From Ghiorsea bivora (GTDB lineage: Bacteria; Pseudomonadota; Zetaproteobacteria; Mariprofundales; Mariprofundaceae), in contig NZ_JQLW01000007.1 in NCBI RefSeq assembly GCF_000744415.1, positions 1 through 64,000 of the forward strand: DNA of 64,000 nucleotides. Direction: 5' to 3'. Below are positions 1-64,000 of the stretch, piece by piece (within the stretch, counting starts at the first letter, position 1; every line of letters starts with the position of its first letter). The notes below the pieces were generated by a model, which was given only the letters and a program-made list of their open reading frames with translations, was not told where the DNA came from and did not search any database. Both the position numbers and the translations under genes were made by a program.

Positions 1-243
1 AACTTCACCATGATCACCAATTAAACGCTTGCGGGAATAACCATTACGATGGTTATTTGTATCGCTACGCTCATGATGACCATAACCAAGATGTTCTTCC
101 ATCTCTGCACCAAGGGCTGTTTCAACCGTGAGTTTCGTTAATAGCTGACTAAGGCTCGATATGTCAGACTCAGTCTTCATATGCTTCGCCAACTCACTGG
201 CTAAGGCGACCAACTTTGGGTCATATTTGTCTTTCTTCTTCAT
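1..243 (-). CDS. IS256-family transposase, N-terminal part (partial)
   Basis: The minus-strand frame opens with ATG at 243 and stays open to the window edge, giving about 81 residues beginning MKKKDKYDPKLVALASELAK. The stretch LTVETALGAEMEEHLGYG followed by RNGYSRKR is the typical N-terminal signature of IS256/Mutator transposases, which cut and paste the element using a DDE catalytic centre. The catalytic residues would lie off the window. A CAGGAG-type ribosome site sits a few bases before the ATG. Whether the gene is intact cannot be judged. Confidence 0.85.
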   Translation of the reverse strand, partial: MKKKDKYDPKLVALASELAKHMKTESDISSLSQLLTKLTVETALGAEMEEHLGYGHHERSDTNNHRNGYSRKRLIGDHGEV

Positions 244-307
244 TATAAATACTCCTGTCAGCATTCTAGCTGTTTGAAATATTTACACAGTTGGATTTAC
301 AGTCTCC
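1..307 (-). mobile_element. IS256-family element, 5' end only (runs off window)
   Basis: This is the outer end of an IS256-type (Mutator-like) insertion sequence. Read on the minus strand it has a terminal sequence beginning GAGACTGTAAATCC at about 306, a short leader, then the start of the transposase at 243. It interrupts the IS3-type orfB: the last seven codons of that broken reading frame (ETVNPTV and stop) are encoded by this element's end. The other end and any target duplication lie outside the window. The exact boundary (305-308) is inferred from where homology to IS3 orfB appears to stop. Confidence 0.75.
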
Positions 308-886
308 AGCAAATGGCTAATGTATTCAGGTCCATTATCACAACGAATACTCTTGGGTTTACCACGCCACTCAATAATTTGATCCAGTGCACGAATCACG
401 CGTGTAGCAGGCAATGAAAAGTCCACTTCAATGGCTAAACCTTCACGATTAAAGTCATCAATCACATTAAACAACCTGTAACTTCGACCATCACTAAGTT
501 GATCATGCATAAAGTCCATAGACCAAGACTCATTTATAGCTTCAGGTACGGCTAAAGCCTCGGGCTTCTCCCTTGAGAGTCGCTTCTTTGGTTTAATGCG
601 CAAGTTCAATTCAAGCTCCCTATAAATCCGATATACACGTATGATTCCAGCCAAATCCTTTAACGTTACGAAGAAAAAAATAACATAAACCAAAGCCCCA
701 ATTACGTTGATTATGCGTAAGTCGAATAAGCCAATCAGCTATCACTTGGTTTTCTGTGTTGAGTTTTGGTTGGTACCGATAACACCGCTCGCTAACAACA
801 AAGCTCAAACATGCCATACGGATGCTAACGTTGCCTTTGGCAACAGCCTCCTTTGCCATGTCTCGACGCTCAGAAGGCTTTACCAC
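298..886 (-). pseudogene. IS3-family transposase orfB, frameshifted and truncated
   Basis: OrfB encodes the DDE integrase-like part of the IS3 transposase. The N-terminal piece (886 down to about 640) includes ERRDMAKEAVAKGNVSIRMAC and the HTH_21-type region. The C-terminal piece (about 660 down to 298) is in another frame and carries [37 protein letters not shown] and CDNGPEYIS, which contain the first two catalytic Asp motifs. A one-base loss near 640, at [12 protein letters not shown], separates them. The third catalytic residue (Glu) is missing because the frame runs into IS256 sequence. An A6G slippery run at 886-892 lies at the orfA/orfB junction, as expected for the normal -1 frameshift of this family. 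Confidence 0.85.
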
Positions 887-1218
887 TTTTTTGCCATGGC
901 TTCCTGAATAATCTCATATTTGAGGCGTTCTTCAGCATACATCTTTTTTAGACGACGGTTTTCTTCCTCAAGCTCTTTTAGCCTAGACATCATGGATGCA
1001 TCCATACCACCATATTTGCTGCGCCATTTATAAAATGTGGCACTGCTCATTCCATGAGTCCTGCACAATTCAGGAACAGGAACCCCTGCCTCTGCTTCCT
1101 TTAAAATGTTGATAATTTGACTATCACTATACCTTGATTTCTTCATCGTAAAATCTCCTGTTTTGATTGCTAGAAAATTCTACTTATAAACTCAAACATT
1201 TTTCGGGAGGATTACCCA
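308..1218 (-). mobile_element. IS3-family element, truncated by the IS256 insertion
   Basis: This is the left part of an IS3-type element on the minus strand: terminal TGGGTAATCCTCCCG at about 1218, then orfA, then orfB. The far end is cut at about 307 by an IS256-type element. The outer end abuts a 26-codon tail of IS21 istA, so this element itself landed inside or at the end of istA. With both an interruption and an internal frameshift in orfB, this copy looks dead. Confidence 0.8.
880..1146 (-). CDS. IS3-family transposase orfA (helix-turn-helix protein)
   Basis: This 88-residue protein has the IS3 orfA layout: an N-terminal helix-turn-helix (residues about 8-45, SQIINILKEAEAGVPVPEL and SSATFYKWRSKYGG) followed by a leucine-zipper-like coiled coil (RLKELEEENRRLKKMY). 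It binds the element's ends and is normally fused by -1 frameshifting to orfB. An AAAAAAG slippery run near its stop codon fits this. Its reading frame is intact although its partner is broken, so it may still be made without enabling transposition. Confidence 0.9.
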   Translation of the reverse strand: MKKSRYSDSQIINILKEAEAGVPVPELCRTHGMSSATFYKWRSKYGGMDASMMSRLKELEEENRRLKKMYAEERLKYEIIQEAMAKKW

Positions 1219-1297
1219 ACTTTCTAATCATTCAGTACTAACAAATGACGGGGTATCCAGTCATGAAAATATCCGTGGTAATAAATATTTCCACTAA
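1219..1297 (+). pseudogene. istA: istA 3' remnant (IS21 transposase tail)
   Basis: The frame ending at TAA 1295-1297 reads LSNHSVLTNDGVSSHENIRG followed by NKYFH. The HENIRG-type tail immediately upstream of istB is characteristic of IS21 IstA transposases. The rest of istA has been displaced by the IS3-type element whose terminus is at about 1218. Too short to be functional. The call rests on position and the short tail motif. Confidence 0.6.
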
Positions 1298-1312
1298 TCA
1301 AGGAGGCTCAAT

Positions 1313-2047
1313 ATGAGCGTACAACAAGTAAAACAAAAAATGGTTCAACTAGGGCTTCATGGGATGGAACAATCCTTTGAAAATCAAATGAGGTTACCAA
1401 ACTTTCGAGAACTCTCTTTCGAAGACCGAATTGCAATCATGCTGGACAATGAGGAAACATGGCGAGAAAACAAGCGCCTTGAGCGCCTATTAAGATCTGC
1501 CAAGCTTAGAGAGCAAGCGTGCATGGAAGATATAGACTACAACCCAAAGCGTGGCTTGGATAAATCAGCTCTTGCATCGTTGAGTACATGTGACTGGATT
1601 GATAGAGGTCAAAACATGATTATTACAGGCGCGACAGGTGCTGGTAAAACTTGGTTAGCTTGTGCACTCGGAAATCAAGCCTGCAGAAAAGGATTGAAAA
1701 CGAAATTTTATCGCATTCCCTTACTCTTAGAAGAGCTAGCTGATTCACATAAAGACCTCACCTTTGCTAGGAAACTTAATCAAATTGCAAAACTTGATTT
1801 ACTGATTCTAGATGATTTTGGGCTTACTAAATTTGATGCATCTGCTCGGCGCGAGTTACTTGAAGTTGCAGAATGTCGAAGCGGGCTTAAATCAACAATT
1901 ATTACCACACAGTTGCCCGTTGAGAAGTGGCATGATTGCTTGAGCTCAGGAAACCCTACAGCAGCAGATGCAATTATTGATAGGCTCACAGGAAGCTCTC
2001 ACCGAATTGTGTTAAAAGGCGATTCAATGCGAACTCGAAAGGTGTAA
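1313..2047 (+). CDS. istB: IstB, IS21-family transposition helper ATPase
   Basis: This 244-residue AAA+ ATPase is the helper of IS21 transposase. It is DnaC-like and forms assemblies on target DNA that recruit IstA. The N-terminal domain contains ENQMRLPNFRELSFEDRIAI. The Walker A motif is GATGAGKT (about residues 105-112), Walker B is LDLLILDDFG, and the C-terminal part has DRLTGSSHRIVLKGDSMR. A strong AGGAGG site is at 1300-1305. It appears full length (family about 240-265 residues), but its partner istA is a stub, so the element is immobile unless complemented. Confidence 0.95.
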   Translation: MSVQQVKQKMVQLGLHGMEQSFENQMRLPNFRELSFEDRIAIMLDNEETWRENKRLERLLRSAKLREQACMEDIDYNPKRGLDKSALASLSTCDWIDRGQNMIITGATGAGKTWLACALGNQACRKGLKTKFYRIPLLLEELADSHKDLTFARKLNQIAKLDLLILDDFGLTKFDASARRELLEVAECRSGLKSTIITTQLPVEKWHDCLSSGNPTAADAIIDRLTGSSHRIVLKGDSMRTRKV

Positions 2048-2055
2048 TTAGGAAT

Positions 2056-2079
2056 GGGTGCCGGTGGCACCCTTTTTTT
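2056..2079 (+). terminator. Rho-independent terminator after istB
   Basis: A perfect 7-bp stem (GGGTGCC / GGCACCC, loop GGT) is followed by seven T residues. It lies 9 bases after the istB stop codon. Confidence 0.85.
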
Positions 2080-2160
2080 GATACCAGCATGGCTTTTTGA
2101 ATAATTATAGGCTGGTCTGCTTAATAATTGTGGGCTGGCTTTTTAAGTGCCATTCTATAT

Positions 2161-2841
2161 TTACTCGACTGAATCACGCATTTGATGGGTTTTAAATACA
2201 TCTTTTATCATCAATTTCCACAATGTAATATGCTCATGATTCAATGCCACATTGGGCTGAAGCATAAAAGCTGCAATGGTTTTACGAAATCCTGAGTGAA
2301 GCTTAAAACCATTTGCTTTGGCACAATTTGCGCACAATAAGTGTCCTTGTCGCCAATACATATCATGATTAAGGTCAACAGGTTCTACACAGTGCCAACA
2401 ATGGTTTAAGTCGCCAGTCCAGCCTGATTGTTCTAGCATAGCCCAAGTTGCTGCACATAAACCAGCATCTTCAGGGCGCTCTGAGAGTAGGGCACAGGCT
2501 TGATTTAGTTCTGCATAACCATTGCTTACCCCATCAGGGAAAAGGGTGGATGCGGTGGCTAACAATGTTTGCCCTGCCAGCATCATAGGCTCTGGAAGCA
2601 GCGTGGTGAAGCGTTGTACTTCAAGTAATGTCCCCATGGTGCCAGTTCGAGGTTCTTTCCAACGCAGCTGTAGGGCATGTAAAGGCATTAAAGCTGCCCG
2701 AAAAGGACTATTGGCTCGCCTTGCACCACGCGCCATAAGACTTATACGCCCATGCTGCTGTGTTAAGCAGTGCAAAATCAATGAGGAATCGCTATAAGCA
2801 ATACTGCGTAATAAAAGGGCGTGGTCCCTTTGTTCTGCCAT
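2161..2841 (-). CDS. recO: DNA repair protein RecO
   Basis: RecO acts in the RecFOR pathway, loading RecA onto SSB-coated single-stranded gaps and annealing strands. The 226-residue protein starts with the OB-fold segment (RDHALLLRSIAYSDSSLIL, GRISLMARGARR). It carries a zinc-finger-like pair C148-x2-C151 and C170-x2-C173 in the C-terminal helical domain. Length is slightly under the 242 residues of E. coli RecO. It lies directly downstream of era (stop of era at 2848), the common proteobacterial order era-recO. Confidence 0.93.
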   Translation of the reverse strand: MAEQRDHALLLRSIAYSDSSLILHCLTQQHGRISLMARGARRANSPFRAALMPLHALQLRWKEPRTGTMGTLLEVQRFTTLLPEPMMLAGQTLLATASTLFPDGVSNGYAELNQACALLSERPEDAGLCAATWAMLEQSGWTGDLNHCWHCVEPVDLNHDMYWRQGHLLCANCAKANGFKLHSGFRKTIAAFMLQPNVALNHEHITLWKLMIKDVFKTHQMRDSVE

Positions 2842-2847
2842 GGGTAT

Positions 2848-3792
2848 TTATAAGCCGAGTTCGTGTAAAATACCGGGTTTATCAAACCAATCTTTTTGGA
2901 CTTTAACCCATAATTTTAGGTTTACTTTACAGCCCAATAAATCTTCTAAACCTTCGCGCGTTTTGATGCCTATATGTTTCATCAATTCGCCACCTTTACC
3001 AATCACCATAGGTTTATGTCGTTCTGTGGCGACGAGAATGACTGCTGTGATTTCAATTTTATCACCCAAATCAACAAAATCTTCAATGTCTACCGCTGTT
3101 TGAAAGGGAATTTCTTGGTACATAGATAAAAATACTTGCTCACGCACATATTCTGCAGCCATTTGTCGCTGGGATTGGTCGGTAAACCATTCAGGATCAT
3201 ACATGGGTTGACGTTTGGGCAAGTGTTTGCTGATTTCTTTGACTAAAGCAGGAACTTGAGAGCCTTTTTTAGCTGAAATAGGTATATAAGCATCGGCTTT
3301 GGGGTCAAGCTGTTGAATTTCTTGTAAGCGGGGCAGCAGTCTATCTTTATTGGACTGGTCAATTTTATTGATGACATGAATACGTGGTTTATCCAAACGC
3401 CCATCAGCAAAACGCTCAATCAATGCCATCGTACCTCTATCCATGGGTTTGGAGCCATCTTGCATAATGCAAAGTACATCGGCTTCTTCAGCAGCTGTGT
3501 ATGCCACTTTCACCATATTGCGGTTGAGTTGTTGCGACCCTTTATGAATGCCTGGTGTATCCACAAATACAATTTGTTCGTTTTCATCACTGTGAATACC
3601 AAGAATTCTATGCCGTGTGGTTTGGGGTTTGGGTGTGACAATGGCAACTTTAGTACCAATGATTTTGTTCATTAAGGTTGATTTACCAACATTAGGCCGC
3701 CCCAAAAGAGCGACTGAACCACAGCGGTAATCTTCATTGTCTGTGGTAAATGTTTGTACATCATTAATCATATCTTCTAAAGATTTACTCAT
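2848..3792 (-). CDS. era: GTPase Era, 30S ribosome assembly factor
   Basis: Era is a Ras-like GTPase that binds 16S rRNA through a KH domain and checkpoints 30S maturation. The start is placed at ATG 3790-3792, giving 314 residues, because a GGAGG site lies just upstream; the open frame extends further inside prfB. Seen: G1 GRPNVGKS (31-38), DTPG (78-81), NKID, and a C-terminal KH segment with GKGGELMKHIG. It has about 16 more N-terminal residues before the G domain than E. coli Era. The start overlaps the prfB stop by 8 bases, implying translational coupling. Confidence 0.95.
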   Translation of the reverse strand: MSKSLEDMINDVQTFTTDNEDYRCGSVALLGRPNVGKSTLMNKIIGTKVAIVTPKPQTTRHRILGIHSDENEQIVFVDTPGIHKGSQQLNRNMVKVAYTAAEEADVLCIMQDGSKPMDRGTMALIERFADGRLDKPRIHVINKIDQSNKDRLLPRLQEIQQLDPKADAYIPISAKKGSQVPALVKEISKHLPKRQPMYDPEWFTDQSQRQMAAEYVREQVFLSMYQEIPFQTAVDIEDFVDLGDKIEITAVILVATERHKPMVIGKGGELMKHIGIKTREGLEDLLGCKVNLKLWVKVQKDWFDKPGILHELGL

Positions 3793-4919
3793 CGTCGGAA
3801 GCTCCTCCCTCGCGGGTAATACCCATAAGTTTTGCAGAGATGAAGTCGTCAATGTCACCATCTAAAAAGTTTTGTGTGTTGCTGGTTTCCATGCCTGTGC
3901 GTAAATCTTTAATACGCGAAGCATCAAGTACATAGGAGCGGATTTGATGCCCCCAACCAATGTCAGACTTGGTATCTTCAAGCCCTTGTTTCTCAGCTTG
4001 TTGCTTTTCAATTTCCAATTCATACAAACGTGCTTTAAGCATTTTCCAACAGTGTTCACGGTTTTTATGCTGTGAACGGTCACTTTGACACTGTACAACT
4101 ACGCCCGATGGTTCATGGGTCATGCGTACTGCGGAATCGGTTTTATTGATGTGCTGACCACCAGAGCCTGATGCACGGTAAGTGTCTACACGCACGTCGG
4201 CGGGGTTGATTTCAATATCAATATCACGGTCAATGTCAGGGAAGGCAAATACTGAGGCAAAAGAAGTATGGCGACGATTTCCTGAATCAAAAGGAGACTT
4301 GCGAACAAGCCTATGTACACCAATTTCAGCTTTGAGGAAACCATAGGCATATTCACCTTTGATGGATACCGTGGCAGATTTAATACCAGCTTCTTCACCA
4401 GCCGTGCATTCAATCAATTCAGTTTTAAAACCTTTGCGCTCAGCCCAACGCAAATACATACGCAATAATATCTCTGCCCAATCTTGGGCTTCTGTTCCGC
4501 CTGAACCAGCGTTGATATCTAGGAATGCGGATTCAGCATCGGTTTCGCCGCCCAACATTTGTGCCAACTCAAAGGTCTCAATGTCTTTTTGTACTTTATC
4601 AATTTCGGCAACGGCTTCGAGTTTACTGTCTTGGTCATTTTCTTCCATGCCCATTTCAAACAGCATCGATGCTTCTTCAAGCGTATTTAATGTTTTATTG
4701 AAACCATTGATGGTGCGCTCTAGGGATGTTTTCTTTTGCATCAATTTTTGTGCTTCATCGGGGTTGTCCCACAGGCTTGGGTCTTCGGTTCGTGCGTCTA
4801 ATTCTTTTAATTCTTCAACCTTGGTATCAAGGTCAAAGTGACCTCCGCAGCGAATCCAATCGGCTGCTATAATCTTCGGCACGGGTTCTGAAACCCGAAA
4901 TTAAATCTTCAACGCTCAT
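3785..4919 (-). CDS. prfB: Peptide chain release factor 2, with programmed +1 frameshift
   Basis: RF2 terminates translation at UGA and UAA. The real start is ATG 4917-4919 (MSVEDLISGFRTRAEDYSSR); after 28 codons the frame meets an in-frame UGA (4833-4835). The sequence there is GGAGGTCACTTTGAC, the classical autoregulatory site: an internal Shine-Dalgarno-like run followed by CUU UGA C. A +1 shift continues as DLDTKVEEL, giving 377 residues. Anticodon-mimicking SPF (KSPFDSGNRRH) and catalytic GGQ (SGSGGQHINKTD) are both present. Low RF2 slows termination at the UGA and favours the shift, so RF2 regulates its own synthesis. Confidence 0.95.
4830..4850 (-). promoter_or_regulatory. prfB programmed +1 frameshift site
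   Basis: On the minus strand an SD-like GGAGG (rc of 4843-4847 region) precedes CTTTGA (4833-4838), the canonical CUU-UGA-C slip of RF2 genes. Frame before: LDSLRRSL then UGA. Frame after: DLDTKVEELKELDA. Both frames are conserved RF2 sequence, so the shift is real and not a sequencing error. Confidence 0.93.
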
Positions 4920-5117
4920 TCATCACTCCAACATGTATTTGTGCAAGGTTGGCAAAGCTACTATGCTTAAGGTTGAAAGCAATATATGTACAGCAGGCAG
5001 TGTTTTTTAGGGTTTATAAAAAGAACAGAGTATATAGCTTATGAAGGTTTATTTTATATTTTAATGAATAGGAGCCTCATTGTTGAAAAAAGAAAAATAC
5101 GTTCTTTTACCTCAGAA

Positions 5118-6281
5118 TTAAACGTTGTCTATTTGCTGCTTATGCGGAAGTTTTTTTATAACTTTCTTTAAGAATGGATGTTTTTCTAAGCTAGATGCAT
5201 AGTCCCGTGTACCTGAGATTAAATCTGCCATGCCAGTACACAAACGATTACCATAGTGCTTAAATACAATGTTACGTAACATTGTATTCGGATGATATAT
5301 AACTTTTGCTAATAAACGGGCAATACGAAGTTCATTTAAAATAGGTTGAATTGTTTGTGTTAGATATATTTTAACAACTTCTTCGGGATGTTCAAATGCT
5401 TGTGAAACAGCTTTGCCTGCGCCAAGACCACTTTGAATAGCATAGGTTAAACCTTCAGCTGTGATGGGGTCTGCCAAACCTGCGGTATCACCAACCAATA
5501 ACATACGCCCTCGGGCAAGAGGCTCAGAACGTGGAGATAAAGGAATGATAAAACCTTTTCGGTTTACAACCTTTGCACCTGTCAAACCAAGTGTTTGTAA
5601 ATAACCATCAAAGGCTTGTTGCAGTTGTGTTTTGCATGTTTTGTTCATAACAGCTAAACCAATAGACAGGTGGTTTCCTTTGGGGAATACCCAGGCATAA
5701 CCACCACGTATGACACTAAAATCAAACATAGCATTTTGATGTGCTTTGAGTTGTTTGTCTGAAGCGTAAACATCAGCTTCTAACGATGGTAGCAATATGC
5801 GGTTATCTTTCCAAAACTGGTTGCTAAGTTTTGCCATTGCGCCCTCTGCAAATATGAGGTATTGGCTTGAGAATACACCTTGGTTACTTTCCAATATGAT
5901 GTTATTTTGAGTTGGGGTAATATGAAGTACGTTTGTATTGTCCCAAACTTGCACACCTAAACCGCTAGCATGTTTAATCAGTGCTTCATCAAATGATGAA
6001 CGGCAAACCATGGTTACCAAATCTTTTTGTGTTTCTACAAATTGCATATTGAGGTGTTTAGCCTTCATGGTGATTGTATGGCACTGCTGTTCAATGGGGT
6101 ACTTAATTTCACTTGGGATAAGTTTGACTGCGCGTTTTACCAAACCTCCGGCGCATACTTTTCTACGGGGTAAAATAAGTTTTTCAAGGACTGCAACACT
6201 GAGACCTTGTTTTGCAACCTCGATTGCAGCCATAGCCCCAGCAGGTCCTGCGCCAATGATAATAACATCAAACTTTTGCAT
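5118..6281 (-). CDS. Geranylgeranyl reductase family FAD-dependent oxidoreductase
   Basis: A 387-residue flavoprotein of the ChlP/digeranylgeranylglycerophospholipid reductase superfamily, which reduces isoprenoid double bonds or related substrates. Seen: N-terminal dinucleotide fold IIIGAGPAGAMAAIEVA (8-24), KVCAGGL (around 42-48, the usual RxxxCAGG segment) and the second FAD motif LLVGDTAGLADPITAEGL. The physiological substrate cannot be inferred; in bacteria, members act on quinone or isoprenoid side chains. A 200-base spacer separates it from prfB and it is divergent from lemA. Confidence 0.8.
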   Translation of the reverse strand: MQKFDVIIIGAGPAGAMAAIEVAKQGLSVAVLEKLILPRRKVCAGGLVKRAVKLIPSEIKYPIEQQCHTITMKAKHLNMQFVETQKDLVTMVCRSSFDEALIKHASGLGVQVWDNTNVLHITPTQNNIILESNQGVFSSQYLIFAEGAMAKLSNQFWKDNRILLPSLEADVYASDKQLKAHQNAMFDFSVIRGGYAWVFPKGNHLSIGLAVMNKTCKTQLQQAFDGYLQTLGLTGAKVVNRKGFIIPLSPRSEPLARGRMLLVGDTAGLADPITAEGLTYAIQSGLGAGKAVSQAFEHPEEVVKIYLTQTIQPILNELRIARLLAKVIYHPNTMLRNIVFKHYGNRLCTGMADLISGTRDYASSLEKHPFLKKVIKKLPHKQQIDNV

Positions 6282-6502
6282 TGTTTTAGTTTGGTCAATA
6301 AAAGACTGAATAGCAAGCGATATAAAATACTTACAGCTGAATACACAATGGGAAACATGTTCTGAAACAGTGGTTTAAACAAAGCTTTGACAAAGCTTTT
6401 ATTACCCAGCGCACCTCTTTCCAAGGTGCATAGTTGTTAACTTTTTGTTTCCTGTTGTTATACTGTTCGAAAGTAATTGGAAGTTGGTAAAAGGGGTTAG
6501 CT

Positions 6503-7099
6503 ATGACATTAGGCACTTTGGCACTTATTCTTTTAGGCATTTTTGTGTTGCTGGTTGTATGGATTGTGGTGATGTACAATCGTTTGGTGAGTTACAAAAA
6601 TATTTTTAAAAATAGTTTTTCACAAATTGATGTGCAACTTAACCGTAGGTATGACTTAATTCCGAATATTGTTGAAGCAGCAAAAGCTTATTTAAGCCAC
6701 GAGCGTGAAACCTTGGATGCAGTGATTTCGGCTAGGAATGCTGCAGCCTCGGCGATGAAAGCTGCCAAGGCTGACCCATCAAACGCACAAGCCATGCAAT
6801 CTTTGTTGACTGCTGAATCAGCTTTGGGCGGGGCGATGTTAAATTTTAATGCTCTGACAGAGGCTTACCCTGAGCTTAAAGCCAATGAAACCATTGCTCA
6901 ACTTCAAGAAGAGTTAACATCCACTGAAAATCGCATTGCTTTTGCTAGGCAGCGTTATAATGATGATGTGATGAACTACAATACACAACGGCAATTATTC
7001 CCAGACGTGTTGATTGCAAATATGTTTAATTTTGGGGAAGCTGTATATTTTGAACTGAGTAACCCAGAACAGGCAAAACCAATCCGCATTTCTCTGTAA
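6503..7099 (+). CDS. lemA: LemA family membrane protein
   Basis: A 198-residue LemA protein with one N-terminal transmembrane helix (about 4-25, rich in L/V/I) followed by a long helical domain. Diagnostic segments are YNRLVSYKNIFKNSFSQIDV, RRYDLIPNIVEAAKAYLSHE and NDDVMNYNTQ. LemA proteins often sit beside M48-type proteases, as here: the next gene begins 11 bases downstream. Biochemical function is not established. Likely co-transcribed with the M48 peptidase. Confidence 0.92.
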   Translation: MTLGTLALILLGIFVLLVVWIVVMYNRLVSYKNIFKNSFSQIDVQLNRRYDLIPNIVEAAKAYLSHERETLDAVISARNAAASAMKAAKADPSNAQAMQSLLTAESALGGAMLNFNALTEAYPELKANETIAQLQEELTSTENRIAFARQRYNDDVMNYNTQRQLFPDVLIANMFNFGEAVYFELSNPEQAKPIRISL

Positions 7100-7110
7100 T
7101 GATTGTGTAA

Positions 7111-9033
7111 ATGGATTTTTTCCAATACCAAGCTGCTGCCAAACGCAATACATTTTGGTTGTATGTGTTATTTGCAGTGGCGATGTTAACGATTGTGGTC
7201 GCTGTATATGCAGTTGTGACATTATCCTTGTATTTATTGCCTTTGTTGGTGCGTGATATGGCGGTACCCACCCAGTTTTGGGCGTTTGACCGATTTGTCA
7301 TGGTATCACTTAGCACAGTTTCACTTATATTGATGGGTAGTTGGTATAAAATTCGGCAATTAAAACAGGGTGGTGGGATTGCGATAGCCCAGATGTTGGG
7401 AGGTAGGCGTTTAAAGGCAAGCAAAGACCCGCTTGAGCGGCAATTACGGAATATTGTTGAAGAAATGGCAATTGCATCGGGTGTGCCTACACCTGCAGTT
7501 TTTATTTTAGAGCAACGTGGTATCAATGCGTTTGCGGCGGGTTATGCGTTTCATGATACTGCGATTGCGGTTACACGCGGTGCTATGGAAGTATTAAGTC
7601 GAGATGAGTTGCAGGGTGTCATTGCCCATGAATTTAGTCATATTTTACATGGTGACACTGGGCTTAAAATGCAAATGATGGGTTTATTGCATGGTATTAC
7701 GATGATTTCTGACGTGGGTATTTTGATGATTGCAGGGCGCTCATCGGTGAGTTATTCAGGGCGAATGCGTGGGTCACATCCTGTGATTATGTTATCTGGA
7801 GTATTGTTTTTTGCAGTGGGACTGTTGGGGATGTTGGCTGCAGATATGATTAAAGCCGCCATGTCTAGGCAGCGTGAATATTTGGCTGATGCATCGGCTG
7901 TGCAGTTTACGCGAAATCCTGAAGGTATTGGCAATGCGCTGAAAGTGATTGGTGGTTATCAAGCAGGCTCACGCTTACAGCTTCCTGAAATGCAACAGGT
8001 AAGCCACTTGTTTTTTGGTGAAGCGCTAAAAGTATGGTGGAAAAGCAATTGGTGGGCGAGTCATCCGCCACTTATATCCCGCATTCAACGTATTGACCCA
8101 AGGTTTCGTGGGCGTATTGCTAAGATTGATGAGCCTTCTGTACGGGCTAAAAACCAAGCTTTTGCTATTAGCCATTTTTCGCCACCACCCAATGCAGAAA
8201 CATTGCAACAGAATGTAGAGCAAGTGATGCAGTCTATTGGGGAGCCTGATGCTCAGCATTTAAATCGGGCGCACTATCTTATGCAACAAATACCCGAAGA
8301 TATTCATGATTTATTAAGTGATACCTTTGTTGCCAAATGTATGACCTACTTCCTTCTCTTGGATAGCAATAAAGAAATATCTTGGCAACAAATGCAAATG
8401 ATTTCGACTTTGGATGCTTCGCAAGCTTTGGCAGAGGTGTTACGGATTCGAAGCTTGATGCCCAATATGCGAGCTGAACTTAAATTGCCCATTTTAGATA
8501 TTGTTTCACCCCAACTTTCAGAATTGAGTGCTGAGCAACAGTGTGTGTTTTTAGACACACTGAAAAAGTTGATTGCTGCCAATAGAAAAGTGTCGTTGTT
8601 TGAATATTTATTGTATCAAAACTTTTTGTATAGCTTTGGTTTTAAGGGTAAGAAGTCACCCAACACATATATTCCCATTGCGCGGATGAAGGCTGAGGTT
8701 GAAATACTGCTTGATAGGGTTTGTTGTATGAATCAAACGAATAAACCTAGGCATATGAAGGCAAAAGCCTTGGCTCAGATATTTCCAAATGAAAAGGTGA
8801 AACAGGGTATAGGAAAATCAAACCTTAAAGATGTCATCAAGGCATTGGAAAAACTCAATGTATGTTCTTTTGAGGATAAAAAGAAGTTGTTGCAGGCTAT
8901 TGTTTATTGTGTGCTTAGTGATGGGCTGGTAAGCACGGAAGAATTAGAAACCATGCGCCTTATTTCGATGATGTTGGGGTGCCCAATGCCTTTGCTTTAT
9001 GAAGGAATCAACCCGTCACAGCTTCTAAACTAA
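7111..9033 (+). CDS. M48 family (HtpX-like) membrane metalloprotease with TerB-like tail
   Basis: A 640-residue integral membrane zinc protease. Helices lie around 15-45 and 62-78, with a further pair after the active site. The zinc site is HEFSH (173-177) with EYLAD (E257) as third ligand. The region after about residue 350 is unusual: long, helical, ending in a TerB-like segment (LLQAIVYCVLSDGLVSTEEL). HtpX-type proteases degrade misfolded membrane proteins. The lemA partner upstream suggests a joint envelope-stress role. The stop codon TAA coincides with the target duplication of a miniature element. Confidence 0.9.
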   Translation: MDFFQYQAAAKRNTFWLYVLFAVAMLTIVVAVYAVVTLSLYLLPLLVRDMAVPTQFWAFDRFVMVSLSTVSLILMGSWYKIRQLKQGGGIAIAQMLGGRRLKASKDPLERQLRNIVEEMAIASGVPTPAVFILEQRGINAFAAGYAFHDTAIAVTRGAMEVLSRDELQGVIAHEFSHILHGDTGLKMQMMGLLHGITMISDVGILMIAGRSSVSYSGRMRGSHPVIMLSGVLFFAVGLLGMLAADMIKAAMSRQREYLADASAVQFTRNPEGIGNALKVIGGYQAGSRLQLPEMQQVSHLFFGEALKVWWKSNWWASHPPLISRIQRIDPRFRGRIAKIDEPSVRAKNQAFAISHFSPPPNAETLQQNVEQVMQSIGEPDAQHLNRAHYLMQQIPEDIHDLLSDTFVAKCMTYFLLLDSNKEISWQQMQMISTLDASQALAEVLRIRSLMPNMRAELKLPILDIVSPQLSELSAEQQCVFLDTLKKLIAANRKVSLFEYLLYQNFLYSFGFKGKKSPNTYIPIARMKAEVEILLDRVCCMNQTNKPRHMKAKALAQIFPNEKVKQGIGKSNLKDVIKALEKLNVCSFEDKKKLLQAIVYCVLSDGLVSTEELETMRLISMMLGCPMPLLYEGINPSQLLN

Positions 9034-9183
9034 GGAGATGCTGATTTATTGACATCCTGCCAAAAATCAGGGCAAGAAAGGAAAAGCGCGGTTTCCCTTT
9101 CTCTTACAAATCAACCGCTTAAGCTATTGATTTGGTAGCCCATCCATGGGCTGTACAGAAGCACTGAATAAATCAGTGCTTCC
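9034..9183 (+). mobile_element. 150-bp IS5-type miniature element (MITE), copy 1
   Basis: The ends are GGAGATGCTGATTTATT and the inverse of AATAAATCAGTGCTTCC, forming imperfect terminal inverted repeats. The element is flanked on both sides by CTAA (9030-9033 and 9184-9187), a 4-bp duplication of the YTAR type used by IS5-family transposases. Internally it has hairpin-forming segments: AGAAAGG...CCTTTCT and AGCCCAT...ATGGGCT. No coding capacity. A second copy of equal length is at 54859-55008. Confidence 0.85.
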
Positions 9184-9216
9184 CTAAGAAGAAGTAGCGA
9201 GTTGGTTTTTGTCTTC

Positions 9217-9381
9217 TTAGTGGTGCGACTTCATCATAAGTTTAAGCATTTTATAATTAATCACTAAAAAGCGAATACCTTGCCATAGCAATGAGGTACG
9301 CATGTATCGTGTCCAACCTGTTGGTGCTGGCGGGTAATAAGCTTGTTGATAAGGTTCTTTGTTTGTAACTTTTCTGGTCAT
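9217..9381 (-). CDS. Small hypothetical protein, 54 residues, next to the SQR-like gene
   Basis: ATG at 9379-9381 is preceded by a good CAGGAG ribosome site; the frame ends at TAA 9217-9219. The product begins MTRKVTNKEPYQQAYYPPAP and has a basic, aromatic central part (GWTRYMRTSLLWQGIRFLVI) that could be an amphipathic or membrane-peripheral helix. It ends KSHH. It lies 34 bases downstream of the SQR-like flavoprotein on the same strand, so the two probably form one transcript. I do not recognise a family. A membrane anchor or quinone-site accessory for the flavoprotein is speculation. Confidence 0.65.
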   Translation of the reverse strand: MTRKVTNKEPYQQAYYPPAPTGWTRYMRTSLLWQGIRFLVINYKMLKLMMKSHH

Positions 9382-9415
9382 GCTATTCTCCTGCGAATCT
9401 TTTTTTTGAATGAAC

Positions 9416-10879
9416 TTAGTCTGGTAAAATTGACCAGCCAGGTTTCATTTTGGCTTGATAAATAAAGGTGTGGTGGAGAAGGGACTTCATCCAATGTCCT
9501 GCCAAACCAACTTCACCCGTGGTGAGTTCAATATCGCGCCCGTGTTCGGGGTATTTCTCAAAATCAGGAACAACAGGGAATACTGTCATGGTTGCAGCAC
9601 TACCGCTGAACATACTTGCCCCTGTTGAAGCAACACAAGCAGCACCCATTTCAGCCATGGAAGCATGGTGGGTTGGCTCATCCGTACCCTTGTTAATCAT
9701 ATCGCTGATACTGTTGGCAACAGCAATTGCCATCGCAGCAGAAGGCATACCTGTGCGTGGTGGTGTGGGGTTAATCGGTGTTCCATTTGCGCTTTGCATC
9801 GGTTTACTAATCAAATGGGGTGGGGCAAAAGCGATACCAATAGCAAAAATGTTTTTGTGGGTTGGTGTTTGGTAGTGTTTTGGCCAATCACCAGCACTCC
9901 ATTCTTCGTAGGGGCGAGGTGTGTAGTCGGCATCAACCTTCATGAAACCATTGGGAGCAAAGATGTCACTGGTGATGTCTTCACCATCTTTACTAAAAGC
10001 TTGTAAACCAACACCAGCAAATGGTGGAATAAGCATAGAGAAATCAAATTCAATTTCATGGGTTGAACCATCTAGAATTTCATAGTGAATTTTACCAGCT
10101 TCAACTCTAGATACATGTGCCCGTGTAATCCATTCAATATCACGCTCAACCATAAGCGATTCAGCAAAGGTTTTACCGTTGGTGATATAACCACCACGTT
10201 TGATATGCACGCCGCCCATGCCAAAGTCGCCGAGTTCGTATTCATTGCTCAGCCAAACGATGCGTGCTTTATCACGAACACCTGCGTCTTTAAGCACGTG
10301 TTCAATATTATAAATGTATTCAAATGCTGCGCCCTGACAGGTACACATGCCATGTCCTGTACCGATGACAAATGTACATTCTTTACCTTTGCGCATGGAT
10401 TCAATAGTTGCTTGAAGTTTTTCACTGGCTTCAATGGCATGGCTAGGTGTACAAACCGAAACAGTATGCCCATGCTCAGGTCCAAGACCTTCAGTGGCAC
10501 TAAAGTTAAGTTTGGGTCCAGTTGCATTGATTAAATAGTCATATTCAATGTTTTCTTGTTCACCAGTTTTGCTTTCCAAGGTGTATTCAACTGTAATAAA
10601 AGGTTTCTCACTGTTTTTGCTGCCATCAGGGTGAATGGATAGCGCTTTGGCTTGTCTAAAATCGACATTGGTTTTCTTTTTATACACATCAGCAAGGTCG
10701 AAAGTAACGTCTTCTTCTTTCATTTGACCAACGCCAACCCAAATGTTCGACGGCACCCAGTTCCATGTTGCATTGGGTGAAACCACAATGATTTCATGTT
10801 TCTTGCCAAGTTTTTTGTTTAAATATCGAGCAGCAGTATGCCCTGAAATTCCTGCACCTAAAATGACTACTCTTGCCAT
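9416..10879 (-). CDS. Sulfide:quinone oxidoreductase-like FAD flavoprotein
   Basis: A 487-residue member of the disulfide oxidoreductase family closest to SQR and flavocytochrome c sulfide dehydrogenase; such enzymes oxidise sulfide at the membrane and reduce quinone. Seen: VVILGAGISGHTAARYL (4-20) for FAD, INATGPKL (118-124), MLIPPFAG (282-289), and IFAIGIA (344-350) near the second FAD contact. Candidate redox cysteines are C143, C168, C179, C181 and C415; classical SQRs use three. The paired C179-T-C181 in GHGMCTCQG is distinctive. Substrate is inferred from fold; a polysulfide or thiol reductase role is possible. Confidence 0.75.
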   Translation of the reverse strand: MARVVILGAGISGHTAARYLNKKLGKKHEIIVVSPNATWNWVPSNIWVGVGQMKEEDVTFDLADVYKKKTNVDFRQAKALSIHPDGSKNSEKPFITVEYTLESKTGEQENIEYDYLINATGPKLNFSATEGLGPEHGHTVSVCTPSHAIEASEKLQATIESMRKGKECTFVIGTGHGMCTCQGAAFEYIYNIEHVLKDAGVRDKARIVWLSNEYELGDFGMGGVHIKRGGYITNGKTFAESLMVERDIEWITRAHVSRVEAGKIHYEILDGSTHEIEFDFSMLIPPFAGVGLQAFSKDGEDITSDIFAPNGFMKVDADYTPRPYEEWSAGDWPKHYQTPTHKNIFAIGIAFAPPHLISKPMQSANGTPINPTPPRTGMPSAAMAIAVANSISDMINKGTDEPTHHASMAEMGAACVASTGASMFSGSAATMTVFPVVPDFEKYPEHGRDIELTTGEVGLAGHWMKSLLHHTFIYQAKMKPGWSILPD

Positions 10880-11025
10880 GTTTACACCTACCTCGTTTGT
10901 TAAGTTAGGGAATAAGAATATTATTGATTACTTATATGTCAAGTATATTCAGCTGAGTAAACTAGGTGTATTGTGTACTTGTTTGATAAAGCTTTTTAAA
11001 AACAACAAGGTATGCAGAGAGTTAG

Positions 11026-11209
11026 GGAAGCTCTGAATAAGTCTGGATGAAGCAGATTATGATTCAGAGCATTCAAAATCAGCAAAAGTAGGCGCTCTTA
11101 GGCGAGGCGTGAGTTGCATGGGATAGCCTAAGCTATAACTCAAACGCAAAACACAGCGTTTGGGTGCACTGGACGCAAGATGCGAGTTCATGACTTGCTC
11201 AGAACTTCC
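11026..11209 (+). mobile_element. IS5-type miniature element, second type (about 184 bp)
   Basis: The terminal inverted repeats are GGAAGCTCTGAATAAGTC at the left and the inverse of GACTTGCTCAGAACTTCC at the right (15 of 18 positions match). They resemble IS5-family ends (GGAAG...GAATAAG). Flanks are TTAG and TAAG, a possible eroded YTAR duplication. The interior contains ACGCTGTGTTTTGCGTTT-like inverted segments but no reading frame. It occupies much of the 400-base gap between the SQR-like gene and the permease; the rest of that gap (10880-11025) would hold the promoter of the SQR-like gene. Confidence 0.65.
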
Positions 11210-11279
11210 TAAGGTGTTTGATGACCTTTTGTCTTACGAGTAGTAAAAAAGTCATACATCTGCAATACTTATAAAGTCT

Positions 11280-12581
11280 TTATACGTGGTAATTGCGTTT
11301 GAAAAAGTGCTTTCGAATATATACACCATACAAAAGTTCAAAAAGTATGGCTATCGTGATAAAGCTAGCAAATACGATGATAGCTTTAGGGTTGGTATTG
11401 TAGGTATAAATGAGAAGCGTTAGCAATGCGGCGAGACTCATTGTGAAAGCAGCAATGAGAACCGTTGTTCGTGCATGAATTTTATGGCGAAGTTTGAAAG
11501 CTGCTAAATTAACAATCGTGAAAATTAGCAAGAAACCCGCGCTGCCAATGATAGCAATTTCATTCAGTGATATGGTGTTGGCAATGCCGATACTTAGCAG
11601 TGAAATAACGATGATATCATAGCTGGGTATATTTTTATTAAGTATACTGAGTTTATGAGGCAGCTCGCCTTCTTTGGCAAGGAAATAACCCAACCTAGCA
11701 TTACCATAAATGGTGGCATTGATAGCAGAGAAAGTTGAAAGAAGTGCTGCGATAGCGACGATGGTAAAACCAATATTGCCGAGGGCTGGTTTGGCAGCAA
11801 TCGCCAGCGCATAATCTTTGGCTTCTAAAAGTTGTGCTTCAGGCACAACCCCTACAGTTACCAAGGAAATAAGAACATATAATAAGATCACAAATAGTGT
11901 TGCACCAAAGAATGCTTTGGGGAGGTTTTTTTCTGGTGATTTGATGTCTTCTGTGGCATTGGCAATAAGCTCAAAACCTTCATAGGCAACAAAAATAATC
12001 ATACCCGCAGTAACGATGGCTAGAGGTGATTCCCAATGGTTAGGGGATAACTTATCTGGGTCAATATAAAACACACCTGATATGATGATAAGAATCAACA
12101 AGGAGACTTTAATCAATACGATAACAAATTCAGACCTACTCACAAATGACGTGCTTATTAAATTGATGATTGCAGGTAAAATAATAGCAATGGTAATCAA
12201 AAAGTGGTGTTGCAAAGGCGTGGGGCTATCTTGCAGAAAAGTTTGCCCATAAGACGCAAATGCCGATGCGTATAGTGCGATGGTGACCAAATAACTTAGC
12301 CAAAGCATCAGGTTTACGCTGCTGGATAAAAGGTTGTGTTGGAAAGCTTGGTCGATAAAAACTACCGTACCACCACGGTTCTGGAAAGTGACGGACAGTT
12401 TACTGTAAGCGTAAGCTGTTAAAAGGGCGACAATTCCAGCAAACAAAAAAGCAATAGCCGTTGCCCCATGTGCCAAAGATACGGCTTCACCAAGTACGGC
12501 AAAAATCCCGCCGCCCACCATGCCTCCAATGCCAATGGATATGGCACCCAATAATCCAATATTTCTTGTTTTTGTATTCAA
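11280..12581 (-). CDS. APC-superfamily amino acid permease
   Basis: A 433-residue transporter with about 12 hydrophobic helices. The N-terminal signature LGAISIGIGGMVGGGIFAVL (residues 10-29) is the unwound first helix that binds the substrate's carboxyl and amino groups in APC transporters. Also seen is GMIIFVAYEGFELIANATED, typical of the central helices. Substrate is not predictable. The gene stands 8 bases downstream of the GT32 gene on the same strand. Confidence 0.88.
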   Translation of the reverse strand: MNTKTRNIGLLGAISIGIGGMVGGGIFAVLGEAVSLAHGATAIAFLFAGIVALLTAYAYSKLSVTFQNRGGTVVFIDQAFQHNLLSSSVNLMLWLSYLVTIALYASAFASYGQTFLQDSPTPLQHHFLITIAIILPAIINLISTSFVSRSEFVIVLIKVSLLILIIISGVFYIDPDKLSPNHWESPLAIVTAGMIIFVAYEGFELIANATEDIKSPEKNLPKAFFGATLFVILLYVLISLVTVGVVPEAQLLEAKDYALAIAAKPALGNIGFTIVAIAALLSTFSAINATIYGNARLGYFLAKEGELPHKLSILNKNIPSYDIIVISLLSIGIANTISLNEIAIIGSAGFLLIFTIVNLAAFKLRHKIHARTTVLIAAFTMSLAALLTLLIYTYNTNPKAIIVFASFITIAILFELLYGVYIRKHFFKRNYHV

Positions 12582-12588
12582 ACTTGTA

Positions 12589-13359
12589 TTATTTTAACAG
12601 GTCTTTGTTATCAACATGTGTCCACTTGCTGCGTGGGCGGTCGATGTATTGGAAATGTTCGTTGGTGAAGCTACCTTGGATGCAGGTGACCCGATAAAAA
12701 CGGCTGTTGGGCTTTTGCGAGCCAATGGCGGTGTTAAAGGTGACAGGACCTGTTAAATAATACACGCCTTGGTCAACGCGACGATTTTGGATGTTATCCA
12801 CAATAATATCTATGGTTTTTTTCAAAATCGGGTGGTTGGGTGCAGCGGCAATGAGATAGTTGGTATAATGTTGTTTATTGACGAGAAACAGCTCATTGTC
12901 TTCGGGTTTGATGAGCCAAGCCAATGGCCAAACAAGGTGGGCATCAATGTCCATATATACACCGCCTTCTTTCCACAACACAAACATGCGCCATAAATCT
13001 GCTTGTGCTGCGCCATTGGTGAGTTGTTTGTAGGCAGTAACGATTTCAGGTGAAGCATTGGCTTCCAAATATTCAAGGCGAGCTTCGGTGCTAACATAGC
13101 GGTATTCATAAGAGAGTGACATCAAGCGGTTAAACAAATAGTTGATATACACAGGAAATGCAGCTTTGTTGGTAAAATTGGTTTGCCAAATCACTTTGGG
13201 AATCTTTTGCTGTTTTTTCGACTTGCATTTGGCAGGGCTGTATGCGGGGATGGTAAAACGATAGTGGGGCAACACCGCATGAAAAGGGTAGCTCAATGTC
13301 TTAATCAACGCGCCAAAAATTTTAATTAGCCGATTGGCAACAACAATATGAATTGGCAT
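12589..13359 (-). CDS. GT32-type glycosyltransferase (DXD motif)
   Basis: A 256-residue protein of the OCH1/capsular sugar-transferase family. Seen: PKVIWQT (54-60, start of the nucleotide-sugar fold) and the block AAQADLWRMFVLWKEGGVYM ending in the metal-binding DID (137-139). Such enzymes transfer a hexose to glycan or glycolipid acceptors in the cytoplasm. No signal peptide; a short hydrophobic N-terminus may give membrane association. The acceptor is unknown; a surface-glycan role is suggested by the nearby LPS genes. Confidence 0.85.
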   Translation of the reverse strand: MPIHIVVANRLIKIFGALIKTLSYPFHAVLPHYRFTIPAYSPAKCKSKKQQKIPKVIWQTNFTNKAAFPVYINYLFNRLMSLSYEYRYVSTEARLEYLEANASPEIVTAYKQLTNGAAQADLWRMFVLWKEGGVYMDIDAHLVWPLAWLIKPEDNELFLVNKQHYTNYLIAAAPNHPILKKTIDIIVDNIQNRRVDQGVYYLTGPVTFNTAIGSQKPNSRFYRVTCIQGSFTNEHFQYIDRPRSKWTHVDNKDLLK

Positions 13360-13418
13360 GTAAGCTCCTCAATATTAGTGGGGCATATCCTAGCTAAAGT
13401 GATATAAAAAGCGAAAGA

Positions 13419-13625
13419 TTATAGGCGAAAAAAATAGGGGAGTGCCATCAGCGTAATGCCAATGCCAGCAAGCAGGTAAAGGTTAGGCACAAAATAAGGG
13501 AATACCATCAAGGTGAGACCCGTCAATAAGGGTATGATTTTATGCTGCTTTTTCCCATAAAGAGAAAAACCAAAACCAATGCTGCCGAAGAATAGTCCTA
13601 AAAATAGCGTTGTTGTGTCATCCAT
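13419..13625 (-). CDS. Small two-helix membrane protein (conserved hypothetical)
   Basis: A 68-residue protein with hydrophobic stretches at about 6-22 and 30-65 and little soluble sequence (MDDTTTLFLGLFFGSIGFGF at the start, FYGKKQ-like basic turn). It resembles short conserved inner-membrane proteins seen in many proteobacteria; function unknown. A second small membrane protein gene (ynfA-like) is 33 bases upstream on the same strand. Confidence 0.7.
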   Translation of the reverse strand: MDDTTTLFLGLFFGSIGFGFSLYGKKQHKIIPLLTGLTLMVFPYFVPNLYLLAGIGITLMALPYFFRL

Positions 13626-13658
13626 TTAAATCACCCAGTCAATTTCATGATAGTGCGT

Positions 13659-13991
13659 TCATATATTTTTTGGAGTAAACATAATAATTGCCATACCTAT
13701 TAATGCGACGATAGAGCCTATAATATCCCAAGTTGTTGGTTTAACATCATCGATTAACCATAACCATAAGATTGCCACAAAAACGTACATGCCACCATAT
13801 GCTGCATAAATACGACCACTAGCTGTGGGGTGTAAAGATAATAACCATACAAATAATGAGAGACTTATAGCTGCAGGAATGAGCAAAAAAATACTTTTTT
13901 CATGTTTGAGCCATAGGTAAGGTAAATAACAGCCAACTATTTCTGCGATGGCTGTAATAAAAAAAAGACTGATGGTTTTTAGTTCAAACAT
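13659..13991 (-). CDS. ynfA: YnfA family (UPF0060) inner-membrane protein
   Basis: A 110-residue four-helix membrane protein. The motifs [13 protein letters not shown] (residues 15-27), [19 protein letters not shown] and [15 protein letters not shown] are characteristic of YnfA, which is distantly related to small-multidrug-resistance transporters. Cellular role is uncertain. Confidence 0.9.
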
Positions 13992-14160
13992 ATACCTACC
14001 TAGTTGTGAGAAAGCCTATTCTAATTTGATTGAACAAAATTAACACATAGGAGTTTTGTACTACACTAATTTGTCAAAAAAAGGCAAGTTGCAGACAACG
14101 TTTCGTGTGTGTGGCTGGGCACCAAAACAAATATATGACGATAAGCCTAAAGCAGCTATG

Positions 14161-14196
14161 TTTTTAGCTTTGATGTTTAAACATCAAAGCTAAAAA
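14161..14196. terminator. Bidirectional terminator, perfect 36-nt palindrome
   Basis: The sequence is its own reverse complement: TTTTTAGCTTTGATGT on the left, TTAA core, and the complementary arm ending AAAAA. It reads as a strong stem with a T run in both directions. The stop codon of the minus-strand gene ending at 14190 lies inside the stem, so the terminator begins within that coding region. Confidence 0.8.
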
Positions 14197-14402
14197 CTGA
14201 TGCGATAGTGTGGGTCTAACCAACATTTAGGAAGTTTTTCACCCGATGGAAAAACCAACTCGTTTTTTTCAACAAGTTCAGGTTCACCAACTTCTTCCCC
14301 TGAAAAATAGTGCAATGTCACGGACTTTGCAGTTGGATCGGTTAATTCCGCAAGTTTATCTATTTGTGCCAAGTCGCCACTTTTAAGGTTTCTGACATAC
14401 AT
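14190..14402 (-). CDS. Conserved hypothetical protein, 70 residues
   Basis: The start is taken at ATG 14400-14402 because AGGAGG lies 6 bases upstream. The product begins MYVRNLKSGDLAQIDKLAEL, contains SVTLHYFSGEEVGEPELVEK and ends KCWLDPHYRISF. It is soluble, acidic, with one cysteine. I do not recognise a characterised family. It stands alone between ynfA and mrp with its own terminator. Confidence 0.7.
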   Translation of the reverse strand: MYVRNLKSGDLAQIDKLAELTDPTAKSVTLHYFSGEEVGEPELVEKNELVFPSGEKLPKCWLDPHYRISF

Positions 14403-14626
14403 AACATACCTCCTATTACACATTCAGTACTGCATCAGAATAATATACACTTTTATTTTGTTTTTTGCTAGTAAAAATATTGTCAGACATGTTCTGAATA
14501 GACCATGAATTCAGGACTACCGAATGTATAAACGTGAACAAGTAGCGTGAGGGTTAATGCGTATACTGTTCCCGATTTCCACAGCATGATTGTCCTTGTT
14601 AAACATGTAACAAGGATCTTTCATGC

Positions 14627-15478
14627 TTAGGCCGACATCACAGGGATGGTGATTTTACGTTTGTTCAGCGTCTCCACTTTATCCATCACAGTTTTTGCCA
14701 TGTTTTTGTAAATTTCAGCTTCTTTGGATTCAGGGTTTGCAGCAACGATGGGTGTGCCTGCATCACCATTTTCGCGAATTGCTATATTCAGTGGGACTTG
14801 TGCAATGATGTCAGTCTTAAATTCTTTGCTTAATCGCTCGGCACCACCTTGGGCGAAGATGTGGGATTCTTCATTGCAATGTGGGCATACAAATACACTC
14901 ATGTTTTCCACAATACCCAGCGTTGGGATATGCACTTTATCAAACATACGAATGCCTTTCTCGCAATCAATCAAAGCAATATCTTGCGGGGTGGTGACAA
15001 CCACCGCGCCTGTGACGGGCACGGTTTGTGATAATGTAAGTTGTGCATCACCTGTGCCAGGAGGCATGTCGATAATCAAGACATCAAGCTCGCCCCAAGC
15101 CACGCCATTAAGCAACTGCCCCAGTGCACTAGCAACCATAGGACCACGCCAAATCATGGCTTGTTCATCAGGCACCAATAAACCAATGGACATCATTTTT
15201 ACGCCATAGTTTTCAAGCGGGAATATGACTTGTCCGCCCGTATCCACCATAGGTTTTTGTCCTTTAAGCCCAAGCATATTAGGCATGGAGGGACCGTAAA
15301 TGTCCGCATCCAAAAGACCAACTTTTTTACCTTCTTGTGCAATTGCTACAGCTAAGTTTACCGCAGTGGTTGATTTACCAACGCCACCTTTTCCTGATGC
15401 CACAGCAATAATACTTTTGATGCCGGGAATCGCCTTTTTTGCACTTTCATCTACTTTTTTTGTTCCGCATCCAGCCAT
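14627..15478 (-). CDS. mrp: Mrp/ApbC family iron-sulfur carrier ATPase
   Basis: A 283-residue deviant-Walker-A P-loop ATPase that carries [4Fe-4S] clusters to apo-proteins. Seen: ASGKGGVGKSTTAVNLA (27-43), LLDADIYGPSMPNML, IIDMPPGTGDAQLTL, and VENMSVFVCPHCNEES containing the bridging CxxC. It lacks the N-terminal DUF59 (MIP18) domain of E. coli Mrp, so this is the short form. The extreme N-terminus has one more cysteine (MAGCGTKK). Confidence 0.93.
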   Translation of the reverse strand: MAGCGTKKVDESAKKAIPGIKSIIAVASGKGGVGKSTTAVNLAVAIAQEGKKVGLLDADIYGPSMPNMLGLKGQKPMVDTGGQVIFPLENYGVKMMSIGLLVPDEQAMIWRGPMVASALGQLLNGVAWGELDVLIIDMPPGTGDAQLTLSQTVPVTGAVVVTTPQDIALIDCEKGIRMFDKVHIPTLGIVENMSVFVCPHCNEESHIFAQGGAERLSKEFKTDIIAQVPLNIAIRENGDAGTPIVAANPESKEAEIYKNMAKTVMDKVETLNKRKITIPVMSA

Positions 15479-15561
15479 GATTTCGCCTCTTTAACTTTGA
15501 TTCAATGTATATAAGGGCAGAAGCATAACCTATTCAAGGCATGGGTACATATTAAAAAATC

Positions 15562-16488
15562 ATGGTTATTTTAAGTGGGATGTTTAATCTTTGCACAATG
15601 CGAGCATGTATTCTTTTATATCTGTTATTTTTCTCTTGGTTTGGACAGGTTCAGGCAGCACCTGCGCCTATTCATGATACAATGAATAGCATTGACCCTT
15701 ATACTTGGCGTATTTCTGATGGTTGGAGCAATGGGGGAATGTTTGCTGTGGGCTGGCGGGCTGATCATGTTGATATTTATGCTAATACATTACGACTCAC
15801 GTTGAATAACATGCCTTGTGTGAACAATGCAGCCTTATGTTCGGGTGCTGCGTATGCGGCTGGGGAGTATAGTAGCCAAGTTTTACTGCCTGCTGGACAA
15901 ATAACATTTCGGGCAAAAGTTGCCAAGGCATCGGGTGTGGTTACGGGATTGTTTTTATATACAGGCGCAAGTGATAATCAGCCCCATGATGAAATTGATA
16001 TTGAGTTTTTAGGTAAGGATACAACCCAAGTTCAGTTTAATTATTTTGTATCGGGTGTGGGTGGGCACGAAGCCTTGATACCTTTGGGTTTTGATGCTTC
16101 GCTGGCTATGCACAACTACAGCATCACATGGGATGCTACACATATTACTTGGTCGGTGGATGGGGTGGTGAAACATGAAGTAAAAAATGTGGCTTTGCCA
16201 ACATCTACGATGCGAATCTTTACCAATTTATGGGCTGCGAAAACTGTGGACGCTTGGTCTGGCATATATGTTTATCAGCAACCATTGTATAGTTATGTGG
16301 ATAAGGTGGATTATGTACCAGCAGTTTCGGGTGTAAACTCATCGTCCAATTCTGCTTCAAATACATCAGTAAATACGGCTTCTGGTGGGTGTATTACTCA
16401 AATTTGGTCAAGGCAAGCTTGGTCGTGGCAAATCTTGGTGAGCTTTGCTTTGTTCGTGGTGGGTTTATTCAAGTGCAAGGCTAGATGA
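15562..16488 (+). CDS. Secreted glycoside hydrolase family 16 (beta-glucanase-like) with C-terminal membrane anchor
   Basis: A 308-residue exported enzyme: a hydrophobic leader ends near AQAA (about 30-33), then a beta-jellyroll with the GH16 catalytic signature DEIDIEFLG (143-151; E144 nucleophile and E148 acid/base by family). Family members cleave beta-1,3/1,4-glucans, agars or carrageenans, or transglycosylate. A Ser/Asn linker (about 260-275) precedes a C-terminal hydrophobic helix with basic end FKCKAR, suggesting envelope retention. Its stop overlaps the start of the next LPS gene, so it may process an endogenous glycan rather than food polysaccharide (inference). Confidence 0.88.
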   Translation: MVILSGMFNLCTMRACILLYLLFFSWFGQVQAAPAPIHDTMNSIDPYTWRISDGWSNGGMFAVGWRADHVDIYANTLRLTLNNMPCVNNAALCSGAAYAAGEYSSQVLLPAGQITFRAKVAKASGVVTGLFLYTGASDNQPHDEIDIEFLGKDTTQVQFNYFVSGVGGHEALIPLGFDASLAMHNYSITWDATHITWSVDGVVKHEVKNVALPTSTMRIFTNLWAAKTVDAWSGIYVYQQPLYSYVDKVDYVPAVSGVNSSSNSASNTSVNTASGGCITQIWSRQAWSWQILVSFALFVVGLFKCKAR

Positions 16489-17501
16489 AAGTTTTAATCG
16501 TAAAATTATCAGCATTTGGGGACATTATTCATGCGCTTCCTGCCTTGGATGATGTGTTAAATCGTCCTGAAGTGGATGAGGTGCATTGGCTGGTGGATCG
16601 CCGCTTTGCTTTTGTCACAGAGGTGTTGCCGCCTGAAGTCAAAGTACATCAGATTGCACTCAAAGGTGGACACCCATTGCATGAGGTTCGCCGTGTAGTA
16701 AAGCAACTGCGAGCTGAAAAGTTTGATTTGGCTTTGGATTTTCAAGGTTTAATCAAATCATCTGTTTTAGCGCGGTTGATTTGTTCTAAGGTGTATGGGT
16801 TTGACCCTCAAGTGATTCGAGAAAAACCTGCATCATGGTTTGAAACATCCGCACCCGCACACCCTGATGAAATCAATATCGTGCAGCAGGTGAGAAGGGT
16901 GGCGCAGTCACCGTGGTTGTCCGATGAAGAGATGGATAAACCTATTGTTTATCAGCCGCCACGGATTCATAAGTCATTTGAGGCAAAACTTCCTGTTGAA
17001 TTGGATGATTTGAAACCTTGGGTGGTGTTTAATTTGGGTGGCTCTTTTGCGACCAAAGAATTGCCAGACCAAACTTGGCTGCAAGTTGGGCAAGCTTTGA
17101 AGGAAAAGGGTTATGCAATTGTTTTTTGTTGGGGAAATGCCAAAGAAGAAGCCAAAGCCAAACAACTGAATGCATCAGGTCTAGGTTATGTATTAACCAA
17201 ACGACTGACTATACCTGAATTATGTGTGTTTTTTAAGCAAAGTTTTGCTGTGATTGCCGCAGACACAGGCATTTTACACCTAGCAGCAGCTTTAAATACA
17301 CCAACCATTAGTTTTTGGGGGCCGACACCACGTGAACGGAATGCGCCCCATGGTAAGCTTGATTTTCATGTAGAATCCAACCCTGACTGTGGTCCATGTA
17401 TTCAAAAGACTTGTGATAATTTTATTTGCATGGACATGATTCAAGCCAAGGCAATTGTACAATGTATTACAAATATTGAGCATAGATTGATAGAAGGGTA
17501 A
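16485..17501 (+). CDS. waaC: LPS heptosyltransferase I-like (GT9)
   Basis: A 338-residue GT9 glycosyltransferase that adds the first heptose to Kdo in LPS inner core. The N-terminus VLIVKLSAFGDIIHALPALD (3-22) and the segment LALDFQGLIKSSVLARL are typical of WaaC, as is AADTGILHLAAALNTPTISF near the ADP-heptose site. Cytoplasmic face of the inner membrane. ATGA overlap with the GH16 gene upstream. WaaC rather than WaaF or WaaQ is judged by the N-terminal half. Confidence 0.85.
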   Translation: MKVLIVKLSAFGDIIHALPALDDVLNRPEVDEVHWLVDRRFAFVTEVLPPEVKVHQIALKGGHPLHEVRRVVKQLRAEKFDLALDFQGLIKSSVLARLICSKVYGFDPQVIREKPASWFETSAPAHPDEINIVQQVRRVAQSPWLSDEEMDKPIVYQPPRIHKSFEAKLPVELDDLKPWVVFNLGGSFATKELPDQTWLQVGQALKEKGYAIVFCWGNAKEEAKAKQLNASGLGYVLTKRLTIPELCVFFKQSFAVIAADTGILHLAAALNTPTISFWGPTPRERNAPHGKLDFHVESNPDCGPCIQKTCDNFICMDMIQAKAIVQCITNIEHRLIEG

Positions 17502-17503
17502 GA

Positions 17504-18256
17504 GTGTGTTTTATGTCTAAATTAAGTCGGTACTGTGCATTTGTGATTGTTTTTTTGTTTTCCACGCCAACATGGGCAGCGACTTCTGACTGTTTTCCTT
17601 TTGTCGGTGAACATTATAAATATGATGTGGGTTGGGAGTTTATCAATGCAGGTACTGCGGAGGTTAAAATAACGCAGCACGGAGATAATGGCTACCAAGT
17701 ACATAATTTTGCGCGAACCAATGGCTTTTTTGATATGTTTAAAAAAGTACGGGATACCTTGGTGTCCGAAGGTATTTGTTTGGGTGATAAGATGCAAAGC
17801 AGCTTATTTTGGACAGACCAACTTGAAAAAGGTAATCATACCAAAAAGCGCATCGAATATTTATGGCGCGAAAATAAAGTTCAATACCAGAACAATGAGA
17901 AAAACTTAACATTTGATGTAAAAGCAGGGCACCTGAGTGTGTTGGATGCATTTTATTTAACCCGCCTTCATCCGCCCACCAAAGATAAGCCGATTTCTAT
18001 TCCCGTATTTGATTCTGAGAAGAAATACGATGTGATTGTGAAGCTATTGAAACACCAGAAGATTACAGGTTTGGATGGTAAACGTATTGATTGTTTGGTG
18101 ATTCAGCCAGAGTTGAAGACAGAAGGTGTGTTTACCAGCGTGGGTGTGATTAAAATTTGGCTGACCAATGATGCGCGGCGCATTCCATTAAAAATTACTG
18201 CAAAAATTAAGATTGGACGTATTGTTGTGCGCCTAACGGAGTATTCAAAAACATGA
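17504..18256 (+). CDS. DUF3108 exported protein
   Basis: A 250-residue protein with a signal peptide ending near PTWAA (about 23-27) and the DUF3108 signature GEHYKYDVGWEFINAGTAEV, followed by beta-rich sequence. Function not established; members occur with envelope genes. The start is GTG 17504 or ATG 17513; the purine run AAGGG is better spaced for GTG. It lies between waaC and a methyltransferase whose ATG overlaps its stop. Confidence 0.8.
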   Translation: MCFMSKLSRYCAFVIVFLFSTPTWAATSDCFPFVGEHYKYDVGWEFINAGTAEVKITQHGDNGYQVHNFARTNGFFDMFKKVRDTLVSEGICLGDKMQSSLFWTDQLEKGNHTKKRIEYLWRENKVQYQNNEKNLTFDVKAGHLSVLDAFYLTRLHPPTKDKPISIPVFDSEKKYDVIVKLLKHQKITGLDGKRIDCLVIQPELKTEGVFTSVGVIKIWLTNDARRIPLKITAKIKIGRIVVRLTEYSKT

Positions 18257-18828
18257 CTGAAAACAAAAACAAACCTTTGAACCCTTATGATGATTTCTTT
18301 TATCACCATAGACCTCGCCTCACGGGCATTGCAGCACTTATCATTATCTTCTTTGCCCAGCCAACGCTAGAATCGTTATGCCTTGGTTCGATTATTGTGA
18401 TTCTTGGTGAAATGGGTCGCACTTGGGCGCTGGGTTATATCGATAAAGATGCCGCTTTGGCGACAACGGGACCTTATGCTTTTACGCGAAACCCTTTATA
18501 TGTATTTAATACAACCATGTTTATTGGTTTTTGTGTGATGGCAAACCAGCTGGTTCCTGCTTTGGTAGCTGCGGTTTTGTTTGTTTGGATTTATATTGTT
18601 GTGATTAAGATTGAAGCTGAGCGGATGGTGGATTTGTTTGGAGCGTCGTATGCTGAATGGTCGAAACATGTACCCTTGTTTATCCCACGTTTAACACCAT
18701 GGAAAGATAGAGCAAAAAAAGCGTATTCTTTTGCTTTAATGCTTGGGCATAAAGAACCCAAACATTGGTTTGGAACGGTTGTGGGTTTATCTATCTTTTA
18801 TGCTATTTATTACTTTCAAAATACTTAA
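18253..18828 (+). CDS. Membrane methyltransferase of the isoprenylcysteine/phospholipid methyltransferase (ICMT/PEMT) type
   Basis: A 191-residue, four- to five-helix membrane protein. The C-terminal SAM-binding pattern is TTGPYAFTRNPLYVFNTTMF (about 77-96) followed by KIEAERMVDLFGASYAEW. Such bacterial enzymes methylate lipids or other hydrophobic substrates; the target is unknown. ATGA overlap with the DUF3108 gene upstream points to one operon. Confidence 0.85.
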   Translation: MTENKNKPLNPYDDFFYHHRPRLTGIAALIIIFFAQPTLESLCLGSIIVILGEMGRTWALGYIDKDAALATTGPYAFTRNPLYVFNTTMFIGFCVMANQLVPALVAAVLFVWIYIVVIKIEAERMVDLFGASYAEWSKHVPLFIPRLTPWKDRAKKAYSFALMLGHKEPKHWFGTVVGLSIFYAIYYFQNT

Positions 18829-18840
18829 AAATCACTGTGC

Positions 18841-20028
18841 ATGACTTGTAATTCTAGCTTAGCAAACGTGGCAAAATATGTTTTTGTTACGTTTTGGCTT
18901 GTTGCCGCATTTGGGGCTTGGCAACATGTGCAAGCGCAAAAGCCGTGGTCGAGCATTGCTTGGTCACCCATATTTAAAGATACAAGCAGCACGCCCTTAT
19001 ATCGTGAACAGCTTATACCCAATGCAGGACAAGGTTCTACACATAGTGTGAGTACAGCCGTATTACCATCGGGTGATTTGGTTGCTTTTTGGTTTGGTGG
19101 TTCAAGAGAAGGTGCAAAAGATGTACGTATCTTTCAAAGCTTTTTTAAACAAACACAACAAGTATGGACAACGCCTACTGCAATCTTGGATGTACCAACA
19201 TTGGCAGCATCTGTAGGACGTTATATTGGTAAATTGGGCAATCCTTTGGTTTTTATCGACCAACATCAGCGCATGTGGCTTTATGTTGTCTCCGTATCGT
19301 ATGGTGGTTGGGCGGGCAGTAGTTTAAATGTGATGTTTTCAGATGACTTAGGCAAACATTGGAATACTCCAAAAAAACTCATTACTTCGCCATTTATCAA
19401 TGTGAGTACGCTGGTTCGTAATACCATGTATGCGATGCAAGATGGTAGCATGTTGTTACCCGTCTACCATGAGTTTGCCGCACAGCTCCCTGAGTTGTTA
19501 CGCGTTTCACCTCAGGGTGAAGTGATGGAAAAGGTACGAATGTATGGCAATGGGGGCGGAATACAACCATCATTGGTACAAGGCAAAAACAGACAAGTTT
19601 ATGCGTTTATGCGGGCAGGTTCGCATACCCAAGACTGGAAAGTGATTCGTTTAAAAAGTAAAAATGAAGGCAAAACTTGGTCAGATTTTACATTAACCGA
19701 CCTTCCCAACCCCAATTCAGCACAAATTGTTGAGAAAGTTGATGGAAATTTATGGATTTGGGTGGGCAATCATAATCCGAAACATAGACAAGACTTAACG
19801 CTGGCTGTTTCTCACGACTTGGAGAAACCTTGGCAAGTGGTTTATCAGTTTGAACAAGGCAAAAACCATCAAGCATTTTCATACCCCGCGATTGTACAAG
19901 GTAAAGATGGTGTGTGGAACTTGCTTTACACGGCAAACCGAAAAAACATTAAACATGTTCAATTTAATCGGGCATGGTTAAATCAGGTTATGCAACAGAT
20001 GGACGTACAGCAGGTAGGCGTGCAATGA
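18841..20028 (+). CDS. Secreted BNR-repeat, sialidase-like protein
   Basis: A 395-residue protein with an N-terminal hydrophobic segment (about 8-24) and a six-bladed beta-propeller of the exo-alpha-sialidase type. Asp-box-like motifs are seen: SDDLGKHWNTPK, SKNEGKTWSDFT and SHDLEKPWQV. The leading segment AGQGSTHSVSTAVLPSGDLV is typical of this subgroup. Catalytic Tyr/Glu residues of true sialidases cannot be assigned by eye, so activity is uncertain. In this position it may trim or bind surface glycan. ATGA overlap with the next gene. Confidence 0.75.
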   Translation: MTCNSSLANVAKYVFVTFWLVAAFGAWQHVQAQKPWSSIAWSPIFKDTSSTPLYREQLIPNAGQGSTHSVSTAVLPSGDLVAFWFGGSREGAKDVRIFQSFFKQTQQVWTTPTAILDVPTLAASVGRYIGKLGNPLVFIDQHQRMWLYVVSVSYGGWAGSSLNVMFSDDLGKHWNTPKKLITSPFINVSTLVRNTMYAMQDGSMLLPVYHEFAAQLPELLRVSPQGEVMEKVRMYGNGGGIQPSLVQGKNRQVYAFMRAGSHTQDWKVIRLKSKNEGKTWSDFTLTDLPNPNSAQIVEKVDGNLWIWVGNHNPKHRQDLTLAVSHDLEKPWQVVYQFEQGKNHQAFSYPAIVQGKDGVWNLLYTANRKNIKHVQFNRAWLNQVMQQMDVQQVGVQ

Positions 20029-20570
20029 CATTAGGGCTTACGCTGTTTTTCTACTGGTTGAGCCTAGCATGGGTGAGGCTGGTGCGTCTTGATGCCAGCA
20101 TTAAAGTTAACGTTGCTACATTATTTATCATTTCACCTTTTGTAGTTTATCCTTTTGTGTATAGCCCTGTGTGGTGGTTACGTGGTTTAACTGGCGATTT
20201 AAGCTTAACCACAACAGTTCTGCTTGTTGCAGCCGTGTATGTGAAACTGTTTGACAAGAAGTTGATTGCAACGAAAGAAAGAAAGCTGATGTTGTGGTCT
20301 GTAGTTGGGTTTGGTGTGGTATTTTATCCATTGGCTTTAGGTGTTGGACAATTAGACCCTTATGTTTGGGGATATGCCAATGTTTATATGCTTGGCATGG
20401 TACTAGGTTTGAGTTTATTGCTGTTTTTACGCCAGTATTATGTGTTTGCGACGACTTTATTATTGGCTGTATTGGCATGGAATGTTGGGCTTTTACAATC
20501 TGTGAATCTCTGGGACTATCTCCTTGACCCTTTTATTTTCTTTTATGCTTTGCTGCGTTTATTAAGATGA
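20025..20570 (+). CDS. Polytopic membrane protein, unknown function
   Basis: A 181-residue protein from ATG 20025, which overlaps the stop of the sialidase-like gene (ATGA). About five to six hydrophobic helices cover nearly all of it (TLGLTLFFYWLSLAWV, VNVATLFIISPFVVYPFVYS, NVYMLGMVLGLSLLLFL). It is followed by another ATGA overlap with a GT4 gene. No family recognised; the tight coupling suggests a partner in glycan export or modification. Confidence 0.75.
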   Translation: MTLGLTLFFYWLSLAWVRLVRLDASIKVNVATLFIISPFVVYPFVYSPVWWLRGLTGDLSLTTTVLLVAAVYVKLFDKKLIATKERKLMLWSVVGFGVVFYPLALGVGQLDPYVWGYANVYMLGMVLGLSLLLFLRQYYVFATTLLLAVLAWNVGLLQSVNLWDYLLDPFIFFYALLRLLR

Positions 20571-21667
20571 AAATTTTAGAACTGTGTTTGTCACCCAATA
20601 AGGGTGGTTTAGAGCTTTATTTTGCGGATGTTTGTAATGCTTTGATGCCTCATATGCAGGTATTGAGTGTGATTGCACCGAATTCCAAATTAAAACCACT
20701 GATACATTGCGATACCATAGAACTTGTTAAGAAAGTTCACTATTTCCCTTGTTTGGCGGCAAAGAAACTTGCAAGTATCATTGATATGAATGGTATTGAT
20801 ATCATTCATTTGCACTGGAATAAAGATTTAACATTGGCTGTGTTGGCAAAGCTTTTTTCAAAACGAAAACCAAAATTGGTGATTACACGGCATATGAAGT
20901 TTCCTGCGATGAAAGATGGTGTTCTGCACAGGTTTTTATATCAACATATTGATCATATCATGGCGATTACCCAAACCATGGCATTGGATTTAAAACGTTT
21001 TATTCCTGATGATGTACGTCCTGAGATATCCGTGAATTATTTGGGTATTGATAGTGTTTCACCATTTAGCGATGAAGAAGTATCACAAATAAGAGCTTTG
21101 TATGATGCTGAAAACAAAAATTTTTTGATTGCTTTGGTAGGGCGTATTGATGCGGACAAAGGACATGATTTACTCCTAGAAGCGTTAGGCATAGCAAAAA
21201 CTAAGGGTTTACCTTTTAAAGTATTGGTGGTGGGGCATCCCATGCAGGAAAGTTATTTACAGGGATTGAAAGAACGGGTTAAAACACAAGGTTTACAAGA
21301 TGAAATGTTATTCCTTGGCTTTGTGGATGAGCCAAGATGTTTGATGCAGGCATGTGATGTATTGGTCTTGGCAACCATTGAAGAGACCTTTGGTTTGGTA
21401 TTGATTGAAGCCATGAGCGTGGGTACGCCTGTGATTGGTAGCAATCGAGGTGGGGTGCCTGAAATCATTGAAGATAAACAAACAGGACTGTTGTTTGAAT
21501 CATGTGATAGCCAAAGTTTGTTCGAAGCCTTAGAAACACTCTACTTAAACCCTGAACAAGCCAAAACATATGCAGATAAGGCTTTTATCAAGGTGCAGGA
21601 AAAGTTTGCTGTGCAGGCGCATATTGAAACTTTGGTAAACAGACTTAAGGAGGTTGTAAATGGTTGA
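20567..21667 (+). CDS. GT4-family glycosyltransferase
   Basis: A 366-residue GT-B enzyme. Seen: LSPNKGGLELYFADVCNAL (8-26), FLIALVGRIDADKGHDLLLE (domain 2 start), and the E-x7-E region EETFGLVLIEAMSVGTPVIG that contacts the nucleotide sugar. Probably adds a sugar to the LPS core or O-chain. Its end overlaps the next GT2 gene by 8 bases, with a GGAGG site inside the GT4 reading frame. Confidence 0.9.
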   Translation: MKILELCLSPNKGGLELYFADVCNALMPHMQVLSVIAPNSKLKPLIHCDTIELVKKVHYFPCLAAKKLASIIDMNGIDIIHLHWNKDLTLAVLAKLFSKRKPKLVITRHMKFPAMKDGVLHRFLYQHIDHIMAITQTMALDLKRFIPDDVRPEISVNYLGIDSVSPFSDEEVSQIRALYDAENKNFLIALVGRIDADKGHDLLLEALGIAKTKGLPFKVLVVGHPMQESYLQGLKERVKTQGLQDEMLFLGFVDEPRCLMQACDVLVLATIEETFGLVLIEAMSVGTPVIGSNRGGVPEIIEDKQTGLLFESCDSQSLFEALETLYLNPEQAKTYADKAFIKVQEKFAVQAHIETLVNRLKEVVNG

Positions 21668-22409
21668 TATTTCAGTGGTAATGATTACCAAAAATGCAGA
21701 ACGTAAACTTACGCAATGCCTTACCTCTTTGAGCGCATTTGATGAAGTGGTGATTTATGATAATGGTTCCACAGATAATACATTGGAAATTGCAAAAGGT
21801 TTTGACAATGTAAAAGTGTTTGAAGGTGCATTTTTTGGCTTTGGTAAAACCAAAGCACATGCCGCAACGCTAGCGACACATGATTGGGTGTTTTCGCTTG
21901 ATGCTGATGAAGTGGTTAGCTCAGATCTGGCAGCAGAATTAAGCAATAAAACCTTGGATGCTGGGGTATGTTATCAGGTGCAGCGGGATAATTATTATCG
22001 GGGAAAACATATCAAATGTTGCGGTTGGTACCCTGAATATATTGTGCGTTTATACCATCGCGGTCAAGCCAACTTTTCTGATGCACCCGTGCATGAGACA
22101 GTGCAAACCAAAGGTTTAAAAGTGGAAAAATTACAGGCTCCTATTGAGCATTATTCTTTTGATAGTGTGGCTGATTTTTTGGTAAAAATTCAGAGTTATT
22201 CGGAGATTTATGCCAAAGATATGCAAGGTAAAAAGGATGTTTCCATTTTTGCAGGTTTAGGTCGTGGCGTGTTTGCATTTATTAAAAGTTATTTCTTTCG
22301 CAAAGGTATCTTTTGTGGTTTTGAAGGTTTTACCATTGCCTTTTTTCACGGCTTAGGTACAACAGTGAAATACCTCAAACTTTATGAGAAAAATCATCCT
22401 AGGAAATAA
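21660..22409 (+). CDS. GT2-family glycosyltransferase, WaaE/KdtX-like
   Basis: A 249-residue GT-A enzyme: DISVVMITKNAERKLTQCL (3-21), IYDNGSTDNTLEIAKGF (32-48), and the metal-binding SLDADEVV. This length and the CGWYPEYIVRLYHRG block match WaaE/KdtX-type LPS core beta-glucosyltransferases. It is the last plus-strand gene of the cluster; its 3' end overlaps the convergent heptosyltransferase gene by 11 bases. Confidence 0.87.
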   Translation: MVDISVVMITKNAERKLTQCLTSLSAFDEVVIYDNGSTDNTLEIAKGFDNVKVFEGAFFGFGKTKAHAATLATHDWVFSLDADEVVSSDLAAELSNKTLDAGVCYQVQRDNYYRGKHIKCCGWYPEYIVRLYHRGQANFSDAPVHETVQTKGLKVEKLQAPIEHYSFDSVADFLVKIQSYSEIYAKDMQGKKDVSIFAGLGRGVFAFIKSYFFRKGIFCGFEGFTIAFFHGLGTTVKYLKLYEKNHPRK

Positions 22410-23373
22410 GTTGTTGTAGGTCCTTTTGGACAGTTTCAAAGAGTTTCTGACGCTCTTGCGGATCTTGGGGAATCATATAATTGTGTTGTAAAGTTTTGTC
22501 ACCAATACCCTGCCAGCGTTTATCTGAGGCGAATAATGAGTCTGCAAAAAAGGTCATGGTGGGTGTACCCACAGCAGAAGCCAAATGAAATGTACCAGTG
22601 GAAGTGCTGATAAAAAGCTTAAATGATGCAATCAGTTTGGAAAAGTCAGCAACGCTGCCTTGTGAAGTATAGGTCTTGGCTGCGAGGTCTCCCTTTTTTG
22701 CCATAAATGCTTGGTGAAACGCTTCATCACCAGGTCCAAAAGTAAAAATGATGTCAATATTTGGTAAATTTTGTATAGATTCAGCAAGCGTAATGTATTC
22801 TTCAATATTCCAATTGGCATCGGATGAACCACCAAACCCTGGGTGAAAAGCAATGACGGGGTGTTGTACCCTTAAGTTTTTACAAAATGTTTGATAGGTT
22901 GTTTGTATGTCTTGGTGAGAAAACTGCAGCAAAGGTTGCGGGTATTGGGTGCTGATGTCTGGACATGCCGCCTGAATTAATTGTATATTATAAGCAAATT
23001 CAGGCATTTTAACTTGAGAACGTCGCTGCATGATACGTTGGTTATAAAATACTTGGGCGACTTTAGTAGCAGGCGCAATACGTTTGGGAATACGAGCAAG
23101 CCATTGGGCTATGGCAACACGTGTGTTCGAAAATAAGGTGAAAGAAATATCAAAATCACCTTGTTGTAGTTCTTTGGCAAGTGCCGTGGTGCTTTGGCCT
23201 GTATCAAGCAATACATTATCAATAAAACTGCATGCCTCAGCAATACTTTGATTGATGGGTGAAATTAATACCGTGATATGGCAATCGGGCATATGTTGTT
23301 TGAGAATATAACAAGCGGGTAGGGCAGTGATAAAATCACCAAGTTTATCATTGCGAACAATAAGGATGTTCAT
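22399..23373 (-). CDS. GT9-family heptosyltransferase
   Basis: A 324-residue GT9 protein beginning MNILIVRNDKLGDFITALPA, the usual ADP-heptose:LPS heptosyltransferase opening. It has VIAFHPGFGGSSDANWN and a C-terminal STSTGTFHLASAVGTPTMTF. WaaF/WaaQ-like by fold; it differs clearly from the WaaC-like gene upstream, so the pair could build a two-heptose core. Its ATGA start overlaps the stop of the ligase gene. Confidence 0.85.
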   Translation of the reverse strand: MNILIVRNDKLGDFITALPACYILKQHMPDCHITVLISPINQSIAEACSFIDNVLLDTGQSTTALAKELQQGDFDISFTLFSNTRVAIAQWLARIPKRIAPATKVAQVFYNQRIMQRRSQVKMPEFAYNIQLIQAACPDISTQYPQPLLQFSHQDIQTTYQTFCKNLRVQHPVIAFHPGFGGSSDANWNIEEYITLAESIQNLPNIDIIFTFGPGDEAFHQAFMAKKGDLAAKTYTSQGSVADFSKLIASFKLFISTSTGTFHLASAVGTPTMTFFADSLFASDKRWQGIGDKTLQHNYMIPQDPQERQKLFETVQKDLQQLIS

Positions 23374-24641
23374 GGGTCTTGTTTAGAAGAACTGAGCCCA
23401 AAACCAAGTACCAGAATGGCAAACACAGTTTCATAGTGTGTATTTAAGCTTGGTTCGGTGAGACCATGCAAAATAACACTGATACCACTTGCCGTAAGTA
23501 AGTAAGCGTTCATGGTATCGTGTTGCCAATCTTTAACCCAGCCTGTTCGTACCCATTGCCAGCATAAGTAGATTAAAATCAATAACCCAATAGGTCCCCA
23601 GCGAGATAAGGCAAAAAGGAATTCATTGTGTGGGTGACCATAAAAAACCTTTTTCTCGTTTGGTGTCAGATGTAAGTAGGATAAGTCATGATCAATAAAA
23701 GCTTGTTTAGCAGCATCGGGATAACCTGCGGTACCTACACCAAAGAAAGGGTTGTCTTGCCAAATTTGAATGCTTACCAGCCATATTTTAATGCGCATAT
23801 CGACGTTTTCCCAATGACCATCAAAGAACGAACTTACACCTGTAACGGTACGCTGAATTTTTTCTTGGGTAGGTTGATAGTTGGAAGCAAAAAGCCCTAA
23901 ACCTAGAATGAGTATTGATAAAATAATGAGTTTTGGTTTTAAGTTTTGTGGAAAAAACACTTTAAATATGACCAACGCTAAACAGGCAAAGGTCGTAATA
24001 TAACCACTTCTACCTTGAGCCAAGTATACTGTGATTACAGCATATGTAGCTAAGGTATAACAAAGGATTTGCCAAGGTCTGCGCATGGATGTTGCTGCGA
24101 CCAATAAAGCCCCCGACCAAATACCATAAATAAAACCTAGGGATAAGTGTCCAAAAAAACCTGCAGCATCACCTGCATTGCTGCCTAGACCATTGATGGT
24201 AATCATACCGAAGTATTGCAGTGTACAAATGATAAGGTGTAAAGTTAAAGCAATCGATATGGTAATAAATGCTTGAACCCGTAATGAAGGATTTAAACAA
24301 ACAAGACCCGTAATCACAAACACAAACAACCAATTGATCTGTTTACCAATTTTATGCACAGCTAGAGCATTGAAATCACTCCATAGTGTACCTATGCATG
24401 TGATGCCAATAAATAATAAAATAGCAATAGTTAAGGGTTTGTATTCCTGCCAGCATAATTGCCAGCCTTGTTTGAGTATATTTCTATAAAAAAGCGCTGT
24501 AATCAATAAACATGCGAAGAAGAAATTGCTAGCAGCGATGGCAAAAGGGAAAAATAATAAGCCGAAAAATAAAAAAAAGGATGCCACCTTTATGGTAAAA
24601 GGCGGCACCCCAATTGCAGTTGGGTCAACTTTAGTCATCAA
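23370..24641 (-). CDS. O-antigen ligase family (WaaL/Wzy_C) membrane protein
   Basis: A 423-residue polytopic protein with about 10-12 helices and a periplasmic loop carrying the Wzy_C signature (PFFGVGTAGYPDAAKQAF and YGHPHNEFLFALSRWGPIGL). WaaL joins O-polysaccharide from undecaprenyl pyrophosphate to the lipid A core; polymerase Wzy looks similar, so either is possible. The conserved H in GHPHNEF is likely functional. Two bases separate it from the OmpA lipoprotein gene upstream. Confidence 0.85.
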   Translation of the reverse strand: MMTKVDPTAIGVPPFTIKVASFFLFFGLLFFPFAIAASNFFFACLLITALFYRNILKQGWQLCWQEYKPLTIAILLFIGITCIGTLWSDFNALAVHKIGKQINWLFVFVITGLVCLNPSLRVQAFITISIALTLHLIICTLQYFGMITINGLGSNAGDAAGFFGHLSLGFIYGIWSGALLVAATSMRRPWQILCYTLATYAVITVYLAQGRSGYITTFACLALVIFKVFFPQNLKPKLIILSILILGLGLFASNYQPTQEKIQRTVTGVSSFFDGHWENVDMRIKIWLVSIQIWQDNPFFGVGTAGYPDAAKQAFIDHDLSYLHLTPNEKKVFYGHPHNEFLFALSRWGPIGLLILIYLCWQWVRTGWVKDWQHDTMNAYLLTASGISVILHGLTEPSLNTHYETVFAILVLGFGLSSSKQDP

Positions 24642-24643
24642 TA

Positions 24644-25264
24644 TTATTTTTCGATAAACAGTTCAATTCTTCGGTTTTTAGCTCTGCCTTCAGGCGTATC
24701 ATTGCTGGCAACAGGTTCAACATCTGCCCTGCCTGCCACGGTGATATTTTCTCTAGGAAAACCTAAGCCCCAAGTAAGGTAGCGAGCAACTTCACCAGCA
24801 CGTCTAGCTGATAAGTCCCAGTTGTCTGAGAATTGATTGCGCCATTTTTTTGCCACAGGAAGGTTATCTGTATGCCCAACAATGCGTAACATGACTTTTC
24901 CATCATTGTTATCAATACTTTCAATGACTTTTTTCAAAATATCTGCAGCACCTGCTTGGTCAATTTTAAATGAACCGCTCGAAAATAGGATATCTTGTTG
25001 TAAGGTAACTTTGATGACACCTGTTTGTTCATTTTGTTCAATCAATACTTGTTTGGCGGTTACTTCCTGTTCAAGTTGTTTGTTTAACTCGGCAACAGAC
25101 TGTTGTAACGATGCTTTGGATTGTTTGAGTTTTTCGTTTTCAGCTTGCAGTTGCTCTGCTTTTGCAGCACGAGCATGAAGTGCTTCAAGCTCTTCATCAC
25201 TGATGCTTTGGCAACCAGATAAAATGAACATTGCGAGTATAGTGATACCAATATATTGCTTCAT
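24644..25264 (-). CDS. OmpA-domain lipoprotein with coiled coil (Pal/YiaD-like)
   Basis: A 206-residue lipoprotein: lipobox LSGC with C18, then a coiled coil (about 25-85, LEALHARAAKAEQLQAENEK) and an OmpA-like peptidoglycan-binding domain (about 90-206). The binding motif is LRIVGHTDNLPV...NWDLSARRAGEVARYL, with the D and R that contact diaminopimelate. It would tether outer membrane to murein. Placement with the O-antigen genes is common but not functionally explained. Confidence 0.9.
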   Translation of the reverse strand: MKQYIGITILAMFILSGCQSISDEELEALHARAAKAEQLQAENEKLKQSKASLQQSVAELNKQLEQEVTAKQVLIEQNEQTGVIKVTLQQDILFSSGSFKIDQAGAADILKKVIESIDNNDGKVMLRIVGHTDNLPVAKKWRNQFSDNWDLSARRAGEVARYLTWGLGFPRENITVAGRADVEPVASNDTPEGRAKNRRIELFIEK

Positions 25265-25350
25265 AGTGCTCCCCTTGTTGGTCTTGCTAAGTGAATAATA
25301 ACATAGTTGTATTTGAGTAAATTACACAGCTTCATGCGTTTGTCTAGTTT

Positions 25351-27192
25351 CTAAGGTTGAACTGTGTTCTTTTGACGTTTGCGTTGCAGTAAAATCATTC
25401 GCACACGCTGTAAATTTTGTTCAACCATCTTAAATCCTGGGTAGACTTTTAAGGCTTGTTCAAATACCACTTCTGCCTTTTCAAATTGACCCATGCTCAT
25501 GTATGCTGCACCCAACATGTTCAGTGCGGGCGGATTGTAGGGATAAAATGTTTGGAACGCTTCAAAATATCTGGCGCTTTGTGCATAGTTTTTTTGTTTA
25601 TATGCAACTTGCCCCATGCCAAATACGGCACGGAAGTTCTCATTGTCCCAAACATAAGCTTTTTGATAAAATTGCATTTCTTGTGCTGGTTGTCGCACAT
25701 GTGCCATGGCTTGACCAACATACCATTCCGACACAAGCCAACGTGTTGGCCATATGCAAAGCAAAATAATTGTCATGATACTGAAAATACTTAATACCTT
25801 AGGTTTTATTTGAAATGTGTTTTGATGTTGTGCAGGTAATAAACCCAACCAAGTACCAGCAAGCAGGGCAAAAACAAACATGCTGGCAGGATTGAAAAAG
25901 ACATGATTAAACATGGCATCAAAAAGTACGGCTGAGACAGCTGCTAACCCTGTAATGTATTGTGGATTCCACTGCTGCCAAGATGATTTGAGCAAGCGAA
26001 ACCAAAAATATAATAATAAGCTCATAAAAAGAAGCATGGCAGGTATACCATTTTGTGAAGCAATTTGCAGTATGACATTATGTGGGTTGGTCGTAAAAGT
26101 GCGTGCACTACTTAATGAGTCCCTAAAATCAGGGTAGCGGTTGCTATAGTTGGGGTAGACCCACGCAAAATTGCCGGTACCTTGACCTAAAACTGGGGTG
26201 TCCAGTGTCATGGCTGTTGTTGCCGCAAAAATAGATGTTCGTGCACCCAAAAGAGGGGATAGAGCTACCCACATATCAACCATAGGTGGTTGCAACACCT
26301 GAGCTGTAAGAACAATTTTCCCATCTTCGGTCGCGACTTGTCCTGCAGAGGCTGAAACACGGGCTAAGTCCCTGTAATGGTAGGGTAGTGCATTGTAAAT
26401 CAATAATGATGCGATAAAAGTGCTGCCAATAAGTAAGCTTGGTAACACATAGTCTTTTTTGCATAGCAAAAGGTGCTTGTAATGTTTGATGAATATCAAA
26501 AAGATAATCATAACAGCAACAAACAACCCACCCAATGCACCACGGGAACTTGCAACCAATAGAATGGTTGCAAGTGTTGTTACTGAAAACCAGTTGAGCA
26601 CACGTAAAATAACGTTGTTATGGGTTGCAAGTACCCAGATTAACATGGGCAGCAAGATGATGAGAACATCACCCGTGAAATTCACATGCCCAATCGGTGA
26701 GAATAATACATGAATATTATAATTGGGTTTACCATAGTCTAAGAAATAACTTTCCCAATAGCGGATTGAAAAAATGAATGAGCCTATGGATAAGCTCCAG
26801 ACCAATCGGTTCATCCATTGCGGTTCGTGGCGTGTTGCCCATATGCTAAGCAGTAAAATGCTGATACAAAAAAACCAAAAGGCAAAGCGAATCATACCTT
26901 CTGTCATGTTCGGACCGATAAAAATACCAACAGCAAGAATCAGGGTGTATAAAAGTAGTGCCAAGCTAGGAAGCGTAGGTTTGGGAATAAGCAGTGGTGA
27001 GGGACGTTTGAACCACAACCAAGCTGCTGCAATACCCATCCAGAGAAAACAAAGGGTTAATACCGCCCATTTGGGTTCTTCATTGGGTGCAACAAAGGGG
27101 AATACCCTGATGTTAATCATCAAAGGAAAAGCAAGTAGGGGTGCAATAAGCACCAGCCAAGGTGAATGCGAAAATGATGTTTTATATTGCAT
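25351..27192 (-). CDS. Wzy_C-type O-antigen ligase with C-terminal TPR repeats
   Basis: A 613-residue protein. About 12 helices span 10-470, with the periplasmic Wzy_C loop around 320-370 (TPVLGQGTGNFAWVYP, TNPHNVILQIASQNGIPAML). A soluble tail of two or three TPR units follows (FRAVFGMGQVAYKQKNYAQS and LNMLGAAYMSMGQFEKAEVV). This architecture matches PglL/PilO-like protein O-oligosaccharyltransferases as well as O-antigen polymerases. It is the second Wzy_C protein here. Substrate unresolved. Confidence 0.85.
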   Translation of the reverse strand: MQYKTSFSHSPWLVLIAPLLAFPLMINIRVFPFVAPNEEPKWAVLTLCFLWMGIAAAWLWFKRPSPLLIPKPTLPSLALLLYTLILAVGIFIGPNMTEGMIRFAFWFFCISILLLSIWATRHEPQWMNRLVWSLSIGSFIFSIRYWESYFLDYGKPNYNIHVLFSPIGHVNFTGDVLIILLPMLIWVLATHNNVILRVLNWFSVTTLATILLVASSRGALGGLFVAVMIIFLIFIKHYKHLLLCKKDYVLPSLLIGSTFIASLLIYNALPYHYRDLARVSASAGQVATEDGKIVLTAQVLQPPMVDMWVALSPLLGARTSIFAATTAMTLDTPVLGQGTGNFAWVYPNYSNRYPDFRDSLSSARTFTTNPHNVILQIASQNGIPAMLLFMSLLLYFWFRLLKSSWQQWNPQYITGLAAVSAVLFDAMFNHVFFNPASMFVFALLAGTWLGLLPAQHQNTFQIKPKVLSIFSIMTIILLCIWPTRWLVSEWYVGQAMAHVRQPAQEMQFYQKAYVWDNENFRAVFGMGQVAYKQKNYAQSARYFEAFQTFYPYNPPALNMLGAAYMSMGQFEKAEVVFEQALKVYPGFKMVEQNLQRVRMILLQRKRQKNTVQP

Positions 27193-27212
27193 ATACCCTC
27201 TCGAACAGCTTA

Positions 27213-28343
27213 TTAAGCTTGAAGTATAGTGACTTTATTGCCGCCATGCATGACCTGCAAGCGTCGTTTTATTTTAAGGTTCAGAGCTTTTTCATGTGTG
27301 ATGTCAGGGCATACAATCACAGTTTTCCATGTTTCATCTTCTACAAATTGTTCGCGTATGCGTAGCCCAATATCATGCCAAAGCGATAAGGTTTTTTGCT
27401 GTTCGCCGATGCGCATGCCGTAGGGAGGGTTGAGTGGTAGTAAACCACCGTTGCTTGTTTCTGGTTTTTGTAGCTGATGGATATCCATTATGCTGGTTGT
27501 GATAAGTCCATCAAGTTGCATGCGTTTAGCATTGTTCATTGTAATATTGATGGCACTTTCATTGATATCAGAAGCAAAAATATGGGGCTGTATATCTTTT
27601 ACCATCTGTTGGCATCGTTCGGCGACCTTAGAAAAATCTTTTTCTTTAAATGAGGGCCAGTGTAGACATGAGAAATCGTGGTTGAGGTTGGGTGCGCGTT
27701 GCGTGGCAATCATTGCTGCTTCAATGGCAAAGGTTCCTGAGCCACACATGGGTGTAAGCAATGTTTGCTCTGGTTGCCATTGCGCCCATTGCAAAATAGC
27801 TGCTGCAAGTGTTTCGCGAATCGGTGCTTTACCCGATTCTAAGCGGTAACCACGGCGGTCAAGGCGTTCACCCGATGTGTCTAAGCTTAATGTTCCACGG
27901 TTGTTATCAAGACGGATATGCAGTGTTTGGCTGTGTTTTTTGTTTGTGTCAGCGTTGTTTGACCCTATTTTAGGCATCAATCGGTGAATGGTTTGTTTGG
28001 CAAAGTCCGCAATTTCATCGGAATGGTTAAGACGCGAGCGGTGGGTATGAACTTCAACTTCAAGTTGACTCTGTTCATCTAAAAACAAATGCCAAGCTAC
28101 TTTTTCAAGGTCATACTTTAACCCTTCTAATGTCATACTGCGAAAGGTGCGTAGGCGCATCAAAACACGTGTGATAACACGACTTCTGATGTTAATACGA
28201 TGCAGTAGTTGCATGGTTCCTGTAAAGCTAATGCCGCCGTATTCAATGTTAATATTGTGTGCGGAGAGGTCTTTAAGTTCGCGTGCAGCGATGCGTTCAA
28301 GACCTGGTAATATGATTGCGAAAAAATGATGTTGTTGTGCCAT
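27213..28343 (-). CDS. THUMP-domain class I RNA methyltransferase (RlmL N-half/Trm14-like)
   Basis: A 376-residue enzyme (start at MAQQHHFFAI, 28343; two earlier ATGs are possible). N-terminal ferredoxin-like and THUMP regions (about 10-155) bind RNA. The Rossmann part has LLTPMCGSGTFAIEAAM for SAM and the catalytic LNPPYGMRIGE, typical of N2-methylguanosine enzymes. It matches the N-terminal methyltransferase half of E. coli RlmL (23S rRNA m2G2445) without the RlmK half. rRNA versus tRNA substrate is not determined. Confidence 0.85.
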   Translation of the reverse strand: MAQQHHFFAIILPGLERIAARELKDLSAHNINIEYGGISFTGTMQLLHRINIRSRVITRVLMRLRTFRSMTLEGLKYDLEKVAWHLFLDEQSQLEVEVHTHRSRLNHSDEIADFAKQTIHRLMPKIGSNNADTNKKHSQTLHIRLDNNRGTLSLDTSGERLDRRGYRLESGKAPIRETLAAAILQWAQWQPEQTLLTPMCGSGTFAIEAAMIATQRAPNLNHDFSCLHWPSFKEKDFSKVAERCQQMVKDIQPHIFASDINESAINITMNNAKRMQLDGLITTSIMDIHQLQKPETSNGGLLPLNPPYGMRIGEQQKTLSLWHDIGLRIREQFVEDETWKTVIVCPDITHEKALNLKIKRRLQVMHGGNKVTILQA

Positions 28344-28363
28344 GCTTCGCATCATAGCGAAGA

Positions 28364-29194
28364 TTATTCAGTATGTCCTCGTTGGGATTGATATCTTGTT
28401 TGAAGTGTAATATTTAATGAGACGCCCCAGAGCACGATAAGCCATAAAATATATAACCAAAGCATAAAAATGGGTAGGGCTGCTAGCGCACCATATATTT
28501 TCTCATACATGGCTACCTTGGTGATATATAAGGCAAACAACCATTTGCTCAGCTCGAAGAGTGCAGCAATGAACATGGCTGAAATAAAAGCATATTTTGC
28601 GTGTACTTGGGTGTTTGGTACAAAGAAATACAATAAAAATAAGGCAAAGGATGCGGTTGCCCAAGGCATGATATAGGAAAATATTGGAACCTGATGGTGG
28701 AAGCTGCTGAGGTAGGGTAGTGATGTAAGCCAAGTGCTAATCATGATAGACATCATGATAAAGAAAGGTGCAAAAAGCCAAAGAGTGATATGCGCGGGTA
28801 GGCGAAGCAGTAGGTGGCGGGGTGTTTTTACTTGCCAAATATGGTTAAAGGCTTTTTCTATACCTAGCGATAACCATAAAACAGATAGGAAAATGATACA
28901 TAGGGAAAGGTATGAAAAAGATGTGATATTTTGTGATGCCTGTGTTAAATATGTTTCAATTGATACTCGGCTTGTGGGTAATAGTTGGGTTAAAATTTGC
29001 GCTTTGGCTTGTGCAAACAAGTCTGAGAACATTTCTATTTGTAAAGAAAGGTAAACTAGGAATACTGTTAGAGGGACAATTGCCAGAAGGGTTGAGTAAC
29101 TTAAGGATGCTGAAAACTGTGTGCTTTGTGTGTGTAAGAAGTGTTGATAGCTGCGTGTCAAAACCTGCAAGTAAAATAACAAGCTTTTATGCAT
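28364..29194 (-). CDS. YihY/BrkB family inner-membrane protein
   Basis: A 276-residue protein with six predicted helices. Family segments: TQFSASLSYSTLLAIVPLTV (near residues 24-43), SLGIEKAFNHIWQVK and IYGALAALPIFMLWLYILWL. YihY proteins were once annotated as RNase BN; their real function remains unclear. It sits between the RNA methyltransferase and a cyclase gene on the same strand. Confidence 0.9.
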   Translation of the reverse strand: MHKSLLFYLQVLTRSYQHFLHTQSTQFSASLSYSTLLAIVPLTVFLVYLSLQIEMFSDLFAQAKAQILTQLLPTSRVSIETYLTQASQNITSFSYLSLCIIFLSVLWLSLGIEKAFNHIWQVKTPRHLLLRLPAHITLWLFAPFFIMMSIMISTWLTSLPYLSSFHHQVPIFSYIMPWATASFALFLLYFFVPNTQVHAKYAFISAMFIAALFELSKWLFALYITKVAMYEKIYGALAALPIFMLWLYILWLIVLWGVSLNITLQTRYQSQRGHTE

Positions 29195-29199
29195 AGTTA

Positions 29200-29856
29200 T
29201 TAAACGCAGATGGCATATACACGAATCGCATCCCGTTTACCTTTAAAAAGAGCTTTTTCGACAAAGGCATATTCTTTTTTGACACCATCATCGGTGATGT
29301 TGTCAACAAAATTTTCTGTCATCAGAGCTTTAAATGGCTCTGCGATACCACATAAACGAGCGGCGGTATTCACTGTGTCACCAATCACAGTAAATTCGCG
29401 CCTTGTATCATCACCCATTAAACCAAACAAGACGAGACCATCATTTAAACCAAAGCCGACATGACATGGTAAATAATCAGGGTTTTTATCCAATTCTTCT
29501 AAGGCAAATAATAGTTTTTGTACACACTTAAAAGCGCGGTTACTTCGATTCTCACCAGAGAAACAAGCCAGCACACCATCACCTAAGAACTTATTAATAC
29601 TACCACCAAACTCATGAATAATTTTAGTTTGTAGAGCGAGGCTGGCATTAATTGTTTGATAAACATCGCGAGGTTCATATTGCTCACTTAAAGCAGTGAA
29701 ACCACGCATGTCACTGAATAAAATGGTCATTTTTTCTTCAAAGGCGAGGTCTTGCGGTAAGTTGCCAGTATGCGTTCGTAACATTTGAACCGTTTCTTTG
29801 GGTAAAAATGTTGAAAGGGAGGCAAAGGGAATGTTTTTAGCATCAGCTGTTTGCAT
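29200..29856 (-). CDS. Class III nucleotide cyclase (stand-alone catalytic domain)
   Basis: A 218-residue protein that is essentially just the adenylate/guanylate cyclase catalytic domain. Metal ligands: D49 in FSDMRGFT and D93 in NKFLGDGVLACF. Transition-state residues are N163 and R167 in DTVNTAARL. K89 precedes the second metal site, where class III adenylyl cyclases often carry their adenine-selecting lysine. The first 40 residues contain no recognisable sensor. It would make cAMP (or cGMP) as a homodimer; Crp-type regulation exists downstream at 48293. Confidence 0.9.
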   Translation of the reverse strand: MQTADAKNIPFASLSTFLPKETVQMLRTHTGNLPQDLAFEEKMTILFSDMRGFTALSEQYEPRDVYQTINASLALQTKIIHEFGGSINKFLGDGVLACFSGENRSNRAFKCVQKLLFALEELDKNPDYLPCHVGFGLNDGLVLFGLMGDDTRREFTVIGDTVNTAARLCGIAEPFKALMTENFVDNITDDGVKKEYAFVEKALFKGKRDAIRVYAICV

Positions 29857-30003
29857 GGTGGGTGTTCTCCAAATATCTAGTGAGCAGTCTACGCAATACT
29901 GGTAAGTAAAGTAAAGCCCTTAACGCTATCGCGGTTTTATCTGAAAACTTGATACTACGCTAAGAGACGCTACAGTGCCGCAAAGATATAATGATACACT
30001 GAT

Positions 30004-30091
30004 GGAGAGATGTCAGAGTGGCCGAATGAGCACGCTTGGAAAGCGTGTGTACAGCAATGTACCGAGGGTTCGAATCCCTCTCTCTCCGCCA
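30004..30091 (+). tRNA. tRNA-Ser (anticodon GGA)
   Basis: Acceptor arms GGAGAGA (30004) and TCTCTCC pair, followed by G and an encoded CCA (30089-30091). The anticodon loop has CTTGGAAAG with anticodon GGA, reading UCC/UCU serine codons. A long variable arm between anticodon and T arms is typical of class II tRNA-Ser. The T loop is GGTTCGAATCC. Confidence 0.95.
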
Positions 30092-30170
30092 TAGATTAGT
30101 GTATTGTTTTTAGATGAATGATAAACCAGTTTTCATTGCTAGCGGTAACTATTGCAGGCAATGACACCAG

Positions 30171-30287
30171 TTGTCATCTGGGTTGGGCCTCGCACGGATA
30201 ATCTTTGTGAACCCCGTCAGGTCCGGAAGGAAGCAGCGGCAGCGAAGTATTGTCGCGTTGCGAATCAGTCCAGCTCAGGTGGCATCT
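30171..30287 (+). ncRNA. ffs: Signal recognition particle RNA (4.5S)
   Basis: The conserved domain IV core GTCAGGTCCGGAAGGAAGCA (30216-30235) contains the GGAA tetraloop and the asymmetric loop that binds Ffh. The ends form a long helix: CTGGGTTGGG (30178-30187) pairs with TCCAGCTCAG (30269-30278), extended by TGTCAT with GTGGCA. A T run follows at 30287-30294, acting as terminator. Small (about 115 nt) SRP RNA without an Alu domain. Confidence 0.93.
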
Positions 30288-30293
30288 TTTTTT

Positions 30294-30809
30294 TCACTTT
30301 TCAGAAGTGATGAAACCTTTGATTTTATAGTGTTTTAAAATTTGTTTTTGTAGAATTTTAGCTTCTCGTTTGTTGCGAACAGGGCCAACCCATATGGCAT
30401 AAAAACCTGATTTAGGCATAATTTGCGCACGTTTATATGTTTTTCGCATTTTTTCATAGGTTGTTCTGGCTCGCACCACTTCTTTAAAGGCACCTACTTG
30501 CACATAAAACTTACCTTTACCGATAATAATCTTGTTGTTACTGGATATTATTGCTTTGTTGCTGTGTGAAACTTCTGTGTTTTTTGTGCGTAATATATGC
30601 TTGGGAGACTGTTGTAAACCTTTTGGCTTTTCAGTGATGGACACGCTTTGGTTAAGTGTAATGGATGAGCTGTTTTTTATGGGTTTTGAGAAAAAAATAG
30701 TCCAAACAACTGTTGCGCATACAACTATTGTTGCGATTATAGCGAGAACAATAAAGAACTTGAGCTCAGCAGCACTGGTGAGTAAGTTTTTTTTTGTGAC
30801 AGGTGGCAC
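30294..30809 (-). CDS. SPOR-domain membrane protein
   Basis: A 171-residue protein: short cytoplasmic N-terminus, one transmembrane helix (about 17-38, FIVLAIIATIVVCATVVWTI), a basic Ser-rich linker and a C-terminal SPOR domain (about 98-168, KFYVQVGAFKEVVRARTTYE ... FYAIWVGPVRNKREA). SPOR domains bind denuded septal peptidoglycan, so a division-site role is likely. It converges on the SRP RNA; only a few bases separate their ends. The response-regulator gene ends immediately upstream. Confidence 0.88.
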   Translation of the reverse strand: MPPVTKKNLLTSAAELKFFIVLAIIATIVVCATVVWTIFFSKPIKNSSSITLNQSVSITEKPKGLQQSPKHILRTKNTEVSHSNKAIISSNNKIIIGKGKFYVQVGAFKEVVRARTTYEKMRKTYKRAQIMPKSGFYAIWVGPVRNKREAKILQKQILKHYKIKGFITSEK

Positions 30810-31205
30810 TTAGTCTAATTTAAGCAGCTCATCGATACGTGCTGATAAATCTTGGTAGCGGAAAGGTTTGTTTAAAATGTTCAGCTCTAAATCTGGAAAA
30901 CGGGCAACTAAATCATTGGCATAACCTGTGACAAACATGATACGATTGATAAAGTCTTGTTCTAATGAAATAAGACTATTGTAAATTTCATCACCTGTTA
31001 GTTTGGGCAGTCGAACATCCAAGAGGATAGCATCATACTCATTACCATGTGTGTTCAGTACAAATAATCCTTGTACAGGGTCTGTGACACGTTTGATTGT
31101 ACCCGTTAAGTTTTTTTCTTCCAAGTAGCGGTTGATGAAAGCAGCAACAATGCTTTGTACGGTATCATCATCATCAATTACTAAAAATTTCAATGCTTTA
31201 CTCAT
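30810..31205 (-). CDS. Stand-alone response regulator receiver
   Basis: A 131-residue single receiver domain. The start is placed at ATG 31205, preceded by GGGG. Acidic pocket DDDD (11-14), phosphoacceptor D63 in LLDVRLPKLTG, T93 in VTGYA and K113 in LNKPF are all present. There is no output domain, so it acts by protein contact, like CheY or Spo0F. The partner kinase is not adjacent; the CheA hybrid at 40859 has its own receiver. Confidence 0.9.
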   Translation of the reverse strand: MSKALKFLVIDDDDTVQSIVAAFINRYLEEKNLTGTIKRVTDPVQGLFVLNTHGNEYDAILLDVRLPKLTGDEIYNSLISLEQDFINRIMFVTGYANDLVARFPDLELNILNKPFRYQDLSARIDELLKLD

Positions 31206-31296
31206 AGTTCCCCAATACCTCATCATCTACTTCGTAAGCAGTAGCTTAACGCATGCTGATTTATCTATCAAGGCTTAATGGGAAAACGCTATTGTT

Positions 31297-32127
31297 TCAT
31301 GGTTGGAGAATGTTATTTAAAGTTAACATGCTTTTGGGGTTAACTTTAGCCCCAGAAAAGTGTACTCCCCAGTGTAGGTGCGGCCCCGTGGAGCGTCCAG
31401 TGCTACCCACTTTAGCAAACACATCACCTTGTTGTACGATGTCGCCTGACTTGACCAAAGCTTTGTTGAGGTGAGCATAAACTGTTGTTAGCCCATCACC
31501 ATGACCAATAGCAACTAAAGTTCCATTTAAAAACATGTTGGAAACAAGTAATACTTTACCTGCCAGTGGTGCTTTGACAGGTGTGCCTAAAGGAGCGGCA
31601 ATATCCAAGCCTGAGTGTGGTGAACGGGCATGACCGTTGACATAACGTTGGGCTGCAAAAGGCGTAGAAATAATACCTTCTACAGGCCAAATCATGGCTG
31701 GCCAGCTGTTGTGAATGTTTACCGGTGTTTTATATGCCTTTTTAATGGCTGCTTGATCAGCACGTATGCGTTGAATGGCTTTTTTATCAAAAGAAGACAT
31801 CTTTTTTTTGACCGTGATATGCGAAATTCTAAATTCACCTTTTTGTACTTCTATTTTATCTAAAACTTGGTTAACAGAAGCCGAGTTGCCTGATGTCCAT
31901 TGGATATCATAGGTTGAAGGTTTGGTGTTGAGGTGGATGCCAATCCAGGCAATATATTGCCCATTTTTTTGATAAATTGGCCAGCTCTTATTAAAAGCCT
32001 GTACGTGTAGGTTACTTCCTTGGATAGGAGCAGGGATCCGCAATACATCGCCTTGCTTGGCTTGGTAAGTTGTAGCCCAAGCTGGGGCAGTAAACATCAA
32101 TAGAAGTGTGAAAATAAAAATATTCAT
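31297..32127 (-). CDS. M23-family peptidoglycan peptidase (LytM domain)
   Basis: A 276-residue secreted protein: signal peptide ending near APAWA (about 14-19), an N-terminal beta-rich part, then the M23 zinc domain with HSGLDIAAPLGTPVKAPLAG and GPHLHWGVHF. HxxxD and HxH zinc ligands are intact, so an active murein endopeptidase is expected rather than an EnvC-type activator. ATGA overlap with xseA upstream. Confidence 0.92.
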   Translation of the reverse strand: MNIFIFTLLLMFTAPAWATTYQAKQGDVLRIPAPIQGSNLHVQAFNKSWPIYQKNGQYIAWIGIHLNTKPSTYDIQWTSGNSASVNQVLDKIEVQKGEFRISHITVKKKMSSFDKKAIQRIRADQAAIKKAYKTPVNIHNSWPAMIWPVEGIISTPFAAQRYVNGHARSPHSGLDIAAPLGTPVKAPLAGKVLLVSNMFLNGTLVAIGHGDGLTTVYAHLNKALVKSGDIVQQGDVFAKVGSTGRSTGPHLHWGVHFSGAKVNPKSMLTLNNILQP

Positions 32128-33470
32128 GTTGTCCTTATGACCTTGTTGATTGTACTTGTTACAACACCATCATGGAAGTGCAGTGATATATTTTCACCGG
32201 CTTGCAGTTTTTTGGCTGCTGTGATGATGTGACCTTGCTTGTCCGTGGTGATGGCATAACCGCGTTTAAGTACATGTTTGGGGTTCATGGCAAGCAACTG
32301 TTCGTGTCGTTTTTGCCATTGTTGTCGATGTGTTTGTTCGGTGTTTTGGTATGCTAAACGTAATAAATGCTGTTGCTCTGCAAGATGTTGCCGAAGTTGA
32401 GGTGGAATGCGTTGTGCAGCCGCAAATAAACGTTGTTTAAGGTTGTAAAACTGCTGGGTTTGGTTACGCAGGGCTTGGTTGGGCTCATGCTGGTGCAGTC
32501 GTGTGTGTAGTTGGCGAATTTGATAGCGTTTTTGTTGTAAACCTTGACGGTAATAGTTGTGTAATTGATTGGTATAACGCTCTAACGTCCAGTGTTTACC
32601 GTCTTTGTAGCTGTTGATGGCTTGTCGCAATCGGTGTTGTGCGCGTTGTACTTGCGGACGCAGTGTTTCCGTGCCTGGGCAAACCAATTCTGCGGCATTG
32701 GATGGTGTTGCCGCACGAATATCGGCTGCAAGGTCGGCAAGTGTGGTATCAATTTCATGTCCAATGCCTGAAATAATGGGGATGTCGGCATCAACAACAG
32801 CTTGTACTACACGCTCATCGTTAAAACACCACAAATCTTCCATACTACCGCCACCACGCACCAACAGTATGACATCAGGTTTGTCCGCGAGGTGATGTAA
32901 TCTTTGCATAGCTTGAGCAATACTTTGCGGAGCGCTTTCTCCTTGTACAATGGCAGGTGATAGGGTGATGTTTAGCCATGCAGGTCGAGTATGGAGCACT
33001 TTTTTCACATCTTCAAAGGCAGCAGCCGTTTGCGAAGTGACAATGCCTATATGTTTGGGAAATGCTGGAATGTCTTTTTTATGACTGGCGTCAAACCAAC
33101 CGCGTTCTGCAAACAAAGTTTTGCGCCGTTCAAATTCTTCTGCCAAACGACCAGCACCCACCGGTGTGATGTCTGTGACAACAAGCTGATAACTTCCTCT
33201 GGGTTCATACAAGCTTAAATGCCCTGTAAATACATAGGCTTGACCTTCTTTGGGGCGGGTTTTTAAGCGGGCGGCGGCAGTGCGCCAAACCACAGCGGAA
33301 ATGGCGGCATGACTGTCTTTAATGGTGAAGTATAAATGTCCTGACGAAGGTTGGGTCAATCGTGAAATTTCACCTGTGACTTCAACACGAGAAAAACCTT
33401 GCTCCAAGACTTGTTTGATGCGTGCTGTAAGCTCGGTAACTGTGAATATTTGACTCATGTTTAAGCTCAC
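32124..33470 (-). CDS. xseA: Exodeoxyribonuclease VII large subunit
   Basis: A 448-residue XseA: N-terminal OB fold (FSRVEVTGEISRLTQPSSGH), central catalytic region (GIVTSQTAAAFEDVKKVLHT, LLVRGGGSMEDLWCFNDERV, ISGIGHEIDTTLADLAADIR) and a long coiled-coil C-terminus. With the small subunit XseB it degrades single-stranded DNA in both directions. xseB is not in the window. Overlaps neighbours by 4 bases at both ends. Confidence 0.95.
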   Translation of the reverse strand: MSLNMSQIFTVTELTARIKQVLEQGFSRVEVTGEISRLTQPSSGHLYFTIKDSHAAISAVVWRTAAARLKTRPKEGQAYVFTGHLSLYEPRGSYQLVVTDITPVGAGRLAEEFERRKTLFAERGWFDASHKKDIPAFPKHIGIVTSQTAAAFEDVKKVLHTRPAWLNITLSPAIVQGESAPQSIAQAMQRLHHLADKPDVILLVRGGGSMEDLWCFNDERVVQAVVDADIPIISGIGHEIDTTLADLAADIRAATPSNAAELVCPGTETLRPQVQRAQHRLRQAINSYKDGKHWTLERYTNQLHNYYRQGLQQKRYQIRQLHTRLHQHEPNQALRNQTQQFYNLKQRLFAAAQRIPPQLRQHLAEQQHLLRLAYQNTEQTHRQQWQKRHEQLLAMNPKHVLKRGYAITTDKQGHIITAAKKLQAGENISLHFHDGVVTSTINKVIRTT

Positions 33471-35137
33471 TCAGCGGTGATGCTGGTTTTTTGTAGCAGT
33501 TTAGGAATATACCAAAACTCACTGTTATGTCCAATGCCAGCAGGGGCAACCTCTATACCTTGAATACGTTTGTGGATGGCAGGTAATGAATAACCTGCAT
33601 ATAAGAACACAACAGGCACATCGTTATGAATTTCTTGCTGCATGATGTCATACCATTGTTTTTGTTGATCCAAATCAAAGGTTAATCTTGCTTGCTCCAA
33701 AGCTTCATCGACTTTGGGGTTGCTGTAGCTTAAAAAGTTAAATTGACGTTCTCCCGTTTGGCTGGAGTGCCAGATATTGAACTGGTCAGGGTCTGGAGAG
33801 AGCGACCAACCAAGAATGACCGCATCAAAATCGCGTTTATTGATAAAGTTTTCAATAAATGCTGACCATTCCACCAAACGAATGTTTACCTGAATACCAA
33901 TGCTTTTTAGGCGTTGTTGGATAATGGTTGCCGTGTCTGCGCGTTTTTTGTTGCCATTGTTGGTAAGAATGGTGAACGACAAAGGCTTGCCATTTTTGCT
34001 GACATAATCTTGGCCTTCTTTTTTTGTCCAGCCTGCTTCTGTGAGCAAGGTTTGTGCGTGCTGCAATGAAAATGGGCGTGGTTTAATGCTTTGATTGACC
34101 CAGCGTGTACCTGGTTTGTAGGGCGTTGCCAATACTTCACCCAAACCAAGCAATACACCATCTACCAATTCTTGGCGGTCAATGGCATAGGCTAAAGCTT
34201 GGCGCACGCGAACATCGTCAAATGGTTTTCGGGTGAGATTGAAACCAAGGTATGTATAAGAAAAACCAAGGTATTTATAACGGTTGTATTCATGTTTTAG
34301 GCGTTGGTTGTTATCAAATAGCCTTGTGTATTGGGTAGGCGTTAAGTTTGCCATATCAATCTTACCTGCGCTTAACTCCAAGAATTGGGTGGCAGGGTCG
34401 GGGATAATGCGAGTGATACGTTCATCAATCCATACATCACCAGCAAAATAGTTAGGGTTGGCAGTCATGGTAATACTTTGTTGGGTTTGCCAATCTTTAA
34501 GAAAGTAGGGGCCAATACTGGCTTTGGGGTGGCGCGATAAATCGGTGTCCATAATGTTTACATCTTTAAATACATGTTTGGGCAAAATGGCCAATGAAGC
34601 CCAAGTGGCAAGTGCGGGGGAAAATATTTCTTTGTAACGGACTTCAAATGTACGTTGATCGATGGCTTTGGCAGATATTACTTTCATATAGTCTGATTTG
34701 TACGGGCTTTGTGTTTTATCATCTTGAATCAGTTGAAGTGTGAAGACCAAATCATCACTGGTGAGCGGTTCACCATCACTCCATTTGAGATTGGGCTTAA
34801 GCTTGAAAATAATACTGAGCTTATCTTCTGAAATTTCCCATGATTCCGCAAGCTGACCAACAAGATTAAGATTTTTATCGTATTTAAGCAGCGGCAAATA
34901 CAACTGACCTGCAATGTCATGGCTGGAGGCATCACTGGCTATCATAGGAATAAGATTAGTCGCATCGCCAATGCTAGCATCAATAAGGCGGCCACCATGT
35001 GCAGGCTGATAACTTGTTGGTTCAGCCTCAGTCGGTGTAGTTTGTGAAGTATTTGTTGTTTTTTCGTTGCTACACGCTGTGAAAGCAAACAAAACAACAA
35101 TGATAATTAACTTGGTCGATATCGAGCGACAATCCAT
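33467..35137 (-). CDS. ABC transporter substrate-binding lipoprotein, family 5 (peptide/nickel type)
   Basis: A 556-residue lipoprotein with lipobox FTAC (C22) and the SBP_5 pattern: LAESWEISEDKLSIIFKLKP, KWSDGEPLTSDDLVFTLQLI, and FDDVRVRQALAYAIDRQELV. These proteins bind oligopeptides, dipeptides or other ligands. No permease or ATPase genes are adjacent, so it may be an orphan. Its 5' end overlaps the transglycosylase gene by 31 bases, which with XseA points to a single transcript. Confidence 0.9.
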   Translation of the reverse strand: MDCRSISTKLIIIVVLFAFTACSNEKTTNTSQTTPTEAEPTSYQPAHGGRLIDASIGDATNLIPMIASDASSHDIAGQLYLPLLKYDKNLNLVGQLAESWEISEDKLSIIFKLKPNLKWSDGEPLTSDDLVFTLQLIQDDKTQSPYKSDYMKVISAKAIDQRTFEVRYKEIFSPALATWASLAILPKHVFKDVNIMDTDLSRHPKASIGPYFLKDWQTQQSITMTANPNYFAGDVWIDERITRIIPDPATQFLELSAGKIDMANLTPTQYTRLFDNNQRLKHEYNRYKYLGFSYTYLGFNLTRKPFDDVRVRQALAYAIDRQELVDGVLLGLGEVLATPYKPGTRWVNQSIKPRPFSLQHAQTLLTEAGWTKKEGQDYVSKNGKPLSFTILTNNGNKKRADTATIIQQRLKSIGIQVNIRLVEWSAFIENFINKRDFDAVILGWSLSPDPDQFNIWHSSQTGERQFNFLSYSNPKVDEALEQARLTFDLDQQKQWYDIMQQEIHNDVPVVFLYAGYSLPAIHKRIQGIEVAPAGIGHNSEFWYIPKLLQKTSITAE

Positions 35138-36453
35138 AATCTATCTCCAGGGCGTAACAATTGGTTGGCAGACATTTGGTTGATGCGGGTGATAGCACGG
35201 GTGGATGTGCCAAACTTTTTGGCAATGGTCCATAGCGAGTCACCACTGCGAACCTTGTAACGAATACGTCTACCTTTGGCGAGCAGCGGGTTGGCTTTGC
35301 TTGATGATGCAAAAATATTTCCAGATGCAGGCACTGTCATTGATTTACCTATAGACAGTACACCTTTAAGTTTAGGGTTGAGCTGTTGAAGCTGTTTGAT
35401 GCTGGTGTGGTATCTTTTGGCTAGCTTCCACAACGAGTCTCCTGACTTAATTTTAATGGTAATATATTTGGGTTTGAAGATATTAGGGTTGTTGAGCAGT
35501 GCCTGCTCAAGGCGAACAGCATTTTCTTTGGGCAGGTGAACCACAACATCGTGGTGGATATAATGCTGATAATCAAAAGCGGGGTTTAAACGAAAGATTT
35601 CATATTTGGCTAAGCCCGAAACTTTTTCCATTTGATTTAAGTCAATGGGGGCAGGAATATGTATGTCTTGGGTTGCTAAGGCTTCTGAAAATTGTAGCTC
35701 CCCGTCTTGTTCTAAGGCAATCATGCCCAAGATTTGTTTTACATAATGTTTGGTTTCTCCAGGGAAAGGCAAGGCATCTAGCCCCATAGCTGGTGACCAT
35801 GGCTTTTTGTTTAGCCTGCGTTGTACGCCCCAAGGCCCTAAATTATAAGCGCAAATCGCAAGTGGCCAGCTGTTAAATCGCTCATAAAGCGATAAAAGGT
35901 AGGTGGCGGCGGCTTTTGTACTGGATTCAATATGCCTACGCCCATCAAGTCCGTTTTTATCACGTGCGCCCAATTCTTTTGCTGTTTTAGGCATAAGTTG
36001 CCACAAACCAAAAGCACCTGCAGGAGATAAAGCATAGGGGTTATAACCGGATTCAGCTACAGGAATATATAAAAGCTCGCGAGGCGCATGGAGTTCATCT
36101 AATACTTGAATTACACGAAAGCGTACGCGGTGAGCGCGTTCATCAATATGTTGCCAAATAGGTGATAGTGTACGTTTGGCTTCGGCTTTAACTTGTTCGA
36201 TGTCTGCAGGAGAAAGATCTTGCAAAAAAATAGAGGGTGCTGGTATGACGACAGTTTTCTTTTCTTGAGTTTGAGGGGGGGATGTATGCTTTTCAGGCAC
36301 GGTCACCTTGGTTTCTTGGACTGGTGGTGGCGTTGTTGCATGCGGTAGATTCTTTGTGGCGCAACCAACAAGTGCGAAGAAACAGACGCTAAACGTTGCT
36401 AGAGCCAGCTTTGGCGTAGAATTGAAATAAGTTAAAAGATGCACGGGGCGCAA
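35107..36453 (-). CDS. mltD: MltD-like membrane-bound lytic transglycosylase with two LysM domains
   Basis: A 448-residue lipoprotein (LVGC, C31) with an SLT domain carrying catalytic E134 in PVAESGYNPYALSPAGAFGL and ICAYNLGPWGVQRRL. Two LysM repeats follow: KSGDSLWKLAKRYHTSIKQL (about 337-356) and RSGDSLWTIAKKFGTSTRAI (about 401-420). It cleaves murein glycan chains with formation of anhydro-muramyl ends. MltD-type by domain order. It is divergent from the pilB-like operon; 36454-36535 holds both promoters. Confidence 0.92.
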   Translation of the reverse strand: MRPVHLLTYFNSTPKLALATFSVCFFALVGCATKNLPHATTPPPVQETKVTVPEKHTSPPQTQEKKTVVIPAPSIFLQDLSPADIEQVKAEAKRTLSPIWQHIDERAHRVRFRVIQVLDELHAPRELLYIPVAESGYNPYALSPAGAFGLWQLMPKTAKELGARDKNGLDGRRHIESSTKAAATYLLSLYERFNSWPLAICAYNLGPWGVQRRLNKKPWSPAMGLDALPFPGETKHYVKQILGMIALEQDGELQFSEALATQDIHIPAPIDLNQMEKVSGLAKYEIFRLNPAFDYQHYIHHDVVVHLPKENAVRLEQALLNNPNIFKPKYITIKIKSGDSLWKLAKRYHTSIKQLQQLNPKLKGVLSIGKSMTVPASGNIFASSSKANPLLAKGRRIRYKVRSGDSLWTIAKKFGTSTRAITRINQMSANQLLRPGDRLWIVARYRPS

Positions 36454-36547
36454 CCTATCTATTTTTGCTTTGAGTGGAAGAGGTGGGATTCCCTTGATAT
36501 TCTAGCCATGCCTTATTATCGTATACCCCGATCTAATGAGGATACCT

Positions 36548-38767
36548 ATGGGAGGGTTTATGCTTCTTAAGCAGCAGCGGCAATTAATTGCCACTGGTCT
36601 TGTTACACAAGAGCAAATATCCGAAGCAATGAAGGGGAACAAAGGGCAAAAAGCTGGTCTTTTGCTTGGTCTTTTAGATATTCCTGATATTGACGGGGAT
36701 AAACTTTTGATGGCATTGGCGAAGGTTTATAAAGTGCCATTTATTGACCCTATGCAGGTTGAAGTTGAGCCTTTGCTGCTAGAGAAGTGTCCTGAAGAAT
36801 TGTGTGAAGAGTTTTGCTTTGTACCGATTGCATTAAATGCAGGTGAGATGGTGATTGCAACTGCAGATCCCATGGATTATGCAGGTATAGATGTCTTGCA
36901 ATTTAAGCTGGGACAACGTGTGCGGCCTGTTTTCTCAAGTCCTACGCTTATTCAAAAGAAAATTCGCGAATTATATGGATCTTTTGATGATGTTATGGGG
37001 GATATGGATGATACCCAAGCTTTTGCCTCTATTGAGGAAGATGATACGGAAGCTGATAGTGCACCTTCAGACCTAGATGCGCTAAAAAAAGGTGCGGAAG
37101 GTTCTCCAATTATCAAATTGGTGAATGGTATTATTGTTAAAGCGATGCAAATTGGTAGTTCGGATATTCATATTGAAGCTGCAGATGGAAAAAGTTTGGT
37201 GAGAATGCGGGTAGATGGTCGTTTGCGCTCTGTGATGAGTTTTCCGCATAAAGCACATCCTATGTTGGTTTCACGCATTAAAATTATGTCCAAGTTGGAT
37301 ATATCGAATACACGAACGCCACAAGATGGCCGTACTCGTGTGAAATTTATGAGTAAAAGTTTTGATATGCGTATTTCGACATTACCTTCGATGCATGGTG
37401 AGAAAATCGTTATGCGTATCCTTGATAAATCAGGCTTATCATTATCTTTGGATGTGTTGGCGTTTGAGAAAAAGGCTGATGAGCGTATTCGAGACGCGAT
37501 TACAAGGCCTACAGGGGCGGTGCTGGTCACAGGGCCCACGGGTTCGGGTAAAACAACTACGCTTTATTCATTTTTGCACCATATTAATGATGAAGAAACA
37601 AATATTGTTACTGTAGAAGATCCTGTTGAATTTCAAATCAAAGGTTTGAATCAAGTGCAAGTTAATGCCAAATCAGGTATGACTTTTGCTGCGGCATTGC
37701 GTTCTATTCTTCGCCAAGACCCTGATGTGGTGATGGTGGGTGAGATTCGAGATGAGGAAACAGCCCATATTGCTTTACATGCTGCGCAAACAGGGCATTT
37801 GGTGATGTCTACTTTACATACCAATGATGCGCCTTCTACGGTGAGTCGTTTGGTGGAAATGGGGGCAGACCCCGTTGCATTATCATCATGTTTAAACATT
37901 ATTGTTGCCCAACGTTTGGCACGGCGTTTATGTCCTAGTTGTAAGAAAAAGACGACACCTACGTCTGAAATGATTGCCAAGTATGATATGCCTGAAGATT
38001 TAGAGATTTATGAACCCGTGGGTTGTAATAAGTGTTTGAATATTGGTTATAAGGGTCGTTGTGGTGTGCATGAGACACTTTATGTTAACGATAGGGTGCG
38101 GAAAGCCATTGCGAACGGTGTATCCGACCAAGAGTTGATGCAAGTCTGTCGTGAAGAAGGTATGTATGCCTTGTTTGAAGATGGTATGAATAAGGTGTTA
38201 CAAGGTGTAACCAGTGTAGCAGAAGTGACACGGCTATCGATAGCTCCTGAGGATTTTAGTTTTCAAGATAGAATTGACAGTGATGGAAACCTTATGTCTT
38301 TGGGGCAAGCTAATGAGGCGAGAGATCAAGGGCAGCTTGCACCAAAAGAAGATACCAAACGCAATACAATATTATTAATTGATGATTCTAAAAGTATTCG
38401 TAGCCTAGTTGGTTTTATCTTAAAGTCAGAAGGTTTTGATATTGCTGAAGCTGAAGATGGGAGGAAAGGGTTAGATTTGCTTAAACAAGCGCTACCGCAA
38501 GTTGCTTTGGCAATTGTGGACTATGATATGCCCAATATGACAGGCCCTGAGTTTGTCCAAGAAGTGCGTAGACAAAGTAAGTATGATGATATTCCAGTTG
38601 TGATGTTAACATCGCGGCATGATGAAGATGATGAAGTATTGGGTCTAGATTCTGGGGCAGATGATTATATTATCAAACCTGTGGAGCCAATGAAGTTGCA
38701 AGCACGTGTCCGAAAAATTTTACAAATGTATGAAAGGGTGAGACAAGCCCAACAGAGGCAGGTATAA
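36548..38767 (+). CDS. PilB/GspE-type secretion motor ATPase fused to a receiver domain
   Basis: A type II secretion/type IV pilus assembly ATPase with an extra C-terminal receiver. ATG 36548 is preferred (GAGG 6 bases upstream); ATG 36536 is an alternative and is used for numbering. T2SSE N-domain about 12-150; Walker A GPTGSGKT (333-340); Asp and Walker B boxes through VGEIRDEETA (401-410); zinc cysteines C466, C469, C497, C500. A linker leads to a receiver (about 610-740) with D662 in VDYDMPNMTG and K in IIKPVE. The fusion would let phosphorylation tune pilus extension or secretion. First gene of the chemosensory operon. Confidence 0.93.
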   Translation: MGGFMLLKQQRQLIATGLVTQEQISEAMKGNKGQKAGLLLGLLDIPDIDGDKLLMALAKVYKVPFIDPMQVEVEPLLLEKCPEELCEEFCFVPIALNAGEMVIATADPMDYAGIDVLQFKLGQRVRPVFSSPTLIQKKIRELYGSFDDVMGDMDDTQAFASIEEDDTEADSAPSDLDALKKGAEGSPIIKLVNGIIVKAMQIGSSDIHIEAADGKSLVRMRVDGRLRSVMSFPHKAHPMLVSRIKIMSKLDISNTRTPQDGRTRVKFMSKSFDMRISTLPSMHGEKIVMRILDKSGLSLSLDVLAFEKKADERIRDAITRPTGAVLVTGPTGSGKTTTLYSFLHHINDEETNIVTVEDPVEFQIKGLNQVQVNAKSGMTFAAALRSILRQDPDVVMVGEIRDEETAHIALHAAQTGHLVMSTLHTNDAPSTVSRLVEMGADPVALSSCLNIIVAQRLARRLCPSCKKKTTPTSEMIAKYDMPEDLEIYEPVGCNKCLNIGYKGRCGVHETLYVNDRVRKAIANGVSDQELMQVCREEGMYALFEDGMNKVLQGVTSVAEVTRLSIAPEDFSFQDRIDSDGNLMSLGQANEARDQGQLAPKEDTKRNTILLIDDSKSIRSLVGFILKSEGFDIAEAEDGRKGLDLLKQALPQVALAIVDYDMPNMTGPEFVQEVRRQSKYDDIPVVMLTSRHDEDDEVLGLDSGADDYIIKPVEPMKLQARVRKILQMYERVRQAQQRQV

Positions 38768-39234
38768 TGGCAGAGCTAAATTTAGATAAGCTTCAAGCAG
38801 CTAAGGATGCCACTGTAGGTGAACATTCTGAATTGGTTGAATATATGCGGGTTGTTTTGAATGGCGAGATGTTCTTATTGCCTGTGGCTAGCGTGTTAAG
38901 TGTTATCAGACCACTTTCACTTACCCCAGTGCCTATGGCGCCCGATCATTTGTTGGGTGTAACCAATGCGAGAGGGCAAATTTTCTGCATTGTTGACCCT
39001 GGTAAAACATTACGTCTGTCACACAAGTTGCAAGCTGAAACAAGTGCTAGCCGATTCTTGTTGTTACGTCATGCCCGGGTACATTTGGGTATCTGGGTTG
39101 AAGAGGTCTTGGATTTGTTGCGTATTTTACCAACTGATATTGAGAAAACGAAGGAAAAAACGTATATTCAGGGTACTTTGCAGACAAAATATGGACCATT
39201 GCCTATTCTGCGCGTTGAAGCCTTGTTTGAATAA
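38767..39234 (+). CDS. cheW: CheW-like coupling protein
   Basis: A 155-residue CheW domain protein linking chemoreceptors to CheA. Segments LPVASVLSVIRPLSLTPVPM and HLLGVTNARGQIFCIVDPGK are typical. The start codon shares one base with the stop of the ATPase gene (TAATG), indicating tight coupling. PilI-like by context. Confidence 0.9.
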   Translation: MAELNLDKLQAAKDATVGEHSELVEYMRVVLNGEMFLLPVASVLSVIRPLSLTPVPMAPDHLLGVTNARGQIFCIVDPGKTLRLSHKLQAETSASRFLLLRHARVHLGIWVEEVLDLLRILPTDIEKTKEKTYIQGTLQTKYGPLPILRVEALFE

Positions 39235-39306
39235 GGTTACTGTTTCCAACCGTTAAAAAAGTAGTAAGTGTGGATGAAGTTTGAAAATTGAAATGGAGTA
39301 CGAAAT

Positions 39307-40836
39307 ATGAGTGATGTTACGCAAGTTCAGGCAGAAGAGATTGTTGAAGGTACTGAACAAGAGGAAAACCAAACATCAGAAACCCAAACCTCAGAAAAAG
39401 CCAAGGTTAATATTCGAACGCTAGCACGTCGCAATATGATTTGGTCAGTTTTGTTTTTTGCTGTGCTTGGTGCAACCGTGTTGTTTACATCCTTTCAGGC
39501 TTCCAAAAACATGGAATCTTTAGCGGTAATTTACGGGCAGCAGGTTCAAATTGAAAAATTTAGAGCTACCTTACCCAATGTTCTTTTACCATTGAATGAT
39601 TATATTATGACACAAAATGAAGGTGATGTACAAAAGGTTAAACGAGCCAATGCAGCCTTCCAAAACTTATATAAAAAAGTATCTGCGTTTTCAGGTTTAT
39701 CAACAGCAGATAAAAAAGAACTTAAAAGTGTGAAAGACTTAATGACAGAAGTGGGAAGCTTAGCAAATGATATTATTTCAGGTGCTATTCCTTTTGATCA
39801 GGCTGGTAGTATTGCAATTGTTGCGCAAAGTTTGGTATTTGTAGGACAAGATAAAGTGAATACGATTGCAACCCATGTTAGCCAAGTGCTGAGTCAAGAA
39901 GTGGTTGCTAAAGAAACACAAATGTCATGGCTAACTTGGATTAATATTGCGGTCATTCTCGCTATTTTGTTATTATTGGTTTACTTAAGCCGATTGTTTA
40001 CCTCAAATATCACCAATCATATTAGTAGTGCGGCGCAAAATGTTGCTTTCTCATCTGAGGATATTTTGATGTCTGTTGATAGGCAAGCTACAGCATCTAA
40101 TACCCAAGCAGATATCGTGGTTAATGTAACGGATGAATTGAGTAAAATGTCTGGTGCATCAACAAAAATTGCCCAAACAGCCACCAGTGTTGAACGTATA
40201 GCTTCGGCGACATCTCATGCTGCAGAAGAAGGTGTGAAAGCGGTGAATGAAGCCATTGGTTACATGGATAAAATTCGTGAGGAAGTAACCTTAATTGCAG
40301 AAAAAGTAACGGATGCGGGGCAAAAAGCAGAGCAGATTCTTGAATCTGTTGATTCGATTCAAGAGATTGCTGATGAAACACATCTGTTGGCGTTAAATGC
40401 TTCAATTGAGTCTGCTGCGGCTGGTGAATTTGGTAAGCGTTTTGCTGTGGTTGCTAGTGAAGTTCGTCGCTTATCTGAGCGCGCCCGTGAATTTACAGAA
40501 GAAATTCAAATCGTGGTGAATGATGTACATCAATCAACCAGTGCATCGATTGAAGTAACTCAAGAAGGTTTAGAAGAGGTTGCTAAGGGTGTGGAAATTG
40601 CACGCCGTGCAGGTGTTGCACTTGAGCGTATGCAGGATATGTCAGTGAAAACAAGTAAAGCGGTACATACGATTGCACTTGCAACCAAACAGCAAAGTGA
40701 AAGCAGTCAGGAGTTTGTGGATACCATGAAAGATATTTCAACATTATTGCAAGATTCAGCTGCACAGATGCAAAAATCACGTGATTCGGCAGGGCAACTT
40801 AACGTTGTTGCCGATGAACTAAAGAAATTTGTTTAA
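39307..40836 (+). CDS. Methyl-accepting chemotaxis protein (PilJ-like context)
   Basis: A 509-residue receptor: cytoplasmic acidic N-terminus, helix 1 (about 44-62), a periplasmic helical region of about 140 residues, helix 2 (about 205-226), then a cytoplasmic signalling coiled coil. The hairpin tip is ETHLLALNASIESAAAGEFG with RRLSERAREF, the CheA/CheW-binding region. No HAMP domain is obvious. No CheR or CheB lies near, so methylation control is uncertain. The ligand domain is small, as in PilJ-like receptors. Confidence 0.92.
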   Translation: MSDVTQVQAEEIVEGTEQEENQTSETQTSEKAKVNIRTLARRNMIWSVLFFAVLGATVLFTSFQASKNMESLAVIYGQQVQIEKFRATLPNVLLPLNDYIMTQNEGDVQKVKRANAAFQNLYKKVSAFSGLSTADKKELKSVKDLMTEVGSLANDIISGAIPFDQAGSIAIVAQSLVFVGQDKVNTIATHVSQVLSQEVVAKETQMSWLTWINIAVILAILLLLVYLSRLFTSNITNHISSAAQNVAFSSEDILMSVDRQATASNTQADIVVNVTDELSKMSGASTKIAQTATSVERIASATSHAAEEGVKAVNEAIGYMDKIREEVTLIAEKVTDAGQKAEQILESVDSIQEIADETHLLALNASIESAAAGEFGKRFAVVASEVRRLSERAREFTEEIQIVVNDVHQSTSASIEVTQEGLEEVAKGVEIARRAGVALERMQDMSVKTSKAVHTIALATKQQSESSQEFVDTMKDISTLLQDSAAQMQKSRDSAGQLNVVADELKKFV

Positions 40837-40858
40837 GTGCGTCTTTCAATTATAAACC

Positions 40859-43375
40859 ATGGCTGATTTTGACTTATCGAATTTTCTCGCATCATTTTTT
40901 GATGAAGCTAGAGAGCGCTTAAGCGCTATTAATCAGGCCTTGGTTGCCTTTGAATCAGGTTCTTTGGATGAAGCTGGTTTGGTTGCAATGCGTAGGGATG
41001 CCCATACCATTAAAGGTTCGGCGCTGATGTTAGGTGTGAATGATATTGGTCGCATTGCCCATGTGTTTGAAGATATGGTGGAAGCCCTTATTGAACATGG
41101 AGATTGGCAACAGCCTTTGGCGCTACAGTTTTTATATGATTTGCATGATTTATTAGAAAAACGCCTGGCAGATGTTGATAACCCTGAGCTTATTGATACT
41201 AAAGCAGCTGAAGTAAAGTTTGCCGAGGTGATCGAAGCATTGAAGAAAGGTGGCGAAAAGACGGTTGTAGCAGACCAGAAGCCCCAAGAAGACTTAGCAA
41301 CGTCTTTGGTTAAAGAAGTAGAAGCTTTAAATGCCGTAGATTCTGAAACTTTAACAAATAGTCACGAACACATTGATGTAAATATTGAAGCTGATGATGA
41401 GCTAAGTTTGACCAATATTAATGTAGAATTGGCATCTGCTTTTCCAGAATCAAAAGAGCAAGAGGCTGGGCAAGACTCTATTGTAGACAGCCTTAATGAA
41501 GAAACTGTTTTTGAGATACCAATACTTGAGTCAGAATCCCCTTTTAGGCCTGTATCAAACTTTGATGATAAAAAAGCCGTGGGTGAACGAAAAAGTTCAG
41601 GGCGTTTCTTGCGTGTTGATGCAGAGCGCTTAGAAGCATTATCACACCATATTATTGAAATGAGTACGGCACAAAGTCGCCACGGGCAACGCGATCAAAA
41701 GCTCAAAGAAGCACAGTTGGGATTGCGACTGTTGAAACGAGAATGGCAACAGATGCGTTATAAGTTTGCGCAACAACCAAGTATGGCGGCATCATTAAAG
41801 GTGATGGATAGTTTGATTGAAGATCAGTTGCGCAAGACACAGCAATTGATGGAAGAATCAAGGTTTCAGGTTGAACATCAAAGTTTGACTTTAAAGGAGT
41901 TGAGGGATCAGGTTTTAGCGCTTATGTTGCGACCACTTGATAGTGTGTTTGCAACCTTTCCCCGTGCTGTACGAGATATAGCATCTAAAATTGGTAAACG
42001 TGTGCAGTTGGTTGTGGATGGTAAATCCGTTGAAATGGACCAAGGCGTGGCTGAATCATTGGTTGAGCCGCTGATTCACCTTTTGAATAATGCTGTGGCA
42101 CATGGCATTGAAGATAGTGATGAGCGCCAACGTTTAGGTAAACCCGAAAGTGGGCAAGTAACGATTGTTGCACGGCAAAATGGTAGTGAAGTACAAATTG
42201 AAGTTATCGATGATGGTCGTGGAATTAATCCTGATGTTATTCGCAAGGCAGCTGTTGAGCGTGGGGTAACCACGCAAGATGAGATTGATTTGATGGATTC
42301 AGCTGAAGTACTAGAGCTTATCTTTAGACCTGGTTTTTCAACGTTAAAAGAAGTGGATGAGATGGCAGGTCGTGGCATTGGTATGAATATTGTTCAGGAT
42401 GCTATTCGTAAGCTGACAGGTTCAATTAAAATTCATTCGGAAGTGGGGCAGGGTACGCGCTTTATTATTTCAGTGCCTATTAGTATTGCTGTACAAGAAG
42501 CATTGATGTTTAAGATTGGTGGACAGCGTTATGGTATGTTGACCCACCTGATCGAACAAGCCATTGTTTATAACGAAAAAAATATTACGCATGGTGTAGC
42601 TGGTAAACGCTTTTTAAGTTATGATAACCATCAAGTGCCTATTGTTGATTTACGCCCTATGATGTATGGCAGTGATATGAATTTATCAGATACACCTTAT
42701 ATTATTGTTGCCGAACACATTGAAGGTTTTGTTGGTATTTTAGTGGATGAATTGTTGGGTGATGGCGAAGTGGTGGTGCATGACTTAGACCCATATATCA
42801 AGCGTTACCAACCACAAGGTTTGATGGGTAACACCATTGTAGAGGATGGTTCAGTGATGATGCTTCTTGAGCCATATGGTATCAAGGAAATGGGTCGAAC
42901 CTCTCCAAACCAAGTCATAGATATTGTACTTAAAGAAGAAGATAAGTTACGTTTTAATGTATTGTTGGTTGATGATTCACTTATTGCCAGAGAAGTTGAA
43001 AAAAGTATTTTTGAAAACTTAGGTTTTGTGGTTGAAACAGCGATTGATGGTATGGATGCGTTGGAAAAATTAGAATCCTCAACATATGATATGATTGTTA
43101 CGGACTTAGAAATGCCACGTTTGGACGGTTTTGGTTTGGTTCGCCAAATCCGTAATCAGCCCCAATATGAAGACTTGCCTATAATGGTGATTTCAACCCG
43201 AGAAAGCTCAGAAGACCGCTTGCGGGCGCTTGAAGCTGGTGCTGATTCATACTTGGTTAAACAACATCTCGATGCAGATTCCATTATTGCAACAGTGAAA
43301 GCTTTGGTTGGCCCACTGCTTGTAGAAGAAAGGGGTATTGCTTCGACAACTGATAAGCCTAAAAGCATACAATGA
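40859..43375 (+). CDS. CheA-type hybrid histidine kinase with C-terminal receiver
   Basis: An 838-residue kinase: Hpt domain with H49 in RRDAHTIKGSALMLG, an acidic linker (about 130-250), dimerisation helices, ATPase core (LIHLLNNAVAHGIED N box; GRGIGMNIVQDAIRKL), a CheW-like domain (about 555-690) and a receiver (about 700-825) with D in VTDLEMPRLDG and K in LVKQHL. ChpA/FrzE-like architecture with a single Hpt. It probably phosphorylates its own receiver and that of the ATPase encoded upstream. ATGA overlap with the next gene. Confidence 0.93.
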   Translation: MADFDLSNFLASFFDEARERLSAINQALVAFESGSLDEAGLVAMRRDAHTIKGSALMLGVNDIGRIAHVFEDMVEALIEHGDWQQPLALQFLYDLHDLLEKRLADVDNPELIDTKAAEVKFAEVIEALKKGGEKTVVADQKPQEDLATSLVKEVEALNAVDSETLTNSHEHIDVNIEADDELSLTNINVELASAFPESKEQEAGQDSIVDSLNEETVFEIPILESESPFRPVSNFDDKKAVGERKSSGRFLRVDAERLEALSHHIIEMSTAQSRHGQRDQKLKEAQLGLRLLKREWQQMRYKFAQQPSMAASLKVMDSLIEDQLRKTQQLMEESRFQVEHQSLTLKELRDQVLALMLRPLDSVFATFPRAVRDIASKIGKRVQLVVDGKSVEMDQGVAESLVEPLIHLLNNAVAHGIEDSDERQRLGKPESGQVTIVARQNGSEVQIEVIDDGRGINPDVIRKAAVERGVTTQDEIDLMDSAEVLELIFRPGFSTLKEVDEMAGRGIGMNIVQDAIRKLTGSIKIHSEVGQGTRFIISVPISIAVQEALMFKIGGQRYGMLTHLIEQAIVYNEKNITHGVAGKRFLSYDNHQVPIVDLRPMMYGSDMNLSDTPYIIVAEHIEGFVGILVDELLGDGEVVVHDLDPYIKRYQPQGLMGNTIVEDGSVMMLLEPYGIKEMGRTSPNQVIDIVLKEEDKLRFNVLLVDDSLIAREVEKSIFENLGFVVETAIDGMDALEKLESSTYDMIVTDLEMPRLDGFGLVRQIRNQPQYEDLPIMVISTRESSEDRLRALEAGADSYLVKQHLDADSIIATVKALVGPLLVEERGIASTTDKPKSIQ

Positions 43376-44202
43376 CACGTTTTTTACCTGTGCCTGATTA
43401 CCACATGCACACGCCTCGCTGCAATCACGCCAAGGGTACAATTGATGAATATGCACAAGCTGCAGTAGATGCTGGGCTGACAGAAATAGGCATGTCTGAC
43501 CATTCTCCTATGCCCAATGGTTTTGATAAAGCATGGCGTATGGATGAATCTGAGCTTGATTCCTTTCTTGAAGAACTTGAAGCAGCACAGCAGAAATTTA
43601 AAGGGAAATTGTTGATTAAGGCTGCGCTTGAAGTGGATTATTATGAGGGCGCAGAGGCGTATATCCAGTATTTAGCCGCTTATTATGATTGGGACTACTT
43701 GATGGGTTCGGTTCACTTTATTGGCGATTGGGGTTTTGATAATCCTGATGAAGTCAGTCAATTTGAACATTGTGACATTGAGCAAGCCTATATAGATTAC
43801 TTTAGATTGGTTGAGCTGTCGGCAGCAAGTGGTTTATTTGATAGTATTGGTCACCCTGATTTGATTAAAAAATTCGGTCACCGTGCACCTACAGGGTCTG
43901 TTGCAGTTTTAGAAGCTGAAAATAAGATGTTACAAGCAGTAAAACAAGCAGATGTCGCCCTAGAAATAAGTTCTGCGGGTTTGAGAAAGCCTGTTAAAGA
44001 AATTTATCCGCACGTCGGAATGGTTGAGCGAGCCGTAGCGCTTGGTATTCCTTTTGTTTATGGGTCTGACGCACATGCGCCAGCAGAAGTTGGTCATGCA
44101 ATGCAGACTTGTTTGCAGCTATTACATCAATTTGGTGCTGTAGAGGTTGCTTGTTTTCATAAGCGTCAACGCAAGATGTTTTCCTTTGTAGAGCAAGTAT
44201 GA
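43372..44202 (+). CDS. PHP-domain histidinol-phosphatase-like phosphoesterase
   Basis: A 276-residue PHP protein: metal-binding DYHMHTPRCNHA (8-19), GMSDHSPMP, and YGSDAHAPAEVG near the end; the pattern matches HisK/HisJ-type histidinol phosphate phosphatases. It could catalyse the penultimate histidine step, but no other his genes are here, so a different phosphoester is possible. Overlaps the kinase and SDR genes by 4 bases each. Confidence 0.85.
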   Translation: MTRFLPVPDYHMHTPRCNHAKGTIDEYAQAAVDAGLTEIGMSDHSPMPNGFDKAWRMDESELDSFLEELEAAQQKFKGKLLIKAALEVDYYEGAEAYIQYLAAYYDWDYLMGSVHFIGDWGFDNPDEVSQFEHCDIEQAYIDYFRLVELSAASGLFDSIGHPDLIKKFGHRAPTGSVAVLEAENKMLQAVKQADVALEISSAGLRKPVKEIYPHVGMVERAVALGIPFVYGSDAHAPAEVGHAMQTCLQLLHQFGAVEVACFHKRQRKMFSFVEQV

Positions 44203-44948
44203 AAACTGTATTAATTACAGGTGCTTCGGGTGGTTTTGGCATTGAGTTTGCCATTCAACTTGAAAAACAAGGTTATGCTTTGTTATTGCATGGGCGCGAT
44301 AAAGCCCGCTTAAAACTCACGTTGGATGCGCTTGAATATCCAGAGCGTCATCAGTTTGTGTTTGCCGACTTATCTTCACGCAAAGAAACAGAAGATTTGA
44401 TCGATACGCTTGCCAAAGAAGATGTATATGGTTTGGTGAATAATGCGGGTTTTGGTGTGTGGGGCGGCTTTGCTGAAACTGAATGTGTGGCGCAGGTTGA
44501 TGTGTTGCGCGTAGATTTGATTGCGCCAGTCATGCTTGCCCATGCATTGATTCCAACATTAAAGCGTAATCAAGGGTTTATGATTAACGTTTCTTCCTTA
44601 GCCGGGGAGACTCCGCTTCCTTATATGGCAACGTATGCCGCCGTCAAAGCAGGGATGACATTTTGGAGTGAAGCCATTCGTACCGAACATCAACAAGAGC
44701 TTCGTGTCGTCACTTTGGCGCCAGGTCCTTCACCCACAGGATTTAGGGATATATCTGGCGCACCCAAAGGTAAAGGCGGTGCATTCAGTACATCAGCCGA
44801 GAAGGTGGTAAGTGCTTCGCTACAAACATTGCAGGCGGGTGGTGGTTATTGTGTTCCGGGTTGGCGGCACAAATTATTGTGGTGTATTCAGAAATTAATG
44901 CCTCGATTTTTATCGTTGTCTTTGATGGCATATTACCTTAGAAAATAA
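44199..44948 (+). CDS. Short-chain dehydrogenase/reductase (SDR)
   Basis: A 249-residue classical SDR: TGASGGFGIEFAIQL (nucleotide-binding, 6-20), LVNNAGFGVWGG, catalytic Ser in INVSSLAGE and YAAVK (Tyr-x3-Lys). NADP preference is suggested by HGRDKARL after beta 2. Substrate unknown. Translationally coupled to the PHP gene upstream. Confidence 0.9.
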   Translation: MKTVLITGASGGFGIEFAIQLEKQGYALLLHGRDKARLKLTLDALEYPERHQFVFADLSSRKETEDLIDTLAKEDVYGLVNNAGFGVWGGFAETECVAQVDVLRVDLIAPVMLAHALIPTLKRNQGFMINVSSLAGETPLPYMATYAAVKAGMTFWSEAIRTEHQQELRVVTLAPGPSPTGFRDISGAPKGKGGAFSTSAEKVVSASLQTLQAGGGYCVPGWRHKLLWCIQKLMPRFLSLSLMAYYLRK

Positions 44949-44959
44949 CACTTATATCA

Positions 44960-45664
44960 GTGCCAGATACACCCTTTGCATGGAAACTACGCTTATCCAA
45001 ACGAGCCAAACGCCCTAGAATCACAATTAATGTATATGGTGATGTTGTATTGGTTTGGCCACATACGATGTCGCAACGAGGTATATCGAATATGTTGCAA
45101 ACGCATACAGCGTGGGTTTTAAAACATCTTCAAGCCATTGGTGATAAATCTAAGCATAGCGTTGTGTTGCCGAAGCAAATATATCTTCCTGCCTTAACAC
45201 AAACTTGGTTGGTTAAGTATGAAGAGGGCAAAGGCAGGTTGCGTACGTCAAAAGAGCAGCATACGTTAACTTTAATAGGCAACCTTGAAGACAAAGCAGC
45301 ATTACAAGGTGCTTTAAGACGATGGTTAAAACAACAAGCTAAATTATATTTGAATGTTTGTTTAGCGCAAACGGCAGCAGTGATGGGGCTTGATTATCAG
45401 TCAGTAAGTATTCGATTACAAAAAAAACGCTGGGGAAGCTGCTCGGCAAAAGGCAATATAAGCTTAAATGCAGCATTATTATTTTTGCCAGATTTTTTGG
45501 TGCAGCATGTGCTGACGCATGAGTTGGCACATTTAAAGCACCTCAATCATTCCAAAGCATTTTGGGCAGAGGTCGAAAAGTTTGAGCCTGAATACAAAGA
45601 AAATAGGCGTTTATTAAAACAATATACAAAACATGTCCCTGCTTGGCTGACAGAGCAGTTGTGA
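44960..45664 (+). CDS. YgjP-like (M48-related, DUF45) metallopeptidase
   Basis: A 234-residue soluble protein with a GTG start (44960). It has the family block RLQKKRWGSCSAKGNISLNA and zinc site THELAHLKHLNHSKAFW (HExxH plus downstream His). YgjP-type proteins are widespread; substrates are little known. Eleven bases after the SDR gene. Confidence 0.88.
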   Translation: MPDTPFAWKLRLSKRAKRPRITINVYGDVVLVWPHTMSQRGISNMLQTHTAWVLKHLQAIGDKSKHSVVLPKQIYLPALTQTWLVKYEEGKGRLRTSKEQHTLTLIGNLEDKAALQGALRRWLKQQAKLYLNVCLAQTAAVMGLDYQSVSIRLQKKRWGSCSAKGNISLNAALLFLPDFLVQHVLTHELAHLKHLNHSKAFWAEVEKFEPEYKENRRLLKQYTKHVPAWLTEQL

Positions 45665-45704
45665 TGCGCTTGCATAACAAAAAGGAAAAGGTAATGATAT
45701 TGCC

Positions 45705-46355
45705 ATGAAAAAAGATGATTTTCGCCAATATAACTTGGCAGATACTGTAATAGGGCATATTGATAAAGCTTTAAACAATATTTTTTGCCCGCAAACGGCA
45801 TACCGAGCGTATCCAGCTGAGCAAGTGGGTGAAGACAGTTTGTCCGCTGAACAAAAAAAGAAAGCCGCAGGGTTGATGCGGGTCAATCATGCAGGTGAAA
45901 TGGCGGCACAAGCCTTGTATCATGGGCAAGCTTTAATTGCGCGTGACCCAACATTGAAAGACAAACTGCAACAAGCCTCCGATGAAGAAGTTGATCATTT
46001 GAATTGGTGTAGAACCCGCTTGCAAGAGTTGGGTGAACAACCCTCCAAACTTGATCCGTTGTGGTATGTGGGTTCATTTGCCATTGGCATGGCAGCAGGT
46101 GCAGTGGGAGATAGATGGAATTTGGGTTTTTTAGCAGAAACGGAATACCAAGTGGTGTCGCATTTAGAAGGGCATTTGCAAAACTTACCTGAAGAAGATA
46201 AACGCAGCCGCGCCATCGTCGAACAAATGAAAACCGATGAGCTGGGTCATGCTCACTTGGCAGAAGATTTGGGCGCTGCTAAGTTGCCAAATGTGGTCAA
46301 ATCAGGTATGAAATTAACATCCAAAGTGATGACAGGTTTATCCGAAAAAATATAA
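45705..46355 (+). CDS. coq7: Coq7-type demethoxyubiquinone hydroxylase
   Basis: A 216-residue di-iron hydroxylase of the ferritin-like fold that adds the last ring hydroxyl in ubiquinone synthesis. Iron ligands: E in RVNHAGEMAAQALYHGQ, E and H in DEEVDHLNWC, E in FLAETEYQVV and E/H in TDELGHAHLAED. Presence of Coq7 instead of UbiF-type flavoproteins is a lineage clue. Followed without spacing by cmoM. Confidence 0.95.
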   Translation: MKKDDFRQYNLADTVIGHIDKALNNIFCPQTAYRAYPAEQVGEDSLSAEQKKKAAGLMRVNHAGEMAAQALYHGQALIARDPTLKDKLQQASDEEVDHLNWCRTRLQELGEQPSKLDPLWYVGSFAIGMAAGAVGDRWNLGFLAETEYQVVSHLEGHLQNLPEEDKRSRAIVEQMKTDELGHAHLAEDLGAAKLPNVVKSGMKLTSKVMTGLSEKI

Positions 46356-47117
46356 ATGAGTGCTGATACCAACTTTGATGATTTAACAGAACATTTTCAA
46401 AAGAAAATTTATGGTAGCCAAAAGGGTAAAATAAGACTTGCTGTACTCAACCGTGATTTAGAGCAAGTTGTGCCGCGTTGGGGAAAGAGTGGTTTGTCTG
46501 TGCTTGATTTGGGGGCAGGGCTTGGTCAAATGGGTGTGCAACTGGCAGCGCAAGGTCACCAAGTCTGTATGAATGATATATCTGAACGCATGTTGGCTGT
46601 GGCTAGAGCACAAGCAGAGCAAATGAATGTTGCTGATCAAATAGAATGGCAGCATGGTGCATTTCAAGACTTGGATAATCGTGCTTACGATGTGGTGCTT
46701 TGTCATGCTGTACTAGAATGGTTAAGTCACCCCGAAATATTGATGAAGAAGCTTGCAGAGCTGACCCAGCAGCATAGTTTTGTGTCACTAATGTTTTATA
46801 ATTTGGATGCTTTGGTATTTCATAACCTTATTCGCGGTAATTTTAATAAAATAAAAAACAAAGAATTTTCAGGTATGAAAGGTGGTTTAACACCACCCAA
46901 CCCCGTTAAACCTGCTTGGGTTAGGTCGAAACTTGCTGAGCATGGTTTTACTGTTGTTCAGCAAAGTGGCATTCGTGTTTTTTCTGATTATGTAGGTATC
47001 AAACGGGGTGGAAACACATCAGATGCCGATGTGCTTGCGATGGAGCTTGCGTATTCACAAGTTGAGCCATATATACATATGGGTCGTTATATTCATTTTG
47101 TTTGTCAAAAGAGCTAA
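46356..47117 (+). CDS. cmoM: CmoM-like tRNA carboxymethoxyuridine methyltransferase
   Basis: A 253-residue class I SAM methyltransferase: VLDLGAGLGQMGVQLAAQGH (motif I), VLCHAVLEWLSHPE (motif IV region), GLTPPNPVKPAWVRSKL. This matches CmoM (formerly SmtA), which methylates cmo5U34 to mcmo5U in tRNA wobble positions. It begins immediately after the coq7 stop (TAA ATG). The CmoA/CmoB partners are not in the window. Confidence 0.85.
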   Translation: MSADTNFDDLTEHFQKKIYGSQKGKIRLAVLNRDLEQVVPRWGKSGLSVLDLGAGLGQMGVQLAAQGHQVCMNDISERMLAVARAQAEQMNVADQIEWQHGAFQDLDNRAYDVVLCHAVLEWLSHPEILMKKLAELTQQHSFVSLMFYNLDALVFHNLIRGNFNKIKNKEFSGMKGGLTPPNPVKPAWVRSKLAEHGFTVVQQSGIRVFSDYVGIKRGGNTSDADVLAMELAYSQVEPYIHMGRYIHFVCQKS

Positions 47118-47270
47118 ACCTGATGATTCATGAAATACTATGGTAGCCTTGCTTGCCTCTTTATTCGGAATAAATCTTTCATTCATTGTTGCTAAGCATA
47201 GCTACAATGTCTTTTAAATTCGTTGCAAACAAAGCTTCTGGGTAATCATTAAGTCAGTTAATAAACCATC

Positions 47271-47299
47271 TTATATCATCTATTGCTAATATAATAATC
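47271..47299 (+). promoter_or_regulatory. Putative operator upstream of the ArsR-type gene
   Basis: TTATATCA, then TC, then TATTGC, then TAATATAATAATC: an imperfect inverted repeat around an 8-base spacer ending TATTGC. The same spacer and right arm recur at 49405-49440. It ends 7 bases before the first possible start of the ArsR-type regulator, so bound protein would block initiation. The preceding gap (47118-47270) shows no gene. Confidence 0.6.
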
Positions 47300-47306
47300 T
47301 TCATTT

Positions 47307-47624
47307 ATGCTTCGGGTTATGGAAATGATACCGAAAGAACAAATACAAACAGCAAGTGAAGGTTTGAAAGCCATCGCGCACGAAGTGCGTTTATCTGTGT
47401 TATGTCATTTGATGGATGGTCCACTTTGTGTTCACGACTTGATTGAACGCACAGGTTCTTCACAGTCTAATCTGTCACAGCACTTATCAAAAATGCGTAT
47501 GATGGGTATTTTGAACCATGAAAAACGTGGTCAGCAAGTATATTATAGTATTGCAAATCCACAATTTGAGACCTTATTACAAGCGTTGCAAAACATTTAT
47601 TGTCCAGATGTTTGCAGTCGATAA
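47307..47624 (+). CDS. ArsR/SmtB-family regulator, possible persulfide sensor
   Basis: A 105-residue winged-helix repressor (IAHEVRLSVLCHLMDGPLCV and SSQSNLSQHLSKMRMMGILN). It has cysteines at 33, 41, 99 and 103 with an initial Met of 47307; ATG 47325 is an alternative start. SqrR/BigR regulators use one N-terminal and one C-terminal cysteine to sense polysulfide; here both regions have pairs. Rhodaneses and a persulfide dioxygenase follow, supporting sulfur sensing (inference); metal sensing cannot be excluded. Confidence 0.85.
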   Translation: MLRVMEMIPKEQIQTASEGLKAIAHEVRLSVLCHLMDGPLCVHDLIERTGSSQSNLSQHLSKMRMMGILNHEKRGQQVYYSIANPQFETLLQALQNIYCPDVCSR

Positions 47625-47657
47625 ATAATCATAAAGAAATAAAAAAGGAGTATTAAA

Positions 47658-47873
47658 ATGTCAGTAGAACGTATTATTCATATCGTAGCAGGATTTTTTA
47701 TCATGTTGTCCGTATTTTTGTCGGGTGCACCATTGAATGAACCCACTTGGTTATGGTTCACCTTATTTGTAGGTGCTAACCTTTTCCAATCAGGCATTAC
47801 CCAATGGTGTTTGATGGGCATTATCCTAAAAAAACTTGGCCTTAAATCTGAAGCTGCTTGCAAGAGTTGCTAA
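47658..47873 (+). CDS. DUF2892 (YgaP-type) two-helix membrane protein
   Basis: A 71-residue protein with helices at about 5-25 and 30-55 and the opening SVERIIHIVAGFFIMLSVFL typical of DUF2892, the membrane part of the rhodanese YgaP. It ends ACKSC, giving two vicinal thiols. The next gene encodes a rhodanese domain and starts immediately after its stop, so YgaP's two halves are split into separate genes here. A role in sulfane-sulfur transfer at the membrane is inferred. Clear GGAG site. Confidence 0.88.
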   Translation: MSVERIIHIVAGFFIMLSVFLSGAPLNEPTWLWFTLFVGANLFQSGITQWCLMGIILKKLGLKSEAACKSC

Positions 47874-47876
47874 GTG

Positions 47877-48272
47877 ATGGCATGGGTTCAAGATAACTTA
47901 CCGCTCGTTATTGCGTTTGCGATTGTCGGGTGGATGCTTTATGCAAGGGTGGTGCGACCAAAAATGTTAGGCATTAAAAAGATGACAGCAGGGGCTTACC
48001 CTGACTTTGATGAAGCACATACTTTGGTGGATGTGCGCTCAACAGGTGAATGGAATGGTGGGCGACCTGCCAATGCCATTCATATTCCACTCAATGAGTT
48101 TGAGCAAAAAATGCATAAAATACCCAAAGATAAACCGCTGATTTTGATTTGTGCATCAGGTATGCGTTCATCCATGGCAGCGAGCATAGCGGCAAAAGCG
48201 GGTCATAAAGATGTTTATAATTTTGCGGGTGGTTTTGGCAGCTGGTGCGCTGCGCAACTGCCAAGAAAGTGA
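47877..48272 (+). CDS. Membrane-anchored rhodanese
   Basis: A 131-residue protein from ATG 47877 (GTG 47874 is possible): one N-terminal helix (about 6-23) then a rhodanese domain with LVDVRSTGEWNGG and the persulfide-carrying cysteine C92 in LICASGMRSS. A topology with the domain in the cytoplasm is likely because basic residues follow the helix. It would move sulfane sulfur between thiols. Follows the DUF2892 gene directly. Confidence 0.9.
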   Translation: MAWVQDNLPLVIAFAIVGWMLYARVVRPKMLGIKKMTAGAYPDFDEAHTLVDVRSTGEWNGGRPANAIHIPLNEFEQKMHKIPKDKPLILICASGMRSSMAASIAAKAGHKDVYNFAGGFGSWCAAQLPRK

Positions 48273-48292
48273 TTTGAAGTTGGTCGTTTAGT

Positions 48293-48937
48293 TTGCCTCA
48301 AGCTTTTGAATGTGATGATGCTTTATGGCTGATGCAAGAAGCGGGTGCCAATACGGTGAGTGTGCCTGCTGGCTCAGTTATATTTCATGATGGTGATGCG
48401 TGTAATACATATGTATTGGTAACATCTGGATCCATTCGTGTGCAGAAAAATGACCCCAATGGTAGAGAAATTCTTCTATATCGTGTTGAAGAAGGGCAAA
48501 ACTGTATGCTTACAACCATCTGTGTGTTGGGTAAACAGCCATATTCCGCCGAGGGTGTTGCTGAGACAGATGTTGAGATGCTTGTGTTATCCATTTCAGC
48601 ATTTGATGAGATGCTGATTAAGTCCGCTAGTTTTAGGCAATGTGTCATGCGAAATATTGGGCGGCGCATTTCAGATTTGATGGCACTTTTAGAAGATGTG
48701 GCTTTTGGACGTATGGATGTGCGGTTGGCAAAATTTCTACTCAAATATCAACAAGAAAATAAGGGTTTAATTTGTTGTACGCATAAACAAATTGCCACTG
48801 AACTTGGTACTGTGCGTGAGGTAATTAGCCGTTTACTCAAGGATTTTGAGCGAAAGACTTGGGTTAACTTAAGTCGAAACAAAGTTCAAATATTAGATAT
48901 TGAGGCTTTGCAAAACCTTGTTGCTGCTCCAAGGTAA
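48293..48937 (+). CDS. Crp/Fnr-family transcriptional regulator
   Basis: About 210 residues: cyclic-nucleotide-binding fold (GSVIFHDGDACNTYVLVTSG, ILLYRVEEGQNCMLTTICVL) and a helix-turn-helix HKQIATELGTVREVISRLLK. It lacks the Fnr N-terminal cysteine cluster, but has several others (C7, C70, C76 region). The start is TTG 48293 or later; no strong ribosome site seen. Could govern the sulfur genes in response to redox or cyclic nucleotide; the latter fits the solo cyclase elsewhere but is speculative. Confidence 0.85.
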   Translation: MPQAFECDDALWLMQEAGANTVSVPAGSVIFHDGDACNTYVLVTSGSIRVQKNDPNGREILLYRVEEGQNCMLTTICVLGKQPYSAEGVAETDVEMLVLSISAFDEMLIKSASFRQCVMRNIGRRISDLMALLEDVAFGRMDVRLAKFLLKYQQENKGLICCTHKQIATELGTVREVISRLLKDFERKTWVNLSRNKVQILDIEALQNLVAAPR

Positions 48938-49015
48938 CATTGTCACTGAACAATTGATGCGCATGTTTATGATACGCAAGCTGTTTTAATAGTTGAGCGA
49001 TGATAGAGGTGTCAT

Positions 49016-49405
49016 ATGAAGCGTAATATATTTGTTGTATTGTTATTATCATTATTTTTGTCGGCTTGTGACCAAGGTGAGCCACAAGGTTACAGTATTA
49101 TTTCTGTGACGGATGCTTATCAATTGGTAAAAGATCAAGATAAAGGTACCATCTTTTTGGATGTGCGTACGCCAGGGGAATACCAAAGCGGGCATGTTCC
49201 TCATGCTAAACTTATTCCTGTTCAAACATTAGCCAATCGGCTGAATGAAGTTCCTAAAGATAAAAAGATTGTTGTCTATTGTGAGTCTGGGGTTAGAGCG
49301 ACTCGCGCTGCTGAACTTTTGGTTAACCAAGGTTATACCAATGTATTAAGTATGAAAGCGAGTATGCGTGGTTGGCGCTCAGCTGGTTTACCAACAGAAA
49401 AGTAG
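49016..49405 (+). CDS. Rhodanese lipoprotein
   Basis: A 129-residue lipoprotein: signal with lipobox LSAC (C18), so it is tethered to the membrane facing the periplasm. The rhodanese domain has FLDVRTPGEYQSGHVPHA and active-site C89 in VVYCESGVRA. It would act on periplasmic sulfane sulfur such as thiosulfate or polysulfide. Its stop codon touches the palindromic operator at 49405. Confidence 0.92.
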   Translation: MKRNIFVVLLLSLFLSACDQGEPQGYSIISVTDAYQLVKDQDKGTIFLDVRTPGEYQSGHVPHAKLIPVQTLANRLNEVPKDKKIVVYCESGVRATRAAELLVNQGYTNVLSMKASMRGWRSAGLPTEK

Positions 49406-49440
49406 TATAATTATATTAACTATTGCTAATATAATTATAC
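49405..49440 (+). promoter_or_regulatory. Perfect AT-rich palindrome, putative operator
   Basis: Arms GTATAATTATATTA (49405-49418) and its exact complement (49427-49440) flank spacer ACTATTGC. The spacer and inner arms match the site at 47271-47299. A further inverted copy, TAATATTAGCA, follows at about 49447-49457. There is no T run after it, so it is a poor terminator. It lies 45 bases before the next rhodanese start, a position fitting repressor binding over a promoter. Confidence 0.65.
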
Positions 49441-49484
49441 GCCTGTAATATTAGCATATCTTTGCATAAGAAGGAGAGAAAAAC

Positions 49485-49796
49485 GTGGAAATTTCAGTAC
49501 AAGATTTTCATCATGTTGTAGAAACAGGTGATTTTGATTATTGGGTTGATGTGCGAACCCCAGAAGAGTTTGCAGCACTACGAGCAGATTGTGTATTGGT
49601 AAAAAACCACCCCTTGGACCAAATTGATACATTGGATTTACCCAAGGATGCAAATATTTATCTAAGTTGCCGGTCTGGTGCGCGCTCTGGACAAGCACAA
49701 AGATTATTGATGCAAAAAGGTTATAAACATATAACCAATGTGATGGGTGGTATTATAGCGTGGGAAGCAGCAGGCTATCCAACAACACAAGGATAA
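49485..49796 (+). CDS. Cytoplasmic single-domain rhodanese (GlpE-like)
   Basis: A 103-residue rhodanese with no signal or helix: WVDVRTPEEFAALRADCV and active-site C62 in YLSCRSGARSG. It follows a strong AGGAG site. It would take sulfane sulfur in the cytoplasm. First gene after the palindromic operator; the next rhodanese is 4 bases downstream. Confidence 0.92.
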   Translation: MEISVQDFHHVVETGDFDYWVDVRTPEEFAALRADCVLVKNHPLDQIDTLDLPKDANIYLSCRSGARSGQAQRLLMQKGYKHITNVMGGIIAWEAAGYPTTQG

Positions 49797-49800
49797 GAGC

Positions 49801-50220
49801 ATGTTTATCAAAAAACAAATGATCGCGGTGTTTGCGGTGATGTTGTTATTTTCAACACAAGCGACGGCTTGTGGTATGGGTGAAGTGACAGCAGAAGGTT
49901 ATGAAAATGCATCGATTACTCATGCGTATCAACATTGGAGCCAAGGCAAACACACGCAGATACCCTTTGCATTTGTTGATGTGCGCACGGCTAAAGAATA
50001 TAAGGCTGGTCATGTTCCCGGTGCGGTGAATATTCCTGTTTCAGATATTACAATGCGCATGAATGAGTTGTCTAAAAACAAACAACTCTATGTTTATTGT
50101 GAAGCAGGTGTCAGGGCAGCCAAGGCATCGGCAATGTTAGCCAAAGCAGGTTTTCATGTTGAAAATCTACCCGAAAGTATGGCTGGATGGCGTAAAGCGG
50201 GTTACCCCGTAGAAAAATAA
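49801..50220 (+). CDS. Exported rhodanese
   Basis: A 139-residue protein with a signal peptide (cleavage near ATACG, about 22-25; a cysteine at 24 could also be lipidated) and a rhodanese domain, FVDVRTAKEYKAGHVPGAVN and C100 in YVYCEAGVRAA. Similar in length and layout to the lipoprotein rhodanese at 49016, suggesting duplication. Transcription ends at the hairpin just downstream. Confidence 0.9.
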   Translation: MFIKKQMIAVFAVMLLFSTQATACGMGEVTAEGYENASITHAYQHWSQGKHTQIPFAFVDVRTAKEYKAGHVPGAVNIPVSDITMRMNELSKNKQLYVYCEAGVRAAKASAMLAKAGFHVENLPESMAGWRKAGYPVEK

Positions 50221-50225
50221 TCATA

Positions 50226-50257
50226 AGGCAGCCTACAAATACGTAGGCTGCCTTTTT
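50226..50257 (+). terminator. Rho-independent terminator after the rhodanese pair
   Basis: AGGCAGCCTAC pairs with GTAGGCTGCCT around a short AAATAC loop and is followed by a run of T. A strong hairpin 5 bases after the rhodanese stop. Confidence 0.9.
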
Positions 50258-50289
50258 TATGCAATAAACATATCCATAAGGAGATAATC

Positions 50290-50982
50290 ATGATTTTTAG
50301 ACAACTGTTTGATGAAGCAACATGGACTTATACTTATATTGTAGCAGATGAAGCTACAAAAGAAGCATTGATTATTGATGCGGTACTGGAAAAGGTGGAG
50401 CGTGATGCTGCTTTGATTGCAGAGCTTGGTTTGAAATTAAAGTATGCAGTGGAAACACATGTACATGCTGATCATATTACAGGTGCAGGCATGTTGCGTG
50501 AACGCACAGGTTGTCAAACAGGCGTGGCAGCATCGGAAAACGTTGATTGTGCTGACCTTCATTTGAATGATAATGATGTGCTTAAGCTGGGTGACTTGGA
50601 AGTCAAAGTATTAACGACACCAGGTCATACATCAGGCTGCTTAACTTTTGTGTGCGAAAACAAAGTGTTTACAGGTGATGCATTGTTTATCCGAGGCTGT
50701 GGACGTACAGACTTCCAAGCAGGTGATGCGGACACATTATATACCTCAATCACTGAAAAGATTTTCCCTTTGGGAGATGAAAAAGAAGTTTATCCAGGTC
50801 ATGATTATAAAGGTATGACCATGTCTACCATTGCCGAAGAAAAAACACTCAATCCACGGGTGAAGTTAGGGCGTAAGGGTTTTGTCGATTTGATGAACAA
50901 TTTAAACTTGCCTATGCCTAAACACATTCAAAAAGCAGTGCCTGCAAATCAGGTTTGCGGTTTGATTGAAGGGCAAGGTTAA
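50290..50982 (+). CDS. ETHE1-like persulfide dioxygenase (MBL fold)
   Basis: A 230-residue metallo-beta-lactamase-fold protein. Metal residues: H57, H59, D61, H62 in ETHVHADHITG, H in TTPGHTSGC, D in FTGDALFIRGCGRTDFQAGD and H in YPGHDYKG. The RGCGRTDFQ block is typical of ETHE1, a mononuclear iron enzyme that oxidises glutathione persulfide to sulfite. Sulfite could then leave by the TauE-like exporter downstream. Own GGAG site; promoter expected after the upstream terminator. Confidence 0.93.
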   Translation: MIFRQLFDEATWTYTYIVADEATKEALIIDAVLEKVERDAALIAELGLKLKYAVETHVHADHITGAGMLRERTGCQTGVAASENVDCADLHLNDNDVLKLGDLEVKVLTTPGHTSGCLTFVCENKVFTGDALFIRGCGRTDFQAGDADTLYTSITEKIFPLGDEKEVYPGHDYKGMTMSTIAEEKTLNPRVKLGRKGFVDLMNNLNLPMPKHIQKAVPANQVCGLIEGQG

Positions 50983-51005
50983 TAACAAAGAGGGGCTTGA
51001 ACTAC

Positions 51006-51142
51006 GAAGGCTCTGAACAGTCATCAATTTGTATTGTGCGCTGTAAACCTTCTTAATAACCTAGCTATGACGTGCGCTTTACACCTAGACTTTGAATATT
51101 TCGAACCCAAATTACATTATTTGGACTTGTTTAGAGCTTTCC
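51006..51142 (+). mobile_element. Degenerate IS5-type miniature element
   Basis: Left end GAAGGCTCTGAACAGTC and right end (inverse) GAAAGCTCTAAACAAGTC are imperfect inverted repeats resembling the element at 11026-11209. No clear target duplication. It fills most of the gap after the persulfide dioxygenase. Assigned by end similarity only. Confidence 0.45.
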
Positions 51143-51166
51143 CAAGGAAAAATGGAGGAGGGAAGC

Positions 51167-51255
51167 GTGAAACATACAATTATTATTGTAGGTGAGTATG
51201 TACTTCCAAGTTCTATTGGGATGTATTGCTTAAAGGCGAAAAACTAGGTGAATAA
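51167..51255 (+). pseudogene. Remnant of a pyridine-nucleotide/FAD oxidoreductase (possibly SQR), internal deletion
   Basis: GGAGGAGG at 51154-51161 precedes GTG 51167, reading MKHTIIIVG, the usual first strand of an FAD Rossmann fold, then drifting out to a stop at 51245-51247. A second frame ending at TAA 51253-51255 reads SKFYWDVLLKGEKLGE, which looks like the C-terminal tail of an SQR or type II NADH dehydrogenase. Together they suggest a gene whose middle was deleted. A real 26-codon peptide is the alternative. Confidence 0.4.
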
Positions 51256-51280
51256 TTTAAGCGCTTTCTTGGATACATAA

Positions 51281-51315
51281 GCGGGGTTGTTATCTATATA
51301 ACAATCCCGCTTTTT
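51281..51315 (+). terminator. Rho-independent terminator before tauE
   Basis: GCGGGGTTGTTAT pairs with ATAACAATCCCGC (one G-T wobble) around a CTAT loop, followed by TTTTT. It probably belonged to the deleted oxidoreductase gene just upstream. Confidence 0.88.
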
Positions 51316-51351
51316 CTAAAAAAATAATTGATATAGTGAGAGTATAAACCA

Positions 51352-52155
51352 ATGGAAACAATGATGATTTTTGGATTAATAAGTGCTGTGTTTATGGGCA
51401 TGACACTGGGTGTATTTGGTGCTGGCGGCTCGATATTAACGGTACCTATCCTCGTATTTTTGATGGGTGTCTCAGCCTCTGAAGCGACAGCATATTCTTT
51501 GTTTATTGTGGGTATTACAGCTCTTTTTGGTGCATATTCTTATTATAAAAAAGATTTGATACGCTTTAAAATGGGTTTTATTTTTGCTATCCCAGCCTTT
51601 ATTGGTGTTTATAGTGTGCGGCTGTTACTTATGCCTGCGCTTCCTGAACATATTGCCAATTTTGGTGATTATAGTTTGAGTAAAGATGCGCTGGTATTGA
51701 TTGTTTTTTCAGTGATTATGATTATGGCAGCTTATGCAATGATTAAACCTTCAAAAGTTGATACCGCAGGTGAGAAAAAACAGCTGAATTTACCTTTGAT
51801 TGCTGTTGAAGGGTTGGTTGTAGGTTCTGTGACAGGTTTTGTTGGTGCAGGTGGTGGCTTTTTAATTATTCCTGCTTTGGTTGTGCTTGCAGGTTTGGGT
51901 ATGAAAGAGGCCGTGGGTACATCATTGATGATTATTGCCTTTAAATCTATCTTAGGATTTATTGGTGACATTCAATCAGGCATGGTCATTGATTGGGTTT
52001 TATTGTTTGAAGTTACCGGTTTATCGATTATTGGTGCACTTATTGGTGAGCGCTTGAGTCGTAACCTTGACGGTAATAAACTTAAACCTATCTTTGGCTA
52101 TTTTGTATTGATTATGGGCATTGCGATGTTACTTCGTGAAGTATTTGAGGGCTGA
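51352..52155 (+). CDS. TauE/SafE-family sulfite/anion exporter
   Basis: A 267-residue membrane protein with about eight helices. Twin signature: GMTLGVFGAGGSILTVPILV near the N-terminus and GSVTGFVGAGGGFLIIPALV in the middle, the repeated TauE motif. Probably exports sulfite or another organosulfur anion across the inner membrane; the preceding persulfide dioxygenase makes sulfite, which supports this (inference). Confidence 0.9.
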   Translation: METMMIFGLISAVFMGMTLGVFGAGGSILTVPILVFLMGVSASEATAYSLFIVGITALFGAYSYYKKDLIRFKMGFIFAIPAFIGVYSVRLLLMPALPEHIANFGDYSLSKDALVLIVFSVIMIMAAYAMIKPSKVDTAGEKKQLNLPLIAVEGLVVGSVTGFVGAGGGFLIIPALVVLAGLGMKEAVGTSLMIIAFKSILGFIGDIQSGMVIDWVLLFEVTGLSIIGALIGERLSRNLDGNKLKPIFGYFVLIMGIAMLLREVFEG

Positions 52156-52159
52156 TAAC

Positions 52160-52966
52160 ATGAAATGGATACTACCTTTGTTGTTGAGTTTATTGTGGAG
52201 CCAATTGTGGGGTCAATGGGCTTATGCCGCTACATATCCTTTTGCTCTGCATATTCAAGGCTCAGCTTTTAATACGCAAGAGCGGCTTGCGCTAAGTGAT
52301 ATTGGTGAAGGCAAAACTCATATTGTGGTGAATTTTAGAAGCAAGGGGGGAAAGGCTTATGTTTTGGATATGCAATATAAGAAACTTGCGGCAAATCGCT
52401 CCTATCCTACCAATCTCGATATTACAGTTAAAGATGCGCAGGGGCATAAGCTTGGTTATTTATTTTTTGCCTTGAACCGCTTGGCTTTTTTGAAGCAAAT
52501 AGGTGTGTTTGGCTTTAAGGTAGATATTGATGGTGAGCCTGTAGATATTCAATTTGTGTGGTCTGGGCATAAAAAAGGGCATTTGCAAACCAAAGATTTA
52601 ACTCAAGAACGTTTTTTCCAAGATACCTTGGTGCCTAAGTGGGGATTTCAGGTGATTCGTTCTGTCGTGTTGAAAGAGAGAAACATCAATACACTGTTGG
52701 CAACTTATAAGCTGGGTGAACATCCATACGCAGTAAACTACACGATTGTTAACCGTGCCAATGGTGGTATTCGCTTTAAGCATCAGTTATATCGCTTGGT
52801 TCAAGGTAAACAACACTTGGTGTCATCAGTTTACTTCAATGCAGATGATATAAAAACTTTGCGTGAAGTGATGTTTGCAGGTAAACATTTTGATGCCAAT
52901 GATGGTGTGTTTAAACTGGTGTTTTATCCAGCATTGGGACAAACCGAGCCGAAAAATATTAAGTGA
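52160..52966 (+). CDS. Secreted protein of unknown function
   Basis: A 268-residue protein from ATG 52160, 2 bases after the tauE stop, with a signal peptide ending near WAYAA (about 19-23). The mature part is beta-rich (THIVVNFRSKGGKAYVLDMQ, KIGVFGFKVDIDG-like segments) with no cysteines. No family recognised. Position suggests a periplasmic partner of the exporter or co-transcription by chance. GTGA overlap with the next, decayed gene. Confidence 0.75.
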   Translation: MKWILPLLLSLLWSQLWGQWAYAATYPFALHIQGSAFNTQERLALSDIGEGKTHIVVNFRSKGGKAYVLDMQYKKLAANRSYPTNLDITVKDAQGHKLGYLFFALNRLAFLKQIGVFGFKVDIDGEPVDIQFVWSGHKKGHLQTKDLTQERFFQDTLVPKWGFQVIRSVVLKERNINTLLATYKLGEHPYAVNYTIVNRANGGIRFKHQLYRLVQGKQHLVSSVYFNADDIKTLREVMFAGKHFDANDGVFKLVFYPALGQTEPKNIK

Positions 52967-53420
52967 GCCCAACGCCCTTACTTATTTGGCTCTACACGTT
53001 TGCGTTTGCGGCGGTACACAGTCTTTTGGTAAGCCAAGCGGTCAAAAAGTATGCCTATCAGTTTGGCTTGCAAATACACCATTATAGGCTGCTTTATTTA
53101 CGGGTAGGGGTGCTGCCACGTTTGTCTGGCTGTATTGTTTTGGCGGTATTGCAGCCTATTGATGGTGCGGTATTCTTGGGCTTGAAAAAAGCAGTGCAAC
53201 AAACTGACAATTGTACAAGGCGTGTTTAAATATATTCGTCACCCCATGTATATAGGATTTATGTTGTTTTTATGGGCATACTATGGTCAGCTTTTACTTT
53301 GTTCTGGTTGTAAGCCTATATTTTATCATAGGCTCAAAGCTTGAAGAGAAACGTATGTTAGCGGAACACCCTGATAATGCAGACTATTAGCAAAAGGTCG
53401 GGGGCTTTTATTCCCAAATA
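52963..53420 (+). pseudogene. Decayed membrane methyltransferase (ICMT/NnrU-like)
   Basis: The N-terminal frame (GTG 52963) gives LIWLYTFAFAAVHSLLVSQA. Near 53195 the frame shifts to LTIVQGVFKYIRHPMYIGFM, the conserved RHPMY SAM-binding block of this superfamily. Near 53290 it shifts again to VVSLYFIIGSKLEEKRMLAE, with a stop TAG at 53392 and a last short piece ending FIPK. At least three frame changes and one stop make it non-functional. Intact relatives encode about 150-220 residues. Confidence 0.8.
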
Positions 53421-53438
53421 ATTTTAGGAGATTTAAAA

Positions 53439-54044
53439 ATGTCAATTGTGAACATACCAGACTGGGAAACCTTATATCAAGCGCAAGATACGGGTTGGGA
53501 TAGAGGAGAAGTTAGTCCTGCATTGCATAGTTTTATGGCTAAAGGTGCATTCAAGCGTGTAAAAAGCGTTTTGATTCCTGGTTGTGGCCGTGGTTATGAA
53601 GTGCTTGAGCTGGCGAGGCTTGGTTATGAAGTTACAGCCTTGGATATCGCTCCTTCTGCCATCAGCCATCTTGAGCAAAGGTTGAAAGATGAAGCCGTAA
53701 AAGCCAACACGGCATGTGTAAATATTTTTGCCTATGAAGCCGCTGAACGTTTTGATGTGGTGTATGAGCAAACATGTTTATGTGCCATTGCCCCTTCAGA
53801 ACGTGAAAAGTATGCCCAAGCTGTCCATGGCTGGTTAAAACCCAATGGAAAGTTGTTGTTAAATTTGATGCAAACAGGTGATGTTGGAGGCCCTCCATTT
53901 CATTGTGATTTGATGGATGTTAAGCAGTTGTTTCCTGATGAACTGTGGCATTGGCAAGAAGGACCTCCTTTTATGACAGAACGTGGCAAAGATAGTGTGT
54001 CACCACGTTTTGAGCTGGGTTATATTTTGGTGAAGAAAACATGA
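53439..54044 (+). CDS. TPMT-family (thiol S-methyltransferase-like) SAM methyltransferase
   Basis: A 201-residue protein of the thiopurine methyltransferase family: WETLYQAQDTGWDRGEVSPA, SVLIPGCGRGYEVLELARLG (motif I), VYEQTCLCAIAPSEREKYAQ. These enzymes methylate thiols, selenols or tellurite. A thiol substrate would suit the adjacent persulfide block (inference). Good AGGAG site; ATGA overlap with the next gene. Confidence 0.87.
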   Translation: MSIVNIPDWETLYQAQDTGWDRGEVSPALHSFMAKGAFKRVKSVLIPGCGRGYEVLELARLGYEVTALDIAPSAISHLEQRLKDEAVKANTACVNIFAYEAAERFDVVYEQTCLCAIAPSEREKYAQAVHGWLKPNGKLLLNLMQTGDVGGPPFHCDLMDVKQLFPDELWHWQEGPPFMTERGKDSVSPRFELGYILVKKT

Positions 54045-54262
54045 AGAGTTTTATCAAGAGTTTACCGTATCCATTGTTGTTCATCATGGCTGTTTTTATG
54101 GCATTTGCACCTTTTCAAGCTGAGCCACATTTGGTGCAAAAGTTTGATATGTTTATGGCAGGTAAACTTAGTAAACCACTGGATATATTCGATTTATTTT
54201 GGCATTTGTTACCCATGATTTTGCTGGTAACAAAATTTTTCCTTTCACAAAAGGAAAAGTAG
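54041..54262 (+). CDS. Small two-helix membrane protein (conserved hypothetical)
   Basis: A 73-residue protein with helices at about 8-25 and 48-66 and the pattern AEPHLVQKFDMFMAGKLSKP between them, then DIFDLFWHLLPMILL. The family is widespread and sometimes mislabelled RND transporter. Function unknown. Overlaps the methyltransferase stop. Confidence 0.75.
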   Translation: MKSFIKSLPYPLLFIMAVFMAFAPFQAEPHLVQKFDMFMAGKLSKPLDIFDLFWHLLPMILLVTKFFLSQKEK

Positions 54263-54361
54263 TCTTTATGAAAGGCTCTTGTTTTACTATTTTGAAATAC
54301 AAAATAGTTTTAAGCATAAAATTTGCTAAGCTTCGTCCAATAATCATATCGAGAGGGAAAC

Positions 54362-54838
54362 ATGGCTGAACAACAAGCAACAGATGATACACCAATCTTT
54401 AATTTACAAAGGATTTATGTAAAAGACATTTCTTTTGAAAATCCAAATTCTCCAGAGGTGTTTGCTGAAGCCAATAAGCAGCCTAAAGTGAAAATGAGCA
54501 TGGATTTATCGCATCGCAAGGTGAACGATGAACATTGGGAAGTGATCATTAAAATCAATGCGGAAACTCGGGTACAAGAGTCGGATAAATTGGTGTTTGA
54601 AATTGAAGTAGAACAGGCAGGCGTATTTTTCTTCCATAATATTCCTGAAGAGCACATTCCTTTGCTTTTGAATGTGGATTGTCCAACGATTATTTTTCCA
54701 TATACACGCCAAATTATTAGTCAATTAAGTGTAGATGGTGGGTTTATGCCGTTTACGCTTGAGCCTGTAAACTTTAATGCATTGTATCAAGCCAAGCTGC
54801 AAGAGGTCAAAGAAAAAGAAAACGTAACTGTACAATAA
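54362..54838 (+). CDS. secB: Protein-export chaperone SecB
   Basis: A 158-residue SecB: FNLQRIYVKDISFENPNSPE near the start, VDCPTIIFPYTRQIISQLSV and GGFMPFTLEPVNFNALYQAK near the end. The tetramer holds preproteins unfolded and delivers them to SecA. Length and motifs match the family. Confidence 0.95.
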   Translation: MAEQQATDDTPIFNLQRIYVKDISFENPNSPEVFAEANKQPKVKMSMDLSHRKVNDEHWEVIIKINAETRVQESDKLVFEIEVEQAGVFFFHNIPEEHIPLLLNVDCPTIIFPYTRQIISQLSVDGGFMPFTLEPVNFNALYQAKLQEVKEKENVTVQ

Positions 54839-54858
54839 TCGTGGTGGGGTGCAATTAA

Positions 54859-55008
54859 GGAGATACTGATTTATCGGCATCCTGCCAAAAATCAGGTCGA
54901 GAAAGGAAAAGCGCGGTTTTCCTTTCTCTTACAAGTCAAACGCTTACGCTATTGATTTGGCAGCCCATGGACGGGCTGTACGGAAGCACTGAATAAATCA
55001 ACGCTTCC
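54859..55008 (+). mobile_element. 150-bp IS5-type miniature element (MITE), copy 2
   Basis: Same length and ends as the element at 9034-9183 (GGAGATACTGATTTAT...AATAAATCAACGCTTCC) and flanked by TTAA on both sides (54855-54858 and 55009-55012). Internal stems: GAGAAAGGAAAA with TTTTCCTTTCTC around GCGCGG, and AGCCCAT with ACGGGCT. The duplicated TTAA supplies the stop codon of the minus-strand gene that begins at 55680. Confidence 0.88.
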
Positions 55009-55680
55009 TTAAGCGTTCACACCCAACCAAACCATATGTTTACTGCCTTTTTTACTATGCGCACGACATGGGACTTCTGTGGTTTGAAAACCAGCTTGTT
55101 TCATACGTTTGGTAAAACGTGGCTCAGGAAATGCAGACCACACAGCAAAAATACCTTTAGGTTTTAAAGCTTTTTTCGCAGCTTTAAGACCATTGAGACT
55201 ATACAAAGTACCATTTTCTTGGCGCGTTAAACCCTCTGGTCCATTATCGACATCAAGCAAAATCGCATCGTATTCATTATTGTTGTCACGCATCAGCAGC
55301 CCCACATCGCCTTGAAACACGGAAACACGATTGTCTTGCAATGGGTTCCCTGCAAGTGCTGCGAGATGGCTTTGATTCCATTGTATCACGGCGGGCACAA
55401 GCTCTGCGACCGTAATTTTAGCTTGTTTGTGTGAATGTTTTAATGCTTCAGCCAAGGTAAAACCCATACCCAGACCACCAATGAGAATATGGGCATCGGT
55501 TTTGTGGCGAATAGGTTTGCAACCAAGCTCGGCTAGAATATCCTCAGAAGAATGCATGCGGCTGTTCATCAATTCGGAATAACCTGTTTTGATTGAATAC
55601 TCATCACCCCGTTGATATAACTTCATATCATGTGCTTCACCAGCAACAGTGGTACTATCCAATAGTTTCCATGGTCTCAT
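55009..55680 (-). CDS. Spermidine-synthase-like methyltransferase-fold protein
   Basis: A 223-residue Rossmann-fold protein: AHILIGGLGMGFTLAEALKH (SAM-binding glycine loop), ITVAELVPAVIQWNQSH, AILLDVDNGPEGL. It lacks the full N-terminal domain of polyamine synthases, so aminopropyl transfer is doubtful; the fold is clear and the substrate is not. Its stop codon lies in the target duplication of a miniature element, so the true tail may have been altered. Confidence 0.82.
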   Translation of the reverse strand: MRPWKLLDSTTVAGEAHDMKLYQRGDEYSIKTGYSELMNSRMHSSEDILAELGCKPIRHKTDAHILIGGLGMGFTLAEALKHSHKQAKITVAELVPAVIQWNQSHLAALAGNPLQDNRVSVFQGDVGLLMRDNNNEYDAILLDVDNGPEGLTRQENGTLYSLNGLKAAKKALKPKGIFAVWSAFPEPRFTKRMKQAGFQTTEVPCRAHSKKGSKHMVWLGVNA

Positions 55681-55692
55681 CTTTTATCCTGT

Positions 55693-55962
55693 TTACTCAA
55701 CATCTGGCCATGGGCTGTTGTTTGCTTTTGGCTTACCATTCTTCTCATCCAACATTTCTTTATATAAAGCTTCAACTTTGGTTCTTGCCCATGGTGTTTT
55801 GCGTAAAAAAGCGAGGCTGGATTTGATGGATGGGTTCATATTAAAGCAGCGAATTTTGACATATATGCCCAATTCACCCCAGCCATAGTATGATACCAGT
55901 TCTTCCAATATCATTTTCAGGGTTTTGCCGTGCATAGGGTCTTGCTGAGTGCGTTGATTCAT
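55693..55962 (-). CDS. VF530 family (DUF2132) small protein
   Basis: An 89-residue protein with HGKTLKMILEELVSYYGWGE (residues 11-30), CFNMNPSIKSSLAFLRKTPW and ARTKVEALYKEM, the VF530/DUF2132 signature of a small helical, possibly DNA-binding, fold. Function not established. Start overlaps the pagL-like stop (ATGA-type). Confidence 0.88.
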   Translation of the reverse strand: MNQRTQQDPMHGKTLKMILEELVSYYGWGELGIYVKIRCFNMNPSIKSSLAFLRKTPWARTKVEALYKEMLDEKNGKPKANNSPWPDVE

Positions 55963-56516
55963 GGTTGTTGAAACCTATAGTGGAGTTGATATAAATAAAG
56001 GTTTACCCCTGCGTTAGGCTCTGTAATGCCAGCATTGGATAAATGTCTAGCCCTAGCAATGAAAGACCACTCACTGTTGAGCTCAATACCAACACCAACA
56101 AACGAATTGAATTCAAAAGCGGTATCTAAGCGGTTGGTTTTTGCAGGGCGTGAAAATAGGTGAGGCCCAAAACCTGCTTCAAAAAAGAAATTGCCTGCTT
56201 CGGTATTTATACTTTGACTGCGTACCATAAGGTTTGCTGAAAGATGATATGCCGTTTCATTGCTTCGATCCCACCAGCTTTTGGCAATACCAATGTCCAA
56301 ATAGGGTTCATGTAAATATTCTTCTAAAATATGTAAAGGTGGTGTGACATGTTGAATAAAATCAATTTGTAGCCACTGATTCACATCAATGCCATGCCCA
56401 TAACTTACGGCAACTTCTTGAGGTATGAAACTGGCGGCTTTGGCTAAGTTAGGGGAAGTTAAACTTAGGCATACAAAGCAATACAAGGAGATTAATTGGC
56501 GTATTTTCATTTTCAT
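55959..56516 (-). CDS. pagL: PagL-like lipid A 3-O-deacylase
   Basis: A 185-residue outer-membrane beta-barrel protein with a signal peptide ending near AKAAS (about 25-29). The C-terminal motif FIARARHLSNAGITEPNAGV holds catalytic H158 and S160. PagL removes the 3-position acyl chain of lipid A and alters membrane charge and immune recognition. Fits the abundance of LPS genes in the window. Confidence 0.88.
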   Translation of the reverse strand: MKMKIRQLISLYCFVCLSLTSPNLAKAASFIPQEVAVSYGHGIDVNQWLQIDFIQHVTPPLHILEEYLHEPYLDIGIAKSWWDRSNETAYHLSANLMVRSQSINTEAGNFFFEAGFGPHLFSRPAKTNRLDTAFEFNSFVGVGIELNSEWSFIARARHLSNAGITEPNAGVNLYLYQLHYRFQQP

Positions 56517-56582
56517 AAGTCGTTATCATGAAGCTGATGTTATAAAATTCTACTATTTAATTGAATCAGCTCGACATAAGCT

Positions 56583-57338
56583 TTGCCTATGTTACTTCAT
56601 CAGACAAAAGAACTAGCGTTGGATATATTATATGCTGATGAATACTTGGTTGCAGTGCATAAACCTTCGGGTTTGTTGGTGCATCGCTCCATGATTGATA
56701 AACATGAGACCCGCTTTGCCCTGCAAATGGTGCGCAATCAGGTCGGGCAACATGTTTACCCTGTGCACCGCTTGGATAAACCGACATCGGGTGTGCTTTT
56801 GTTTGCTTTAAACCCTGACACCGCCAAACAAGTGGGTGAACAGTTTGCAGCACACACCATTGAAAAGACTTACCTTGCCGTAGTACGCGGTTTCACGGAT
56901 GAAAGCGGTATCATCGATTATGCCCTCAAAGAAGAATTGGATAAAAAAAGCGACAAACAAGCCAAGCAGGATAAAGCGCCACAAGATGCGGTAACACATT
57001 ATCAGCGGCTTGCCACGGTTGAGCTTGATGAGCCAGTAGGGCGTTATAATACTTCAAGGTATAGTCTGGTTCGTTTAACACCAAAAACAGGGAGAAAACA
57101 TCAATTGCGGCGGCATTTTAAACATATCTTTCATCCCATCGTGGGCGATACTACGCATGGTGATGGCAAACATAATCAGATGTTTAGAGATAAGATGAAC
57201 TGTCATCGCTTGCTGCTGGCTGCAACATCTCTAAGCTTTGAGCATCCTGTATCCTATGAGAAGATATGTATTGAAGCGGGTTTGGATGATGTTTTTACAA
57301 GCGTGCTTCAGCGTTTGCGTTGGTCGGATAAGGTTTAA
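56583..57338 (+). CDS. truC: RluA-family pseudouridine synthase (TruC-like)
   Basis: A 251-residue enzyme: ILYADEYLVAVHKPSGLLVH (15-34), catalytic D65 in VHRLDKPTSGVL, KTGRKHQLRRHFKHIFHPIV. TruC makes pseudouridine 65 in tRNAs; RluA-group members vary, but length and the missing S4 domain fit TruC. Confidence 0.9.
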   Translation: MPMLLHQTKELALDILYADEYLVAVHKPSGLLVHRSMIDKHETRFALQMVRNQVGQHVYPVHRLDKPTSGVLLFALNPDTAKQVGEQFAAHTIEKTYLAVVRGFTDESGIIDYALKEELDKKSDKQAKQDKAPQDAVTHYQRLATVELDEPVGRYNTSRYSLVRLTPKTGRKHQLRRHFKHIFHPIVGDTTHGDGKHNQMFRDKMNCHRLLLAATSLSFEHPVSYEKICIEAGLDDVFTSVLQRLRWSDKV

Positions 57339-57350
57339 GGAGAGACACAC

Positions 57351-57722
57351 ATGGCACGAGCATTAAAAATCTTTATGCGTGGTAAAAGTATTAGCCAACT
57401 GCAATCGGTGTTGCAGCGCATGGGTTATGAGATTAAAGACCAAAAGGCATTGTTTGGTGTGGATACCCGCGACGCGGTCAAAAGCTTTCAAAAGCAGCAG
57501 GGTTTAAAACCAACAGGTATTGTGGATGAGGCATTGATGAAACAAATGTCAGGCGGTGCGCCAGCGCCTGCGGATGATGAAAGACCAAGCAAAAGTAAGA
57601 TGATGCCAAGCAACCAAAAAGAGTTGGATGCTTTGGTGCGTTTGCTCACCGCTAAAGGTGTGTTCAGCCAAGAAGAATGGGATAAAGAAAAGAACAAAGT
57701 GACACCGAGCAGTTTGATTTAA
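57351..57722 (+). CDS. Peptidoglycan-binding-domain protein with SHOCT-like tail
   Basis: A 123-residue protein: PG_binding_1 domain (about 14-68, SISQLQSVLQRMGYEIKDQK, DAVKSFQKQQGLKPTGIVDE), a Pro/Ala/Ser linker, and a C-terminal SHOCT-type helix pair (VRLLTAKGVFSQEEWDKEKN). No signal peptide, which is odd for murein binding. Two bases separate it from the following gene. AAGGAG site. Confidence 0.75.
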   Translation: MARALKIFMRGKSISQLQSVLQRMGYEIKDQKALFGVDTRDAVKSFQKQQGLKPTGIVDEALMKQMSGGAPAPADDERPSKSKMMPSNQKELDALVRLLTAKGVFSQEEWDKEKNKVTPSSLI

Positions 57723-57724
57723 AC

Positions 57725-58087
57725 ATGTTACGCCCTGCCTTTATGAAACAGCTTGCTGACCATTTATTAGCAGGGGAATCTGTCAATTTATACGCACCAC
57801 ACGGGAGAGGACGGCGGCAAACATTGGAAGATATGTTGCCACTGTTAGCGGGTGTTCAAGTGCAGAAAATTGACCTTAAACGTGAGCAAAATAAGTGGGG
57901 TAGTTGGTTCAAAGAAACTTTAACTTTATCAGGGCAAGTTATTGTTATAATTCATAATATTGAATATGTAACCCAAGCACAAAAAGCCGCATTATCAAGA
58001 TTGAAGGTATTCACTTTATTATGTGTATCCGAGCTACCTATGGGTGATAAAGATATGCTTGAAGTAGAAATTCCTGAGTTGGTTTGA
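57725..58087 (+). CDS. Small protein resembling an ATPase fragment with degenerate P-loop (hypothetical)
   Basis: A 120-residue protein. VNLYAPHGRGRRQTLEDMLP (about 20-39) resembles a Walker A segment in an AAA/STAND ATPase but lacks GKT. GQVIVIIHNIEYVTQAQKAA (about 70-89) looks like a Walker B strand with N/E rather than DD/DE. No known family. Possibly a nucleotide-independent remnant or a derived fold. Directly coupled to the peptidoglycan-binding gene and 37 bases before dinB. Confidence 0.55.
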   Translation: MLRPAFMKQLADHLLAGESVNLYAPHGRGRRQTLEDMLPLLAGVQVQKIDLKREQNKWGSWFKETLTLSGQVIVIIHNIEYVTQAQKAALSRLKVFTLLCVSELPMGDKDMLEVEIPELV

Positions 58088-58124
58088 ATGTGTGCCTCAA
58101 TTCGTCATTCCCGCGTAGGTCTTT

Positions 58125-59204
58125 ATGAAACAACGTAAAATTATTCATGTCGATATGGATGCCTTTTTCGCATCCGTTGAGCAGCGGGATAATCCTGAAT
58201 ACCGTGGTAAACCGCTGATTGTGGGTGGCAAACCCAATTCAAGAGGTGTGGTAGCGGCGTGTAGCTATGAAGCGCGTAAGTTTGGCATTCATTCCGCCAT
58301 GCCATGCTCGCAAGCCTATCGCCTTTGTCCGCAAGCCATCTTTGTGCCTGTGCGTTTTGAAGCTTATCGGGAAGCATCGGCAAAGATTCGTGAGGTGTTT
58401 TGGCGTTATGCAGCGCAAGTGGAACCTTTATCCTTGGATGAAGCATATTTAGACGTGAGCTACACCGCCGCATTTGATGGTATCGCCACCAAGATTGCCC
58501 AAGCCATCAAAGCCGAGATTAAGCAGGATACAGGTTTAACTGCATCGGCAGGCGTGTCCTACAATAAATTCTTAGCCAAAATCGCATCGGATATGGATAA
58601 ACCCGATGGTTTATATGTCATCACACCCAAGCAGGGCGCAGCTTTTGTGCAAGCCTTAGCCATAGAGAAGTTCTACGGTGTTGGCCCAGCCACAGCCAAA
58701 AAGATGAAAGCTTTAGGCATACACACAGGTGCAGACCTCAAAACATGGGTTTTGGACGACTTAAAGCCGCATTTCGGCAAGTCTGCTGCGTATTACTACA
58801 ACATCGCCAGAGGCGTTGATGAAAGGGCAGTCAAAAGCTTTAGAGAATGCAAATCGTTGGGTAAAGAAACCACTTTTGCCCAAGATATTAAGGATGTGGA
58901 TGTGTTGCTTGGTCACTTCAAAGCGTTGGCAGCACTTGTGTTTCAGGGTTTGAACAAACACAAGCTGCAAGGTAAAACCATCACCATCAAAGTAAAATAC
59001 GCTGATTTTAAACAGGTCACCCGCAGTAAAACAGAGCCAAACATCATCAGCCAAACCCAAGCCTTAACACTTATCCCTAAACTGCTGGCAAATACCCAAG
59101 CAGGCATCAAACCTGTACGGCTAGTGGGGTTTACGGTGAGTGGGTTTAACCAACAAGGTGAAGGAGCTAAGCAGGCTGATGTGCAGTTGGGTTTAGGCGT
59201 TTAA
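58125..59204 (+). CDS. dinB: DNA polymerase IV (Y-family)
   Basis: A 359-residue Y-family polymerase: HVDMDAFFASVEQRDNPEYR (8-27; first catalytic Asp), SLDEAYLDV (catalytic D/E) and LTASAGVSYNKFLAKIASDM. The HhH-bearing thumb and little-finger domain follow (YGVGPATAKKMKALGIHTGA). It copies past damage without proofreading. A short CCCGCGTAGG repeat fragment lies just upstream (58106-58116). No LexA box was identified. Confidence 0.94.
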   Translation: MKQRKIIHVDMDAFFASVEQRDNPEYRGKPLIVGGKPNSRGVVAACSYEARKFGIHSAMPCSQAYRLCPQAIFVPVRFEAYREASAKIREVFWRYAAQVEPLSLDEAYLDVSYTAAFDGIATKIAQAIKAEIKQDTGLTASAGVSYNKFLAKIASDMDKPDGLYVITPKQGAAFVQALAIEKFYGVGPATAKKMKALGIHTGADLKTWVLDDLKPHFGKSAAYYYNIARGVDERAVKSFRECKSLGKETTFAQDIKDVDVLLGHFKALAALVFQGLNKHKLQGKTITIKVKYADFKQVTRSKTEPNIISQTQALTLIPKLLANTQAGIKPVRLVGFTVSGFNQQGEGAKQADVQLGLGV

Positions 59205-59211
59205 CGTTACT

Positions 59212-59512
59212 TATCTTTTGGGTAAGCGGCCTTCCCAATAATATGGTTTTCGGCTGTGATGCATAATGGTTACCGCATAAATCGTGTTTGGCGTTAAGTG
59301 ATAAATGATAGAGAAAGGGAACTTATTCAATAAAAACCTACGAAAATACTGTTGAAATTTAGGCCAAGTATGAGGCATTGCTTCAATAGTTTCATAAGCA
59401 GCTCCAATTCATTGAGAAAATCATCACCCAATCCTTGAGCCTGCTCTTGATATCAGTCGTATGAAGCTTTCACTTCATGCGCAATATCAGGATGAAAAAG
59501 AAGCTTAGGCAT
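59212..59512 (-). pseudogene. ParE/RelE-type toxin, broken
   Basis: The minus frame begins MPKLLFHPDIAHEVKASYD and then meets an in-frame TGA; it continues YQEQAQGLGDDFLNELE. A one-base loss near 59400 then shifts frame to AYETIEAMPHTWPKFQQYFR, and it ends MHHSRKPYYWEGRLPKR. All parts are a typical ParE-family toxin of about 100 residues. With a stop and a frameshift it should be inactive. Its start overlaps the antitoxin stop by one base. Confidence 0.85.
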
Positions 59513-59733
59513 TATTGCGTAATATTCGTTTTAATTTCACTCCAAGGTACGCCTTGTGTTTCTCCCGATTCAAGCTGAGCAAGCCGCTTTTGTGCCAACT
59601 CGCCCCATGCGTTATCCACATTGTCATCATGTTTGGTTTCTAGCGAAGAAATAAGGCAGTGCGCTACCAAGGCTTTTTCATCGGAGGAAAGGGTTTCGAT
59701 ATGTTGAATCACTTGTTTGAGTTGAGCGGACAT
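59512..59733 (-). CDS. Addiction-module antitoxin (TIGR02574-type)
   Basis: A 73-residue protein from ATG 59731-59733, chosen because GGAGG lies 7 bases upstream; an earlier ATG exists. LKQVIQHIETLSSDEKALVA and ESGETQGVPWSEIK are typical of the unstable antitoxin family partnered with ParE-like toxins. The reading frame is intact although the toxin is broken, so it could protect against related toxins or simply be decaying. Confidence 0.85.
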   Translation of the reverse strand: MSAQLKQVIQHIETLSSDEKALVAHCLISSLETKHDDNVDNAWGELAQKRLAQLESGETQGVPWSEIKTNITQ

Positions 59734-59803
59734 ATTGAACCTCCAGTGTGTAAGTTTGAACAAGGCTTATCTGATAGGAAAAGTAGGAGGCTGTCAAATA
59801 TCA

Positions 59804-60409
59804 TCATTGAAACTGAGATAGGATATTATCAACATGGTTATAATCAATGGTAATGGGTTTGAATCGACCATTTTCTTCTAACACAAGGCTTGGGAAACTA
59901 TACACACCCAAGCTTTGGCTCTTTTGGATGTTCTCTTGTAACGCCTGTTGGGTGGCGGGGCTGTTCAGTGTTTGTGCGAAGACAGCTGTGTCCAAACCAA
60001 TGGATGCAGCGCATTCGATTAACACATCATCATCCGATGGGTTTAAGGCATTCAGATAATACGCCTGCTGAATGGCGAATATCATGGTATCCTCTTTATT
60101 GGGGTTGATGGCTTTGGCAGCAAGCACTGCGCGGCAAGCAGGGTATGTGGAGCGGCGAGGTGTGTTGTTTGTCCAGAAACCGAAGTTGAACTGGGAGTTG
60201 GGTACTTTGATTTGAATGGTGCGCCAATGCTTTTGAATCATGGCTTGCGTGGCTTTGTCCATGGGTTCGCTTGAATCAGGGGCAAGACCGCCGACAAGGT
60301 ATTTTACATCTATATCATCAGGCAGCTTGTTTAAAAGCTCGGTGAATACGGGGCGAAATGCCCAACACCATGAACACATGGGGTCGTGGATGTAGTATAA
60401 GGTTGCCAT
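59804..60409 (-). CDS. DsbA-family thiol oxidoreductase (cytoplasmic, FrnE-like)
   Basis: A 201-residue thioredoxin-fold protein with inserted helical domain. The active-site motif is CSWC (C12-S-W-C15) in HDPMCSWCWAFRP. cis-Pro region YSFPSLVLEENG. No signal peptide, so it acts in the cytoplasm, as do FrnE-like and 2-hydroxychromene-isomerase-like relatives. The substrate is unknown. Preceded by REP-like repeats at 60420-60530. Confidence 0.85.
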   Translation of the reverse strand: MATLYYIHDPMCSWCWAFRPVFTELLNKLPDDIDVKYLVGGLAPDSSEPMDKATQAMIQKHWRTIQIKVPNSQFNFGFWTNNTPRRSTYPACRAVLAAKAINPNKEDTMIFAIQQAYYLNALNPSDDDVLIECAASIGLDTAVFAQTLNSPATQQALQENIQKSQSLGVYSFPSLVLEENGRFKPITIDYNHVDNILSQFQ

Positions 60410-60418
60410 TATTCTATG

Positions 60419-60530
60419 CCGTCATACCCGCGTAGGCGGGTATCCACCAAGGCATCAGTATAAATGGATGAATTTCTCTTACGGTCGTTGCTTCGCTCCC
60501 GCCTTCGCGGGAGTGACGAACGTTTGAAGT
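60419..60530. repeat. REP-like inverted repeat pair
   Basis: GTCATACCCGCGTAGGCGGG (60421-60440) forms a stem by itself (ACCCGC/GCGGGT). A second unit, CTCCCGCCTTCGCGGGAG (60498-60515), forms another and continues GTGACGA, the inverse of the first unit's TCGTCA-type start. This is the common proteobacterial TCATTCCCGC...GCGGGAAT-type intergenic repeat. A single partial unit lies at 58099-58116 before dinB. Confidence 0.7.
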
Positions 60531-60533
60531 TCA

Positions 60534-60815
60534 TCAAAGCGTCATCTTTACATCGGGGTGAGCATTGAGTTCGCTGTAAAGTTTATCAAGCTGCTCACGG
60601 CTATCGGCAGTGAAAGTAATGGTCAGTGCAAGATATTTACCTGTTTTGCTGGGTTTGGACTGTACCGCAGCTTCACCAAGCTTGGGTACATGTTTGCGCA
60701 CAATGATCACGATGTCATTTTCAAAAGAGTCATTGTTTGTACCCATTACTTTGAGTGGAAAATGGCATGGAAATTCCATGCATAATTCTGCATTGGGTTC
60801 TTGTTCTACACTCAT
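60534..60815 (-). CDS. DUF493 (YbeD-like) protein
   Basis: A 93-residue protein: FPCHFPLKVMGTNNDSFEND, YLALTITFTADSREQLDKLY, the YbeD/DUF493 alpha-beta fold similar to ACT regulatory domains. Function unknown. It follows sdhB by 3 bases, so it is probably transcribed with the sdh operon. Confidence 0.87.
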   Translation of the reverse strand: MSVEQEPNAELCMEFPCHFPLKVMGTNNDSFENDIVIIVRKHVPKLGEAAVQSKPSKTGKYLALTITFTADSREQLDKLYSELNAHPDVKMTL

Positions 60816-60818
60816 GAT

Positions 60819-61526
60819 TTATACTTTTCTTTTTGCCAAACTGCGTTTGATGTCGTTAATCGCTTTGGTGGGATTCAATTCTTTAGGGCATGCTTCCATG
60901 CAATTCATGATTTGATGGCAGCGATACAGTTTAAATGAATCTTCTAAATCATCCAAGCGTTCGCCAGCGGCATCATCACGTGAATCTTTGAGCCAGCGGT
61001 TGGCTTGTAATAATGCAGCAGGGCCTAAGAACCTATCACCACTCCACCACCAAGAAGGGCAGGACGTGGTGCAACAACCGCAAAGTATACATTCGTAGCT
61101 TCCATCAAGCTCTGCGCGCTCCTCGGGGCTTTGCAGGCGTTCATGCTCTGGTCTTGGGGTATTGGATTGTAACCAAGGTTTGACTTGTTTGTATTGGTCG
61201 AAGAAGTGCGTGGTATCGACCACCAAATCACGTATCACATCCATACTTGGCAATGGGCGCACTTGAATGGGTTGTTTCAAACCTTCAATAGGGGTGATAC
61301 AACCCAAGCCGTTCACACCATTGATGTTCAAACCATCCGAACCACACACGCCTTCACCGCATGAGCGGCGATAGGTGAGCGAACCATCGAGGTTCCATTT
61401 GATATAGTTGAGCGCATCCAAAAGCTTCATGCCTTGTTTTTCCACAGGCACTTCAAAGCTTTGCATATAAGGCTTGTTATCGACTTCGGGGTTGTAGCGG
61501 TAGATGTTTAATTGGATTGTTTTCAT
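60819..61526 (-). CDS. sdhB: Succinate dehydrogenase iron-sulfur subunit
   Basis: A 235-residue subunit with three cluster sites: 2Fe-2S RRSCGEGVCGSDGLNINGVN (C...C...C), 4Fe-4S CILCGCCTTSCP, and 3Fe-4S CHQIMNCMEACPKELNP. It passes electrons from SdhA to quinone. Between sdhA and sdhB (61527-61602) is a short hairpin CCTTCG/CGAAGG. Confidence 0.96.
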   Translation of the reverse strand: MKTIQLNIYRYNPEVDNKPYMQSFEVPVEKQGMKLLDALNYIKWNLDGSLTYRRSCGEGVCGSDGLNINGVNGLGCITPIEGLKQPIQVRPLPSMDVIRDLVVDTTHFFDQYKQVKPWLQSNTPRPEHERLQSPEERAELDGSYECILCGCCTTSCPSWWWSGDRFLGPAALLQANRWLKDSRDDAAGERLDDLEDSFKLYRCHQIMNCMEACPKELNPTKAINDIKRSLAKRKV

Positions 61527-61602
61527 TGAACACCCCCCATCCTAGCCTTCGCCCCTCGAAGGGAGAAGGAGTAGTAGTGTTTCAAAAAGATGACGATGTG
61601 CA

Positions 61603-63390
61603 TTAGTAAACCCGCTTCTTGGGTGGGAAACTTTCCACTGTCATTGGAACTGTTCGCACAGGTTTATAATTAACTTCTACAGTATCACCTTGAACGGTTG
61701 CCAGAGAGTGTTTCATCCATATTTTATCATCGCGATCTGGATAATCATCACGGGCATGTGCACCACGTGATTCTTTGCGTGCAGCGGCACTGGCAGCTGT
61801 GGCGCGGGCAAGGCTCATCAAGTTTTCCAGCTCTAGTGCTTCAACCAATTCAGTGTTAAAGACACGGTTTTTATCTTGAATATGTGTATCGACCATGCGT
61901 TTGCTTAAAGCTTCAATGGATGCAACACCTTCTTGCATTACTTCTTCGGTGCGATAAACACTGAAATGGGTCTGCATCATGTCTTGCATTTCTGCTCGAA
62001 TTTCGGCGATATTACTTTCAGCTTTATCGCTGTTAAGCCATCGTTCCACGCGCTCTACACCTGTTTGCCAAGCATCAGGGCTGATGGTTTTATGGTAACG
62101 ATGTTCTTTAAGCCATTTCATAACACGTAAACCACATGCTCTGCCAAACACCACAATTTCGAGCAATGAATTGCCGCCCAAACGGTTTGCGCCATGTACT
62201 GATGTGCATGCGGCTTCACCAATGGCAAATAAACCTGCGACCTTATTTTCTTCATCACCATTTTGGGTGACCACTTCGGTATGGCGGTTAGTGGGTATAC
62301 CACCCATGGTATAGTGGGCTGTCGGTTGTACGGGAATAGGTTCTTTGGTGCAATCTACACCTGCAAATCTTAGTGCTAACTCATGTATATTGGGGAGTTT
62401 TTTTAGAATACTTTCTTCACCCAAATGGTCTAATTTAAGTAAAACGAAATCTTTGTTGGGACCACAGCCTCGACCCTCACGGATTTCCAAGGCAATGGCG
62501 CGGCTGACCACATCACGACTTGCTAAATCTTTGGCTGTAGGTGCATAACGCTCCATAAAGCGTTCGCCTTCGCTGTTGAGTAAATAACCGCCTTCACCGC
62601 GAACTGCTTCAGAAATCAATGGCCCTACATGGGCAATGCCTGTAGGGTGGAATTGGAAAAATTCCATGTCTTCAATCGGTAAACCTGCATCAAGGCATAA
62701 TGCACCGCCATCACCTGTACAGATATGGGCATTGGTGGTGGTTTTAAATATTCTTCCTGCACCACCCGTGGCTAGAATCACAGCCTTGGCTTGAAACAAA
62801 TGGTATTCACCTTTGCTTATATCCCAAGCCATCACACCATGACATGCCCCATCTTCCATAATCAGATTCAAAGCAAAAAACTCCTCATAAAAATGGGTGC
62901 CAACGCGGATATTTTGTTGATACATGGTATGTAAAATCGCATGACCTGTGCGGTCTGCTGCGGCACAAGTGCGCTTGGCTTGCCCTCCCTCGCCAAACTC
63001 TCGAGATTGACCGCCAAATGCACGTTGATAAATTTTACCATCATCATTACGAGAAAAGGGCACACCTTGATGCTCGAGCTCTTTCACCAGTTGCGGGGCT
63101 GCGCGGCACATATATTCAATCGCGTCTTGGTCGCCCAGATAATCTGAGCCTTTGACCGTGTCATACATATGCCAATGCCAATGGTCGGATACAATATTAC
63201 CCAAAGCTGCATTCATGCCACCTTGGGCTGCTACGGTATGCGAGCGGGTGGGCAACACCTTAGACACCACTGCCACACGGTATCCCGCTTCAGCCAGTTG
63301 CAATGCGCAACGCATACCCGCGCCACCTGCACCAATAATCACTACATCATGATGATGATGTTCAACTTTATCCGTGGATAAATATGCCAT
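61603..63390 (-). CDS. sdhA: Succinate dehydrogenase flavoprotein subunit
   Basis: A 595-residue subunit: IIGAGGAGMRCALQLA (18-33), covalent FAD histidine H51 in RSHTVAAQGGMN, and catalytic region PTAHYTMGGIPTNRHTEV. It oxidises succinate to fumarate in the TCA cycle and feeds complex II. Length is close to the usual 588-600. Confidence 0.96.
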   Translation of the reverse strand: MAYLSTDKVEHHHHDVVIIGAGGAGMRCALQLAEAGYRVAVVSKVLPTRSHTVAAQGGMNAALGNIVSDHWHWHMYDTVKGSDYLGDQDAIEYMCRAAPQLVKELEHQGVPFSRNDDGKIYQRAFGGQSREFGEGGQAKRTCAAADRTGHAILHTMYQQNIRVGTHFYEEFFALNLIMEDGACHGVMAWDISKGEYHLFQAKAVILATGGAGRIFKTTTNAHICTGDGGALCLDAGLPIEDMEFFQFHPTGIAHVGPLISEAVRGEGGYLLNSEGERFMERYAPTAKDLASRDVVSRAIALEIREGRGCGPNKDFVLLKLDHLGEESILKKLPNIHELALRFAGVDCTKEPIPVQPTAHYTMGGIPTNRHTEVVTQNGDEENKVAGLFAIGEAACTSVHGANRLGGNSLLEIVVFGRACGLRVMKWLKEHRYHKTISPDAWQTGVERVERWLNSDKAESNIAEIRAEMQDMMQTHFSVYRTEEVMQEGVASIEALSKRMVDTHIQDKNRVFNTELVEALELENLMSLARATAASAAARKESRGAHARDDYPDRDDKIWMKHSLATVQGDTVEVNYKPVRTVPMTVESFPPKKRVY

Positions 63391-63392
63391 AA

Positions 63393-63779
63393 TTACGCTC
63401 CACAGGGTATGCAGCCGAAGGTGTACACCAGCTCAGCCCAGATGTGATAGGTCATATACGCAGCAAAGCCAAGCAGGCTGATGAATAAAATATTCAGCAC
63501 TACGATGCGTTGACCTGTGGTATGTATATAATCTTCGATGATAACTTTGAGACCTGTCCAGATATGGGTAAGCAACGCAAATAAAAATAGGGTGCTTATG
63601 CTTTTGCTGATAGGGAGAGTTAGCCAAGTATAGAGTTGCGAGAAAGCAATGTTTCCATTGTAAGTGAGCAGTAATAAAAGCATTAATGCGGGGATAGATA
63701 AAAGCAATACTACCGCACTGATGCGCTGCCAATACCAATCATGGAAGCCAGTTTGCGCTGCACCCAAATCTTTGTTCAT
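63393..63779 (-). CDS. sdhD: Succinate dehydrogenase membrane anchor subunit
   Basis: A 128-residue three-helix protein from ATG 63777-63779 (ATGA overlap with sdhC; an upstream ATG is in sdhC). It begins MNKDLGAAQTGFHDWYWQRI and has the anchor motif LLTHIWTGLKVIIEDYIH, with a haem- or quinone-near histidine. Fits SdhD. Confidence 0.87.
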   Translation of the reverse strand: MNKDLGAAQTGFHDWYWQRISAVVLLLSIPALMLLLLLTYNGNIAFSQLYTWLTLPISKSISTLFLFALLTHIWTGLKVIIEDYIHTTGQRIVVLNILFISLLGFAAYMTYHIWAELVYTFGCIPCGA

Positions 63780-64000
63780 ATTTTCACCGCCAAAACAATG
63801 GCTACAAGGACTGTACTCCATACCACCAACTTGGCAGACAGTCGCATGGCTTGTCTGGAATTGGTTTTACCAATATCCAATAATAAAAAGCGAATGCCAT
63901 TAAAAAAATGATAAAATAGGGCAACACATGTTAGCCATAAAAGAAAAGTGCCAGTGCTGCTTTGCAGCCAACTTACCCCAACTATATAAGCAATGTTATT
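63776..64000 (-). CDS. sdhC: Succinate dehydrogenase cytochrome b556 subunit (partial)
   Basis: The last 74 codons of sdhC, running off the window's right edge. Two helices are visible, with LFYHFFNGIRFLLLDIG, matching the YHxxxGIRHxxxD haem-ligand block of SdhC. The first His is kept; the second conserved His is replaced by Phe. It ends AVLAVKI-like and shares ATGA with sdhD. Gene order sdhCDAB is standard. Confidence 0.88.
   Translation of the reverse strand, partial: NNIAYIVGVSWLQSSTGTFLLWLTCVALFYHFFNGIRFLLLDIGKTNSRQAMRLSAKLVVWSTVLVAIVLAVKI

Follow-up and report, generated by a model that had tools for sequence, protein, structure and literature searches.

The locus described here lies in the genome of Ghiorsea bivora, a member of a group of marine, probably iron-oxidizing bacteria, and was analysed within a window of 64,000 nucleotides to which all coordinates refer unless another contig is named. 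Between positions 36536 and 43375 the window holds four intact genes on the plus strand, coding for a PilB-type ATPase with a C-terminal receiver domain (hereafter ATPase-REC), a CheW adaptor of 155 residues (38767-39234), a chemoreceptor (MCP) of 509 residues (39307-40836) and a CheA hybrid kinase of 838 residues that carries a receiver of its own (40859-43375). The open reading frame of the ATPase-REC gene starts at 36536, giving 743 residues counted from there, and ends at 38767. A ribosome site, GGGAGGG, is found at 36550-36556 and the genes of relatives begin at the equivalent of position 36560; therefore, 36560 is the likelier start codon. The intergenic region which contains this site (36454-36559) separates the ATPase-REC gene from a divergent MltD-like transglycosylase gene on the minus strand. 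The ATPase-REC and CheW reading frames overlap by one base, followed by gaps of 72 bp between CheW and MCP and 22 bp between MCP and CheA. Beyond CheA the co-directional run continues into a gene for a PHP-domain phosphoesterase-like protein (43372-44202, plus strand), which overlaps the CheA stop by 4 bp. Because this gene adjoins the operon only within the same genus, it is probably not part of the chemosensory system. Promoter and terminator scans gave matches at chance level only. An earlier note on this DNA, made from the sequence alone, had set the bounds of the operon at 36536 and 43375 and had described its genes as nearly gapless. The four genes and their tight spacing hold, while the start is likely 36560 and the run reaches further downstream. 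Elsewhere in the window, what looks like a polysaccharide cluster comprises a co-directional run at 15562-22409, with genes for a GH16 glycosyl hydrolase (15562-16488) and a BNR-repeat protein (18841-20028), and an O-antigen ligase-like gene (25351-27192).

The ATPase-REC protein comprises an MshEN domain (residues 65-149; 36728-36982, Pfam), a T2SSE motor domain (residues 188-566; 37097-38233, E 8e-136) and the receiver (Response_reg, residues 612-726; 38369-38713, E 7e-26). Hereby, the motor retains the Walker A motif (G333-T340; 37532-37555), the catalytic glutamate E403, the His motif (H421/H428) and the four zinc-site cysteines C466, C469, C497 and C500, which together with the MshEN N-domain place it in the PilB/GspE-type motor superfamily. 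The receiver has the residues of a functional one, i.e. the acidic pair D616/D617, the phospho-acceptor D662 (38519-38521), T692 and K714 (38675-38677). The gene content read in the earlier note, an ATPase with Walker A, zinc cysteines and a full receiver followed by CheW, a receptor and a CheA-receiver hybrid, is thus confirmed by domains and residues alike. Motor motifs and receiver pocket are invariant in an alignment of 15 sequences. Among 57 family sequences and fragments compared with the window (58 sequences in all), only one genome (G026) departs from the Walker, Asp, His and zinc motifs at the sites covered, and in all rows that cover the receiver pocket it reads DDDTK except in G084 (D617G) and G089 (DRDSK). 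The invariance of the motor residues in intact copies argues for ATPase activity in nearly all lineages. The c-di-GMP-binding motif of MshEN domains consists of two RLGxx...LxxxLxxQ repeats (PMC12943098; motif text also in PMC7288161); in ATPase-REC, as judged by eye over residues 10-60, it is degenerate and lacks RLG and Q in both repeats.

With respect to family placement, the PilB model (TIGR02538) scores best of all ATPase models with 604.8 bits, compared to 555 bits for GspE (TIGR02533), and the closest solved structures by sequence are likewise those of PilB (619 bits vs 530 bits for GspE). The protein falls below both equivalog cut-offs (675.65 bits in the case of PilB) and shares 40% identity with the PilB and 41% with the GspE of its own genome. 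In an ATPase tree, from which the fragment L079 was excluded as it distorted the topology, the ATPase-REC proteins form one clade (support 100/98) that is sister to neither of these two; ATPases with a C-terminal receiver from a Calditrichota genome (L085) and a deltaproteobacterial MAG (L077) group weakly with it. An AlphaFold model of ATPase-REC (pTM 0.30) confirms the receiver fold and gives no confident docking of the receiver on the motor.

The CheA of the operon has the order Hpt-HATPase-CheW-Response_reg, with a single Hpt (H49) and a C-terminal receiver (D749, K801); a P2 domain was not detected with Pfam, and NCBIfam returned only generic CheA matches, all below cut-offs. Across relatives the Hpt histidine and the N, D and G boxes are kept at every covered site, and the number of Hpt domains varies between one in the window and two in the ortholog on L072. 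The receptor has transmembrane segments near residues 47-65 and 206-228 which enclose a four-helix periplasmic region of about 140 residues. Its AlphaFold model (mean pLDDT 82) is all-helical, with a short four-helix periplasmic bundle and a cytoplasmic hairpin of ~20 heptads per arm. Pfam found neither a HAMP nor a known sensor domain, and the modelled receptor fits a candidate 40H-type. Receptors of one genus (g9; L068, L225, L229, L230, L232) have lost the canonical hairpin tip, with GEFGKRF missing and the flanks diverged. Despite this loss, the genus keeps CheW and CheA with intact catalytic residues.

The whole-genome search for this ATPase-receiver architecture and its gene neighbours, which the earlier note had proposed, located ATPase-REC in about 54 of 78 Zetaproteobacteria genomes, with CheW as the next gene in almost all of them, and in one further genome (G041) that is the only representative of another class. 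Hereby, 52 of the 78 were assigned with a family profile at E 1e-190, and a shorter fragment (G009) and a tail at a contig edge (G014) raise the number to 54. None of roughly 320 other Pseudomonadota genomes sampled contains an ortholog past the strict cut-off, and a plasmid search returned no record covering 80% of the query, i.e. no close relative on plasmids. In ~50 neighbourhoods the genes follow the order ATPase-REC, CheW, MCP, CheA as far as the length of the contig allows, the exceptions being G026, G027, G029, G088, G089 and G094, discussed below; G035 and G062, which belong to one genus, keep the operon as two halves on different contigs, ATPase-REC with CheW and MCP with CheA. Upstream, in divergent orientation, most genera outside g9 have MltD- and DppA-like genes. 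A stand-alone PilG/PilH or a conserved CheY gene was found in the operon in none of the genomes examined. Two genomes of one genus (G064, L235:13079-15999; G030, L064:2-2895) have another che cluster (CheB-like, CheW, CheA) beside the operon in opposite orientation. Two apparent variants were rejected: a natural ATPase-REC-CheW fusion of 913 residues in G063, the junction of which is full of Ns (156 non-ACGT letters in the locus), and a split ATPase-REC in G083, best explained by an indel or a sequencing error.

ATPase-REC and the CheA of this operon occur together. In 39 near-complete genomes of the class, 26 have both, 12 have neither and a single one (G088) is discordant (Fisher p = 3e-9, a value that ignores phylogeny). 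Over all 78 genomes the counts, which likewise ignore shared ancestry, are 51 with both, 3 with the ATPase only, 5 with CheA only or partial and 19 with neither; CheA orthologs were delimited by eye where the scores drop from about 430 to 295 bits. Paralogous CheAs of about 30% identity are present in several genomes and represent a different set, one of which lies ~6 kb from a flagellin-family gene in G083. Between close relatives, dN/dS amounts to 0.01-0.02 for the receiver, 0.04-0.05 for the motor core and about 0.1 for the N-terminal domain, with the analysis restricted to close pairs as G026 and most pairs of genus g9 are saturated. The receiver is thus under very strong purifying selection, with a tighter constraint than the motor core in these close pairs. 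The operon is a conserved system and not a chance neighbourhood, and the notion of an architecture confined to a single locus and maintained in evolution is corroborated by its conservation, by the dN/dS of the receiver and by the co-occurrence with CheA.

The exceptions to this pattern concern either the motor or the kinase. Two genomes (G029, in an N-free contig interior, and G027) have CheW-MCP-CheA with intact kinase residues and no ATPase-REC at the locus, the three genes of the former lying next to MltD. The ATPase-REC profile found no other copy in these assemblies, which are 83% (G029) and 88% (G027) complete; it is possible that the gene has moved to an unassembled stretch. In G026 a protein of 503 residues consists of MshEN, part of N2 and an intact receiver, the ATP-binding core being gone, and the gene may be decaying. 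These three cases show that the kinase, and the receiver as well, can persist without the motor. Conversely, G088 and G094 have an ATPase-REC with intact pocket and neither an adjacent CheW-MCP-CheA nor a detectable CheA ortholog. In G094 the place of CheW behind ATPase-REC is taken by a gene that reads as recombinase-like (L227:4882-5730), as though the operon had been interrupted by a mobile element. A third genome, G089, also has neither a CheA ortholog nor the adjacent genes; here, one acidic residue of the receiver pocket and the MP motif are gone, and the motor retains its ATPase motifs intact. Decay of the receiver in a genome devoid of this CheA fits a wiring from CheA to the receiver.

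The genome of the host (2,154,483 bases in 13 contigs, own stretches with 41.6-43.3% GC) was searched for further chemosensory and motor genes. Five CheW-domain matches were found genome-wide, which account for two CheAs and two CheWs in all. The second CheA, with two CheW domains and a receiver, clusters with CheR, CheB, CheW, a lone CheY, a PAS-bearing MCP and a protein of 1199 residues. As the genome also encodes flagellin, this second set is probably the flagellar one. Its CheA is distributed over two overlapping reading frames (L057:9029-12029, G000:C10), an Hpt-only one of 150 residues and one of 867 residues with kinase-CheW-CheW-REC, which could reflect a frameshift, an assembly error or a truly split CheA. 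The 1199-residue reading frame, between the CheY and MCP genes (L057:12437-16036), has no Pfam match. The earlier note had seen no CheY, CheB, CheR or pilus genes next to the operon; they are indeed missing there, and all of them are found elsewhere in the genome. Its description of the operon as self-contained goes too far, since the operon would depend on the other cluster for CheR and CheB. The genome-wide check for separate PilG/PilH homologs revealed no Pil-Chp system, i.e. no ChpA, PilG or PilH set; the only CheY within any che cluster is that of the second set, and several other stand-alone receivers are present. Motor ATPases are encoded at three further places (part of the gene names being assigned by reading the sequence, without a profile search): PilB with PilC behind it and a prepilin peptidase further along (C6), GspE with GspF and the secretin GspD (C9), and three PilT/PilU-like genes (C11). 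The only two PilC/GspF genes of the genome each lie beside another ATPase, in the PilB and GspE operons; a third was not found, and neither a PilC platform nor a prepilin peptidase gene adjoins ATPase-REC. Lacking a platform of its own, ATPase-REC would have to borrow PilC or GspF.

Several known systems resemble parts of this arrangement. The Frz system of Myxococcus xanthus likewise uses a CheA hybrid kinase that influences pilus-based motility, but it is not known to have a motor fusion and its outputs are separate response regulators. Similar to Pil-Chp, the Tfp-class system of Pseudomonas aeruginosa (ChpA, PilI, PilJ, PilG, PilH), the operon has a CheA hybrid with C-terminal receiver and without P2, a CheW and one membrane receptor, and its predicted output is a PilB-type extension ATPase. 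Unlike Pil-Chp, it has no separate PilG/PilH, PilK or ChpB, its CheA has one Hpt instead of many, and the receiver is covalently attached to the PilB-like ATPase. PilB and GspE themselves (TIGR02538, TIGR02533) share MshEN, the T2SSE motor and all catalytic and zinc-site residues with ATPase-REC, which differs by its own clade, the extra receiver and the lack of adjacent pilus genes. PilG is reported to control PilB localization (PMC12632253), and in the Tax1/Pix system of Synechocystis (PixG, PixH, PixI, PixJ, PixL) the phosphorylated PATAN response regulator PixG binds PilB1/PilC (PMC12288463). In Tax1/Pix a receiver protein thus contacts the motor, as is predicted for this operon; PixG, however, is a separate PATAN-REC protein, whereas the receiver here is in cis and without PATAN. 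The fusions on L085 and L077 show the same domain order and an intact pocket, with no chemosensory genes seen on their contigs. On L085 (483-9925 of an 11-kb contig) the receiver-bearing ATPase is the only ATPase, and the genes behind it code for a prepilin peptidase, a PilC-like platform and three proteins with pilin-type leaders, which supports the compatibility of a C-terminal receiver with a working motor. In a Rubrobacter MAG (Actinomycetota; L130:1727-5002) a receiver-like stretch (380-492) precedes a PilB-type motor (541-1088); this is a separate kind of fusion. At least these three remote fusions (L077, L085, L130) are among the matches listed from a full-alignment scan of the sampled contigs, which are dominated by generic PilB motifs and include no member of the ATPase-REC family. 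The contrast which the earlier note drew with systems that signal through a free response regulator holds insofar as PilG/PilH are missing here. With PixG and the fusions in Calditrichota and a deltaproteobacterial MAG, a pilus motor regulated by a receiver is not wholly without precedent.

On the basis of the gene and domain content, the intact catalytic residues, and the conservation and linkage described above, we favour, with moderate confidence, a dedicated pathway from the type IV pilus group of chemosensory systems, in which the phospho-output is fused in cis to an accessory PilB-family motor. Hereby, the membrane receptor with its short periplasmic helical bundle, together with CheW, would set the activity of CheA, which would autophosphorylate on the Hpt histidine and hand the phosphate to D662, in the receiver that the hexameric PilB-family ATPase carries at its C-terminus. 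Phosphorylation of D662 would then alter the activity or location of the ring or its docking on PilC as shared platform, turning pilus extension up or down without a free CheY/PilG; the receiver of CheA itself would probably serve as phosphate sink or signal reset. We infer the phosphotransfer from CheA to D662, the use of PilC and the direction of the effect. We prefer a pilus output over secretion as the PilB models outscore GspE and as PilG-PilB and PixG-PilB1/PilC provide precedents. The earlier note had proposed a direct wire from receptor to motor. Architecture, linkage, co-occurrence, the lack of Pil-Chp and the decay of the receiver in G089 are in line with such a wire. As sole output it is too far-reaching, as G029 and G027 keep CheW-MCP-CheA at a locus devoid of ATPase-REC, G026 keeps only the N-terminus and the receiver, and CheA carries a receiver of its own. 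Besides these genomes, the ATPase-REC with intact pocket in G088 and G094, where no CheA ortholog was found, the lost hairpin tip of the g9 receptors, the lack of a third PilC/GspF, the other stand-alone receivers of the host and the AlphaFold model of ATPase-REC without confident docking count against the favoured pathway.

The same exceptions bear on other explanations. ATPase-REC could be a regulator or adaptor and not a motor in its own right, its N-terminus docking on a pilus or secretion platform or joining PilB rings, with receiver phosphorylation tuning the main PilB. The protein of G026, which kept the N-terminal part and the intact receiver after loss of the ATP-binding core, would fit this explanation, as would the separate PilB of the host in a PilB-PilC-PilD operon and the lack of a spare platform. 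All motor residues are nevertheless invariant in intact copies and the G026 gene may be decaying, so that we regard this explanation as unlikely, if worth keeping in view. It is quite unlikely, in our estimate, that the main target of CheA lies elsewhere, in a stand-alone receiver or a diguanylate cyclase, with the ATPase receiver as phosphate sink or secondary target. In its favour are the loci of G029 and G027, at which CheW-MCP-CheA persists with ATPase-REC missing, the several lone receivers of the host and another che cluster beside the operon in G030 and G064; against it stand the tight operon linkage and co-occurrence elsewhere, the lack of a conserved CheY gene throughout the operons examined and the decayed receiver of G089, where CheA is missing. 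Finally, the ATPase might drive type II secretion on the GspF platform, so that the operon would control secretion and not a pilus. GspD, GspE and GspF are present in the genome and ATPase-REC is about equally similar to the PilB and the GspE of its host, but PilB outranks GspE in both the profile and the structure-sequence comparison, and those chemosensory classes with a known effect on motor ATPases target pili; we thus consider a secretion output very unlikely.

Returning to the pilus pathway with its output in cis, the arrangement suggests that a sensor may control a motor directly, without the usual free messenger protein. Whether the motor is itself the response regulator, phosphorylated directly by the chemoreceptor array in a class-wide system of the Zetaproteobacteria that has replaced Pil-Chp, appears to us evenly balanced. 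A receiver acting on a pilus motor in trans and ATPase-REC fusions in other lineages are already known; in the open-licence literature we found no description of an operon that combines its CheA, CheW and receptor with a motor ATPase bearing a receiver, nor of a PilB-receiver fusion or of this operon in Zetaproteobacteria. In known systems the route from chemosensory signal to pilus motor is only partly worked out, by the effect of PilG on PilB localization and the binding of PixG to PilB1. If receiver and motor are one polypeptide, phosphorylation could be read on the purified ATPase and its effect on rate, docking or location would be directly testable, for which the natural exceptions, i.e. 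a receiver kept without the core, an ATPase with decayed receiver and a kinase without the ATPase, offer ready comparisons. If true, the pathway would give iron oxidizers living on steep gradients of oxygen and iron a route for taxis.
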